This document shows positions 1-64,000 of a stretch of DNA of 64,000 nucleotides, one piece after another. The notes under the pieces are model-generated. The model saw only the letters and a list, made by a program, of their open reading frames with translations, had not been told where the DNA came from and did no database searches. Location: NCBI GenBank assembly GCA_013420905.1, contig JAAXNY010000001.1, positions 7,626,001 through 7,690,000 of the forward strand, in the 5' to 3' direction. The position numbers and the translations under genes are program-made. Numbering within the stretch: position 1 is the stretch's first letter; every line of letters starts with the position of its first letter. Origin of the DNA: Collybia mongolica. Lineage: Eukaryota; Basidiomycota; Agaricomycetes; Agaricales; Clitocybaceae.

Positions 1-1913
1 TCTAGATCTAAAGTTAAGATAATAAAGTCCCAAGATTTAGCAACTGCACTCACATTTGGAATAGTTTCTCCGCTTCTTCCGGGGTAATAATTTTCCGTGT
101 AAGTATATGGGGCGTTTGGATCTGTAAATTCGCAAGTCGACGATCCATCGCCTCGGGCGCTGGCGCTTGATGGATAACACAATGAGATTTAAGGTGTGGA
201 TGAGAGATTCGAATCACTCACTTGATCTGAAGAAGTCAGTGCCCGCAATTCCAGAAGCCTTCTCATCTTCCTCGATTTCGACACTGCTCCCCCTCTTTCT
301 TGGTGTCTTGAGACTCAAATCACCGAACAAACCGAACGGTACGGCTTCCCCTGGCAGAATCGCGGACTTGGCGCCCTCTGCAGAGTGCTTCTTTCGGGTC
401 GCGCCAGTAACCCCCGTACTGTTCGTACCTATGCTTGAGACTGAAACCTTGTGCCGGAGTATAGGTTCGCTCTGCGCCACATCGTTCCCGTCATGGTGCT
501 CGACAGCAAACCCATAGTCATCACCTTCGTCGTCAGAGCTACCAACGTTGACATAACCGTCTTCGTCCGACTCTGGGTTCTCCAAGTCTCCACTGACAAG
601 GTAGCTCTTCGGCATACCGGCGCCCCCAATACCTATGAATCCATCGAACTCCTGAAAGCTTTGTTTCGCTTTGGCAATCCAGTCCTCAACAGCTTTGTTT
701 GCAGCATATTCGGCATGATTGGATGATGGTGCATCTGAGCCAAGGAATGACGTAGTGGATGAAGGAGATAGTACGGGTGAGCTGAGTCCTGGAGATGATG
801 CGTATGAGTCAGATGTGATCGAAGGAGGACGGCGCAGCGATGGCGTTTGATTGGTAGCCTCGAGCTGCGACATCAACTCCTTAATCTGCGCCGCCTGTTG
901 TCTTATTTCATTGAGTAGATGCTCGCGTTTGCTGCAAAGGGATAGCAGTCATTAATATGTTCAGATCCTGAGATCACGGAAATGGAATGTATGACATAAT
1001 TTGACATGTTACTTACGGAGGTGTTTTGCGCTTCTTACGCCCTGGTATCACACAATCGTGCCCACCATTCAGACAACGCTTGCATGGGTCCGTGTCCGTT
1101 TTGAATTCACACTTGACTTTGAGATTTTTGCACCGGGCACAAGCTCCACTAAAGTTGGTCATTAGTGGACGCAATAAAAAGAACTCCAGCCGAGACTTAC
1201 GGCCGTATCTTAGCAGCTTCTTTTGCATCAGCAGTCATCTCTGCGTCTTGTTCGTCGTCTCTTACATCCTCTTGATTCTGACTGCGAGATCGCTTGGCCC
1301 TGGGATCCGATATTCTTGGTGAAGTGCCTTGAGGATAGTATGATGCTTGCGGGTTGGGAGGCTGCCGGGGAGGAAAAGAGTCTTGCATGGGGGTGGGAGA
1401 AGACGACAAATGGTTAGTAGCTATCCCATGGCCCCCGTCATTGTAACCGTTACCAGGATAAGTATTGTTATTGGGGATCTGATTCTGATAAGTAAATGAT
1501 GTGTTGTTCCAACCGAGGTGTTGATCGGTTGAAGTCTGGTTATTGTACACGGAGTCGAACGATCCCGAGTTTGGGTTCTGTGGCTGATTCGATCCAAAGT
1601 TGACTGGGATGAAGCCTGGCGACCCTGCTTTGGCTTGCCCGTTGGCGTTTACCCCAAAGGACACAGGGTGTGACTGTGTGGCAGGAAAGGCTGACTGTAT
1701 CATCGAGGGAGGTGCAAGATTGTTGGTGGGAAGTTGATAAGAGGGGGGCTGATAGTTGTCTGCTGGAAACGCAGGTTGTTGTTGGGTTTGACGCTGGGTG
1801 TCGTCGGAGGTGCCAATCGCTGAGAAATCGAACTCATGCTCGAGTTGAAGCCCATTTTGACCATATGCGGCCTGGTTCTGGCTCCACGATTGGTGGGCGT
1901 ATGAATTGGACAT
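1..1913 (-). CDS. Zn2Cys6 fungal transcription factor, 3' end beyond window
   Basis: A binuclear zinc cluster protein, expected to act as a nuclear DNA-binding regulator. Joined exons on the minus strand: 1913-1201, 1148-1017, 931-222, 165-54, with another exon probably starting near base 7 and leaving the window. Reading phases agree at every junction. The first about 237 residues are Gln/Asn/Pro-rich and probably disordered. The zinc cluster follows with spacing C-x2-C-x6-C-x8-C-x2-C-x6-C (starts ACARCKNLKVKC), then a basic linker GRKKRKTPP. Next comes a predicted coiled-coil dimerisation segment (KREHLLNEIRQQAAQ onward), then a long acidic/Ser-rich linker. The last visible exon (ILTRKIITPEEAEKLFQ) resembles the start of the fungal-specific regulatory (middle homology) domain, most of which is outside the window. 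The target pathway cannot be told from sequence. Start at 1913 is the first Met of the long open exon. Confidence 0.85.
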
Positions 1914-4900
1914 GGCGGGTGGGCTTATCGAGCTCCGTATAGTACGGCGTGTTCTGTGTGCTTCGATGCGACGAGCAAGGAAAGGGTAAAGTAGGCTATT
2001 GTGAGTTCAGCTGAATGTGTTTCTGAACGGGCAGGCCAAGACAGTTGATATAAGTAACAAGAAAGTCGGATGGGCGTTGAAGGTTGTCCACACAAATGGG
2101 CCCGTCGTAGAAAATCGTAAGCTGTCAATGGGTGGCCTTAGTAGTATGTTGGTCGACTGGCTGGTCAACTGGGTCGTCAGATGGTGGTAGTTCGGGTTGA
2201 AGAAGGGACTTTGGAGGGGAGGGTTGGCGGATGAGAGGATGACGAGATTCGGTACTCTTTTTGTGAAGGCAGGAGAGGATTCAGGACGGTAGAAAGCACG
2301 ATCGTGATCATTTTATTATACCGATCCACCCCAGATCTCATCCTATTTGGCGATATCCAGGCCCAATGTAAGTATGGCTGTCTCCGAATTTCAGACACTT
2401 TTTTTGCCTGTTAAAGCTGTGCTGCCATGCATAATTTTGGTCTTCTTTTGGCACAAAACCTGCAGCGTGTTGTGGCAATGCCCGCCTAGTCCTCCTCGTT
2501 CACAGCGAACCCTTTGTTTTCCCAACTTCTTACTATCGACTGACATAGCCGGCGGTTTACTCAGGAAACACTGCCACAAAAAATGACGGTATATCGACAG
2601 TCATGCAGAGCACCAACCGCGATTGCTGTGTGCAATATCCTTCCAACGAAAGATTACTACCTCTTGACATGACTCGAATCCGATTTCTGCACTGCAAACA
2701 AAATTCGACGTCCATTGCTCACGGGATTCGCGACGTTTTACGACATGAATATCCCCTCCCAAGCTGCCAGTGCGAGAAACAATATTCCTGGATAACAATT
2801 GTGGCGAATATACATTTAGGCGGTAACGAATAAGCCACCTTTCATAACGCGCGAAGATTTATTTTGCTGATCGTTAACCTGACGAATACTACTTGTTCTA
2901 GCTTGTTCTGCCGCCCTGTCCAACAGCACATGGCAGTTGCGGCTGTCGGCGTTTTCCACATCGCTTTTGCACTTGTGAATCCCACGCTTTGCCAACCATC
3001 ATTCCACCCTGGCTCTTGGACTCTTGTCCCATGCGTATAACGGTTTCATCACTCAATGAAAACTTACGCAGAGTCTAGCGAAACATAGATGAACTGACGG
3101 CCATGGAACGCCAGTTTTCAGATCAAGCGATCCACCTGGCAGCTGCTTGTAAGTAGAATCCGCATTTTGTCTTCCCTGTAATCAACACCAGTTAGCTCCG
3201 ATCGGTCCTAGATATATACTCCCTCGAATGTAGATCATTGATGACATCCCTGGCACAACCTGAAGATCTTTTACGACATGGACGAGCATGGGCGCCGTCC
3301 TGGTTGTTACCATCCTTCTAAACATCGAACCTAACGTCTGAATATAAGCGTATTCAATCCGTTGACCTCAAACATAGATCTCATATGCCTTAAGCAATCA
3401 AACATGTGGGCATTCGGAAGACCCCATCCTCAAATGACGCACATTGGTAGGCCCTAAGTAGGTGTCCCCGAAGCGGATCACCCAGGCAAACGTTCTTGGC
3501 AAGTCTCTCCTCCGTCTCCCCTCCATCCAATAATAATACTGCTTCTTATGTTGACTCATTGTCGTACGTGTGCATGATATATTCACACGTATTTAGTCTT
3601 TCTATCGGCAGTGTTAAAAATGCATCCAGCAGTTCTTGACGAGGTATACTCTAGATCCTCCAAAATATTTTTTGAGGATACTCGCCCGTTGCCAGCACTT
3701 CCCCCAGGACGACCGTCACCATTTCATATTCCTGTTCCATCTTTTTTTGTGCGCTCAAACAGCACCCCGAGGGGATATCTGGTCCAAAATAAGCACCCGC
3801 CCTAGCTTATCGGCTTGCCCATCAGTGATTGCAATCCAAAATTACTACCGTCATTACAGGGATGATTTGGGCCATTTGGTACAATCTCAACTGTGAAAGG
3901 CAGGTCTTCTGCCGGCTAATGACCTCGATGCCGTACTTCATAGATCCGCCACCGGCTCAACTTTGTCGTAGCCGAACTGATAGCTTGAGCTTCAAGTACG
4001 ACAGTTTGCCGGCGAAAAGCAAGGAAATGTACTGTCATCAGAACTACACTCCCCGACTTCTTCGCCCTTTGACACAGCAGTACTACCCCAGCGACCTGGA
4101 TCACTGGCACACACTATATCAGTAAGTGAATTGGCCGAGCACCAGGGTGGAGCACACTCAACAGTTGCACGTGAGCAGTCTCTCCTGTCCCGCGTCCTGG
4201 AACGCAAGTCAACCCCACCGTACAAATCTGTCAAAGCCGTCCTCGCTTCCATTTTGTTCCAGCAAATCTTGACGCAGGCCCAATTGTGGGGTGATCAACA
4301 ATTGTCCCCGGCCCTCGGACGAGCGCTGTCCCACAGTCCGGCGCTCCCAGTGGTTACAGCCCAACACAAATGTGTATATCATGTTGAGACCATTCTCTCC
4401 TCAACTTTTCTCATGTCAGTGTGCCAGGGAGGCTGGAGACGTGCGTGATGCAGTCTGAAGTAGGCCCAATGTTTACATTGACTAGCCAGTAAGAGAAATT
4501 GTCTCTGAAATCAGGTTTGATACAGAAAGTATCCAGCTGGAAAACACGCTGAACTTGGTATTTCTTGATCCAGGAGGGGGGCCTTCCGTTGTGAAGGGGT
4601 ATTCGTGCTATTGTTACTACAGGCCGAGTCACTGTAAAAATACCAGTGATGTAGGGTACTTCAAGGTGAAGACGCTTATCCCGGACCCGGCGAAAAGAAA
4701 TTACGAGACTTCCAACCCCAATGAGTACAATTCGGTCCTGGGCACCTCAGTCGTCAGGCCCCTTGCATCGACTTTCGGAATCGCTCAACTCGTTTCCAGA
4801 CCAGAGTAAACGTCTCCACGACTATTTACAAATTACGCCACAAAAAACCGCAACCGTCACGCGACGCCCCCACGAATAAGATTGAATGCTGGCAAGCCCT

Positions 4901-6209
4901 CTTCTTGTTCCTTTCCAGACTTGGGGGCGCGCTCAGCTACACCTAAAGCGTACTGGTAAACTTGACTACATAACTTTGATGCAAGGGGCCATCATGGCAT
5001 GTAAGTGTAACGCGATCATAAACGGAACGTCCACCCGTTGTTTTCAGGCAAACCTTGCATGGAACTCGGCTATTCGATCTTCAAGCCTGCGTTACAGGGT
5101 CGAGCCGCCAAAATGCCAGTAAACCCGTCCAACTCTACACTACTCTATGTCGTTGACTGAAGTCTGACAGTGAAGATCATGGCTTCTTTCGCGAGATTGA
5201 AATAACCCCGGGACGGTGCCTAATTTATGTCGTCTGAACCCTTGATACTGCCCTTGAAAGGACATTAGGGGGAGGAGGTGGACGTCAATGTCAATCTTTA
5301 TACAATTTTAGGATACAGTAAGCATTCACGGCGTGAGAGGCTTAAGGAACTTACTGTACATAAAGTTGAACAATGACACCTTGACTTAGCAGGGTTTGCC
5401 TGCCAGTCCCCGGGATAGTTTGATTGCATACACATATAGCCATTGAAAGCGATACCTTGCTTCGTTGAATATCATTATAATGAAGTAATTTCGGCTTCAG
5501 TTAGGAAACCTAGATGAGCCCAGATCGAACACTGCAAGGAATCTCATCTTCCTACACATTCGAATTCAAGGGGGGTTTCATACTTCTTTGAACACCCCTA
5601 AACCCGCAACAGGTCGGATCATCAGACTCTAGATTCATGATTACAGTATAAACGAGTGGACGCAATGCACAGAAGTCGTAGTAGGTAAGAGTGTTTTGTG
5701 GGGGGACGGAGACGCGAGTGCTTGATATAAGTCGAGGCGCTAGCGTCTAGACTATGTCCAGAAGCAAGATAAATAAAGGTATTTGAATAGGAGTCCCTTG
5801 CGGACCTATTACGTCCACCAGCATGCAAAAAGAAGCACAAGAACATAAAGGAAATACGAATAAGTATTCGTTCGCTTCGAAAGTAGGGGAGGAGAGCAGG
5901 GGTGGGGAAAATCAATGATGTTACATGGAGATGAAAAAACGACGGTATTGTTGTACGCGTCAGAAGGAAAGATGAGTGAAAGTACGCATTGCACTGCAGA
6001 TTCAGATGATCATAAAGAAAAATTGCAATGAGGGCCCGCCAGCTAAGCCGTCGGCACAGATCGGGTGTAGCGTAATGGGCAAAAGCGAACTAAAAGAGAC
6101 TGGTGATATGATGCTGGAGGTGTAATAAGATAATGCAAAGGTCAAGAAAGCCACTGTCAGAAAGTGACAGATGGAACGACGTCAAGGTGAAGGAAGGGCG
6201 GGCCTAGGC
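1914..6209. other. 4.3 kb with no gene I can support
   Basis: Only short open frames on both strands, none with a recognisable domain, consistent splice sites or a paralogue in the window. The left end should hold the promoter and 5' leader of the Zn2Cys6 gene. The right end (about 5.8-6.2 kb) should hold the 3' UTR of the membrane protein gene that ends at 6210. I saw no obvious terminal repeats or transposase remnants. Confidence 0.5.
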
Positions 6210-7685
6210 TCACGCCACTGCGTGTCTGTCCTGATAACCCTGATGGCCCCCGTCTGTCGAAGGCGGGAGAGGGAATGACCCTGCGACGTCTTCCTCAGTA
6301 GTGTAGGTCGAGTTAGTCGATATGAATGAGGGTTGCATAGACGCAACCCGGAGACGAGCATGGACGTCTTCTTCAGTCACTTCGAGCGCAGCAATTAGCG
6401 ACTGCATCGCCCGTTCATTACTTGAGACGGACGAGAGCGAGCCCTGGACAGTGTGAGTTGCAGTAAAGGGCATAGCGAAGGGGGGCATATTGCCGTCCCC
6501 AAATGGATCGTCGGTAATGATCGTGCTGCTGCTGGCCCTTTCTTTACCTTTACTAGCTTTGGGTATGCGCTGAATCGTGGAGTTGGATCGTGAGCGGGAA
6601 TGGGAATGGGTGCTGGATTGAGAATGGGATCGGGAGCGGCGGCGGTCGGGATATTCTTGTCCCTTAAAGAAGGGGTTATTGTTACTGGAACTCTTTCTCC
6701 TCTCGCTGCCGACTCCGAAGGGATTGTTATCAACAGTTTGCGCAGATTGGCCATGTTCAATATGAACGACCTCTGCGGATTCCCAGCGATGGAGATGCGA
6801 CGACGTCGCAGCGGGTGTGGGAATAGCCATGTTGAGTGTTGGCGACATGGCACCACCCGACAAACGATTTGAATGGACAGACAAGTACGAGCCGTTAGCA
6901 ATAGTATCTCCGTCCCAGGAAATCGCAGGGCCTGTATCGACGCGGCCAAGGAATGGCCGGGGCACTGGCATACCCGGAGTCTTGCCCTCAGAAGCAAGCT
7001 CCTCGGCAAGGTTAGGGTGGTACTGTGCGAATGGATGGTGATCGAACGTGGTGGGTTCCTCAGATTTATGTGTGTAGGCCGTCCGCACGCTTGGAGATTT
7101 TTTGAACATGGTGAGCTTCTCCATAGGTGCGACATTATCCATCTCCTTCGCCTGGTACATTCCTTCCCACTTGTCGTCTCCCTCCTCCAACTTATTCCAG
7201 GGCTCCTGCCGAGAGCGAGAGCGCTCTTGATCGGCTGCGTTATTCCGAGAGCGCGCAAGCGAGAGCCGCCCACGGGCCTTCGAGTATTTCTTCAATGACC
7301 CCACATATCGACGATAGAACCATAGGCCCAAGAGAATGAGGGCGATGGCACCAATAAGGGCACCAATACATGAGCCGACGACAGTGCTGATTGGGATTTG
7401 ACTGGAATTAGATGACGACGTGGGTACGGATGACGTTGTAAGGGTATTAGTGGTAATTGTTGGACGACCGGTGAAGGTGGGGGCAAGGGGTGGGGCGGTC
7501 ATGAGGTCACCACTTGTTATGCCAGAGTCAACAGCTAGACCAGTAGTGGTCGTAGCGGTGGGGGAACTAGCCGTAGAAGCCCCAACAATGCCCGATATTG
7601 TTGTTGGTGGCGAGAATAGATCTTGTCGTTTTCCCAGGTGCAGCGGCATAGCATGAGCGACCATAATGAAAGAACGGAAGCTCAA
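6210..7685 (-). CDS. Ser/Thr-rich single-pass membrane protein, unknown function
   Basis: Single-exon gene of 491 residues; I do not recognise the family. It has an extracellular-type region rich in Ser, Thr and Pro (about residues 25-95, expected to be O-glycosylated). One hydrophobic span follows at about residues 98-122 (VVGSCIGALIGAIALILLG). A basic stop-transfer sequence comes next, then a long cytoplasmic tail with low-complexity Arg/Ser runs (around SRSHSQSSTHSHSRSRS). The tail has three repeated short motifs, NNPFGVG, NNPFFKG and DDPFGDG; the first two contain NPF, a known EH-domain ligand. The layout is like fungal wall-sensor proteins (Mid2/Wsc type), but no WSC Cys domain is seen. 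The N terminus lacks a clean signal peptide. The Met at residue 8 is a possible alternative start, and a KR dibasic site lies near residue 20. Confidence 0.75.
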   Translation of the reverse strand: MSFRSFIMVAHAMPLHLGKRQDLFSPPTTISGIVGASTASSPTATTTTGLAVDSGITSGDLMTAPPLAPTFTGRPTITTNTLTTSSVPTSSSNSSQIPISTVVGSCIGALIGAIALILLGLWFYRRYVGSLKKYSKARGRLSLARSRNNAADQERSRSRQEPWNKLEEGDDKWEGMYQAKEMDNVAPMEKLTMFKKSPSVRTAYTHKSEEPTTFDHHPFAQYHPNLAEELASEGKTPGMPVPRPFLGRVDTGPAISWDGDTIANGSYLSVHSNRLSGGAMSPTLNMAIPTPAATSSHLHRWESAEVVHIEHGQSAQTVDNNPFGVGSERRKSSSNNNPFFKGQEYPDRRRSRSHSQSSTHSHSRSRSNSTIQRIPKASKGKERASSSTIITDDPFGDGNMPPFAMPFTATHTVQGSLSSVSSNERAMQSLIAALEVTEEDVHARLRVASMQPSFISTNSTYTTEEDVAGSFPLPPSTDGGHQGYQDRHAVA

Positions 7686-8835
7686 GGGGGTTTTATTAAG
7701 AAGGAAGGTCGGATGATTAAAGAGTGTACTGCCTCGAAATGAGGGGTCGGTGGAGAATCAAAGCCTGACACACGGAATGATGAGTTCGCAACACAACATC
7801 ACAATAGAAACGAACGTACGAATAGTAATAATGAGGTCGAAGGTGCATTCAAGGCTGCAAAATACAGCTCAGAAGTTGAAGGATGGAATGGCGGGTGGTC
7901 GCCGTGGCCACGATGATGAGTGGGTTGGTGAGAAATTGAATCACGCTTGTGAAGTGACGGTTGATGGGAGCTGCCGTCCGTAACCGCCTGATCACGTTTC
8001 ACCGCGGTATACTTGGTCACAACCATTCATCCCATACGCGAAATGCCATTTTCTAGTTGTCTTCTAGTCGCTCACTCCACCATGGAGCACTAAGGCCCCA
8101 GCATGAGCCCCACTGATCACCTTCTTTTTTTTTCCTTTTCCCAATCAAAAACTTCAGTGCTGCTGGCACTATACACTATCAAGAACACGTCAGAATTTTC
8201 TCTCATCATCTTTTGATCCAAAACTTTGAGTTTCTCCGTTCTGGGCTGTTCAAACTCTACGCCAGGTACATATACTTGAAGTCAACAAAAAGACACACAT
8301 AGGCGGGACATGTGTAACACACGCCATACGGATGTAAGTGTCACTTTGGCTGATATACACCTCATAGATTATCGTCAATCCCAGTTTCACGGCTTGTTTG
8401 GGAGCCATCGTACTAGAGTATTGAAAGGACTCACATTTTCTTGATCACTCCACAACGAGGGGCATCGGGGGGCATTTGTTTGCGTATTTGCGGTTGCGCA
8501 CCCTGCTGTCGAAGCCATCGTCTCTGCTAGTCCTTTGAGCTCCTGCGTACCTCCAGGTTGACCGCGCCATCTGCTAGCCTCCCCAGGCCTCCTCCTGGTC
8601 TAACCCGGATGAGAATATCTATACTCGAGTATCTTTCCCGCCATAATCTTTCTCAGTAGCCACCGGTCATAAAAATAGCTGATGGAGGGACCGGGAGAAT
8701 ATTTTTGTCATCATAAGCCAGGTTCCTTGATGGAATACTTTATTAAAAAGCCACGAAGGCAGTTGTTGTGCAGTACTCAAACATTCACAGCAAAGATTTA
8801 TTCCAACATCAACATCATTGAATCTTCTGACTATC
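7686..8835. other. Divergent intergenic region, about 1.15 kb
   Basis: Lies between the heads of the minus-strand membrane protein gene and the plus-strand dehydrogenase gene, so it should carry both promoters. Short pyrimidine tracts occur around 8125. I see no convincing coding exon. Confidence 0.5.
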
Positions 8836-10204
8836 ATGCGCGGCCATCTTACTCACATCTTCCTCACAGGCGCTACAGGCAAGTGTGCACGAGTCTGAAT
8901 GACGAATGATCTTGTACATAGACTGACTGGGGCGACACAGGATATATCGGGGGCAGCGTTCTAGCCCGCCTCCTATCTCATTCCCTCTCCGATACATTCC
9001 AATTGGCAGTCCTTGTTCGTTCTCCTGAGAAGGCAAAGCAGTTCAGGACATTGGGTGTGAAGGCAGTGGTGGGATCAAACTCTGATCATGAGCTGTTGCG
9101 GCAGCTGGCTGGGGACGCAGATATCATCTTTGCCTGTGTAAGTGTGAATTAAAGTTATGACTCAAGTCATCAACCGATCAACTGGTTTTAGGCTGATGCA
9201 GATGATCTTGGAGCCGCACAAGCGATTTTGAATGGCATGAAAGATCGCTACGAGAGGACCAGGAAACCTTCTTCACTCATACACACGGTAAGTGTCGTTC
9301 CGTTGCTTGATCCTGATACCTGCCATGTGCATCCGTCGGATTGACTTTGGCTCTCATCAGTCAGGAACTGGTCAGCACGAAACACGGTCAAATTCACCTT
9401 ATCATTGAAGATTTTACAAACAGGTGTGCTCACCGATGATGCCGGTGGAATGCACTCGACGAATGAGGTGTACTCCGATCTTGATATCGAGAAGCTAGAA
9501 ACTCTGGCCCTGACACAGCCTCACCGCCAAGTCGACCTAATGCTCGTCAACGCCGATACTGAAGGTCTCATCCAGGCTTATCAGCGTCTAGTCCCACAAG
9601 CGCTCACCGACTACGACAGGATATGTCAAAACACACATCATTCTGCCGAGCACTATCTATGGCATAGCCGATGGGCCCTTGGTCGACCTTGGCCTCCAAA
9701 ATTCTCATTCTCAACAAATACCGGCGCTCGTTAAGGTAAGTCTCGGCCGAGGTCAAGGAGGTATGGTCGGTCTTGGGAAAAATTTGTGGCCAAATGTACA
9801 TATCAAAGAGGGTGAGCTCTCCTTACCTTTCATCTCACCAGAGGATTCCACTCTTGACTCTTCTCTCAGTCGCGGACCTTTACATCCTTCTCTTTGATCA
9901 AATCATTTCCCATAAAACTACACACCCACCAGCACATGGGCGCTATGGATTCTACTTTGGTGAGAATGGAGAACATAGCATGTATGATGTGGCGGAGACG
10001 ATAGCGCGACTACTGTACGACGCGGGGAAAGGAAAGGGTCCGCATGCTACGACGTTCACGAAAGAAGAGATGGAAAAATACTTCCCAGGCGGGACCAGCC
10101 TCGGTACAAACTCGAGATGTAAGTCAGACAGGGCGAGGGCGATGGGTTGGAAGCCGCGAAAGAGGACGTCGGACATGCTAGCTAGTATCAAGGGTGAGTT
10201 GTAG
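8836..10204 (+). CDS. Atypical SDR / NmrA-like NAD(P)-binding protein
   Basis: Predicted 337-residue Rossmann-fold protein, probably a soluble NAD(P)-dependent reductase or redox sensor; substrate unknown. Exons: 8836-8878, 8941-9137, 9192-9287, 9361-9370, 9424-9564, 9620-9811, 9870-10204, all in phase. The nucleotide-binding motif FLTGATGYIGG sits at about residues 10-20 and is interrupted by intron 1. It is followed by a typical beta-2 region (LAVLVRSPEKAKQF) and DADIIFACADADD. A later segment reads ILPSTIYGIADGPLVDLG, as in extended/atypical SDRs where the Tyr and substrate loop lie. Two oddities: intron 1 has a GC donor (8879), and exon 4 is only 10 nt but restores the conserved HTSGTGVL segment. 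Normal length for the family, no sign of decay. Confidence 0.85.
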
Positions 10205-10800
10205 ACTGCGTCGCAAGGTACGAGGGTCTTTGTCGTGAAAGGGATGTTCCATTTAGATTTACTGACCTGAGCACCCAAAGTAATTGCTGGCCTCAGTTGA
10301 GCGGGTGCATCAGCGAGTGCTTTTGTACAATGCGTTACCATCTTTTTTACTGTATAATGTTTAATTAACTATGACCAAAGCTCGAGTTTCAATGATTGTT
10401 GAATTCGAGCAAGTGTTTTTTCCGCCGACCCATTACATTATTGGCAACCGATCGCAGGGTCACCGTCCTAAATATAAATGAATAATATCTCAGGTTGTCA
10501 GGGTTTTTTTTTGGCTCCTTATTTGAGAACGCTTCGATCAACATGGCTCATCTTTCCTCTGCTCCATCTTCTCGTAAGTCGCTCTCTGTAGGAGGGGCTG
10601 CAACCATTCGCTTCCCACAATTGGCTTCATAGCGACAGAGAGCTTGGTGTACAGTATCTACATTCTTTAAATCATAGCTTTGATTTCGTTCTTTCAACCT
10701 TTTGGCTCAAACATATACGACCTCCAAGCCGCCCGTCACTCTTTTTACCCACTCTCTTTAGTTTTCCGACAATCGAAACGAACAACCTCGCCCAACCAAA
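10205..10800. other. Intergenic spacer, about 0.6 kb
   Basis: Spacer between two plus-strand genes. It should hold the 3' end of the dehydrogenase gene and the promoter of the SH3 gene. A T8 tract lies near 10505. No coding signal seen. Confidence 0.4.
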
Positions 10801-11734
10801 ATGCCTGTTTTAACCTTGTCCCGCCGCGAAACATCCAGTCCTGAGCCCCTTAATCCCATCTATATCGGTGGTTTCTGTGTAGTTGGCGCCATTTTCCTGA
10901 GCTTAGGAGTGTGGGGCCTTATTAGATGGCAGAGGAGGCGCGCCGCTACCAAAAGAGAGGAGCAGCGGGGTGCTGCGTTCCTTTCCATTCGCGGTATCGT
11001 CAAAAATGGTGAGGAAGAGAAATCTTCTGAGTAAGTCAAGTTTCGCATCCCTCTAGGAATATATTGACCACTTTCTGGCTCTGTTCAGGAGCCTCCCAGG
11101 AGCATTCTCCCATGGTCTTCATGGGTCTTCCGTTATTCTACCCGACAAAGTCCTTGCCAGACCTCCGAAAACTCAGGACGACGTCCTTGAATTCCACCGG
11201 CAGTCGGGGACGTTCCCCCAGCCCTTCGCCCCCAAACCGTTCTTCTTTGCCCTATCAGGGGGTAACTCGGGTGGTTCAATACCAGACCCCGCCATCCGCT
11301 CCTCCTTCCTGAGTGGCGGCTCGAATCAGAGCCGTTTCTCCGTAATGTCTACCAACTCATCTGTGGACTTTAACCCCACCACTGGGACCACGCGTAAAGT
11401 CCGCCAGCTATTCGACCCTGTCCTTCCTGATGAACTCCTCATCGCGCGTGCGGGTGAGCAGCTCACCGTCGTCCAGTCATTTGACGACGGGTGGTGCCTC
11501 GTGGGCCGGGAAAGCGGCACGTTCGTGGCCAGCGCGAAGTCGTTGTTCAAGCAGAACGTTGCGCCTGAGAGCGATGTCGAGCTTGGGGTAGTGCCCGCGT
11601 GGTGTTTCCTCAAGCCTGTTCCTGGGCTCAGGGCTGAGAGGCCCATACGCAATACGAGTCTGGGGATTACGGTTCAGATGAAAGGCCCAAGCTTCTCATC
11701 CCGAGACGAAGTCACATCGTGGTCTAACTTTTAA
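10801..11734 (+). CDS. Single-span membrane protein with C-terminal SH3 domain
   Basis: Two exons (10801-11030, 11089-11734) give 291 residues. One hydrophobic segment at about residues 20-42 (IYIGGFCVVGAIFLSLGVWG) is followed by RWQRRRAATKREEQR, which predicts a short outside N terminus and a cytoplasmic body. The middle is Ser/Pro-rich and probably disordered. At about residues 200-260 there is an SH3-like module: VRQLFDPVLPDELLIARAGE, then LTVVQSFDDGWCLVGRE, then GVVPAWCFLKP. These match the ALYDY-like start, the DDGW core and the G-x-VP-x-x-(F/Y) end of SH3 domains. SH3 domains bind Pro-rich ligands, so a membrane-anchored adaptor role at the cell cortex is a reasonable inference. The layout recalls osmosensor Sho1, but that protein has four spans, so I do not name it. 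Confidence 0.8.
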
Positions 11735-12398
11735 GGCCTTGGTGCCTTTAGGTCCTCATTGCTTTCGAATTTCAAACGTCCTCTTTCCCTCCACAATAAC
11801 ACAATCAAAACCTACCCGATGAACCCGTAACGCGTACTGCTCCCGCCCTTGAGATAACACCCACCTCTCTTCCGCCTGCCGAACGACGCGTAATTCCTCT
11901 TCACGACCTATATATTCACATCCTTTGTTCAGCAAATATATCCAGTGCCTCATTCGTAGGCTTTCCTTCCCCGCGCAAACGCTTCACACTGCTAGACGCA
12001 GCATGGCGCGCTGACTTGGATATACGTACATATACCCCCTCCCATATCGAATTTCCTTTGGACTACGCAAGACGTACACCAAGCCTAGCATATTGTATCA
12101 GGCGCATAATCGCACATGTCCCTATGCTCCATCGTACATACTTTCCTCTGGCTCTCCTCTGGCAGGACGCTTCCCACTCAACCTCATTGTATTGTTTTTT
12201 CGTATCACAGTGCCCTGGAATATATTGTCTCTTTTTCGTTCGATTTTCTGTTGCAATCTGCAATGTTGATGTTCGCTTGGTGTTGCTTGCCAAGCGCCTT
12301 GCGATCATATTCGGAAACTCTCAATTCGGGATAAACACTGCTCCATTACCACCAGTAATCTGACGACTTTTACCAAGGGCGCCGTGAAATAGTGTCGA
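11735..12398. other. Intergenic spacer, about 0.66 kb
   Basis: Separates the SH3 and F-box genes, both on the plus strand. Pyrimidine-rich stretches near 12180-12250 could be promoter sequence for the F-box gene. No coding exon supported. Confidence 0.4.
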
Positions 12399-13841
12399 AT
12401 GACTGCGATCTCATCCCTTGAGCAAACGGAACGTCTCCTAAAAATATTAAAAGCCAAGAAGGCAAAACTCTTGCACGAAGTCGAACAGGTAGAACGAGAG
12501 CTTGGGGAGGCCCAAGCGAGGCATGCTAGGCTTCTTAACGAGAATGCACCCGTGTCGAAGCTACCACACGAGCTGCTTGGAGAAATTTTCCAGATGTGTC
12601 TGGGGACAAGGGTTATGAACAGCTCGAAAAGTCGAGGCAAGCCCTTTCAGGTTGCAGTGTCGCACGTGTCGCACTCCTGGCGAGAGGCCGCTCTAGGGAC
12701 TCCTCTACTTTGGAATGTCATGGATCTGATCGTGACACAGCGCAAACACGTGAAGGAGAATGCACTGCAGTGGTTGCTCGCACACTTGACGCGCTCAAGG
12801 GACTGTTTTCTCCACGTTTCGTTGCGAATTACCATCGACGAAGTGGCCCACCAGTTCCTCTCCCCTCTTGTGCAGCACTCCGGCCGTTGGCGTCATATAT
12901 CCATTTCACTGACTCACGATGAGCCAAACGACATATACACCCTCTTTTCCTCGGCTTCAGCTCCTGGTCTTATCCACCTGTCGCTTCGTATAGGTAGCCA
13001 TTCTGAATCCGCGGATGCGCCACGAACCAAGTACCCAAGTGTTTGCTATCCGATATTGGATGGCGGTGCTCCTGTGCTGAGTTCTGTCCGCCTATCTGGA
13101 AAGGTCATTGGGAACATCGCGCCTCCACTCTCTGCGATAACAACATTGTTTGTCGAGGCATTCCCAAAAAACATAATGAGCCACAGTCAGTTCCAAGCTA
13201 TGCTTGCCTCGGTTCCATGCATCGTCAATCTATCTCTGAGCGGTCTGAACGTCCACCTTCCTAGGAATCCCCTCGCAGATAGTAACCCTTTCTCCATCCC
13301 TACCTTACGGTCTTTCCGGCTTCATGGAAGTGCAACTCCCGTTCACCGTCTTCTTTCCCTCCTTTCGCTCCCCAACCTTGAATCCCTGACTCTCCTCTTC
13401 GCTGATTCTTTTGACTCTGTTACTTTGCCGAGCGTGCGATCGGTTGTACTGGAGGCTTGTGACTTTAGCTCCGATGAGTTAATCAGCCTGTGTAAGGCCT
13501 TCCCAGGTGTCACGGATTTGAGTATGGACGGTACACTGCATATGCTGTTCACCGTGCTCACTTTGAACTCTTCGTTTTGGTCAAATCTTAAAACGATCTC
13601 GTTGAGGGAGCTCCTGCCCGTTGACACGGCGCCATTTGGCTTGATGGTTCTCACTAGGATGGAGGGCGAGGAGAAGCTGCATCGTATACTCCTTGACAAA
13701 CGAAGTCGTACTGTGTTGAGGGCCAAGGACCACTTATTTCGTCTTCAAGCTCTTGTTACGGTGGAGAACCTTGGATTGTTCAACCCGTGGCCAGGGTATC
13801 TAGGACATGATGATCCTGATGATATGTTCTGGCGGTTATGA
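12399..13841 (+). CDS. F-box protein with N-terminal coiled coil
   Basis: Intronless, 480 residues. Residues about 7-45 form a coiled coil (LEQTERLLKILKAKKAKLLH region). The F-box core follows at about 50-100: VSKLPHELLGEIFQMCL, later VSHVSHSWREAALGTPLLW. This matches the basidiomycete F-box pattern (LPxELLxEIF, Cxx(V/S)WRxxAxxTPxLW). The rest has irregular Leu-rich stretches (for example LIHLSLRIGS, LPNLESLTLLF) compatible with degenerate LRR-type substrate recognition. F-box proteins recruit substrates to SCF ubiquitin ligases through Skp1; the substrate here is unknown. Such genes are heavily expanded in Agaricomycetes. The start is the first Met of the frame, 20 codons before the helix ends. 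No sign of truncation. Confidence 0.88.
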   Translation: MTAISSLEQTERLLKILKAKKAKLLHEVEQVERELGEAQARHARLLNENAPVSKLPHELLGEIFQMCLGTRVMNSSKSRGKPFQVAVSHVSHSWREAALGTPLLWNVMDLIVTQRKHVKENALQWLLAHLTRSRDCFLHVSLRITIDEVAHQFLSPLVQHSGRWRHISISLTHDEPNDIYTLFSSASAPGLIHLSLRIGSHSESADAPRTKYPSVCYPILDGGAPVLSSVRLSGKVIGNIAPPLSAITTLFVEAFPKNIMSHSQFQAMLASVPCIVNLSLSGLNVHLPRNPLADSNPFSIPTLRSFRLHGSATPVHRLLSLLSLPNLESLTLLFADSFDSVTLPSVRSVVLEACDFSSDELISLCKAFPGVTDLSMDGTLHMLFTVLTLNSSFWSNLKTISLRELLPVDTAPFGLMVLTRMEGEEKLHRILLDKRSRTVLRAKDHLFRLQALVTVENLGLFNPWPGYLGHDDPDDMFWRL

Positions 13842-15051
13842 ACGATAGGTGCCAGAATCCTACCAAAAGGGTCGGCCTCGGGGCATGGATAGAAGGGTGC
13901 CAGCAAAACACTACAAAACTTTCATCCATAACACAAGCTCACGGCCTCTGTCATCACTACTGAACATTACTCATCAGGAACTCCATTGTCATCTTTGCGC
14001 CGATCTTACTACGGACATGATCATTTATCGATTAATGTTGTCTCTTGGCGCGGCCTAATGAGGACTCCCTAACGAGCTTAGCTACTGGTCCTCGATAATA
14101 TGTTCCCTCGTATATTGAATCACAACGGCACCTTTTAGGCGACACATGCATGCCTTCTCGTCCCATAAATCCCTACATTGACTTGCAAATCTTGCTGATT
14201 TGTAAAGGAAAAGTGGCGACCATCGTTGGCTTGGTCATCCTGGCTCCCAGTTCTCTCCGAATAGATGATGAGATGAAAATTCTAAGACCGATGTGTAATG
14301 GATGAAGTAATCATTAGGACTGCCGCGGCTGACCCTGCACCAGTTGCATCCATGTTGTTGGCGGTTACACATTGAATGCCAGCACCGAGTAGGACGTCGG
14401 CGATGGCCGAGACTCAAAGAGTTTGGCAGTTTAGTAGGACGCCACAGCGAAGATGCGCGCGCCGTTGCGCCACGAGGACGAGATTTTCTCCATCGACGTG
14501 GATGAGGTAGTAATAATCACACCGATGGCCGATCGGTCAGCAATATCGTTAGGACGTTGCCACGAAATACGTCAGTCTAACAGATGATCAATGATTATTA
14601 GTCCCAGGGCCACAGATGGAAGGCTATACCACTCTGGGGGTAATGACCAGTCGCTGTAGAGAAGGAGTGCGACGAACGTCGGATTGCGCGATTTTGAGGA
14701 GCAGGAAAGGATTACAAGGAAGAACCGGGCCGAGGTCCCGGGGAGGGGAGTCACCCACTGTAACAGTAGCTCAGTAAGTGTCACGTCACACGTGACATTG
14801 GATTTGGATCTGACAGAGTGGAAATGAAAGGAGGTCGGAACCCAATGCGGATTTGTTGCAGAGCTCAGTCAGCCTCCGTTTCTATGATTAACTCGTCCTC
14901 CTCTTGAACTTCCCAGATCTATCCCTCTTTACGCCAACGTTACCCCCAATCCTCCCCTCTAATTGCTACCATCTCCCATTTTTTGCGCCGCGATACCTCT
15001 TCGTTCTTCCTCTAATCGTTGCGCTCTGCCAAGGGAGCCTTGGACGCTACT
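13842..15051. other. Intergenic region, about 1.2 kb
   Basis: No supported gene. A 70-residue minus-strand frame around 14572-14784 has no recognisable features. The stretch from about 14900 to 15010 is pyrimidine-rich, as expected for the promoter/leader of the DsbA-like gene that starts at 15052. Confidence 0.4.
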
Positions 15052-16069
15052 ATGACCCACCGTGTCGTGAAACTAACCATTGTCAATGATTTTGTGCGTG
15101 TCTCTTTTTCTTCGCGATTGATGACATGCAGCCTAATGGCCCCGTACCCGGCTCCAGGTTTGTCCAAATTGCTGCATCGGGCAGCACGAGCTGTTGAGCG
15201 CAATCTCATATTGCAAGGACACACTCAACCTTCCCCTTTCGTTTGAACTCGAACACATGCCTTTCCGTCTCATCAGCAGGGAATGTCTCACAGATACTGA
15301 AGGTGCTCCGAAGGTCGACAAAACAACTTTCTACTCTAAACAAATTGGGAAGGAGAAGTTCTCGTCATTTGAGAACGCCATATCGAAGTGGGCGAATGAG
15401 AAGGGAATTCCTTTGTGAGTTTCTCCTATGGACCCCCATATTTATCCATTTGAAATAGGCCCCTTCAAGGTCCTTTCGCGGCGTCATGAGTCAGTCAACG
15501 CGCGCTCACCGCTTAGCGATCAAGGCTTCCAAGATGGGTGGCCAGCAGCTTCAACTTCCCGTCCTAGTTGGGCTGTTCAAAGCCAACCTAGAGGACGGGA
15601 AGGATATTGCGGACGTCAATGTGTTGGCTGATCTTGCGACAAGTGTTGGGATGATGAGTAAGGACGATGTGAGTTCTATTTTTACATTCGGTTAATCTTT
15701 GGAGTTGATGGATTACCGTAGGCCATAAAATTCCTTCAATCGACCGAGCTGGAACATGAAGTAAATGCGATGTGCGAGAAAGCGCGGACGATTGGTATAA
15801 CGGGAGTACCGATGACTATCATTGACGGGAAATGGGCTGTTAGTGGTGGCCAATCTTCCGATGTATACGTGCAGGTACGTTCCCGACTTATGTCCACCTC
15901 TCCGACAAAGGCTCGGGTGGTGGCTTCACGGTCCTTCATGTTACTATACCTAATAACCCAAATTTGATTCCATTTCTTGCAGATATTCAAGAAATTGGCC
16001 GCGGCTGGCATCTATTCCGCACCTTCACCCTTCCCTGCCCCTGTGGTAGATACAGAAATCCGCGCTTGA
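15052..16069 (+). CDS. DsbA/FrnE-like thioredoxin-fold oxidoreductase
   Basis: Five exons (15052-15093, 15158-15414, 15470-15668, 15722-15874, 15983-16069) give 245 residues, close to the usual 210-250 of DSBA-like thioredoxin-domain proteins (FrnE group, fungal cytosolic members). The active-site segment is VNDFVCPNCCIGQHELL at about residues 11-27, giving a CPNC motif at the start of helix 1. The cis-Pro loop is GITGVPMTIIDGKWAVSGGQ near residues 190-210, the other hallmark of the fold. An all-helical insert lies between the two parts. Members reduce or isomerise disulfides or act in glutathione-linked chemistry; the substrate is unknown. FrnE relatives usually have CPWC, so the Asn (and the extra Cys after it) is unusual. 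No signal peptide, so it is probably cytosolic. Confidence 0.88.
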
Positions 16070-19000
16070 CCCGTACTCTCCTCCCTGTGCCCACACCGCG
16101 GTCTCCTTCACTTCCACCTCAACCTTCCCGTCTTATTTACTATCCCTCCGGAGTGCAGCCGTGCATGCTATATTACCCGTATTTCACATTGGTGCAGGAT
16201 ATTCTTTTGGTGTACAAACTGTATCGTCGCGTCACTTACTCTTGTTGTGCTATCATTTCCTTCACATACTTGTCCTGCCAATACCTTGCGTATTCTTTTC
16301 CTTCCCCCAGCCCAGATTGTCCCGATCTTTGGATATATAAAAGTCTAGTCTTTGTACGAAAGTCTAGGACTATATTACGATCGATGACCCTGCATCCTGC
16401 GGACCCCATGGCGGAGGCTTGCTGACTCGCCGTGTCTAGCCAGCATGATGGCAGAATGACCTCAGCCAATCAGTCAGCGCCGATTAGTAAGTCGTCTTCG
16501 GGGCATTCGATCAAATGAATAAAAATACCGCTTATTCGGTCCGGTCACAGCAGGTAAGTACAATTGCCTGGAACGCCCACTAGCAGGGGGAGGTGTATCA
16601 TAGCGACTATACCAGTGTATCCTTTGGTCTGGATGCGCCTTCAACATCCTTCTGGGACGGCTGGATCAGTCCAAAATCAACCAAGACAAGTGACAAGTCA
16701 GCTATCATTTTTCGCGCATGGCGTCGCGTGTTCACTTGCTGCACCGTCCTCGTAATTAAAATGTGGCAGGAGTACATCAAACTATGTTTTCATTATGGAA
16801 CCCCCGAGGCATATATCCCCTATCCAAAGGCACATTGCCACTTACAAACCGCCCGAAAGAACCACTTCCTCGATTGGCCCATGGAAATTAACCGTTTCGA
16901 AGAGGCCAGATTGTGGATGGTCTCGAAGGTTCGGTATCATTTAAGGTGTGTTCTTTTGCCCAATTTCTGGGACAATTAGTGCTGCCTCTTGAAATCTGTG
17001 TGATCTATCTCAGTTACCGGTACCATGGGCGCGGCCTATCCATCCCCCAGTAACAGCGGTACTGTATGTTGGGAATCAAATATGATGCATTCCCCGATCA
17101 TGGTTATATGGAGCATTGGACTCTTGACGCGCAAGCCTCAAGGTTCCGAAAAACCGCTCCTCCTACACGGTGCTCCCTCGAAAATTCCACTGGTACTTGG
17201 AATCGAGGCAGGCATGATGTCCATGCTCAAAAATGCTGTAAGTATGGTAAGATATTATGTAGTGTAAGTGTATACCAGTAATATCCGTGATGACAGTGAT
17301 ATCTGAGCGCGAAATGACCATCGGGATTTTGTTACGGCCAGCGTCTCGTCAGTATCAAAACCATATCCATGGTACACCACAATAAAACGATTGTGATCAT
17401 AAAACAACCGTGTTGCCTATGTTCGGCGGAATGTAGTGAAGTGTGTATGATATAAATAGGTGGATTGTCTAGGGACTCCCCATGAATGCGAGATGGATCG
17501 CCATACGGGTTGTTATGCCACTGCCGACATGAACGAGCGGTCCGAAACAATCGATATTTTCCCGTACCCAGATAAAAAACGCTTCACTAGATACAAATAT
17601 AAATTCCGTCTGTCCAGCCGTTGGGTTTGCCTGTGTAATCGTCCAGAAAGCGTTGCAAACAGGGACCTTGCGATATCTCAGTAAATACTATGCGGCTTTC
17701 AGATCACCGTTCCGGTAGAAGTAATCTCTCGGAGTGTAGTACTATTTGGCTACCAAATGCGAGTTACTGTCGTTGAACTGTAATTACACAGGTCAATATA
17801 GGCGTTGACATCATATTCGTTAACAAAAACGAAACCCATGTAGTGTTTCCATTATTAGCAAAAGGAATCGATAAGTAGTTTGAATGATACATTCACGAAG
17901 CTCCATGTTCGCGGTGCAGATGAGGCCAAAGAGGGCTCGTATACGGCGAATGTCCGCGAAGGTCTTTTCGGCATATCCACTACTACATTGTGCGTTGATA
18001 GGCATTACGGGTGGTGCTTCCAAATGCTGTCTTCCCCTGCTATCAGCGGCGTGAATACCGCAGTCAAGTGGTCGTTAAACCTGTACGTCAAATGAGATAT
18101 TATACATTAGATGAGATAGGCAGTACCGTCCATGAAGCCGCATCTGTCCTTGGGGGCCGTCCTGGCACTAGTGAGTAATCGGGTATATCTAGAACGTGTA
18201 CGCTTTACAACACGTCACCCTATCTCGCTGGTTCCAGGTATGTTTTTGTGTCACGTTGGGACGACGAGCGACGTCGACGGGGAACAACGCTTTCGGCCAA
18301 CCGTCTGCTAACGGCAGTGATAATGACTCTTGCGACTGGTTGGCGTGGCCGCGCATCGGTGGCGGAGCCACTCCTCTTTTTCCACTGTAATGAGTGTGTG
18401 TATAACGTTCACCACTTTAGTAAATGATTTGCTGAGATACGATGGACTATCGTGGGTGTTCATGACACAGAAGGCAACGACGAAGTTGGTTGTGCTGTTA
18501 CCATGCGTTATTAGTAGGGACACTAGCAATGATAATTAAAGTCCCAAACAAAGTGGACTCAGACTTACCAGCAATGCTACAGTGAAGTCGCAGTGAGCAA
18601 TTAGACGCAGAACATTGCTGGTAGATCGCCCAACCGGCGAAGTGAGGGCAGAAAACTTCAAAATATCATGGTTATGTCCCAATTACGAGCGCAGGCTTTG
18701 GTACATATATATTCATAGGTTGGGCCTTGGTGTCATGTAGGCCTAGAGGCATGCATCTCTGCATTCTGAAACATTGGGCAGATAGGTACTCACATAGCAA
18801 TGATTTAGCATCATTAACTCTCTCCGTCATAACGATTGTCCGAACTTCTTCGATGGTCATCTCTCAGGCATCCAGGTGTATTTTGGCCGGACTTGGGGGC
18901 AATTGCCCTGGACTGTCATGATAACAATAAGCCTCATCACTAATCAAATGCTAGAACATAGTGGTCTTCAGCGCTCAAACAACTCCGGTTTGCTGAGCGA

Positions 19001-21025
19001 TGTTCAAATCTAGTGACAACGAGGATCACTTTTCAAACTGTTAGATGTATGTTTCCAAGTGCGGCCCCAAAAATTCATTCCATTTTTCTAGAGCGTCCCA
19101 AGATCAATAGGAGTAGCTTGAACCCACTTGACTGAAGTCAGCAATGTCGATTTTCCTGAAATGAGTGACTTCACATCGGGAGTATCATTTAGTCGCTGAA
19201 TGGCAACAATGCGGATGTCACCGTTATCGTTCAGATGCTAAAATCGGGAGACTTCAAGAGGACGACGAGCCACCGCATTGAGGCGATGATGATGGCCATA
19301 TAAGTCTAATGGAAGCCAAGAGATGAGGATCTCTTCAAAAAAAAATTTAGGCGATAAAAAGTCCGGGCCCGTATCTGAGCTCAAATTAAGTTACCCACTT
19401 GGATCCAATGGAATGTGCTGAATATACTATAGAGCCTTGGAGAGGGGGTTAATGGTCTTGTTGGGGTTTAGCGGCGTTAATTCCCTCAGGAAGTCGCGGT
19501 ACCGTGATCGATTACAAGGTTAATGACGTTACGGCATACCCATTCTCACTGGTGTGGTGCACCTAAAGAGACCATGTAAGTATTTTTAATAAAGTTGTGG
19601 GGTTTAGCAAACTGCAGGAGTTGAGATACCTCGGAAACCCCCGCTTTTGGTGTGAAAGCTTTGCTTCGTTTGTCCCTTGAATCTCACCAGCGTGTAAATT
19701 TCATTCACGCCCCCCCAAAATAATGGGTACACCTGCATCTCGGGTACATGGCAAGCCGTACGGATGACGTGCGAAATAAGCCATAGATATATCTTCTCGC
19801 GATGGTCACCCATAAAGCCGCCGAGTTATGAGATCCAGGACCTACTGCCCGGTACTGGAGCGAGAAGATCGTGGGTTGGATATGTCAGATTGGAATAAGC
19901 ATTGTTATTGTCGCTATTACCTAATCGGTCAGTCCTCGGTAGAAGTTGGAAGGTTTCGGTGAATGGAACACCAGTCCCAACGAAAGTTTTTGAGGCCGCT
20001 TACGCGACAAGTTGGAGATTCCTTCTCCCGCGATGTTAATTCCATTGGTGAAACCTTTCGAATCGGTGAAGGATACCAGAGACTCTGTTTCCACGTTTGA
20101 CTATACCGGAATTCGAGTAAAAGAGGTGGGGATCTGCGTGAATTACCATTCATCGGTAAAAGGAGCCGCGATGGACGGTTTTGTGCAGAGTCACCAGTCA
20201 TCAGGGCTTGTGCACGTTCGCCCAGAGAGTGTGGTGACCGTGGCTCTACAAGTCGATTGCTGTTACAAATAATTATTAGGTTGATGCCGCTAGACTTTTT
20301 GTTGGGACTAGGTTGCAATTTGAAACCCCAGCAAGTCTGGTAGGGTTTATGATAAAATAAGACCAAATAAGAATCTGTCCAACTTAAACCCTCCGATTCG
20401 GAAACGGGTGAGTCTGTCAAGCGATTTGTTCGTGTCCGTTGTCCTTTATATCAGAACTCCTTCCAATCAAAAGTACGCCGATTTTGCTTTCGATTCCCAG
20501 TAAACCACGAGGATGTTCTTCCGACCGTTGGGGAGCTTTAGTCAAAAACATCAGGAACACCTCAGGCCGCACCAGCGACTAAACTTCCTCCGCACGCCAC
20601 CTCAAGTCCTCCACGATGTACTTTGAGAATACCCGTGTTATTGATGGTTGGAAGTTCGTGTGCTGGATCTTGAAATCGTTCTGCATGCCGAGATCGACGG
20701 TACCTACGCGGTACACGCGAATATAGGCTTCCCGGACCATGAACTCGTTTTCTGGTGTCGACATTTATTGCTCATACATGTCCTTTTTGGTTGCAGATAG
20801 CTGATATATGCAAGCCATATTTAACGCATAAAGCCCCACTGATCGTTCTAGCACCAATGACGTCGGATTGTGTCAGACCCAATGGTATAAGTCTCGCGGG
20901 TTTTACACTGAAAGTCATCCACACGATACATCCTTCGGGCCTTCACCGCAAATTGTGCCATCTGAAATCCTAGCGGTCTGATTTACCCCTTGCGTTGTTA
21001 GAAGGACACACACGCTTTGCTTCGT
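16070..21025. other. Gene-poor region, about 5 kb
   Basis: No gene I can defend. Two stretches look slightly less random than the rest. On the plus strand about 19930-20276, frames joined by a possible intron read WKVSVNGTPVPTK and later GAAMDGFVQSHQSSGLVHV. On the minus strand 20764-20579 a 61-codon frame begins MSTPENEFMVREAYIRVYRV. Neither matches a family I know, and either could be a small gene or a relic. A plus-strand frame at 16593-16979 also lacks any feature. No terminal repeats, reverse transcriptase or transposase motifs were seen. Confidence 0.45.
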
Positions 21026-21972
21026 ATGTTCTCACACCACCATCACCACTGGGCTTGTGTCTGGATTCCGGTGTTTGGGGCTTTCATATGGTTCTGTAAG
21101 CGCTTTTCTTACGTTTATCGCTACCAAAGATCCGCCTGACCTGCGCTCCAGCCACCCTGCTCTCTATGCTGATAACATGGCTAGCAACTGGCCGGCCCAG
21201 ATATGTTTCGCAGGAAGGCAGCATCGCGTACATCTCCGATGTAGGTGCCGACATTCTTAAACCTCTTTTTATCGTGGGATGCGCCATAACGGCCGTGTCG
21301 TTCTTTCTGTCTCTGGTTGTGGAACGATGGTTAAGGCATTCCGGACGGTTCGTGAATGTTTAGCATACAGCCCCACAACACGTGGTTTGATTTGTCTGTT
21401 CTCTTCAGATTGATGCCGCACCTGCGCAAAAGAGAACGAATCTTAGGCTCTCTAGCTGTTTTTGGGTCCTTCGTTGGAGGGGTCGGACTTATTCTCCTTT
21501 CAATTTTCGACACCAAGCGACACTCCTCCCTCCACAGGTTATTTCTTCTTATTTTCATAGTTGGCGTGGCAATGAGTGCTATCTTTACGATCATTGAGGT
21601 ATGATGGGCCATCTTTGTTGCATGTCGTATTCCGTTCTCACAATCTTATTGTTCAGCATCGTTGGATTAGCAAAGACTTCGTATACTTCCGAAAACTCAA
21701 GACCGCTTACATGGCGAAGGCTATTATTGCCACGATACTGATTTTGTTGGCCATAGCCTTCGCTGTCGCATTGTACACAAGCCCTAACACTGGAGGTATG
21801 ACAATCCATTTATAAACAGGCATCCACTGACCGTGCTGCAGCTGTCTTAGAGTGGACAATCGCCTTCGGTTTCACTCTTTATCTTTTGACGTTCTTCTAT
21901 GATCTCAAACAGGCTAAGAGTATGCATAAAGGACAATTGAGCAGAGAAAAAATGATAAGTAGGGGGCCGTAA
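21026..21972 (+). CDS. Frag1/DRAM/Sfk1 family membrane protein
   Basis: Five exons (21026-21095, 21152-21347, 21409-21598, 21657-21795, 21842-21972) give 241 residues, in phase throughout. The family signature is clear: CVWIPVFGAFIWFSTLLSML, then ATGRPRYVS, then IAYISDVGADILKPLFIVGC, followed by ERWLRHSGRLMPHLRKRE. The last part contains helices ILLSIFDTKRHSSLHRLF, VGVAMSAIFTIIE and TIAFGFTLYLLTFFYDLK, giving six hydrophobic spans, which is normal for the family. Yeast Sfk1 acts at the plasma membrane with PI4-kinase and lipid asymmetry; metazoan DRAM members act in lysosomes. A lipid-homeostasis role is inferred from the family only. The N terminus has a run of five His. The donor after HSGR (GTTCGT) is weak but keeps frame. 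Confidence 0.9.
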
Positions 21973-22144
21973 TTATGGTATGGGAGGTATAATTCAGTAG
22001 GTCGGTATTCAATACATAATGGTATCGTACGTCAAAAAAATCAATCAGTACTTGCTATAGTTAGCAATGGACAGATACGGGCCGTTGAAAACTATGCGGG
22101 GATGGCGGGGATGGCAATAAATCACGAAGACATCAAGTCAATTC

Positions 22145-23695
22145 TCACCACCCTCCGGGCATGGGAGAGCTTGTGGTAGTCGTTGATACGGATTGCACTG
22201 GTGGCTGATCTGTCAAGTTGAGTTCTCGGTCAAGCTTCAGCGCAAGTTCAAGGTCCTTATCCTCCTGCTGTTTCCGCCTTGTCGCCTCTTCTTCCATTCG
22301 TCGAAGTGCTTCGACGCGACTTGGATCAGGGGAACTCTCACGTGGCAAAGACTGGCGACTGCGGGGTGGACTTGTGGATCCATGTGGGAGAGGAAGGGGT
22401 GTCTGATAACGTGCTTGCAAGTAAGGGTCAGGGAGCTCCGGGGGTTGGCGATAAGATGAGGTCCGTTGTTCAGGTGCATGTGCGCTTAGTTGGTAATTGT
22501 CATTCCCTTGTACTTGAGGGACTGTGGGAACGGGGAACAGCAGCGGGGCCGCGGGGGCATGGTCTGCGGTCCATACTTGTGGGGTGGATAACACAGGCCG
22601 AAAGTGTGGGACCGTTACGCCCGGAGCCGTGTTGGTTTGGTATCCTTGAGGGTGGGAAGGGGTGGCACTGTAACCAGCATTTGGGGAACTGGGGCGTACA
22701 TGATGGTCATCACGGGATGACCCTGGAGGATGGCGTACGGGTAGCTTGCCGTGTTGGGGAAGGGAAGTGTGTGAAATTTGATTACTTCCTGGGCGCAGAA
22801 TTGACGGGATTTGGGGCGGACGGACATCCTGAAGCCTTGGTTTCGCTCCACCGCCACCAGGTACAAGCATGGTGGGGAGCGGTGCTTGTAGGAGCCTCTG
22901 CTCTGGAAGAGGTGGGAGAGGCGACTCAGAACGCTTGGACGATTCCACAGAAGATGACCTGGAGGAAGAAGGAGAAGGCGGGAGAAGATTTGTGCCGACA
23001 GAAGCCTGCGCGTTGGAATAGTTTCCTTGTCCTTGGTATCTCGCATTACTGTGAGAAGAATGAGATGGTGGTGGAGCCGATGCTTGAAAGGGGCGGTAAA
23101 GCCTATCAGATGGAGACAGCTTTGATGGCCTCCTCGCAAGCGCAGAACTTGTGGGGACCAAAAGACTACCATGCGTCGCGGCAGCTGGGGCGTTCGCAAA
23201 ATAGGTCATTTCAAGGTAGAGGTCGCCACGTACGACCCCGTCAACATCCAGGCTTACCCACTCTATACCACGAATCATTCAATTGTCATCAGGAGAAAAT
23301 GACAGCGACTTACCGTCAAATTCCCCTGTTCTCAGGGTATCCGTGAGGTCGACTGTACCTCTACCCAGTATGTCATCGGACCTGCGTTCCTTCGCGAAGC
23401 ACGCTACCTCAAGCTTCCTATACTTGGCAGTCGTGTCTTTCATCACTGGGAACCGAATCTCTTCGTCCCATATTGGGTGTTGACCACCTTTAACATCCAC
23501 CTTCGTCCGCTTCGTGTTACCTATCAGAATGGACCGAAGCTGTGATTGTCAGGCGCCGAATAAAGAACAACCAATCATACCATTCAGTGATATCTGTGCA
23601 AATACGTCTTGTTTGTAGAATGAATGTTTGTCATTCAAATTTCTCGCTTTGAGGACCACAACTACAAGTGTGCCTAGGTCGTTCTCTTTCGACAT
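22145..23695 (-). CDS. C2-domain protein with long Pro/Ser tail, Inn1/Fic1-like layout
   Basis: Three exons (23695-23581, 23520-23314, 23262-22145) give 479 residues. Residues about 5-125 form one C2 domain: LGTLVVVVLKARNLNDKHSF, then KQDVFAQISLNG, then VDVKGGQHPIWDEEIRFPV, then DDILGRGTVDLTDTL, ending GDLYLEMTYFA. Most acidic Ca-binding positions are not obvious, as in cytokinetic C2 proteins. The remainder is Pro/Ser-rich with many PxxP stretches (for example RSESPLPPLPEQ). Near the C terminus a charged helix has the core LELALKLDRELNL, similar to a ubiquitin-interacting motif. N-terminal C2 plus PxxP tail is the layout of Inn1 (budding yeast) and Fic1 (fission yeast), which link membrane and SH3 proteins during septation. 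Orthology is plausible but not shown. Confidence 0.82.
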
Positions 23696-24042
23696 TCTCG
23701 TTTACTGCGGTGAATTTGAGGGTACTGAGGAAGGTTCGCTTAGAATTTCATCCATCAACTTGGGAACCATGTAATTCCATACGAATGATTTGAAGTTATC
23801 CTGTGCGGTGAAAGCTGTAGTCGTGGAGATCGATGGATGTAACCTCACGGAAAAACGCTGCATCCGAAGGAATCTTATCTTATCAATCGTGTACGATCTT
23901 GAGTTGATGCTCTATCTTATCTGATATCAGAAATCCGGCAAGTACGCGATATGTTGGTACAGGCCCAGAAAACGTGCTCTCAACTCGAAGCGACGAGGAA
24001 CAGGAAAGCAATTCTGATATTTACTCATAAACACAAAAATTA

Positions 24043-26206
24043 TTACGCAACTACTTCCCCCCTCCCTTCGGGGCGATACTGGATCATATTCGGGAATTGG
24101 TTGAAAACCATCTAGTCACCGTTAGACGAGTTTCTGGCGTACACAAACAATAGCATACCTCTCTGTAAGAATCTCGCATCCTCATTCGCATCAAACACTT
24201 CGACGGAACAGTCTTGCTCTCAGCGCTGAACCAGGCCTTTCTGAGACCATGATCGACAGGAATGATTGCCTCCATGTGTCGCCTGAGCATCTCCCAACCA
24301 CGGCCATTGTGATGGAGCCCAAGTACTCGGATCAGACGCTGGATATGGTTGTGGACAAAAGTGTGATAGAACTTAGGGTAGGTCTCTTCCAGTGTCTCCG
24401 TGATGACACAGTGATCGGGAAGGAATTCGAAGTTGACCCCAGTGGTAGCGCAAAGCGTTGCGGGGTGGATGCGGAGCCCGCCAAGGTCGCGCACAACGAA
24501 TCCCAGAGGTTCGCCAGTGGTTGAATCAGCACGTAGAAGTACATTTTGAGCATGCGCTTCAAACGAAACCCCATTGTAAATCAAGGGAGGGAGAAGTGCT
24601 TCGCAAGCGAGCTCAATATACCTGCGAGATAGCATTGAGAATCGGGGGATTTGGTCATAAAAGATAATTACCGATCTAAGAACGTTGCACGTTTCTCTTC
24701 CGTATCAAGCCCAAAAGCATGTTCAACGGCCGAGACTCCGGACGGTACTCCGGCATGATCCATTTCTAATAGAGACGCACAGACGATAAGCGACTGTCCC
24801 TCCAGTGGCTCGAACTCCTCTCTTAGGACTGCTGTAAAGTGCTTTGCAAGCTCTGGATTTTCTGAGTGATAGACCGCACTCGCAGGCTCGCACTCAATCG
24901 ACAAGATTGCAGGATCATAAGAGAGCCTCGGAACAACATCTGTCGAAAACCGTGGGCCGAAATCGGCTGTGAAATGTGAAATCGTCCGTAGCGAAGACGA
25001 TATTTTGACCCCGACAGCCAATTTGAGAGATAGCCCAGGAAGTTCGGGGATAACAACAGTTCTATAGAGGCACGATCAGATAACGAGCAATACCCCACAT
25101 GGTTCACAAACCTGATACTAGACTGGGCAAGAGCTTGGAGGCTAATGTCGGGGTGGAGAACTTCAACATCATGGAACTTGCTCGCGATATTTGGGACCTG
25201 TAACTCATGGACTGGCATGAATACAGACGAGGGGTTGTTAGGTAGTTGGCGTCCAGATTTCACAGCTGCCTTTTCTGCTAGGGCATGCATATGAGATTCA
25301 AAAGGCCCGAGAAGGTCGAGACTGGTCCGTGGGACCCGTACGAAACGGATACGAGGATGGTACCAATCATATTCTAGAACACTCGAAGGAAGCATTCGCG
25401 CACGATGCATCTATCCTTACATATCAGCATCAGTCAATGACAAAGCCACCCGAGACTCACCGGATGGGTTGGGTGACCGGCCACGAGACTTTGCTCCCAT
25501 TCGATGGGGGATGATGTCAATGTAGGGCAACGAGGAGGAGATTGGAAAGACAACACTTTTAGCGATGTCAGTTTCACACCTCACCAAAAGCGCACGATAC
25601 ATACACTGCCAATCATATGAGCTTTGGAGTTCCTTTTCGATGGCCTCGCGAAGAGTATCTTGAATGACAACGCCATCAACAAATTTCTTCCAAAGTTGAA
25701 CGGGGTCAGAAGCTTTTCTTAGCATATTGAATCCGCCAAGCTCCCAAGGAGGGGGGATCAGGCATGCCAAGATTGCTTTCTGAAGCTTGGTCTACAAAAA
25801 GATGTCCGTGAACGAGATATGACGCAACTAGGATGCGCGCAAGTACCTGGCCCGAATCCCCTGACGTTGCCTCGGACAGCTCATAAATCTCAGGGAACAT
25901 GTCGAGCGGGTCAACGAGACCGACCGGACGCCCGTGCTTGGACGTACCAGTATCACCTAAAACGGGAGGGTGGCGAAGGGGAACGACGGCGAAGACGTCG
26001 TTTGGACGGAGGGCTCGATCAATGACGGGCTTCTCTGAGATGAGGTGAGTGGATAGAACGACCAGCACGCCAGATATCTCCGGTAAATCTGGGATGGCTA
26101 TGTAAAGGCCGCGAAGAATCTGTTCTGTTACGAGGCATGATAGGAGGCGAGATATAACAGCAAAAGCTGCGTGCTGAGGGGGAGGTAGGCCTGATCCGGA
26201 CGACAT
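24043..26206 (-). CDS. IucA/IucC-type NIS siderophore synthetase, copy A
   Basis: Predicted 620-residue enzyme of the NRPS-independent siderophore synthetase superfamily, which activates a carboxylate (often citrate) with ATP and joins it to an amine or alcohol. Seven exons: 26206-25847, 25791-25605, 25555-25461, 25410-25112, 25061-24672, 24621-24159, 24111-24043. Phases agree and there are no internal stops. Motifs in order: EWEQSLVAGHPTHPMHRAR (the GHPxHPxxKxR ATP-loop signature), FMPVHELQ, VKISSSLRTIS (S-x-RT motif), GVSFEAHAQN (EAHxQN), GFVVRDLGGLRIHP, and a C-terminal FhuF-like helical part FVHNHIQRLIRVLGLHHNGRG. Length is normal for the superfamily (about 580-650). All splice positions match copy B at 27611-29823, so the two are tandem duplicates. 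A TTTAAATA element lies about 45 bp upstream of the start. The acyl and amine substrates cannot be told from sequence. Confidence 0.87.
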
Positions 26207-26408
26207 CCTATAATTCTCGAACGGAGGAACCAAGGGGGCAAAAGATTGATATTTAAACCAATGGCAGCCAATAGTGTTGCGGTGGAAAAATCGGTCGGTG
26301 GTGGAAGTGGCGAGATTTTCTTGGCAGGTGAACGTGACAACTCCAGAAAACGTGCTTTGACTTGACCATAGGCCAGCGGGCGTGGAAGAAAGAACTGAAA
26401 AAGTGTAA

Positions 26409-27429
26409 TCACGACATGTAGGGGTGATTCCTGAAAAAAATACCAACTTTGAAGTCGTTGCGATGTAAGTGTGGATCCCGATGACGGCTAAATGTCCCAG
26501 CCCCAGGTCGGACGATCCAGATGAACCAGAAAGATTGAGATCCCACCCAGGATAAGAAAGAATAGGAAATTAGCACCGGGGAGGCTGAAGATTTGTTCAC
26601 ACCGCACTCGATCTTGGAGCGATGGGAAGTGTCGTGACAGAACTCAGGCGATCCAACAATGAAGCGTGTACCAATAACGTCGCTGTTTGGAAGAGAGATC
26701 GAGTAACCAAATTTACAACCTGAATTAGAGTAACATCGGCATCATCGTAAGTGGCAAGCGAGGGTTTCAGTGTGTCTGACGCATGGGGAAAGTCTGGAAA
26801 AAGTCTACCGGTCCGACTGGACTCCATTGCGCAGTTAGTGCGCCGAAGGTCGGGATTCGGAAATGTCGGATATTGAAATGAAGATCCGGGGCCCGACCGG
26901 CTCATCCAAAGGTTAACTTGAACGTATGTGAGAGCCAAATTGGCATTGGGAGCAAGAGTATAGGGTATATGTGATACCAAAGATCATCAAATGGTCCGTT
27001 ACCAAGGTGGGGGCATTGAATTGTACACTTTTCCAGAGGTAGGAGCCGGGGATCTGGCGAAAGACACCGTAGTCGGCATCGATATATTTTAGAACATGAG
27101 GTTCAGAGTTTGATTCTTGTACATCATACTGGAGATTGAGCCTTCTCCATGCCTGAGAAGAAAGCGCTTTGGCTGACGCAGGAGTGGCGGGATGGTTCTC
27201 ATGCGCGAAGGGAAGCTCAAACAAGGTCAACTTCGAACCCGTCATAAAAATGGGCTTGGAGCTCCTTTCTGATAGATTAACAAAGCCAGGAGCGAGGACC
27301 CGTTGAAATTCAGGAAAAATGTTCCCCGACAGTCACTCCGTGGGGTGTAACGAGTTCGAAAATCCCACCATGGTGTGAAGGGTGAGGCTGAATCAGGTTT
27401 GACGCCGGAGATTTAGGGAAATCGTCCAT
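26409..27429 (-). pseudogene. Decayed gene of unknown family between the two NIS genes
   Basis: Coding-like stretches run in order on the minus strand. From 27429: MDDFPKSPASNLIQ to FELVTPHGVTVGEHFS. After a one-base frame shift near 27325 the reading continues EFQRVLAPGFVNLSERSSK and on through VLKYIDADYGVFRQIPGSY and VTDHLMIF. A possible intron (about 26978-26920) leads to VNLWMSRSGPGSSF and further to DDADVTLIQ. A last stretch (DVIGTRFIVGSPEFCHD) needs an intron whose phase I could not make fit. No domain was recognised. I read it as a broken gene, but a sequencing error at the frame shift would leave a short real gene. It sits within about 0.2 kb of both synthetase genes on the same strand. 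Confidence 0.45.
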
Positions 27430-27610
27430 TCAGTGACCCTTGGAACCTTGTGGTGTTGCGGATGTTGAGGGAGGCATGCCAGCGTCAAGTGTGAATACGC
27501 TGTGTAGTTGAAACTCCGCGAGCGTGACCCATAACTTTGCGGCACAAATAGATTGTTTCATGGTTAAAAAAACGTTGCATACATAGGGCATAATAGGTAG
27601 ATAATTCTAA

Positions 27611-29823
27611 TTAAACATCATCAACGCTGACTCCTCGGTAGTGGATGAGGTTCGGGAAAGGACTGTGAAGATGCTTTTGGAACGTCTTTAATGTGTAATT
27701 CAACTCAATGAATAAGAGGACTCACGAAGCGATACATGCCCACCATACGCATTCTTAGGAAGCATTTGGATGGGAGAGTCTTTCTCTCAGGCGAGAGCCA
27801 CGCAGCATAAAGTCCATGGTCTTTCGGGATTAATTCGTTCAAGTGGTGTCGAACGACCTCCCAGCCTCGGCCGTTGTAATGCAGCCCGAGCACGCGGATG
27901 AGCTGCTGCAGGTGATTGTGAAAAACTGTGTGGTACATCCGTGTGTAAACATCGTCAAGGTCTTCGGCGATAATTGAGTGGCCTTCAAGAAATTCCAGAT
28001 CAACGCCGGTTGTTGCTTTTAGTGTTTCAGGGTGGACACGTAAACCACCGAAATCGCGAATGATGAACCCACGGAGCTCTTTCGTAGCCAGATCAAACCG
28101 TGCCAAGCAATTCTGTGGGTGACACTCGAATGCTACACCATTATTGAGAACAGATGGTAGGAATGCCTCGAAAAATACGCGAATGAACCTATCAAAATAT
28201 ATTATTATACAATCGTGAGATATCTTTGATGGTACGCACTTGCTCAACCAATCTATACGTTTCTCTTCTGTATCGAGGTCGAAGATGCGGACAACCGGGG
28301 GAATATGACCATCTTCGCCGCTGTGGCCATTCTCGACGAGGGCTGTGCAGACAATCAATCTTTCTCCGCGTTCCTCGCTTGTGTTCTCATGAGCCTCCCG
28401 GATGATCGCTGCACAGTGTTTCGCAATTTCGCCATCGGGGTGTGCGTGAACAACGCTTGCAAGCTCTTTCGCGACGGTGACTACTTTCGGGTCCATGGAA
28501 AGCACAGGAACAACGTGCTTTGAAAACCGCGGGCCCAGATAGGCTGACGCAGGAGAGATCGTTCGCACAGCAGATGTCAGTTTCAGCCCGACACCGAGCT
28601 TAAGTGAGAGTTCGTGATAGGCATCAGGAACTATTACAGACCTATTGAAATTGAAATGATCAGAAGGGGGGCTGAATCGCAAGAAGTACTCGCAATTACC
28701 TGACACTCTGTTGGCCAAATATAGGAATGCTGAAATCATTAGGAAAAATTTCTGCTTCGGGGAATTTGTCCTGGATATGCGTTACTTGTAATTCGTGGAC
28801 AGGGACGACGACGTATCCATCTCGGAGGGGCAATACCCGGCCAGCTGCTTTTGACATAGCAGTTATGATTGGCTGGGTATGCATTTCGAACTCGTAGGTT
28901 ATCTTAAGGTTATCCCTCGGGACTGCAACCAACCTCAGTTTGGTATTATATAAGTCATACTCTCCCGGTTCATATTCTGGAAGTGGAGGTAAGAAGTGCC
29001 GAGTCTTGTGCATCTGAAATGAGAGTGAGGTTATGATAAGACTAGAAATGTCGAGTTATTTACTGGGTGCGTCGGATGTCCTTCAACAATTGACTGTTCC
29101 CACTCGAGACTGGAAGAGAGAAACACAGGGGCTCGAGGTGGGTGCTCATAGGAATACTCTGTGCAAAAGTCAGCACTATACAAATGTAAGAAACGATATG
29201 AAACTGACTCTGCCATTTATAAGAACTATCGAACTCATCCGTAATATCTTTTAACATCTCCTCGTGCAACTGAGCACCCCTACCAAACTTCTCCCAGATT
29301 GAAATGGCACTCTTGGAGACAACGAGTTGCGTGGTACCAGAGATAGCCCATCCTGGACCAGAAAGTTTTTCCAAGATAGCAGATTTTAGATCTTGGTGCT
29401 AAGGTTATATATCAATAAAGGAGACGACTCGGCGGAGAAATGGACAGAATATACCTCAAGCTCTTTGGCTCCTAGCCCATCGGTGTCAATCTCAAAGACC
29501 AACGGGAGCATGTCGAGGGGATCTAGGAGCCCGATTTCTTTCCCTCTGGTATCGGTCCCATCGTGTCTAAAAACTGGGACATGTCGCAAGGGAACAACAG
29601 CAATGATGTCTTTGGACTCGCACGGTTGCTGAGTAGGAGGTTTGGAAGAGACGTCGTTGCCGAGGAGAACGCATATTCCAGTAGCTTCGAATCCGTGGAT
29701 TGGGAAGTAAAGGGCTCTGAGAAGCGATTCGGTGACGAGACCAGATATAAGTCGGGCGTTGACAGCGAATATGGCGCGATCTTGTGTGTTAAGAGCAGCG
29801 AACCTGAGTGCTGAGATTGACAT
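27611..29823 (-). CDS. IucA/IucC-type NIS siderophore synthetase, copy B
   Basis: Predicted 635 residues, complete. Exons: 29823-29455, 29398-29209, 29158-29064, 29013-28700, 28641-28240, 28188-27726, 27685-27611. Exons 3 (95 nt) and 6 (463 nt) have exactly the lengths seen in copy A, and all phases match. Motifs in order: SLEWEQSIVEGHPTHPMHKT (GHPxHPxxKxR signature), VVPVHELQVTH, LKLTSAVRTISP, LIVCTALVENGHSG, GVAFECHPQN (in place of EAHxQN), GFIIRDFGGLRVHP, HNHLQQLIRVLGLHYNGRG. The N-terminal half is the IucA/IucC ATP-grasp-like catalytic domain and the end is the FhuF-like domain. The divergence between copies A and B suggests an old duplication and possibly different substrates, for example successive condensations on one carboxylate. 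It shares a short divergent promoter region with the ABC transporter. Confidence 0.88.
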
Positions 29824-30415
29824 GCCTACGGTGCAATAGTTTCAGTCAATGTACTAAAGTTTTCTGGATGGTATAAAAGTGGCGAGTAATAAATATATAG
29901 TATCCACGATCTTAATGGATTTTCCGACTTACGGATTGGATACTGAAAAACATAGTCACCATCCCAGATTCAGTGTATTGTAATTCCATTTGAGCATGAT
30001 GATCCGATAACGCGAGTGTGGAGGCAATAAAGAAGATTTCGTCGCTCCCAGCTTATAGATCCAGAAAAGGCGTGTACTGCATTAACCTTTCATTCTCCCA
30101 TGAACGATGAAAACGATCCCAAAGCCTGTTGGTTGGTTACCCAAAAAAGTTTGGGAGCCTCCCACCAGTTTCGTGGGAACTATTCCTGTTTTAGTAACTC
30201 TTAGCCGAACGAACCTCCATTGGTCGTGTTGACATTTTTACTCCCACTGAACCAAAGGATTCGGTTGCATTATTCATAGCTGACCGCCTGTTATGTCCTT
30301 GCCCCTTGGCGCGAGGAAGTTGCATGGTGTAATTGACAATATCTTTATATTAGGAGAGACAGAAAATGAGCATATCTCGCACCCACTTTTTTTTTTTTGA
30401 ACCGCGGCCCCGAAT
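29824..30415. promoter_or_regulatory. Divergent promoter region, NIS copy B / ABC transporter
   Basis: 592 bp between two start codons pointing away from each other, the right size for a shared fungal promoter. On the minus strand a TATATATTTATT stretch lies about 65-80 bp upstream of the synthetase start. A T12 tract lies just before the transporter start. One GATA-type site is listed separately. Co-regulation is inferred from arrangement only. Confidence 0.5.
30002..30010 (+). promoter_or_regulatory. GATA-type site ATCCGATAA
   Basis: Differs by one base from ATCWGATAA, the known target of fungal iron-repressor GATA factors (Sre/Urbs1 group), and fits the looser HGATAR. It lies about 180 bp upstream of NIS copy B and 405 bp upstream of the transporter. 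A single 9-mer of this kind can occur by chance. Confidence 0.3.
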
Positions 30416-33400
30416 ATGGCTGAGGAAAAAACCCCTCCAATCGCAAAGTCCTCATCTAAGGAGGACATACGTTCAGATACACCGAAAGTCGAGTTTAAGC
30501 ACCACCCTAATGTTCAACTTGATTTTGGTCAAGAAGTAACCAGGTTTCGTACACGATGGTGGCAAATCTGGTGAGCAAGGTTTTCTCCACGGTCCAGCTT
30601 CAGGGCAAACCCGAACTAAATCTACGCGTTCAGGATTCCACGAGATCCTCCGCCAAGGCCACCAGCCTCGTTATCGGACGCCCCTGTATGTTCCCGATTT
30701 CTTTACACGTTTTATTCTGACGCATTATTTTCAGGTCACCCCACTGGCTTCTGCCTCAATCTTTTCTCAATTGACATATTCCTGGGTCACACCCTTACTG
30801 GTAAATCAACTCTTACCGCTAATTTAACATATTATTTATCAGCCGGGTAATGAGGTCTTGGGTTATCAAAGGACTTTGCAAGCTACAGATCTGTGGAAAG
30901 TTGACGAGACCCGCGAAACGCAACGGCTCTCTTCTACCCTAGATGCTGCTTGGGATCGCAGGAGGGCTGAGGCAGACGCGTGGAACGCGCGACTACTCTC
31001 TGGCGAGATCAAACCTGGAGTCTTTAAGCGCTTACTTTGGACCCTACGATCCCTTTCCTCAGGAACACGTTACGCAGACCGTCGTGCGTTTTACGAGACA
31101 CATTGGCGTGAAATCGACGGTAAAAGGGAAGCTAGCCTTGTTTGGGCCCTCAACGATACATTGGGTCATTTCTTTTGGAGCGCAGGAGCTTTCAAGGTTA
31201 AACCTTTTTTTTCACTTAATCGTTCTACGTTCTAAATACTCCCCAAAGGTTGTTGGAGATACTGCGCAGCTCATGGGTCCACTTTTAGTCAAGGTGCGCC
31301 GATTCTAAATGAAAAGATAACCTCTCTCACACCCATACGAGGCCATCATAAATTTCGCGAAGGCGCGTGCCAAAGCAAGGCAAGATGGGACTGAACTACC
31401 AGCAGTTGGTCGAGGTATTGCAATGGGTATTGGACTATCTTGCATTATCATCATAGTCAGCGTAGCGCAGCATCAGGTGCATTCCCTCTTGCGTTAATCG
31501 ATTCTATGCTCACATGAAACGAGTAGTTTTTCTGGCGCTCGATGACCACAGGTTGTCTTGCTCGAGGCGCTCTAATAAGTTCTATTTATAAACGCGGAGT
31601 CAATCTTACCGGGAAAGCTCGTTCTACGTTATCGAATTCAGACTTAATCAACCATATCTCAACAGATGTGAGTTCTGGTTTTGGCGGCTTAAAAAGTTTT
31701 TGCATCTGACCTGCTGTAGGTGAGCCGCATTGATGCGTGTGCACAGTGGTTTGTAAGTTCATTGTTTTCATATACTCCACGTCGTGTTTCTCAATGTTAT
31801 CAATAGCATGCAGGTTTGTGGAACTTCCTCAAATATTTGTGCTGGCCTTCATGTTAGATTGTGACAGGGTGGACGGCTCCCATTCAAGTGACAATATGTC
31901 TAATCATCCTTCTTGTCCAGGTGAGACGAATTTCCAAAGGCTTTCCAGAATGACCATCTCACCCTTTCCCATGTCCCATGTCCAGCTGGGTCCATCCGCA
32001 CTAGCCGGATTCGCCCTTTTCCTCTTCATTGCACCTATACAAGCCAGGGTCATGGCGTATCAATTGCGCGTTCGACGCACGTCAATGAAATTTTCTGATC
32101 AGCGAGCGAAGACTCTTCTTGAAGTTTTGGGTACGTTGGCTAACATATCCTCAGTACATCACTTTTTGACAATTTCTCCAACAGGTGCCATGCGCGTTGT
32201 CAAATACTTCTGCTATGAGTTACCATTTTTGGATAGTGCGTTCCCTCGTCCTCTTAACATGATAGGTTGTCTGATTTGTGCCGTCCAGGGATTCTTCACA
32301 CCAGGAAGAACGAACTACGGGGAATACGGAGGATTCAGAATTCCCAATCTGCGAAGTAACACCGGCTAATCTGGGTCTCACGGAGCTTTGATAACATTAA
32401 CCATTTTCAGTGCCGCATTCGCATATTCTATCCCAGTACTTGCGGCCACACTTGCATTCGTCACCTATACTCGGGTTACAGAAGGTTTTGATGTTGCCAT
32501 TATCTTTGCGTCTCTCAGTCTTTTTCAGGTAAGCACATTTGCCGGTTTAAAACCTTTATCTAATTTTCCCACTAGCTACTCCGACAACCCATGATGTTCT
32601 TGCCTCGCGCTTTGTCTGCCACGGCAGACGCTCGGAACGCCATAGCACGACTATCTGTGGTTTTTCACTCAGAAATCATGTCAGAAGTTCCCTTCACGAT
32701 CAACTCGGATCAGGAACACGCTCTTCAAGCTACCGACGTCACATTCGAGTGGGAGAATATTCCTTTACGCAAAGATGAGAAAGGCAAACCAGCAAAGATA
32801 CCGTCATCCGAGGTAACCTTGACCGGCCCGTTCAGGGTCCGTGATATCAATATGTCCATATCGCGAAGGAGCCTTGTGGCCATAGTAGGTCGTGTAGGCT
32901 CAGGAAAGTCGAGTCTTTTGCAGGGACTGATTGGAGAAATGAGAAAAACCTCTGGCCAGTTTTCATTTGGAGGGCGTGTTGCATATTGTCCACAATCTGC
33001 CTGGATACAAAACGCATCACTCGTGCGTGGAACCAATTACCCGAGCTGACCCCTATCTTACGATACATAAAAAAAGAGGGATAATGTTCTTTTTGGGCAA
33101 CCGTTCGAGGAAGAAAGATACTGGCGCGTCGTCGAACAAGCATGCCTTCTTCCGGATTTACACCTACTTCCCAATGGTGATATGACGGAGGTATGTACAT
33201 GTACGATCAAAATCGAGAAGACGAAACTCACCATACCTTTCCAAGATCGGCGAGAAAGGAATCAATCTGAGCGGTGGTCAGAAGCAAAGGGTCAGTGCCG
33301 ATTCATTGTTTTGTTCTCCTGTTGTCGGTTACTAAAGTATCCCCCCTAGGTCAATATTGCCCGAGCCTTGTATTATGACGCTGATGTCGTTATTTTCGAT

Positions 33401-36400
33401 GATCCGTTATCTGCAGGTAAATTTTGATCAACACTCTTCTGTTCTATTAACTCAAACTTTTTAGTTGACGCGCACGTTGGTAAGGCCCTGTTCCATGGCG
33501 CGATCCTCGATCTCCGAAAGCGGGGAAAATCAGTGATTCTTGTTACGCATGCACTTCATTTCCTTTCGAGTTGCGACTATATATACACCCTCCATGACGG
33601 TCGTGTTGCAGAACATGGGACATTTGATCAACTCATTTCCAACAAAGGAGAATTTGCCCGGCTCGACAAAGAGTTCGGCGGTAACGATTCTCAAGCCCCA
33701 TCGGACGAGAAGAAACAAACCATCACAGTACAGAGCATTGATGAAATAAAATTGAAGTCTGCGCAGGGTGCCGCCGGCAGCGGTAAACTCGACGGGAAGT
33801 TAATTGTCAAAGAGCGGCGCACTACTGGTGCCGTTTCACTGAAAGGTGCCTTGACACTATCCTCTCTTATTTGGATTTTGCCTACTAACCTGCCCAAAAA
33901 GTATATGGGTCCTACCTAGTAGCAGGTCATGGATACATCACGGCCCCGTTCCTACTACTCGCAATCATCCTCATGCAAGGAAGCCAAATCATGAACACGT
34001 ATACATTGGTCTGGTGGCAAGCAAAGTAATTCCGACCTTTACCCTTTGATATCTCAGATCTTATGAGCATAACTTTTTTTTAGCACATTCGATCGGCCAT
34101 TTGGGTTTTACCAAGGACTTTATGCTGGTTTGGGTCTATTCCAAGCACTTTTCACATTCATCCTGTGCGTCATATATCGAACGTTGATTGGCGACCCGAC
34201 CTCATTCATGTGCTAGGGGCATTGCGGTGGACACCCTTTCGTGGTTTGTGTCGCAGAATCTCCATCACGACTCTGTCCGGAATATATTTTACGCAACGAT
34301 GGCATTCTTTGATACCACGGTAAGCACTGAAAGCCTGTGGACCAGTTGCTTCAGCTAAAAGTAGAGATAAGCCGACTGGGCGGATTCTTGGCGTATTCGG
34401 CAAAGATATTGACAGTGAGGATTTATCTGAAGTCCCGGTATTCTTGACATTTAACCCAAATCTTACAAAATAGCTATTGATAACATGCTACCTGGTATGA
34501 GACTAGACGACTTGTCATGCATATATCAGCTGAAACAAATGGTGTTCAGTCTCCTTAAGATTGCGTAAGTCAACATTCTTTTATGATTTTCCTCCGACTA
34601 ATATTGGATTTAGTATTGTTGACTATTTCCAATGTGTTTGGAGCAGTTGTTATTATCTCAGTAATCGTCCCATACTTCAGTGAGTAGCATATCCAGGACT
34701 TCCATAGAAATTATCATGCTAATCGCTACCAGTTATTGTGGCGATCTTCATTTCCCTCGGTTATCAATATTTTGCGGCTTTTTATAGAGCTAGTGCCAGG
34801 GAGGTCAAGCGCCTTGGTAAGGCATGCTGTCCAACCATCACATATCCCAGAATTCAAAAGTTTATAGATGCTATGTTACGCTCCATACTATATGCCCACT
34901 TCTCTGAATCTCTAGCAGGTTTGCTTCGATTGGCCTTCATCCATACAAAATACTGATGTTACAATGCAAGGTCTCCCTACAATTCGAAGTTATGGTGAAA
35001 TCCCTCGCTTCATTCAAGAAAATATGTCTTATATCGACCTGGAAAATCGAGCATTGCTCCTCACCGTTACTAACCAACGGTACGATCATAAGTTCCATCA
35101 ACCGTTCGCTACTGAGTTTCTTGCAGCTGGCTGGCTATACGTTTAGATTTCTGTGGGGCCAGCTTAGTCTTCTTTGTGGTTATCGTTTCCCTTGAATCAA
35201 GGTTTCCTCTCATTTTAAACCTAGGTTGCTATGTTCGCTGTGGTCGGCGTTTCGGGAATAAGTCCTGCACAAGTTGGCTTGATCCTCACCTATACAAGTA
35301 TGTATTTATCGATGCTCGTCGATACGTCGCTCACGGACCACAAGCCACTCTTACCCAGCTCTGTGGACTTCTTACTCGGCAGTCTGCCGAAGTTGAGGTA
35401 TTATTTGCACTTCTCACTCGTCACGCGCTAACAACTGGGTTCAGAACTTCATGAACTCTGTGGAGCGAGGCAAGTCCTCATATATATTACGGGACCATTC
35501 ATTTACCTATGTTCCACAGTCGTGCATTACAGTCGAAACGATATGATAGATCAAGAGCCACCTCACGACATACCGGGTTGTCGGCCGTCTCCCCACTGGC
35601 CAGAACACGGAGCTATAGAATTCAAGGATGTTTCAATGAGTTATAGACCAGGACTCCCAAATGTATTGCATTCATTATCCATGGTCATCAAGGGTGGCGA
35701 AAAGATCGGAGTCGTTGGAAGGACAGGTGCAGGCAAATCGTCCCTTGCTTTGACTCTACTTCGAATTGTGGAGTATTCCGGATCTATCATCGTAGATGGG
35801 TAACTAGCTGACTTATCTTGTTTTTTTTTTCCTCTGGTGCTAACTCTCCTAAAGTGTAGATATAGGAAAGATTGGCCTCAGGGATTTACGCTCGAAAATG
35901 TCGATTATACCACAGGATGTAAGTCCCATAATGAGATACCTCTTAACACCACTAAAAGATTCGGAAATAATCAGCCAACTTTATTCAGCGGTATGCCGAC
36001 CTTATCCACACAAGTGGCTTCTCTAATGACTATCGTTAGGCACTGTGAGGACAGCTCTGGACCCCTTCTCCATCTACGAAGATGCTCAGCTATGGGATGC
36101 CTTGCGTCGTTCATTCCTGGTCGACTCGGGGCCATCGACTCCAGACACCATGTCAATGATTGAGTCTGCCGATACACATACGCATCAAGGCAGAATGACC
36201 CTCGACACCGTTATTGAAACCGAAGGTTCAAACCTGAGTGTTGGTGAAAGGTCCCTTCTCAGCCTCGCTCGGGCGCTCGTGAAGGACACAAGAGTTGTAA
36301 TACTTGACGAAGCAACGTAAGAGCTCAACTTCTGTTGTACTGACCCCCTTTGATGCATTATCTCCAGCGCGTCAGTGGATCTGGAAACCGACAAAAAGAT

Positions 36401-36794
36401 TCAAAGTACAATCCAAACACAGTTCAAGGATCGTACACTGATCTGCATCGCTCGTATGCATCGCAGTTGGTCTTATTTACCGGTTGTTGCTAATCTTGAA
36501 TGTCGAAGATCGCCTTCGCACTATTATCTCGTATGATCGCATCCTTGTTCTTGATGCAGGCGCAATTGCAGTATGTCATTCGACTGTACGCAGATGACTT
36601 TTTTCCAACCAATTCAATTCAATCAACAGGAATTCGACACGCCTTTGAACCTGTACACCCGGAAGGACAGCTTTTTCCGTGGGCTTTGCGAGAAAAGCAA
36701 TATCACCCTTCAAGACATAGAAGATGGCCAACGTAACCCCGTATTCCTCTCCAAGCCTTTGGGTGAGGGCGACATAGAAAAGTTGGCAACGTAA
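30416..36794 (+). CDS. ABCC/MRP full-size ABC transporter, Yor1-like, intact
   Basis: ATP-driven exporter with the order TMD1-NBD1-TMD2-NBD2 and no extra N-terminal TMD0, as in Yor1-type MRPs; roughly 1,400 residues. I could join about 40 exons (about 39 introns) without a stop or a broken frame. The N terminus is MAEEKTPPIAKSSSKED and then WIPRDPPPRPPASL. NBD1: Walker A GRVGSGKSS (about 32889), signature LSGGQKQR, Walker B VVIFDDPLSAVD. NBD2: Walker A GRTGAGKSS (about 35719), signature LSVGERSLLSLARAL, Walker B VVILDEATASVD. The Glu in LSVGER replaces the usual Gln of LSGGQ. Special points: a 7-nt micro-exon at 31807-31813, and a GC-AG intron at 35470-35519. It is expected in the plasma or vacuolar membrane exporting organic anions or conjugates. 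Position next to the NIS genes suggests siderophore or intermediate export, which is inference. Confidence 0.92.
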
Positions 36795-38814
36795 TTACAG
36801 ACAACAGAGATTGTCGTACAAGCTGTAGATTCGCCCCTCAATGCACTTCCCAAATCTAATGTATCAATTATCCGCTACTCTATCTCGATATTTCCTCAAT
36901 GCGAGGTAGCGCCCCAAAGCTCCGTCGCACACACACCTCCTTGGTTTCGTCAAGTAAGGCGTGAAACCGCCTCTACTTTAGTGGAAAATAATCCGGGGAC
37001 TTCTCAAGTTTTGCTATGACCTTAACCCTGAACACGTTTGAGTGCGGATGCGACAGAAAATATACCCACTACTCATTGATGGCTCTAGCCCGGAGTATCT
37101 CGCCATTTTGCTCTTGAATGGTGTCCAGCACGGCGCAGGGAATGAAGAGACCTTGGACAGTCCTAATTTGAGCTCATTGATACTGTACATAAATCGGGCC
37201 CGAAGCCTCGAGACTTGACAAATTTGACTCAGGTCATGCTCCTTCAACAGGCGTCAGCACGTGCCCCCTGCAGCGATTATCACTTGATGTCGTTTAAAGT
37301 CATTCAGAGGTATTGAGGGCTCGACATTCCCGCATTGAGATCGAGATGACATATAACGCTTTCATGTTCTAGGTTGAGGTTGGCCGAGTCGGGCGCGAGT
37401 ATGCAAATCGTTGGCTTTTGATTAGAATTATTTTAGGTTTCGGCACTACAGTGGACTTTTCTCAAGGCTAGAAAGTTGTGTTTGGTTTCCTGGATGAGAA
37501 AAATTGGCCCTTTGAACAACTCCATAGGTTAAACGTCGATGATGGTGGATCCCGAATCGGCCTTCAAACAGTAGCTGTTTAGTATCACGCAGGCTGCCGA
37601 TTGGTTCGATCCCCGCGTGGACGGAGCATGGACCCCGGTTGAGCAATCGGTGTGACCAAGTTTAAAGGGCGGCCCTCTCGGGTTCTCTCTAATTCATGTA
37701 ATTTCGTCTAGGAAGGAACCTATACAAATATCCCCTCGAAAGGCAGCCAGTCTAGAGCCCGTAGGCGCTTGTCACTGGAATCCGGGTGCTATGTCAATTT
37801 GTCAGTTTAGCGAGTGGTCCATACGAGGCAGTGGATCGTCGGTACAAAGACGAATTCGACTGGCCATGATTCCCAGTCTCTCTAACAAAGCTGGCCATGG
37901 GTAGATTCCGTTATCATCATATGGTGATTTGTGAAATCTGTTCTCACGGATCGAACGAATTTTGGATTTCACGCCACTCCTGCCAAAATATCTTGGCGCA
38001 CTGTTGTTATGTACGTCTAGTGACCCGCCTACTTCTTTCTATATGGTGATCACCTCCTGACATTAGGATTACTTACTCCACTAGCAATGGCATGTATCGT
38101 ATGGCGTTTTCATCATTATAGGACAGATTCGATGATCTGATTGTTCGTCAAGCAGGCACCCGGGTCCGGACCAACCATTTGATCATACTTCCTGCTCGTA
38201 CGCGCCAGTGGCTTTTCAAAATAATTCAAACAGGGCCTGGTACGTATAGCAAAATCAGCTCGGAATGAGGTTGTGAATGGATAGTTCTTGCTTAAAAATG
38301 CTTGCTATTCGACATGGGGTTGCGGCATCTGGAAATGAGGCATGTTGAGTTTTCTGTTCACAGACAAAAAAAATGCCTCCCACTAGATTTCACACACTCA
38401 AGCTGACACGTTGATCTCGTCCCCTTTCTATAGTACGGTCAAGCTTCGAGGGAACCCCGCGTGGTAGAACATATATCTCGTAAACCGGCGCTTGATGCAT
38501 TGGCTGGTACGGCTTGCCAAGAATGCCCGAGTCGGTTCTCATGTCTCCCTCGACTTCAATAGAACTCACTTCATAGGCTGAGAGAGCCATTCCGCTCAGA
38601 ACATGTGCGCTGGGTGGTAGGAATAGAGATTGAAACTAATAGTCCAACAGGTCACTTGGTAATCTAGGCGTGCACAATATCTCCAGAAACAGGGAACGGT
38701 ATGGCAGACAAGGCTCCAACTTCTTACCCATCTACACGCGACCTTGCAATTTGGAAAGCCCTATAAAAGGGCGCCTTTCATCCCCCTCTTTTCAAACCAT
38801 CAACCATCCTTAAC
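36795..38814. other. Intergenic region, about 2 kb
   Basis: Between the ABC transporter and laccase, both plus strand. No supported gene. A GGTTCGATCCCCGC stretch near 37594 looks like a tRNA B box, but the arms do not pair. The last few hundred bases should be the laccase promoter. Confidence 0.45.
38762..38768 (+). promoter_or_regulatory. TATA box of the laccase gene
   Basis: TATAAAA, 47-53 bp upstream of the laccase start codon, inside the context CCCTATAAAAGGGCGC. Position and sequence are typical of strongly regulated fungal secreted-enzyme genes. Confidence 0.7.
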
Positions 38815-41764
38815 ATGGCGCGATTGTCCAAACTTGCAGCGTTCGCGCTCCTCCCTACTGTCCTCGCTATTACAAGGGATTTCACTTTTAACATCGTCAA
38901 CGCTGTCGTTGCGCCCGATGGCTTCGCGCGAAAGTCAGTGCCCATCGGCATGTCCGGTTTATATGATTTGTCCTAACCACCATTACCTAGCGCCGTGACT
39001 GTGAATGGAATCTTTCCCGGAACTAGTATGTCATGGTCAACCAAGAATTAGCATCTATTGATATCCCTTGCAGTGGCTGTCGCTTCCAAGGGCGACCGCG
39101 TGCAGATTAGAACTAACAACAAGCTGACCAGTCCTGATATGCGAAGAAGCACTTCCATTGTGCGCCTCTCCTGCTCTCCTGGGGTAACAAATCAATAAAA
39201 CTCTGATTAGCATTGGCATGGCTTCTTCCAACATAGGACTTCCGGTATGGATGGACCTTCGTGAATATCTTTATTTTTTGGTGGTTTCACGAATCATGAC
39301 TGATTAATTTACAGGTTTGTAAACCAGGTATAGAGCCCTTCATATCAAGCCTTACCTGTTCCTGACCTTTTCGGGGGCTTTAGTGTCCGATTCCACCGTA
39401 AGCAATTCATGGCATTAATAGAAACGCTATAAATCTCATCGTTTACCCGTAGAAACACTACTTTCCTATGTAAGCACTCACAGCGTGCGTTCTCGTTGCG
39501 CAAGTTATTGACATCCGAGCAGATGATTTTGATACCGCTAATCAAACTGGAAATTTCTGGTGCGCCACATGTTTCGTTTCTCTACGTAATTGCAAGCTAA
39601 AAATGATTGCAAGGTACCATTCACATCTTTCAACTCAATATTGTGATGGTCTCCGAGGCGCTTTCCCTGTTTACGATCCTCAAGATCCCCTTGCGCACTT
39701 ATACGACGTGGATGATGGTACGTATCTTGACTAGACCCTAATAAATACAATTAATGTCCCTCAAGCCAGCACTATCATCACTCTCGCAGATTGGTAACAG
39801 AGTTTGTCTATATTTAGAGAGCATGGGTTATTAAAATTTTCTAGGTATCACGTTCTTGCTCCTGAAGGCCAGAACAGTTTTTTCAAGACCGGAATCGTTC
39901 CGTAAGTGTAGTTTCCCTTCTGTTAGTTTCTTCACTGCACAAAGAAATCTAGAATCCCGGATTCCAATCTGATCAATGGACGAGGCCGCTTCAAAGGAGG
40001 ACCTCTTGTTCCTTACGCCGTGATCAACGTCGTCAAAGGAAAGCGTTACAGGTAGACATCATGGTCCTACCTATCATTCGTCTAACTAATGAGAAAACTC
40101 AAGGTTCCGGGTATTCTCATTATCCTGTCGTCCATTTTACACGTTTTCCATCGACAATCATAACTTCGGTGCGTTCTGCTATGGTAGTCTTCTTTCAATG
40201 TGCTAATTTGCTTTAGATGTTATGGAGCTTGACGGAATTGAGCATGACCCCGTCTCTGTTCAGAATGTTGACGTATTTGCTGGTGAGAACTGTATGCTGA
40301 TAGTCATGAAATAAAAACTTAGAGCCGTACTCAGCACAACGCATCTCTATCATTCTGAATGCCAACCAAACCGTTGGGAACTACTGGATTCGTGCTTTGT
40401 GAGCAACTATTTGAATCGTTTTGCAAAGTGTTACTGACCACATTTCCCAGCCCAACTGGCGGCAACCCCGCTGCTAACCCAAATCGTAGGTCTCTCATTT
40501 TTTCCCTATGATATAGGTGCTAATAAGTATCCTCACAGTGGACCCGAATCTTTCCCTTGCCATTCTGCGCTACAAGGATGCCCCTGCTGTTGAGCCAACG
40601 ACCGTCAACGTCCCAGGAAAGAAGTTATTTGAAGGTGACATGCACGTAAGTTCACATGCTATTTCATTTAAACACTTTCTCTCAGTTGATATACCCTTCA
40701 TGCTAGCCCATTGCAGAAGAGCATCCCGGAAAGGTCCGATATCTATTTATCTGTGGCGAATTGAACCTGACAGTGAAATTGTACGAAGCTTGGGAGTGGC
40801 CCCGCTGACGTTGCTATTGTTCTCAGCATATCTCAGCCGAACCCTCCTTTCTTCGATATCAACGGGATTTCGTATCTTTCACCCTCGCTGCCAGTTCTTC
40901 TTCAACTTTTGAGCGGTGCAAAGGCCCCGGCCGATCTTCTACCCTCAGTGAGTCCAATCGGCTTCATAAACCATCTGGCTTCTGATGACCCTATTCCAGG
41001 AACAAGTTTGTCTTTCCGTTAATGTCTTGTATATGTGTTTATTAAGGCGCCTCGGTAGGCCTTTATCCTGCCTGCGAACAAACTCATCGAAATATCTATC
41101 CCTGGACCTGGCAGTATGTTTTTCCCGCACCAAACTAAGATTAACTTATCTGACCCCAAATTTCTTCTAGACCACCCCTTCCATTGTGCGTCATGCCCTT
41201 GAGGCACGTATGTAAAAACATGTTGAAAATATTTGCCATGCAGTGCACGGACACGCCTTTGATGTCATTCGCCCGTCGAACACGGATGTTATCAATTACG
41301 TGAACCCTCCCAGGCGTGATGTCGTTGCAGGTATGGCGCTCACTTCCCTCTAAGTCGCCCGATCTCACTAGCTTTGCAGTCGCCGGTGGAAACATGACCT
41401 TCCGCTTCCTTAGTGTATTTGTATTCTGCACTGTCTGTCTCAACAATTGCTTACATACTCATTTCCTACAGGATAATGCTGGCGCATGGTTCTTACATTG
41501 GTGAGCGCATCGTTGCAAAGTTATACGATGGATGGACTGAACTCATACCGCACTTCCAGCCACATTGACTGGCATCTCGAAGCAGGCTTAGCCGTTGTGT
41601 TCGCCGAGGCACCTGCGGACAATGTGTCAGGCCCCAACTCCCAGATCACTCCCGATGATTGGAAGTAAGTCCTGCGTACTCGACATAGGCACGAATCGCG
41701 CTCATTTTGGATAACTAGGAATCTCTGTCCCCTTTACAATGAACTTGACCCTGAATTCCAGTGA
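38815..41764 (+). CDS. Laccase (multicopper oxidase), intact
   Basis: Secreted blue copper oxidase that oxidises phenols and reduces oxygen to water. Signal peptide [18 protein letters not shown]. All four copper-binding signatures are present: L1 [19 protein letters not shown]2 [17 protein letters not shown]3 HPFHLHGHAFDV, L4 [16 protein letters not shown], giving the ten His and one Cys. The axial position ten residues after the Cys is Leu. About 20 introns; frame holds through all of them to a stop at 41762-41764 (end [10 protein letters not shown]), about 520 residues, normal for the family. Several exons are tiny: 39315-39327 (13 nt), 39383-39396 (14 nt), 39453-39469 (17 nt) and 41000-41005 (6 nt, encoding Glu-Gln). 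Roles in lignin or phenol breakdown, pigment or morphogenesis cannot be told apart here. No clear link to the NIS block except position. Confidence 0.93.
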
Positions 41765-44133
41765 TGTACGTCACTGCACCCGGCTTGGTCATATTATGTT
41801 GGAACGGATAGTTATTAGTGTTGTCCAGGTGACGTTTCTTTGCTGATTATACATGCCTTTTGTCGGTTTTATATATAAATATAAAGAATGGGTTATGAAT
41901 GAACTCCCCCCTTTTCTCCTTTTACAAATCCACTGTTCGACATATAGAAATGTGATGAAGATCGTCGCAAGTCTACAGGAACCTGAGTCACTAGTCACTA
42001 GTCAACCCTGACACCAAGGAAACCAAGAGCGAGGAAGCCACTGAATATATGAAACTTCGATATCGGTCCGAACCGCTTAGATGATGCTATTCGAACATTT
42101 CGAGTGGGGGTGGCAACGCGCGGCAGATGGGAAAGGGGCGGGGTAAAACATGGACAGCTATGAGCGTATCTATGCGAGGGACAGACACGGACGTGTACGC
42201 CAGTACGAAACGACATCCTCGCAGCTCTGCCAACAATTCGCAGGTTTAAACTGAACTTATCTTTTCAAAGATGCACTTGGTGTGGGGGGGGAAGAACTTT
42301 GCATTTCACATGGTTGAATATAGTATTGATATTTTGTCAATGCCAATGATAGAACAAAGCATATTGGAATCACCAAAAACTTAGAGTTCAGAGATTAATA
42401 ATACCGTTCCGGGCGCGGTGGTGATTTGTATGAATCGTGAGCGGAGCTCGGCAAATTGAGTCGCCGACTGTTATTTTTAACATCTGCAGCATTGATCTCC
42501 ACAATCACTGCACCGGGAACTGTTATCCGGCCGGTCCATTGATTGCAACGCAGTATTTTGATGAATGATCGTCCTCACCTTTGTAAAGTCGGCAAAGCCG
42601 GTGTAACACATGCATGTTTGAATTGATGCAGCGGACTCCAGACACGTTGGGTCCGCTGTGTCCAATTCCCCATCATCGTGTTAAAACAGGGGTGCCGGCA
42701 ATGCAATGGCTGACGCAAAAAAAAAAAAAAAGAAAAAAAAGAGTCGCTCCTGCAATGTGGAGGTGGATTCATTCTGTATCAACGGTCGGGAGTTCGAGGA
42801 ATGGACGAGGGTGACTGTATAACTGACAAACGTATACGTTATGTTCGTAACGGAATGTTTCCTTTTTGTGCAATTGAATGAGCCAAACCTTTCGGGCAGA
42901 AAGGCCGTGTTCCTCGTGGAATAATGTGGAACCAAAAAATGAAAAAAAAAAATGATACTAAGTACGGGCGGTGGTCGGAGAATATATTTGAGCATTGTGT
43001 ATACAATCACCATGGACCAGCGGAATAGATCAGGTTCAGGGGTAGATGGATAACAGATACCGCTGGGATCTTTACACGTCGATTACAGGGTAATCCTGGA
43101 TTCATTCTAAGCAGTATACTAGTCCGTCGTTGACCGAAAGCAAAGGGTGTTTCCTAGATTGGTCCTAGGTCTTTAATAGACGTGTCCCTTGGAGTGAGTG
43201 CAGTCGTGATTTTGATCACATCCGAGCTTGCCTGCAGGAACATCTCACTTGGATAGGATAAAACGCACCAGTAGCTATTGCATTATTACCAGCGCACACA
43301 GGGCTCCGAGTTCCCTGGCTTTCGGAATTAGCACTGGAAAGCGGGGATTTCGAGGTGGAAGGATTCAATAAAGTTTTTTGAATGACCCCTGTTGAGAATT
43401 ACAGATCAGCTAACATGCGATCAGGCTGGCAAAGACGCTCAAGTATGATGTTCGTTATTCCTGGCTTTCGAAACGCATCAAAATTTAGTAAGAAAATCTT
43501 TGATAGAGCGAGATGTGTGAGTAAGTGACTGGGTACATGGGGCTGAGTTCTAGATGTAGTTCTGTGATTGATTATGCTGAAGTCCCTGAGGTGCAACAGG
43601 CCTTCATGTCCAAAGGAAGGGGTGCCTAAACTTACATGTAAGGACAACTTGTCATGTTCAGCGGCCATGTCCTTATAAGGTTGCTTGGGGGGTCTGGTGC
43701 AACGAGCACCCTGTGACTACAAATTACGCATGGAGGCACCAATTTTTGCACTCGTCACTGCGCCACCAGGATTGGAAAGAATAAAAGTTAGGTTGATAGC
43801 CGACGGGCAGCTCCTGAGTGGACAGCAAATCCTGACATACATCTTGAGCAGCATGTGAGAATCATGCAAAGATGGTGGTGGTGGTGCAATTGAAGATTTG
43901 ACGGATGTTTTGGTTTATTTGTTTTTGGCGGGCGCCAAAAAATGGCCCTGTAATTATCGGAAATGACCGGGTTCAGTGCAGGATCAAAACAACCGAAGAC
44001 ATGTGGACTTCAGATGAATGCCGTTCCGGTACTTTCTTGTTTAGCGTTTCGATTAATCGCCGTAAAAACCCACTGTTGCCTCAGATGACCTGTATAAGAA
44101 TCAATTGCCCCTTTCATTTCGCGATGAAAGCTG
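41765..44133. other. Intergenic region, about 2.4 kb
   Basis: No supported gene. Contains A-rich runs (42717-42740 and near 42940) and a short TGG repeat near 43872. An 89-codon minus-strand frame (43668-43399) has no recognisable features. The stretch about 44000-44130 is open in another frame but is probably leader sequence of the next gene. Confidence 0.45.
42717..42740 (+). repeat. Poly-A low-complexity tract
   Basis: Fifteen A, one G, then eight A. Could be a simple-sequence tract or the tail of an old retroposed copy, but no body of such an element is recognisable next to it. Confidence 0.6.
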
Positions 44134-44750
44134 ATGTCTACCTCAATCGCCCACTGCCAACTTCCCCTGCCTTCCCCAATACATGTGGCAGCCCCATCGT
44201 CTTCTCGTTCACGCATTCCTTCAGAAAGCTCAGGCTCGCGGACGAACGTCGCCCCCCATGCTGGAAGTACCCAATGGCCAGTTAGGTCCACAACGACCAC
44301 GTCTAGCGGAGACTGTCTACCGCCGTACTCACTAGACACAGAATTACCACGATATACACGTGTGCCAGCAGTAGTTGTTACTTTTCCTGAACCCCCGACT
44401 GTCACAATGTATCTCTTCTGGGGCGGCTTTCGTGCGTTTCTGGATTGATCGCAACGAACGTACTACTTATCTACGCTCAACTTCTAGTATTCCCGCTACT
44501 TTGGATCATTGGAGCCTTCACACTTAGGCACACTTTCTACGGACTCACGTGTTCTGTGAGCTCAGACTCCTGGCTGGAGAAAGTGGAGGACACACAGCAT
44601 AACTTCCCATATAGAAGACGGGAAACTGAAATTAAGTGGGCGAGACGGTGTATATGGGCATTAGCTATCTTGTTATGCCTCGCGATAGCCCTTGGACTGT
44701 CCGTCTGGGGTGCGTTGAGTAGCAGAGGTCAGGAAAGTGGGACAGATTAA
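44134..44750 (+). CDS. Small two-span membrane protein with LPxY motifs, copy 1
   Basis: Two exons (44134-44431, 44488-44750) give 186 residues. The Ser/Pro-rich cytoplasmic-type N terminus carries LPPY and LPRY (CLPPYSLDTELPRY). Then MYLFWGGFLFPLLWIIGAFT forms the first span and CIWALAILLCLAIALGLSVW the second near the end. The two spans are separated by a charged loop ending RRETEIKWARRCIW. It is paralogous to the next gene: same intron position within the first span (…GF|LFP), same spacing, similar last span. LPxY/PPxY motifs are known ligands of WW domains, for instance in Rsp5/Nedd4 ubiquitin-ligase adaptors; an adaptor role is inference. I do not recognise a named family. Confidence 0.75.
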
Positions 44751-45538
44751 ATGTAAGTAAACACGACATACTGTTGCTTTGGTCCTTCGTTGTGTTCCAT
44801 CTAACCTATTGATCTTTTTTTCTGTCACAGCCCATCCCGTTACGCTATACTTGTACTTGGCCCCTCTAATCACTTTATTACCAACACTAATCCAGCTGAC
44901 GCCAACAGCTACATAATATTACTTCAAGCTACTGTACACATGTACACTTACCCAATATGTAAATTTACGCTCGCAATGCATCGCGTCCGAACGATTCATT
45001 CAATCATCCAATCGTCGGCAGTTCGTGTGCTTGGCGTTGCGCCAATCGAAAATGAAAAATGAAAGCTGGTGAAATTTCCAAGTATGGTACATTCTGGAAG
45101 AAATACCTTTTTAGGCAATTAACAAAACTCTATTGAATAGGTATGAATTACTTGGGAAATTCGAGTTTCTCACTACACCGACGTTACAGTTCCCAATGCT
45201 ACGACTCTCAAAGTCTCGTGCAAACTTTCTCTCGTGTAAAGTCCTGCAAGACAGTGGGGGCCCGGGGGATGTTGTCTATGTCCAATATCCGTTCCTGTTG
45301 AAGTTTGTTTGCGCTTGTTGGGTTCCAATCGCGCGAAAGGCAATCCGTCGCAACGTTTCTTGACGACGGCTGGGTTCTTCCCTCGATTTTCCAATCCGAC
45401 CACAATCCGCTCAATAAATCACAGAATGAGGAACGAGTATATAATCTGCGGGGAATCGATATCGGAATCACAAACCAACGCCCTCTATTCGAGCTCGCCT
45501 CCCGAAGTCCAGACCCTACCTTCACATCTCGACGAACA
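44751..45538. other. Spacer between the two paralogous two-span genes, about 0.8 kb
   Basis: Should hold the 3' end of copy 1 and the promoter of copy 2. No coding exon supported. The open frame continues upstream of 45539 in phase, but I take the Met at 45539 as start because it matches the disordered N terminus of copy 1. Confidence 0.4.
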
Positions 45539-46127
45539 ATGTCTTCAGCACCTCTCACCTCTAACGCTATGGATCTTGAAGCCCAGGTTTCGCTCCCAAC
45601 ACCAACTCCAGTCCTCACTTACACCACCCGGACGCCCCCCACACGCGTCTCCACGACCCCGATCGATGACTTTTTCGGATACACATTGTCCGCGACGCGC
45701 ACACGCGAGAGCCGTCACGATCAGAGTGTCTCAGACGTCCCACCTCCTTATGTGGATGATCTGCCTCCTTACGCAAGGAAGGCCCCTGAGCCACTCACCC
45801 TGGCGAAATACCTGTTCAAGTTTGGATTCTGTACGTTCTCTTACCTTCTGCTCGCCTACACCTGATACTTACCATACCTTCACCCCAGTATTCCCACCTT
45901 TCTGGATCATGGGTGCCATTATCCTCATGTCGCCCCTGCGCGCCCCGGAGTCCTCAGAAACTGCTGCCTGGATGCCGGAAAAGACAGAGTCGGAGCGTCA
46001 GCAGATCATCGCGCAGATGCGCAAAGTTGAAGTTAAATGGGCATACCGATGCGTCTGGGCATTGGTCATTCTCACCATTCTCGCCTCCGCCGCTGGTATT
46101 GCTGCTTGGGCAATCACCAGGGCGTGA
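45539..46127 (+). CDS. Small two-span membrane protein with PPxY/LPxY motifs, copy 2
   Basis: Two exons (45539-45830, 45889-46127) give 176 residues. The N terminus is disordered with VPPPYVDDLPPYARKAPEP, so one PPxY and one LPxY motif. The first span is YLFKFGFLFPPFWIMGAIIL, interrupted by the intron exactly as in copy 1. A charged helix follows (ESERQQIIAQMRKVEVKWAY), then the second span CVWALVILTILASAAGIAAW. The loop helix and K-W-A-x-R-C-(I/V)-W-A-L are shared with copy 1, which supports a local duplication. Function unknown; a membrane adaptor recruiting a WW-domain protein is one possibility. Confidence 0.78.
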
Positions 46128-46572
46128 GCACGCCGCCATCCGAACTACATCCACTCTCACTCTGATTACGATTCAGGGCCTTCCACCCTTCGCTCTTTTC
46201 GTCTTTGCCAACATTGTACCGGTCCCAACGCCGCGACACACTCATTCTTCTGTATCGATATCCGCATCAGACCAGCTCGTACGCCTTTATGATATTACGA
46301 ATTCCAACCTCTGGCAGGAAACACAAAACACAATTGTAGCAATAGCACACCATAATATCATATACCCACCTATTATTATTACGAATTCAATGCATTCACG
46401 TTCCATCAAGTGCTTGTTTTGTTGAAATGAGGAATTTGACTACTAATGAATATGCGGAGGTTGTTACAGATGGAATGCAGATATACACAAAGCAGGCGAA
46501 TGCAAAGCAAACAGGATACCAATAATGGTCATTGAACATACAAGAGCGACCAGCACCCCTCCTCAACTTGGA
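46128..46572. other. Convergent 3' spacer
   Basis: 445 bp between the ends of two convergent genes; should hold both 3' UTRs. Short AT repeats (ATTATTATTACG region near 46372) but no coding signal. Confidence 0.4.
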
Positions 46573-48094
46573 TCATTTTTTATTGCGCTTCCTGACTTCA
46601 TCGTCCTTACACATATGAAGCATCATCTTGTTTGGATGCCCAGGTGTCATCCCAGTGTAACCTTTGGACCAGTCGTAGGATACCGCATAGGCAAAGATAT
46701 TCCCGTTGTGATTGAAGCAGCTTGTGGAAATCGGGCCTGGTGCAGCGTCAAACGCTGTAGTGGAGCAGAAGTCAGCAAAGACTGATCAGAACGATAACGA
46801 CTTACTCTTTAGGCGTTGACGAGCATCCTTGTCCCAGAAATAAACAACACCATCAGCACCTAGAATATAGTCTCAGGGGAGGATCTCGCTGGAAGGGAAA
46901 AGGTGCTTACCGCAGGTCGAGAAAGTTCCATGGACAGGGTGGAAGGAAATGTCATTAACGGGAAAAATTACAGCTTGGTCTTTAGCAAGCGGGGCAGAAT
47001 CGCGTCGGTGGCATTTGAAAGAAAAGTTTTTTCTGGGTGATGTTCGCACCCGATACAGAGCTTTGAGTGAAACATTACTCACTCAGAATCCTTGTCTTCA
47101 ACATATCTATAGGAAACAGTTAGCTGTCAGTAAGAAAGACTCTTACAACAAACACGAGGAATTCTCACTGTATTGCCACTCTTCCTTCGATGCTGCCCAC
47201 TGCAAATCCACTATTTGGGGTACCAGCAGGGAAGCAAGAGACAACGCGAGTTTGCCATTTCAATGGAGATGTAATGGTCTAGCGGAGGATGAGAGTTAGC
47301 ACAGAAGTACCAACAGCGCGCAAACCCACTTTATAGGCGGTGGTCGGGTTTGTGAGGCTGAATATTTGGATGTGACGCTCGGCTGTCCCGACCACCATGA
47401 GAGGGTATTGTACATCGAACGTATAGCATCTCTCCGGGAGCGTTACAGTCGCCACGGGAGCTTGTGCGCGTAGGTCCCAATACTAATATATATATATAGA
47501 TATAGACATGAAAGCGTCAAATGGGAACCTGTGACAAAGTTACGGCGTGCATACCTTGATAGTCTTGTCCCAACTTCCGGTTGCCAAAATCCCAGCCTGT
47601 GGAGTGTCCACCCATCGGACAACCTTGATTGGCGCGTCGTGCTGTGCAACTTGCGTTGCTTGTCCCGTCGTAACGTCGTACATGCGACCGGCGTTGTCGG
47701 CTCCTCCAGAAAAAATCTTGTTCCCCTCCTACGCTAAGTGTTCAGCGATGACCTATAACAGATCGCACACATTCACATGAGCGTACCTTGTTCCAACAAA
47801 CGTCCATCACGGGCCCCTGGTGCTCATACATCGCCTTTCCTTGTGATTGCCCATTTGTACCAACTTCGTAGATTCTCACCTACATAAACGCGCACGGATT
47901 GAATTGTGACCACAGTAGCGAAGTGAAAAGATTACACTGTTATCCCAACTTCCTACAGCCAGGTAATCAGCTTGTGGGGAGAAGGACATTGAAGATATTG
48001 AATCTGCGGGAGGATCTCCCATTTCAATATCCTTTTCGGAAGCAGTGGTCGTGTTCCCAGCGTTGTTTGCCGTGGGGTTGAAGAAGGCCGACAT
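46573..48094 (-). CDS. RAE1: mRNA export factor Rae1/Gle2, WD40 protein
   Basis: Conserved nuclear-pore-associated seven-bladed WD40 protein that works with Nup98-type nucleoporins in mRNA export and spindle assembly. First exon 48094-47936, second begins at 47879; several more short exons run down to the stop at 46575-46573. Conserved pieces in order: DSISSMSFSP, YLAVGSWDNSVRIYEV, GPVMDVCWNKEGNKIFSGGA, VVRWVDTPQAGILATGSWDK, IKYWDLRAQAPVATVTLPER, CYTFDVQYPLMVVGTAERHI, FAVGSIEGRVAIQYVED, FSFKCHRRD, VNDISFHPVHGTFSTCGADG, and the end FAYAVSYDWSKGYTGM to RNKK. These match Rae1 closely, including the near-diagnostic KCHR and FHP segments. About 350 residues expected. Ordinary housekeeping gene, useful as a syntenic anchor. 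Confidence 0.93.
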
Positions 48095-48186
48095 GGTGGT
48101 CGGTTCAATAGATGGATGTGTTGAGCCCTTATTGAATTGAACAAGCTTTAATTTGGATCCATTGTTGTGGCCTGTGAGGGAGCTAG

Positions 48187-48200
48187 ACACACACACACAC
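48187..48200 (+). repeat. AC dinucleotide microsatellite
   Basis: Seven AC units just upstream of the Rae1 gene. Confidence 0.8.
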
Positions 48201-48416
48201 TCACTCCCAGCACATCACAATCGTGACTCCAACTTGAATCAATAATCGTTTGATCCAAACCTCTACATTCTCGAGCATACACAATATCTTCGTGTCAAGC
48301 GGTTGTACTTCTGTCGTTGTCAGGACATCAAACATCGACGCATAGAACGGCGGATAGACAAGTCCATTCTGTTCCAATGCCAACCCTCAAAAGTCTATCT
48401 CATTCGCACATATTCT

Positions 48417-48660
48417 GGCAGCGACGGCTTGGTAGTGTAACATCAGGCGTGTGCATCATGCTTTCTCGTATCTGGAACGCAGTCTTCGACATATATACAC
48501 GCATGTGGGACAGACAAATTCGCAACGTACACTGGCAGCGAAACCTTGGTAGTCTACGTAACACCTGGCGTATGCATCAAGTCCTCTCGTATCTGGAATA
48601 CAGTATTGCCGACTTTCTTCGACTTATACACGTGCATGTGGGACAAACAAACTCAAAATG
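48417..48660 (+). repeat. Two-unit degenerate direct repeat, about 120 bp each
   Basis: Unit 1 starts at 48417 and unit 2 at 48534. Both begin GGCAGCGA, then CTTGGTAGT, then a G-CGT-TGCATCA block, then TCTCGTATCTGGAA, then an ACGCATG/ACGTGCATG block ending TGTGGGACA. Unit 2 carries a small insert before its end. The repeat sits just upstream of the esterase pseudogene and does not code for anything recognisable. Confidence 0.7.
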
Positions 48661-48882
48661 CGGGAATAGCGCTCATTCCCAACCTATCTATAATGCCGTT
48701 ATGAAGAATCTGGGGCCCATCAGCCCAAGGGTTCCATACACGTCAATAATCCTAATTTTGACTGTACCTGAAAATTCGAACCTTGGACCATGTTGGCCCT
48801 CTTGTTCCCCTGAGAAACTCAGAACACCAAAGGGTTCTGGGCCGTTCTGGGTCGTATTTCAGTTGGCTCTCTAAGTCTCTTG

Positions 48883-49800
48883 TGCCGTCATACTCGTTGC
48901 TCTATACCTCTCAACTATATGTGCCAATGCGGATCCCGCCGCCCAGGTAGTGGATCTCGGGTATGCAAAATATATGGTACTCCACCGATAGGTAATGCCT
49001 TCATGATACTGCTACCCGGTAGCTGGGCCTACCTACCATCACCGCGCATAGGCAATCTCCGTTTCCAATCCCCTCAAACGCCTACAACCGTCAAGATCAT
49101 TCAGCATCGAGACACAGACCCACCTATGTGTTTCAACGGTGTTCTAGGGAGCAATCCGGTCAATCCTTTTGTTACCAACTCCTTTACGAACCATACCGTC
49201 CCGCCGCCTATCACGGCAAAACGTGCTATTCCTATCTCTTCTCCTCTTCTGAAGACTGTCTTTTTTCTTAATCTCGCCCCTTCTGTTGTGGCACTCCCGT
49301 ACCATGCTAATATCCTTACTAGTTAGCGTATTTACCCCTGGTCTGCTTTCTGAAAACAACCGAAAACTTCCAGTTAGTGGTTTGGATTTCATGGGTAACC
49401 GAGTAATTTTTACATGCGATTTAAGTGGTACTGATTGATTCCCTGCAGTGGGGGGGTACGCAAGTGGAGGTACTTCGACCTTCAATGGGGACGACCTCGT
49501 ACGTAAACCGAACAACAGCTTGATAGCTGTCGTGATTCAGTACCGTCTTGGACTGCTTGGTTTTTGGCTAGTGAAACGGTCAAGAAAGATGGCGTCCTGA
49601 ATGCAGGGATTCATTGGCCTCTATGTGTTGCTTGGAACAACGATGGCTTGTGTGTATCTAGTTGATCAGAAGGCCGTCCTGGAACGGGTTTGAAAACATG
49701 TATGTTGGGTGTTATCTCTATCATAGATTAGTAAATTCGGCGGTGACCCATCTTAAGCACTATGAGGTCGGTCATTCAGCAGGTATGTATCTCCAATCCT
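48883..49800 (+). pseudogene. Type-B carboxylesterase pseudogene (N-terminal half)
   Basis: Clear relics of the same family as the intact gene at 51484-53771, on the opposite strand. In order: a signal-peptide-like start (AVILVALYLSTICANA), VVDLGYAKY, later RIGNLRFQSPQTPTTV with PPMCFNG, then the oxyanion region GGYASGGTSTFNGDDLV, PNNSLIAVVIQYRLGLLGF, ASETVKKDGVLNAG, and SKFGGDPS. Damage: early stops, a one-base frame shift right after LGLLGF (five T where six are needed near 49560), a stop after GGDPS, and the nucleophile motif GESAG worn to GHSAG. Everything downstream of the nucleophile is missing. Probably not expressed as an enzyme. Confidence 0.8.
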
Positions 49801-51483
49801 GACAATTTCTTAGAGGCGCTGGTCCCGGCATTTTCTATATGACAGCCAACAACGGAAATAATCCCCATTACACCGAGGAATAATCACCAGTTCCGGTTTT
49901 TTTTGCCAATAACCTATCATGAGCTCCGAGTCCAGTGATCACCAGCCATAACTCGAGTATAGTTGATGTTGTTGACATCCCTTAATCAAAGAAGCCACGC
50001 CGCCTTGAGGGGACTGGCTTATATCTACTACCCTCAAGCCACTGTCCTGAGAGGGAAAAACAATTGCCCAGACACTTTGAGTGCCTGTTCTTCATGTCTT
50101 AAAGAACACATCTTAGTACTTGCTGTGCAACCACTTCGTTGTAATTCGCTGATAACACGACACATCGATTATCTCACCAAATAGCAATTGGAACGATCGT
50201 CAATCGAGTACGGTCACTATATCAGTGGAGGAAACTTGAGCTTGTAATTTTCTGTTTGGAACTTTCGTCTCTCCGTCTTCAGTAGTTACTTGCTGAAGCA
50301 CCGAGCCGGCACTAAAAAAATTTCGATGCCCCGTTGACCGTAGTTATATTAATGTATCAATGGAGAGAAAATCAATGACTCCGAGGCGATACTGGATTAC
50401 TATGACCAAAACACCTTCGTTTGACTCATGAAGAAGATGCGATCGTGCAGTCATTTACATATTCCCAAAGAAGCCTTCTAGTTCTGCACTTCCGCCTGCA
50501 TACCCGCCCCTTATTCAGAAAGTGAATGAACGGGTCTCCGAATCACGACATAACAGCCCTTTTCATACGCAAAAATACCATCTAGTATATAGACATTAAC
50601 AAGGTTCATCGTTTCCAAAACCATAAAAAACTTGGAGAAAACGAACACATGCTTCAGGAGAAGACAATGTTCTGATGGGAAAAGAGGACCCTTTTGGCTA
50701 ACATCACCTTGCCAAATGGCGACGTAGCCCGGACTTGCCATGAAGTAAGTGGGTAGCTGGCTGGGTGTGGAATCCCTCAGGCTGTGGTAATTAAGAACGC
50801 TCGTGATAGTTGACACCAAAGCGACACATCGAACAACTAAGTTCCTTGTAGCGTTCTATACATAAAATCGCGTACCAGACAGTTGGATGGGTGGCATAAA
50901 GCCGGTGTACTCCAAGGAATCAAGCCCGCTATATGGTTATGACCCAACATCCAAGGTCCGTAATTGATGTTGGAACGCCCATTCTAGTGCCGATACTGAA
51001 GGCCAAAATGAGCAGTTAGATAGAATGCGAGCAATGAACCCAGGCGCGGGGACCATCGAGGATGCTGAAACAGCGTCGAATCCACCGCCCGAGGAGATAG
51101 GTTCTGCCAACTCCAGAGGTTTTGTTCGGAGAACTGCATGGACCCGCGGAGTTCTGTCTTCCTAATTAACTCGTCCTCTAGGTAAGTGCCTTCACATAAA
51201 AGTCATCCTCAGTACAACGGTCGTCTGTTTGGGAAGAGCCCTCAACTCTTCTTGGGGCAGCCATCATGTAAGAACCATAGGCACGAAGGGCAGCGCTTCC
51301 TTTCGATACTCATCTATCCGGGATTCGCTCGCGACAATAAAAAAACGAATATGCACCGGACGCGCGCGAAAAACGATGTACCGGCACTGAACTCCGCCCA
51401 TCCACGTTTGAGACAGGCAATATATATTTGAGGTGTAAGATGTGGGGATACTTATTAGTACCACTTGTTACAGGGTACATAAT
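49801..51483. other. Intergenic region between esterase pseudogene and esterase gene, about 1.7 kb
   Basis: No supported gene. A 102-codon minus-strand frame at 50819-50511 has mixed hydrophobic and polar content but no known motif. May be partly eroded duplicate sequence. Confidence 0.4.
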
Positions 51484-53771
51484 TTATTGGCCGGCCAATT
51501 CACCGACACTCTCCCAAAACCTGTGGAAGTGATTCAATATGATCGAGCAATGTCTATAAATATCTTCACTCACTTGCACCTGTTAAGCAATTCATCTGAA
51601 GTTCTAATCGGAGCCACAACGGGCAGGTCGTCATTGGTTTTATTGAACAACATCTCCACAGCCCCTTTGTCCCATGTATCCCATCGTGGTGTGATATTTG
51701 TAGTGTCATACTTGACATTCGGGTCGAGCGAGATGACGAAATTCATGAATGACTGGGGGAAAGCCTTGAAGGCGGGGTTGGTAAATGAGGGAATGCCATT
51801 GGTACTCTTCCTGCAGGGCTGTTTCATATTTGGCGCGCAGATTATAAGAACTCTTGAATCTTACGACGTGAAATAATATGGAACATCCTGTCCGTGGCCT
51901 CCTGGGGGGAGTGCAAATTCGCCCTATGGGTGGAGAATAGAATCAGAGGTCAATCTTTCCAGTCGTAGCGGAGCTAGCCTTGAACGAGCGCTCGGGGAAA
52001 GCGCGAAGGAGATAATATGTTGGACAGATGAAAATGGCTATGTGTTGCTGTCAGCTCAGATAAGTATTTGGCGCGATTTTTATTTTTACATTCGCCCATT
52101 ATTCCAATGACCTGGTCGATTGGAGGGCCCTGATCTTGATAGAGCGCAGAACCAGTTGCAATCTCTTTTGTACCAAAATTGGGGAAGAGATTCTTGACAT
52201 ATTCTGGAACCTGAACGGTTGGAGCTGTGCTTGCGTTGACAAAGGCAGCGCCCTCGAACGTATTCGTGACCGCGTAGACGGCTTGCTGTAGTGAGTAGTG
52301 AGCTTTCTGGAACGTCGCATAACAATGATACACACCCCATTAACTTTACCCTGACGAAGAGCTACGGTAGGTCTCTGAGTGATGAAAGTCCCATCAACAA
52401 CTGGAACGAACGCAAAGGTGCCGAAGAAAGCATTGTCTCCCATTTGAATATTGATATTTTGGAGCGTTGCAGCAGGAGTACCCCGAAGGCAAGCAAAAGT
52501 ATTATCAGCTGCGGAACAGCTATAAGTTTCACGTAAGCTAAATATGGTCTTGTGGAAGACTGTTCGTTCACTTTGCTCGGGCGACTACGTCTTTGTACAT
52601 TTCCTATATTGTAGGTGGGTATGATCAACATGTCGTCCAGTCATGAGTGTGGAACAAACCTCTGGAATTATGTCGTCGAAACGGTATTGGGGAGGAATAA
52701 AACTCGAGCTTGTCATCGCTCCTCGAAAAAGTGGGGGCTTGGTTTGCCCGTCATGGGCAATAACATGTTGTATGACAGACCCAGCACCTACACGATGAAT
52801 TCAGCGGTCAGGAGAGTGCCTGCACGTCTGCGTGGCGCACCTGCTGATTCTCCCCATATAGTGACCTTCGTGGGGTCACCACCGAATTTGCTGATCTATG
52901 GGACACATGTAAGCAACAACAAGCGAACAAAAGCAATGACTTACATGCGTCTGAACCCACTTCAGGGCGAATTCTTGGTCCACTGACAAAGCAGTGAGTT
53001 GGTGAGTACCTCCCGTTATGGAATCAATAGACTTACACAGCCCTGCATTCAATACACCATTCTGTTTGACTTGCTTTCCTGGTAAGAAACCAAAAAGACC
53101 AAGGCGATATTGTATGACGACGGACACAACGCCCTTGTTGGCGATACCGAGGAGATCCTCTCCACTGAAACCAAAAGTGCTTCCCAGCATGTAACCTCCC
53201 CTGGAACGATCAATCAGTAAAGAACTTATTGGGGCGCAGAGAGCTATACCCATGAATCCACACAACAACCGGAAGCTTCTCATGGGCATGTTTGGAGGGC
53301 AGTCCTGGAGTGACAACGCTGAGCACCAGTGAGGAAGGCAATGCGAGTGGGGGGTGGGAGCGATAATACCTCAAAAATAAGCAATCTTCAGATGATACCG
53401 CAGCAGCACGCTTAAGAAATGTCTGTCCTGGATATGGTGCTGTCGGAGCGATCCCTTCACCTGCATTGAAGCATGACATTGGCCGCACGAATGCTTGCTG
53501 AATGCCACCCACTGCTGCAGGTGCACGAGGCGCTTGCCAGCGAAATTCGCCTACATAGAATCAAATCAACGTTCTTGCGAACTTTAGGACACAAAATACC
53601 TGCGGGAGGAGCGGCAAATCGCATGCCAAGGAATTCTGTATTGCCGGTCGTGGCATTTACTATTCCTTCGTATGTTGCATAACCAAGGTTGACGATTGGT
53701 CCAATAGCTTCAGCACTGACGAAAATAGAGGACACAACAAAAGTGAGTGAAATAAGGAGTTTCATGGACAT
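51484..53771 (-). CDS. Secreted type-B carboxylesterase/lipase, intact
   Basis: Alpha/beta-hydrolase of the cholinesterase-like (COesterase) family, hydrolysing carboxylic esters outside the cell. Signal peptide MSMKLLISLTFVVSSIFVSA (a second Met two codons on could also start). Joined exons contain YEGIVNATTGNTEFLGMRFA, SSEDCLFL, the oxyanion motif HGGGYMLGSTFGFSG, VVSVVIQYRLGLFGFLPG, and the nucleophile segment FGGDPTKVTIWGESAGAGS. The acid residue is in AVTNTFEGAAF and the catalytic His in LPPGGHGQDVPYYF. The C-terminal exon encodes FWESVGELAGQ followed by the stop at 51486-51484. About 540 residues. One intron appears to use a GC donor (51978-51977). Full triad, no stops or frame breaks, so it should be active. 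Flanked by two broken relatives. Confidence 0.88.
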
Positions 53772-55159
53772 GTTGGGGTATCTCCTAGAGCATATGCCAA
53801 CATAACATATGTATCATGAAGTTGTTCCAAATTTCCTTCAGAGTTACTGAGAATCATCAGAAGCCCTGTACCCGCAACCGCAACCCGGGGCATTATGTCT
53901 GCCGACCACCTTCTGAGAAGAATAAACAACAATCACGTATGTGGAGTTACCAAAGTGACGTGAAGGTGTATAGTCTTGTGGTGAGCTGCCTTGATCTGCG
54001 TTACAGCATCCCTCACAGCGACTCCACAAAATCATTATCCGTACCAAGCTTGCACGCCGAACAAGCCTATCCGAAAGTGTCAACGATAAAGCTCTGCATT
54101 TGTCACACGGTATAACGCCTAAATGGCAGTGTCATATCATCTAATGAACCTATTATGAACTTCAGGGCGATTGATTGTCTGTTTTATCTCTTGTTACCGC
54201 GCAAAGGGAAGAAGAGGCTCACCAATAATCCTTCCATCTCCGTCCTCGTCGTACTTTGTAGGTTGCCCCCAGTAGATAGATCACGTACCAGGGGATCGTG
54301 GAAGATAATTCAACCGCAGAAGCATTATCCGTTCGAGTATCAAAGCAAAGAAGCCAACGGCGAGTGGGGTGGAGAAAGAGAAGTTGAACGACGCGTGTCG
54401 ATGCCCCGGCTGTACCACGATGCTCCCATGTCAGGCCTCGGCGGAGATGTAAGGTTGGGGAGCCAGAGGGGAGACTTGTGGAGGTAGTTGCTCAGAATAT
54501 TTTTGATGTTCGCAATGCTACCTGTCAGATGGCCAGATGGTCCATGGCAGAGATGTAAAGACCGTCGTTTCGTAGTAGTATCCGCCGCCTTTTGACACCA
54601 GATCCTTCGCCACCCCACCGTGCCGGACGCTATCGTGGGAGACCCAGAGGACTCGAGCCGACTTCTTGCATGGTGCACATAGTAGCGATACTAGCCTGAC
54701 CACAATGTGTAGCATTGCGGCACCTCCCAGCGGAGATTCAGTATTCAATGATCGGAGATCGTATACATATTAGCGATGAAACAGTCATGGAGGGCAATGT
54801 GTGTATGTATACCTCTGTATGGGATAAACTGTTATAATCCGCAGCCGTTCATGAGAGACGATGCCCAGACCCGTTACGCATTACGCTGTAACGTCAACGT
54901 TTTTACTCGTAGTTGGAGACCCAGCGCTTTCAAGGAGCGTTATGACATTTTTATAAATTCGGATAAGGGATGTTATAGGAATTAGTATCAAGATTCGAGG
55001 GTGGTTTCGGATGCGTCTTTGAATCTTACAGTCACAAATGACTCCGGGAGAGCAAGCTGCAACGTCGTCAAGCGCAGAACACCGTTAGAACTGATGAAAA
55101 CTTTGGAAGCCCGACGGGCAATTGCAGGGAATCGCAAACCCCAAGATATGTCTACCAGC
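53772..55159. other. Intergenic region upstream of the intact esterase, about 1.4 kb
   Basis: Should include the esterase promoter at its left end. Short open frames on both strands (for example 54340-54678 minus) have no recognisable content. Part of the right end may be eroded flanking sequence of the 3' esterase remnant. Confidence 0.4.
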
Positions 55160-56010
55160 CTTCTTCCGAATAGTTGCTGTCCAGTCATGTTACCAACGCT
55201 TTCCCAAATTCTTGAAATATCAAGTGAGTTTCTGCCTTATGAAAAAAAAGAAAGAGTAGACCTACTTTCACCTCATCTCAAGCAACGAACTTGATGTCTG
55301 GACGGGATGTATCGCAGGCGCATCCATCTCTGGTTTGTTGAACAATATCTCCACAGATCCTTGTGCCCATGTATCCCATCTTGGAGTAATGGTTGATGGG
55401 TTCAACTTCGCATTGGGATCAAGAGAGATCACCAAGTTCATGTACACATCCGGGGAATGCCTTGTCGAAATCTGTGTTATTGAATGCTGGGACTCCGCTG
55501 GGGTTTTGGCTGTAGCGAAAAACATCAATTTAGTTGACGAAAGAGTAGCCCAAGTGCAGGAATCTTACGATGTGAAATAATGAGGAATCTTGCTTATGAG
55601 CTCCTGGGGGAATAGCAAATTCTCCCTTCAAAGGAGCATTACTCGTGAAATATACGACGAAAGGATAAACAAACCTGCCATGACCGTTCATGGAAGGCAC
55701 GGAGAAGTAATATGAAGTATATATCAAAAATAGCTGTGTATCGAGTTATTTTGGTCGAGGTGCTGGGTTAAAAAAGCTTACATTCTCTCATGACGGTTGT
55801 CACCTGCCAATTGGTGTATCAAGATCTTTGTATAGCGCCGCTGCAGCAGTCACCCATGATGGGCCGAGACTTGGGAAGAGTTATCGCAGATGCTCCGCAA
55901 CCTGGACAGTTGGTGCGGTGCTTGCATTCATGGAGATAGAGTCCTCAAATGAATTGGTAACATCCAGGATAGCTTTCCGGGAAGCCTTTCAACGTGCAAC
56001 CCAAGATGAA
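55160..56010 (-). pseudogene. Type-B carboxylesterase remnant (C-terminal part)
   Basis: Only the second half of an esterase remains. In order on the minus strand: KAILDVTNSFED (acid-residue region, normally NTFEG), STAPTVQVAEHLR and then an in-frame stop at 55883-55881, LFPSLGPSWVTAAAALYKD, EFAIPPGAHKQDSSLFH (His region), MNLVISLDPNAKLNPSTITP, RWDTWAQGSVEILFNKP, and the end IWESVGNMTGQ near 55200. The N-terminal half with oxyanion and nucleophile motifs is absent. It aligns segment by segment with the intact gene, so it is a decayed tandem copy. Confidence 0.8.
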
Positions 56011-56537
56011 AAAGAGTGAGTACGGACCGCTTCACTGAAGCGCCTCCAGCGAAGGCCTTCTGTAGGTCGCACAGTGAGGTATGATTAATATGATCCATCA
56101 ACCACCGGGTTGAACATAAATGTGCGCTGGCCCCTACTTTGACATTGGCGTCGACATTTCGGAGATAATATAGGGAAAGAGTCGCCGATCCGCAGCTGTA
56201 AAGTGGTTGTGAGTATACGATCTTATTAGTCAACAAAGAGGTATTTTACTTCGCTTGAGAAGATACTTTATTTAAATATTATCTTTAACGGCTGAAACAC
56301 CGCGCTTGAAAAGTATACATGGGCCTCTGGGATCGGATCGTCTTAACAATATTGGGAACAGTGTCCGAAGAGCTGAATATACACCATAGATTGAAGTATG
56401 TAAACATCGTTCCCTAGCCCGTAGATAAAAAAAACAATCCGTGTTTCAATTACGCATCAAAATGGTCGTAATCATGCACCAAAAACACCCGCCGGTGACA
56501 AAAGGAAACTTCGTTGCAATGTCGTTAAGGTGTTTCG

Positions 56538-58354
56538 TCAAGAAGTGTGGTCTTCAGCCTCCGCCCACATCTCGTGGGGTAGCTGGACCGCCAATAGCAT
56601 TGCTAGGCTGGAGAGGCCAAAGAGGATGGCGTAAACTGCATATCCTCCTAAAAGATTTCGCTGTACAGACAGGGAGAACAGAGAGGTTGACATTGCAGGG
56701 CCGATCGCGCGCGCGATGGAAACTGTTGTTTGCGAAAGACCATTTGTGGCTCCGAGAGAACGCTTGTTCGGGGCAGACGCTGTTATGAACATAAAGATAC
56801 AGCCTATTGTGTATATAGTTAGTATGATGATAAGAGTATGATACCAACATACCAAAAGACATATCCATGAAGGCCATTAGAGCAAGCATCATTCCGATCA
56901 TGACATAGATAACAGGCGTGACCCCAAAATGCCGAGCGTACTGGCTCATCATAGGGAATATCGTAAATACGGGGAGGAAAGTCAACATTCCCCAGACGAA
57001 TATTCGCCGCTCCCCAAGATAATGTATAATTTTAGCAAAATAGAATGCTTGAAACAATCCTGTAAAGGCTCCATAGGCACCCATAATGTATCCAATAGTG
57101 GGGGGGTCAAAGCCCAGTCCACCGATTGCAACGGGCATAGCAAAAAAAAGAGGCATCAGAGAGTTGAGAGAGATGTTCAGAAAGGCCAAAGTCATATAGT
57201 TTGAAACTGATATAACGACTGGGTATATCAAGAGTTTGCGAAGCGGGAGAGGCTGGTCTTCTGCGGGTATCGGCCCGTCTAGGATCACACCATCTTCTGA
57301 TATGGGGGTTTTACGACGATTGGTCTTTTTCGGGACGGTCTAATAGGCAGGTGAGCCAAAAGGTCGCTGATTGTACAGGTATAAAAGTGAGCCATACCTC
57401 TTCGAAAAGTATGAGGGTGATAAAGAATGCGATGATGACCAAACTTGAAGTCGCAAGACAGGGGAGAAAATAGGGGTAATTTTTCCAAAAAGAGCCCCCG
57501 AACAAATGTGGAAAGCGTTCATGAGGCTTTGACAGCGATCCTCCCATCAGGGGTCTTATATTCACGTTCAGCGTCTGGGTTTTCCCTGAATCCAGGCGAG
57601 CGAACGTACCCTAGGGTAGCACCTGTGGCCCATACCACAGGCATCAGAGAGAAACCTTCCGCTCTGTTGGTTGAATCTGTCAACTCGCCCATGACGCTTT
57701 TCATGACGCCTGACAGCGAGGGTTAAGCAATTTAATGGTTTGTTGGCGTTGGAAAGGAAAATAGGTACCGATGTTCCCGTTTAGTAAGCCACAGAGACAG
57801 CGGCTACAGTATTGTGAGATCAGAGGAAGAGTGGTCACCAATGAATGTTCCTCACCTCAGTATCAGAGTCAAAAATGTCCGCGACAGCCCGAAACTCAGC
57901 ATGGAAAGAGATAGCCCCATCAACCCAATCAAGAGGATTGGTTTGCGACCGATGTGGTCAGATATACGACTCCATTGTAGAACAGTAACGGCTTCTGTAG
58001 CAAAAAACAATGATTCCTACGTAAACGAAGAGTCAGATAATCTGCCAGCACAATTCGCAAGTTGCTTACGATGAGACCAGCGTAATAGCCCACTTTCCTC
58101 TCGTCTCCCCCGGTAATGTCCAGCTCGCTAATAAGCTGAGAGTAAGAGTAAGATCAATGAGGACTGCACTAACTATCCACCAAGGGCTTTACCTGGTTGA
58201 TGTATGGGTATATCGACAAGCCTGCTATCGGTTCGCAAACCTGAAGAAGCAAGATGATAGATATCTGAAGCCTTGGCAAGGGATTAGGCTTTCGACGTCT
58301 CTTAGCAGCGGGCAGTAGAGCTGTTTCCTCGTTGACGATATGGATATCGTCCAT
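56538..58354 (-). CDS. MFS transporter, DHA1/ZIF1-like
   Basis: Proton-coupled major facilitator with the usual 12-span layout, interrupted by at least six introns that keep frame. Starts MDDIHIVNEETALLPAAKRR. Landmarks: LLLQVCEPIAGLSIYPYINQ (span 1), the loop 2-3 signature WSRISDHIGRKPILLIGL, CLCGLLNGNIGVMKSVMGEL (motif C region with TD), PVVWATGATLGPLMGGSLS, a central loop TVPKKTNRRKTPISEDG, then GYIMGAYGAFTGLFQAFYF, and the last part NGLSQTTVSIARAIGPAMST. The same pattern occurs in the plant zinc-induced facilitator group and in fungal DHA1 relatives of yeast YCR023C. Substrates in this group include small metal-chelating molecules and drugs. No decay seen. It lies 27 kb from the NIS pair, so a joint role is only speculative. 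Confidence 0.88.
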
Positions 58355-59508
58355 GCTGCGATGACAATGGGTAAAAGAATCTCGGTCAGGTGTACCATCA
58401 CTTTAAGAGGTAAAAGACCCTTACTTAACCGCAATTTAACCGGCGCCTATTATTCGAAGTGCTTAAACCCATGGTTAAATATTTTTGCAATGGTCGAGGC
58501 GAGTACGATGAACTACTCACATCCTAACTTCTTCTTCCGTATATTAATAACCATACATTTGTCGCAGAAAACAAGTGAAATGTAAATTTACAACAGATAG
58601 GGGTTGCCGGCAAAATGCTGAATACTGCCGAGGACCAAACACTGGCAAGCAACGCATGTTCAGTGTCTGATAGGCCGTCAAATGTAGTAAGCACCTTCAT
58701 CAAATCGAAGCAAACGAATAACATAGAGTATATGTTGCATATCAACATACAGGGCAATATTGAACAAAGCCCTTGCCTGGGGATAAGTTACGACGGAAGC
58801 AAATGTTCATTTTAGGGGAGCACGATTACATTAAGTTTGCGAGCCTTAGCATTTCCCATGAGAGGCTCCTTAGGTATCTTGAGGTCAAAAATGCTCCAGA
58901 GGCATATGGACAGACACCATTGATTAGTCGGGTATCGTCCTATCTTCTGGCTTGATTCCTGGTCGTTGGTGATGGGTGGGCGCAACAAAATTTTGAGAGA
59001 AAAGCCAGAGGATTTGGAACATGTTGGGCAAGTGTCAAACTCCTTTATTTGAAGATATGAGACGAAAAAGGTAGGGGAGGGGGAATCGTGATCACCCCCG
59101 GACCAAAGCCTTGTCAACGTGGATTATGACTAGCCGTGAGTCCCATTAGGCCTAAAGTAGCCTGGAGCCTTGGAATCTACCGGCGACGTGTGTAGGTGTT
59201 AATACTAATTTGGTCGCAGACCAGATGGGTGCCAAAGTTGAAAGGAGGGAAAGCCAAAGGATCGAAACGCGCATCAAGCGGCCCGCGATCACGTGTCCAC
59301 AATCTCAGGAATTTCAACCTTTGGCAGTGGCAAAAACACACCCAACCTGACACATTTTGTTAATTTCAAAGACTGCCACTTCTCTCAAGGACGCGTCGAC
59401 TGAGTAGTGGTTGTTTGAAAATCTCTTTAAGTGGGATCCCCTTTCTTACTCAATGCCACCTGCAAATCAATATTCCTGACGTACTTCTGGTTCAAACGTT
59501 CACAGATC
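58355..59508. other. Divergent intergenic region, about 1.15 kb
   Basis: Between the heads of the minus-strand MFS gene and the plus-strand Cys-rich gene. No coding exon supported. The frame just upstream of 59509 is open but has no family features. Confidence 0.45.
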
Positions 59509-60138
59509 ATGGCAGACATCTCAGCACCTGAAGTCATCGATTTGACTGGACTGTCAGAGTCCTCGGAGGGGAGCAATGAAGAAAACGACAGTTCCGACCA
59601 TTCGTTTAGCCGGGGAAGCTCGAGCGGCTACGAAGAGGACGTCGCGATAAACAAATTATCCCGCGCTCAGTTACACGACGCTATATCAACAATCAGTGAA
59701 AGTCGCTTGCGGCAGATCCTTAAAAATCTCGTCGAAACTATTCCAGCCGTTGAAATAGCGCTGAAAGGCGAACTTCTCACCCGGAAGCGTAAGACGCGTG
59801 AGGTTGCGCCGCGGTGGGAGACATGTGCCAACTGTGACCAGGATTTTGACGTTCATGAAGAGAGAGAGGAGGATGAGTGTACATTCCACCCAGGTACGCC
59901 TACTTCAGGCCTTCGAACATTGTGTGGATTAACGTCTTGTGCAGGCGACCTCGAAGTCGACGACAAAAGCTTCACGGATTGGGATGAAGCTTGTCATGGT
60001 CCGAAGGATACGTCATCGAACAGAAGAGATTATCCCGAGAATTTCCAATGGACCTGTTGTGAAAAGGATGGATTGAGTGAAGGGTGTGTGCACGGGGAGC
60101 ACAGGAGCGCAGTGCCGAGGAAGAGACGGCGTGTCTGA
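59509..60138 (+). CDS. Cys-rich putative zinc-binding nuclear protein, copy 1
   Basis: Two exons (59509-59893, 59945-60138) give 192 residues. Acidic Ser-rich start with IDLTGLSESSE, similar to a SUMO-interacting motif. A helix follows (QLHDAISTISESRLRQILKN), then a basic patch TRKRKTRE. The Cys-rich module is: CANC at 106-109, ECTFHPG at 123-129 where the intron splits the final Gly, then DEACHG, FQWTCCEKDGLSEGC and a later H. These Cys/His positions could bind one or two zinc ions. The C terminus PRKRRRV looks like a nuclear localisation signal. The same module and intron site recur in the next gene. I know CxxC…C-x-YHPG…WSCC…GC proteins as an uncharacterised fungal type, but I have no function to offer. 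Start chosen where similarity to a compact protein begins; an upstream in-frame Met at 59431 exists. Confidence 0.8.
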   Translation: MADISAPEVIDLTGLSESSEGSNEENDSSDHSFSRGSSSGYEEDVAINKLSRAQLHDAISTISESRLRQILKNLVETIPAVEIALKGELLTRKRKTREVAPRWETCANCDQDFDVHEEREEDECTFHPGTPTSGLRTLCGLTSCAGDLEVDDKSFTDWDEACHGPKDTSSNRRDYPENFQWTCCEKDGLSEGCVHGEHRSAVPRKRRRV

Positions 60139-60598
60139 GAATTTGTGTCTTACCAGTAAGGTTCCGCTAGTTTTTCTTTTGTTTTTTTGTAGGTTAACGT
60201 CTTGCTGGTGACCACTTAGACCCCTAGTCGATTCCTGTTCCTTTTTACTGTTGTGCCCTTATTGTTATCCAAGACTCAGGCTCTGTTCAAATGCGGTTAC
60301 TAATTTGGACCCCGATCTTGTGAGTGCTTTTTGTATACGCCACTGCAACTCGATGCACATCTGCGTGTTGTTGGAAGGCACATCAATCTAGGCTTTATTC
60401 TTCCAATTATCAAAGGCCGGACTGATAGTCTCGGTTCCTTTTCTAGGTGATGCGCTTGGCATCTTTTTGTCTCTTTGTTTCAACATATAAGACCTGGGAT
60501 CTTTGGACCTCGCCTTTCTATCCATCGTGTATGTTTATTACTTCGTCGACCTCACCACGAACAACCTGACCCCACATCAGAGCCAGGAATCAGGAACA
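60139..60598. other. Spacer between the two Cys-rich genes
   Basis: 460 bp with a T-rich stretch just after the first gene. Should contain the promoter of copy 2. No coding signal. Confidence 0.4.
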
Positions 60599-61294
60599 AT
60601 GACAACAGAGAAGCACACCTCAGCCGTGACGCTCTGGAAGGGCGTCCAAGACTGCATACTCGACAACTCGACTCCCCGTTACGAACCTCATCTACCATTC
60701 CCCCCGAACCCTCCTTATGACTCTGACTCCGACGCCAACCACACCTACTCCTTCGCCACTACTCTCCGCCTTCGCGCCTCTATAGCCACAACATCAGAAG
60801 ATCGTCTCCGGGAAGTCATGGTCAAGTTAGTTGAGCGCAACGCCAGCTTCCAACATGCAATGGCGAAAGAGCTTCTCTCTCCCAACGCCTCGAATCCCTC
60901 GTCTCCGCGCCGCAGACGTCGTCGATCACGACGGAGCTCCGACACAGCCGTTTCCTTAATAAAGTGTGCTAATTGTGGCCAGCGTGTCAAAGACGACAAA
61001 AGCCACGCTTCTACACGTCATGGAGGGATCGAGTGCACATATCATCCAGGTGACCGTAGTCCAATGATGCTTGTCAGAATACACCGCTCATGTTATTTGG
61101 CAGGCTATGTACAGAATGAAGTCTACGAATTCCTGTCGCGGACGCCCGAAGGGCGTAGTTTCAAGGTCTTGCGCACTCTCGCGATGTGGAGTTGCTGCGA
61201 TGAGGATGCGTGGAGTCCGGGGTGCGTTGCTGCCCGCGCGCACATGCTCGCCTCGGATCATCGCCCACTTATCGAGGATCCGGAGATACCCTGA
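60599..61294 (+). CDS. Cys-rich putative zinc-binding protein, copy 2
   Basis: Two exons (60599-61049, 61104-61294) give 213 residues. It has the same module as copy 1: IKCANCGQRVKDD, IECTYHPG with the intron splitting the Gly codon, then MWSCCDEDAWSPGCVAARAH. The middle CHG of copy 1 is missing and replaced by YEFLSRTPEGRSF, so metal binding may differ. Before the module is a helix DRLREVMVKLVERNASFQHA, matching the helix of copy 1, and a strongly basic block RRRRRRSRRSSD. The tandem arrangement, the shared intron and the shared helix point to local duplication followed by fast change. Upstream Met at 60503 is in frame but the extra residues look non-conserved, so 60599 is preferred. Confidence 0.78.
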   Translation: MTTEKHTSAVTLWKGVQDCILDNSTPRYEPHLPFPPNPPYDSDSDANHTYSFATTLRLRASIATTSEDRLREVMVKLVERNASFQHAMAKELLSPNASNPSSPRRRRRRSRRSSDTAVSLIKCANCGQRVKDDKSHASTRHGGIECTYHPGDRSPMMLVRIHRSCYLAGYVQNEVYEFLSRTPEGRSFKVLRTLAMWSCCDEDAWSPGCVAARAHMLASDHRPLIEDPEIP

Positions 61295-62230
61295 GTGCGT
61301 CCTTTTCCGTCTTATTGTATTTTTGGACCTGGCTGATGTTTGGGGTAGCAGATCGTCCGTCGGCTTCCGCAGGGAATGGCGTGATCACGGTCGCCTCGAT
61401 GTCCAATGACTCGTTTAGGGAGTGGTTTTCATTTGCATCATGTGCCTTGATTTCGTTTGCATCCGTTCCGAGAAGGACGCTCTTCGTTGCTCGTATGTAT
61501 CCTGATGCTGTATTCTGATTGCTGTATTGGAGGCCGTGATGGGTATCCTCTTCATTCTTACACTAATGTACTTTTTATCTAAAATCATAACATTGTATCA
61601 TAATCACTCATCTACCCCGATCGAATATATTATGTATCGCCCAGCCTAGGTCTCATGTCAATATCAGGATTTTAGGTGGAGTTATGGGTGGCGCGTGCTG
61701 TTATCATGGCAGTGGTGAGAACGAGCAATGTCGATTGAGTTCAACACTCACTGCCTGAAGTGTCATGATTTTTATGATGAGCGCTCATATACAATAGTTA
61801 AAAGTTCGAGTCAAGCCAGTTCAACCCATGTCACACATAGACCGCCTTATTTGAATCACATCAGTCGAACTGCAATGTCATGTCATTACTGTGAAACGCG
61901 TCAATCACGATGTTGGGGGGTGTACTATAGGATGTGGTTAATTGCTACATAGAATAAGTGGATGTACAGAGCCGTGTGTGTTTAAGGGGATAGTAGCAGG
62001 TAGTAGAACAGAACAATAAAAATAAAAAGACCCGAAATGTGTACAGCGTCCTTCCAGTGAGAGAACAGGGGCAGAGTGAGAACAACAGTTTACAGCGCAG
62101 CATGCCAGCACTTGGCAAATGCCGCGCAGCGAGGCCGTGGTGTGTTACTCCTCGCGTCGCCAGTATAATCCATCGACTATGGCGTATGGTGTGCTCCTCC
62201 GGTGAGAGCATTGGCAGATAATGAAAACAT
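61295..62230. other. Convergent 3' spacer, about 0.9 kb
   Basis: Between the convergent Cys-rich copy 2 and the disordered protein gene. Two short plus-strand frames continue past 61294 but show no features. No gene supported. Confidence 0.4.
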
Positions 62231-63046
62231 TCAATTCGTGCAATCGACCATCTCCCAGTCCTCTCCAGGGACGACTACCCACGATTTGGTGAGGATTGGA
62301 GACGCGTCCGTCATTGTGACATCCTGGATCTCCTTCTCCCTGTCGCCCTGTGCGGCGACGATCTGCTCGAGATCCTTGGTGGCGGTCATAATCGACACCG
62401 CAAGCCTGGGACCCATGCGTAAAATCTTCTGTCCCTCAGGCGTCGCCTTCATACATGTCGTGATGGCTTTACGGTAGAGATTGGGTTCAGCCTTCGAGCG
62501 AGGGAATACCGGTCGACCGGGGAGGGTAGTACGGGTCGGAGCCAATGGAGAGGATTTACGGGGATGGGTATTAATCGTGGGGGGTCCGACAGGAGGGACA
62601 GGGGTTGGAGACTTGCATGAAAGGATGGACACTTTGGTTGGTTTATAGGGCTGCGGCGCGTGGCGGAATGTGGGACGTGTGGGGCGCTGCTCCTGTCGGA
62701 TACGTATTGTGATGGGCTCCAGTGAGCGGTTGGCGTTGGCTTTGCAGAGCTCTCGCTGCTCCTTGTAGAAGCGCAGAGAGCGGTAGTGAGGGAGAACGAC
62801 GGACTGGTCGCGGGAGGGAGGTGGGCTGGTAGGGCGGGAAGGCTTAAGATCAGTGAGGGTGATGTACGACTCGGTGCGGCGAAGACCCATGTTATTAGGA
62901 GTTAAACGGGGTGCTTTGGCTGGCCTGGGGCTTGGAGAAAAAGTACTGGCGGACTGGCCCGGGAAAGAGAACGAAGAAGTGCGTTTGCGGGGGTGGAGGC
63001 TAAGAGGAAGAGCTGGGGAGACCACGATGGACATATGTAGGATCAA
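62231..63046 (-). CDS. Single-exon disordered protein of unknown function
   Basis: 271 residues, rich in Pro, Ser, Arg and Thr. The N-terminal two thirds look disordered and basic (for example RPAKAPRLTPNN, KPTKVSILSCKSPTPVPPV). A conserved-looking core lies at ESYITLTDLKPSRPTS and HYRSLRFYKEQRELCKANAN. The C-terminal third is ordered: AEPNLYRKAITTCMKATPEG, then GPRLAVSIMTATKDLEQIV, ending SWVVVPGEDWEMVDC, a W-V-V-V-P…DWEMV tail typical of many basidiomycete proteins of this kind. I do not recognise a named family. The second Met (MSIVVSP) is an alternative start. Clean long frame and sensible composition make it a real gene. Confidence 0.72.
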   Translation of the reverse strand: MILHMSIVVSPALPLSLHPRKRTSSFSFPGQSASTFSPSPRPAKAPRLTPNNMGLRRTESYITLTDLKPSRPTSPPPSRDQSVVLPHYRSLRFYKEQRELCKANANRSLEPITIRIRQEQRPTRPTFRHAPQPYKPTKVSILSCKSPTPVPPVGPPTINTHPRKSSPLAPTRTTLPGRPVFPRSKAEPNLYRKAITTCMKATPEGQKILRMGPRLAVSIMTATKDLEQIVAAQGDREKEIQDVTMTDASPILTKSWVVVPGEDWEMVDCTN

Positions 63047-64000
63047 ATTGGGCTATAGCCAAAACAGCAGCAGAAGGGGTTGATATCCACGAACAAAAGC
63101 TTGGTACAATCCGGGAACAAGCTCATGTGTAACGCATTCAGGGGCACGTGACATGAGTCACAAATCCCCCTTTGTGGATGACAAGCGATGAAACGGTTTG
63201 GCCATCCATTTGATCTTGGCAGTTTGTGGCGGTGCGCTAACGGAACTGGGCATGATCGAACTTAGAACTCGATCACAACAGTATCATCTCTCCTGTGAAT
63301 ATCAGGTTGCTCGACAGATTGTTGAGCAATGATGCTCAGCTGCTCATAGAGACGATGTGTTGGCAGTTGACAATCAATGTTTCGGCCTCTTCCCACCCCA
63401 TGCGCAACGTGATGGGTCCATGTGGACGTCGGTCCATTCTGGGGTGACAGCCCGACGCATGCCACAGCAAAATACCGACACGCGCACAGGCGCATGCTCC
63501 AAATGGGCGTCTCATTTCGCGCCGCCCCACGTTGTGACTCTTTCAGACCGAGTCATTAGATGATGTCTAGAATGCAGCGTACCCACATGACCCACCTCAA
63601 CACCTCGCTTCCAAGTCCGCAACTGAGCAATCCGTACTTTTCTTTTTCTAGACAGAACATACATCGCTGATGAAGCAAGCTGTATTACATTCCAGGGTAA
63701 AAACGTTCCAATAGCCCTATCAGACTATTCCATTCCCGATGGACACACGACCTCGAAAGCGGTTATGGATGTCCACGTATGTTCTAGATAATGATATTGA
63801 TAAGGCGAAATCATCAAATCCGAGGGTAAGAACGACCTGATACCTGTATCCAGAGGAAGGTGTTATGGTCTAAATCCAAACGCCACAACCACACATACCC
63901 CTACTCAATATACTTAAGTAGTGTTCCGTGGACATCGTTCACTCCTAAGTTAGGAAGACCACGCCGAACAAAGTTTGGATGCAAGTAGGGGCAGTATCAT
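63047..64000. other. Right-edge region with no supported gene
   Basis: The left part should be the promoter of the disordered protein gene. Short frames on both strands around 63262-63563 overlap each other and lack features. A neighbouring gene may begin past the window edge. Confidence 0.4.

Follow-up and report, generated by a model that had tools for sequence, protein, structure and literature searches.

Synthetases of the NIS family activate a carboxylate by adenylation and couple it to an amine or an alcohol. In two-enzyme bacterial NIS pathways, the enzymes act in sequence or on different ends of the backbone; SfaB and SfaD, for example, are two NIS enzymes that carry out two successive citrate condensations. 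In fungi, the rhizoferrin of zygomycetes is named as a carboxylate-type siderophore in a review (PMC8781417), and rhizoferrin in Rhizopus delemar requires only a single synthetase, Rfs (PMC10700112). NIS enzymes were predicted in Basidiomycota earlier (PMC8070225). In a study of Stropharia, two core siderophore genes, coding for IucA/IucC plus FhuF proteins, were adjacent in most fungi compared (e.g., H. sublateritium and C. cinerea); the core genes are expressed in Stropharia mycelium and, in Stropharia rugosoannulata, are split between two scaffolds (PMC8874372). Clusters with two core NI-siderophore genes each have also been reported from A. bisporus (Agaricus bisporus) and P. ostreatus (Pleurotus ostreatus), and single core genes on separate contigs from Lentinula edodes (PMC11942895). 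NIS Cluster 1 of Armillaria has C2, Frag1, and ABC neighbours and a counterpart in A. bisporus; its enzymes were classed as Type A' (citrate plus amine) and clustered with FslA, SfaB, SfaD, LbtA, and Rfs, with SfaB and SfaD themselves named as Type A' (PMC10700112). In an Armillaria, proteomics could not conclusively prove expression of siderophore clusters (PMC12973365). In a literature search at the level of titles and abstract openings, covering few subscription journals, we recognised neither a product nor a knock-out for any basidiomycete NIS gene among the papers listed.

The window analysed here is a stretch of 64,000 nucleotides from Collybia mongolica, whose genome assembly comprises 46 Mb in 26 contigs. 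It contains two genes of the IucA/IucC family, NIS-A and NIS-B, and a gene for an ABCC transporter (Table 1). An earlier, sequence-only reading had singled out this locus. We confirm that the observation holds, that the genes are intact, and that they had been identified correctly, down to the outer limits of the locus, positions 24043 and 36794, which are the stop of NIS-B and the stop of the ABCC gene in our models. Its rarity was overstated: among Agaricomycetes the locus is nothing unusual, many mushrooms have it, and its arrangement was already published.

Table 1. Positions of the genes and of the intergenic stretch in the window
Feature	Position	Strand	Remarks
Frag1/DRAM/Sfk1-family gene	21026..21957 (ends approximate)	+	PF10277 112.2 bits; exon pieces assembled by eye
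C2-domain protein gene, directly downstream of NIS-B	22145..23695	-	PF00168 34.6 bits; exons partly modelled
NIS-B, second IucA/IucC-family synthetase	24043..26206	-	7 exons, 620 aa; Pfam and homology
NIS-B exons	26206-25847, 25791-25605, 25555-25461, 25410-25112, 25061-24672, 24621-24159, 24111-24043	-	
NIS-A, IucA/IucC-family siderophore synthetase	27611..29823	-	7 exons, 635 aa; Pfam and homology
NIS-A exons	29823-29455, 29398-29209, 29158-29064, 29013-28700, 28641-28240, 28188-27726, 27685-27611	-	
Intergenic stretch between NIS-A and ABCC start codons	29824..30415	.	592 bp
ABCC (MRP-like) transporter gene	30416..36794	+	40 exons, 1440 aa, open from ATG to stop; hand-built model

Splice models for the NIS and ABCC genes were based on consensus sites and homology. 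All 12 introns of NIS-A and NIS-B are of the GT-AG type and measure 40-58 bp. In both proteins, a PF04183 domain is followed by a PF06276 domain, and all scores exceed the curated cut-offs of 25 and 25.2 bits (107.8 and 55.5 bits, respectively, in NIS-A; 87.7 and 54.9 bits in NIS-B). Both proteins thus belong to the IucA/IucC family, and the HMM searches bear out the claim of a tandem pair of complete NIS synthetases. The best full-length homologues among the matches listed were 77% identical to NIS-A (Hypsizygus marmoreus) and 73% identical to NIS-B (Lyophyllum atratum), in each case over 99% of the length, so the identity of the genes is far from chance. NIS-A and NIS-B are 44.5% identical to each other, and, judging from the sequence, neither copy looks degenerate. 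Domain searches of the genome, which work exon by exon and could let divergent NIS genes escape, met exactly two NIS genes, both inside the window; a signal was obtained in 2 of 14 control genomes for each domain.

Four motifs had been claimed for the two proteins, and all four are present in both translations: GHPTHP, S-x-x-RT (TSAVRT in NIS-A, SSSLRT in NIS-B), E-x-H-x-QN (ECHPQN and EAHAQN, respectively), and RD-x-GG (RDFGG and RDLGG). The second of these had been written as S-x-RT. Conservation of the motifs was counted over homologues between 590 and 680 aa in length (96 A and 86 B proteins among the matches listed) and 11 prokaryotic relatives. GHPTHP was present in 87 of the 96 A and 83 of the 86 B proteins and in none of the 11 prokaryotic relatives, the four prokaryotic rows displayed (of 11) having GHP-x-x-P in its place. 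The corresponding counts were 88/96, 86/86, and 7/11 for [ST]-x-x-RT, 94/96, 85/86, and 11/11 for ExHxQN, and 91/96, 85/86, and 9/11 for RDxGG. A loose C-terminal motif, MR[ML]R, was dropped as a marker (57/96 A, 46/86 B, and 3/11 prokaryotic rows). Conservation reaches at least 97% in both fungal clades at 50 positions, 23 of which are also kept in at least nine of the 11 prokaryotic relatives, including G213, H214, H217, P218, K337, R349, E478, H480, Q482, N483, R501, and D502 (NIS-A numbering). The catalytic roles of conserved residues in the ATP site and active site of NIS enzymes are known from bacterial structures. Fixed differences between the A and B clades (at least 90% within each clade) were found at only 14 positions, and the sequence data therefore do not reveal how A and B share work or substrates.

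A search of PDB sequences with NIS-A returned AsbB as the sole match (E 2.2e-4). The fold was therefore examined through models of orthologues. AlphaFold2 models of the nearest ones, Hypsizygus A (P0002, pLDDT 92.3) and Lyophyllum B (P0121, pLDDT 89.6), represent orthologues of NIS-A and NIS-B and not the window proteins themselves, and the two input alignments mixed A and B rows. The top PDB structure matches of both models were NIS synthetases, with AsbB first (E 4.9e-24 and 7.3e-24, at 14-15% identity), and DesD, AlcC, DfoC, SbnC, AcsD, IucA, and IucC were also among the best 50. Through these nearest orthologues, an NIS synthetase fold is predicted for both window proteins. The NIS-type assignment is supported by the Pfam scores, by the 23 conserved positions shared with prokaryotes, and by the orthologue fold.

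The ABCC gene contains 38 GT-AG introns and one GC-AG intron (35470-35519). Its 1440-aa reading frame has no internal stop, so the claim of an intact ABCC protein stands. An automatic model that ended at 33919 was rejected; codon training on two genes was too thin. The protein is 73% identical to a Lyophyllum atratum homologue over 99% of its length (among the matches listed), matches MRP1, ABCC2, ABCC4, and YCF1 chains in the PDB by sequence (E down to 8.5e-239), and carries two nucleotide-binding domains, each with Walker A, signature, and H-loop elements (GRVGSGKSS, LSGGQ, LVTHA; GRTGAGKSS, LSVGE, IAHRL). The word "divergent", applied earlier to this transporter, is correct in the sense of divergent transcription, 592 bp separating the ATG codons of NIS-A and ABCC. 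A scan of this 592-bp gap for GATA-type sites revealed one GATAA (preceded by C) and no enrichment; such sites were dropped from the supporting evidence. In Psilocybe cubensis, the ABCC homologue carries the name fer6 by annotation. The Ustilago gene of that name, an ABC gene, belongs to the ferrichrome A cluster; it was described as co-regulated when iron is perturbed and has otherwise not been characterised (PMC5561558). Genomic linkage, together with the fer6 name of this one homologue, suggests that the ABCC protein may export the product of the NIS enzymes.

The genes on the other side of the pair allow a direct comparison with Armillaria. In the C2-domain gene, which starts with an ATG at 23695, the PF00168 match lies on the open stretch 23279-23548, and the last open stretch stops at 22145; the Frag1/DRAM/Sfk1-family gene is tail to tail with it. 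Thus, the gene content of NIS Cluster 1, an IucA/IucC gene with C2, Frag1/DRAM/Sfk1, and ABC transporter neighbours, is found here. Orthology agrees: in the tree described below, the proteins of Armillaria nabsnona (P0159) and Agaricus (P0144) fall into the B clade, and a second Agaricus protein (P0030) falls into the A clade. The cluster of Armillaria/Physalacriaceae likewise has a synthetase with IucA_IucC and FhuF domains (6-10 exons), adjoined by a C2-domain/MRP-like gene, a Frag1/DRAM/Sfk1 gene, and ABC transporters (PMC10700112), and in Armillaria nabsnona a B-clade protein and an ABCC homologue are on the same contig (contigs of equal size taken as one). The two loci differ in that Armillaria is described with one NIS gene in this cluster and duplicated ABC genes, whereas the window has a pair of NIS genes and a single ABCC gene. 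Cytochrome P450 and methyltransferase genes are listed for the Armillaria cluster (PMC10700112); none was found among the nine window reading frames scanned beside the Frag1 string. The same scan (nine reading frames and the Frag1 string) recognised no dedicated amine-precursor gene beside the NIS pair.

The pairs of Hypholoma sublateritium and Coprinopsis cinerea resemble the present one in that two NIS genes of the same cluster adjoin each other (PMC8874372), and the C. cinerea proteins CC1G_07067 and CC1G_07068 fall into our A and B groups. In contrast to the present analysis, neither PMC8874372 nor PMC11942895, in the parts available, dates the duplication, compares introns, or describes linkage to an ABCC gene. 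Rfs of Rhizopus delemar (Carroll et al. 2017, cited in PMC10700112) is also a fungal NIS synthetase with the same two domains, but it is a single gene with a known product; the Cluster 1 enzymes were grouped with Rfs in PMC10700112, and the likeness of the window genes to it is by description. Also by description, the staphyloferrin A synthetases SfaB and SfaD, which are bacterial, show a similar two-enzyme logic.

To place the pair among other mushrooms, protein searches were run at E <= 0.001, with approximately 8000 candidates scored for each protein, and the best 120 of 197 matches to NIS-A and the best 120 of 163 matches to NIS-B were used; a copy missing in a species is therefore not evidence of absence. 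The matches listed comprised 214 different proteins, 113 closer to A and 101 closer to B. Species were counted from 96 of the 113 A rows and 86 of the 101 B rows. The remainder were rows without a species name (10 A and 11 B) and named fragments, merged models, or further copies (seven A: P0001, P0037, P0053, P0097, P0106, P0108, and P0111; four B: P0146, P0186, P0196, and P0212). Among the matches listed, at least 92 species have A, at least 84 have B, and at least 67 have both. The rarity implied by the sequence-only reading does not survive these numbers, nor the fact that both the pair and the cluster are already in the literature.

Linkage was judged by taking contigs of equal size as one, so that chance linkage is possible on megabase contigs. 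By this measure, A and B were on the same contig in 54 of the 67 species that have both among the matches listed (in eight of the 54, contigs are shorter than 100 kb) and on different contigs in the other 13, which include Lentinula edodes, L. aciculospora, L. raphanica, two Mycena species, Tricholoma furcatifolium, and Russula compacta. For Lentinula edodes, separate contigs were also reported in PMC11942895. In an excluded pair from Termitomyces sp. T112, the copies are split between short contigs, and counting this pair would give 54 of 68. Readable ordinal locus tags for both copies were available for 18 species among the matches listed; the tags were consecutive in nine (e.g., HGRIS_003561/003560, CC1G_07067/07068, and Clacol_004880/004881), two apart in one, 11 and 46 apart in two, and on other contigs or far apart in six. 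Given the 13 split species and the two scaffolds in Stropharia (PMC8874372), adjacency is not essential.

Linkage of the transporter was counted from 59 of the best 120 (of 771) ABCC matches, intended to be all rows whose species occur in the A and B lists. An ABCC homologue was on the same contig as A or B in 36 of the 44 species having both among the matches listed, and the Tricholomella tags run in series from D9615_009539 (ABCC) through 009540 (A) to 009541 (B). These counts indicate that the ABCC transporter is part of the same block as the NIS pair; with regard to synteny in other Agaricomycetes, proposed earlier as a check, linkage is seen for both the pair and the transporter. In seven species, ABCC is linked with B, while A is elsewhere or absent among the matches listed. 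Close ABCC homologues are distributed more widely than the NIS pair, being present also in fungi that have no NIS row among the matches listed and that we take to belong to Polyporales and other orders.

To estimate the age of the pair, 57 proteins were placed in a tree: NIS-A and NIS-B, 44 hand-picked from the 214 fungal ones, and 11 prokaryotic proteins as root. A quick search with SH-aLRT support and no bootstrap was used. The prokaryotic proteins were taken from 14 of 38 fetched loci, three of more than 1000 aa having been dropped, and the root that they provide has a long branch and odd composition. The lineages of six tree taxa were looked up. Fungal proteins split into an A side and a B side, and Agaricales plus Russulales form one fork on each side, with SH-aLRT values of 99 (A) and 99 (B). 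One long Lentinula protein, labelled separately beforehand, is included in the A fork. Copies from Hysterangium and Clathrus join both sides, and Sphaerobolus and Gautieria are on the A side; these deeper Phallomycetidae joins have support values of 83 (A) and 90 (B). The two copies from the window cluster with Hypsizygus and Lyophyllum (Lyophyllaceae, Agaricales), in keeping with the label "basidiomycete" given to the locus from sequence. The duplication is old. That it predates the split of Agaricales, Russulales, and Phallomycetidae is likely, though not certain given node support of only 83 and 90.

Intron positions bear on where the duplication took place. All six intron phases are identical between A and B, and five of the six introns are in the same column of a large alignment; the first intron sits in a variable loop, and when just the two sequences are aligned, the first and last introns are offset by one and four columns. 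The shared phases and columns make it most likely that A and B were duplicated within fungi, from a gene that already carried its introns. Prokaryotic relatives are distant: a pattern search of the GTDB species set gave 35 of them, whose best segments show 23-29% identity, and plasmid-borne relatives are approximately 24-26% identical (best 20 of 24), so no recent bacterial donor is seen. A young tandem duplication limited to this species, or a recent transfer from bacteria, either of which the earlier stress on rarity might suggest, would agree with the finding that the only two NIS genes met in the genome searches are both within the window. Such an origin is nevertheless extremely improbable, and the tree and the introns refute it unless the root is badly misplaced: identity between A and B is only 44.5%, the two belong to old separate clades and share introns, and the low identity of the 35 prokaryotic relatives contradicts a recent transfer.

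Taken as a whole, we read the locus with fair confidence as an Agaricomycete NIS siderophore locus of the NIS Cluster 1 type in a relative of the Lyophyllaceae, in which old duplicates that arose within fungi most likely couple a carboxylate to an amine, with the ABCC protein as the putative exporter. Each of NIS-A and NIS-B most likely binds ATP, adenylates a carboxylate, for which citrate is the likeliest candidate, and transfers it to an amine. Both copies would be kept, in the likeliest case, because one acts after the other or each works on its own end of a polyamine-type backbone, and the ABCC pump would then export their product; iron may regulate the pair. A narrower proposal, that NIS-A and NIS-B have formed a two-enzyme line since the ancestor of Agaricales, Russulales, and Phallomycetidae and make an undescribed carboxylate siderophore that is exported by ABCC beside a hydroxamate route, is offered tentatively, at somewhat below even chances.

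Two successive condensations have a serious rival in two parallel products. A and B could be parallel enzymes, each with its own product or each making a rhizoferrin-like diamide alone, as Rfs does, so that two pathways run side by side. That rhizoferrin in R. delemar needs Rfs alone (PMC10700112) fits this possibility, as do the appearance of Armillaria nabsnona only in the B list (among the matches listed) and the seven species in which ABCC is linked with B and A is elsewhere or not among the matches listed. Retention of both A and B on the same contig in 54 of 67 species (among the matches listed) argues against it and favours joint use, and we regard parallel enzymes as a possibility to be taken seriously, if a rather doubtful one. 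It is unlikely that the product is not a siderophore at all but some other carboxylic-acid amide or ester, the NIS fold serving a different metabolite and the ABCC protein being an unrelated drug pump. The literature surveyed reports no basidiomycete NIS product, the 592-bp gap between A and ABCC shows no GATA enrichment, and an N-oxygenase-family gene in the genome may serve a hydroxamate route, all of which would agree with a non-siderophore function. However, motifs and fold agree with those of siderophore synthetases, and the ABCC homologue of Psilocybe cubensis bears the name of the iron-coregulated ABC gene of Ustilago (PMC5561558).

The locus is a shared and old component of many mushroom genomes, and the window provides a further intact case of it. 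Should the pair make a single carboxylate siderophore, many mushrooms would have a second, non-hydroxamate iron route beside the known NRPS route, which would have a bearing on competition with bacteria, on mycorrhizal iron supply, and on iron chemistry in wood decay. The published adjacent pair of Coprinopsis cinerea makes the siderophore question directly testable. In the source genome, one gene has a strong match to PF13434, the ornithine/lysine N-oxygenase family (144 bits); since a signal of this family was also obtained in 12 of 14 control genomes, the gene only hints at a hydroxamate route, and its presence suggests that such a route may exist in this genome as well.

Four GATAA sites were found within about 120 bp (23801-23922) in the 337-bp gap separating the siderophore synthetase gene NIS-B from its C2-domain neighbour, upstream of the latter gene and downstream of NIS-B, where approximately 0.6 would be expected from the window average. 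The bases preceding these sites are A, T, A, and G. GATAA sites were counted in three gaps, and the grouping ahead of the C2-domain gene is therefore only suggestive.

Some homologue gene models may be merged or misnamed. An Amanita phalloides protein of 1089 aa (P0001; APHAL10511_007457) matches both NIS-A (70%) and NIS-B (57%); two neighbouring NIS genes were probably annotated here as one. Among the matches listed, several NIS-B models from Mycena bear the name "C2 domain-containing"; perhaps they were merged with the C2 neighbour, or misnamed after it.

In the tree, the NIS-A-like (P0007) and NIS-B-like (P0132) copies from Ceratobasidium sp. AG-I, a member of Cantharellales, both adjoin Lyophyllum, each in its own clade. 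The P0007 contig is merely 11.5 kb long. This placement may reflect either mushroom-to-mushroom transfer or contamination.

Two further open stretches in the window do not obviously belong to the siderophore block.

Additional open stretches with family matches in the window
Match	Position	Strand	Score (bits)	Remark
Carboxylesterase family	52879-53370	-	29	open stretch
MFS	56557-57339	-	29.4	open stretch; weak, under its cut-off

Elsewhere in the source genome, two genes on opposite strands, about 9 kb apart (G000:C8:399493-409322), weakly match the ornithine/lysine N-oxygenase family PF13434 (34.8 and 33.3 bits); a strong match, separate from this pair, lies at C9:2018202-2019005.

Among prokaryotic loci, Sinorhizobium fredii pNGR234a (L005) and an Agrobacterium vitis plasmid (L006) have a common block containing an IucA/IucC relative, a Y4yA-type PLP enzyme, a cysteine-synthase-family protein, an octopine/nopaline-dehydrogenase-family protein, and an MFS transporter. 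The layout is of the opine-like metallophore type.
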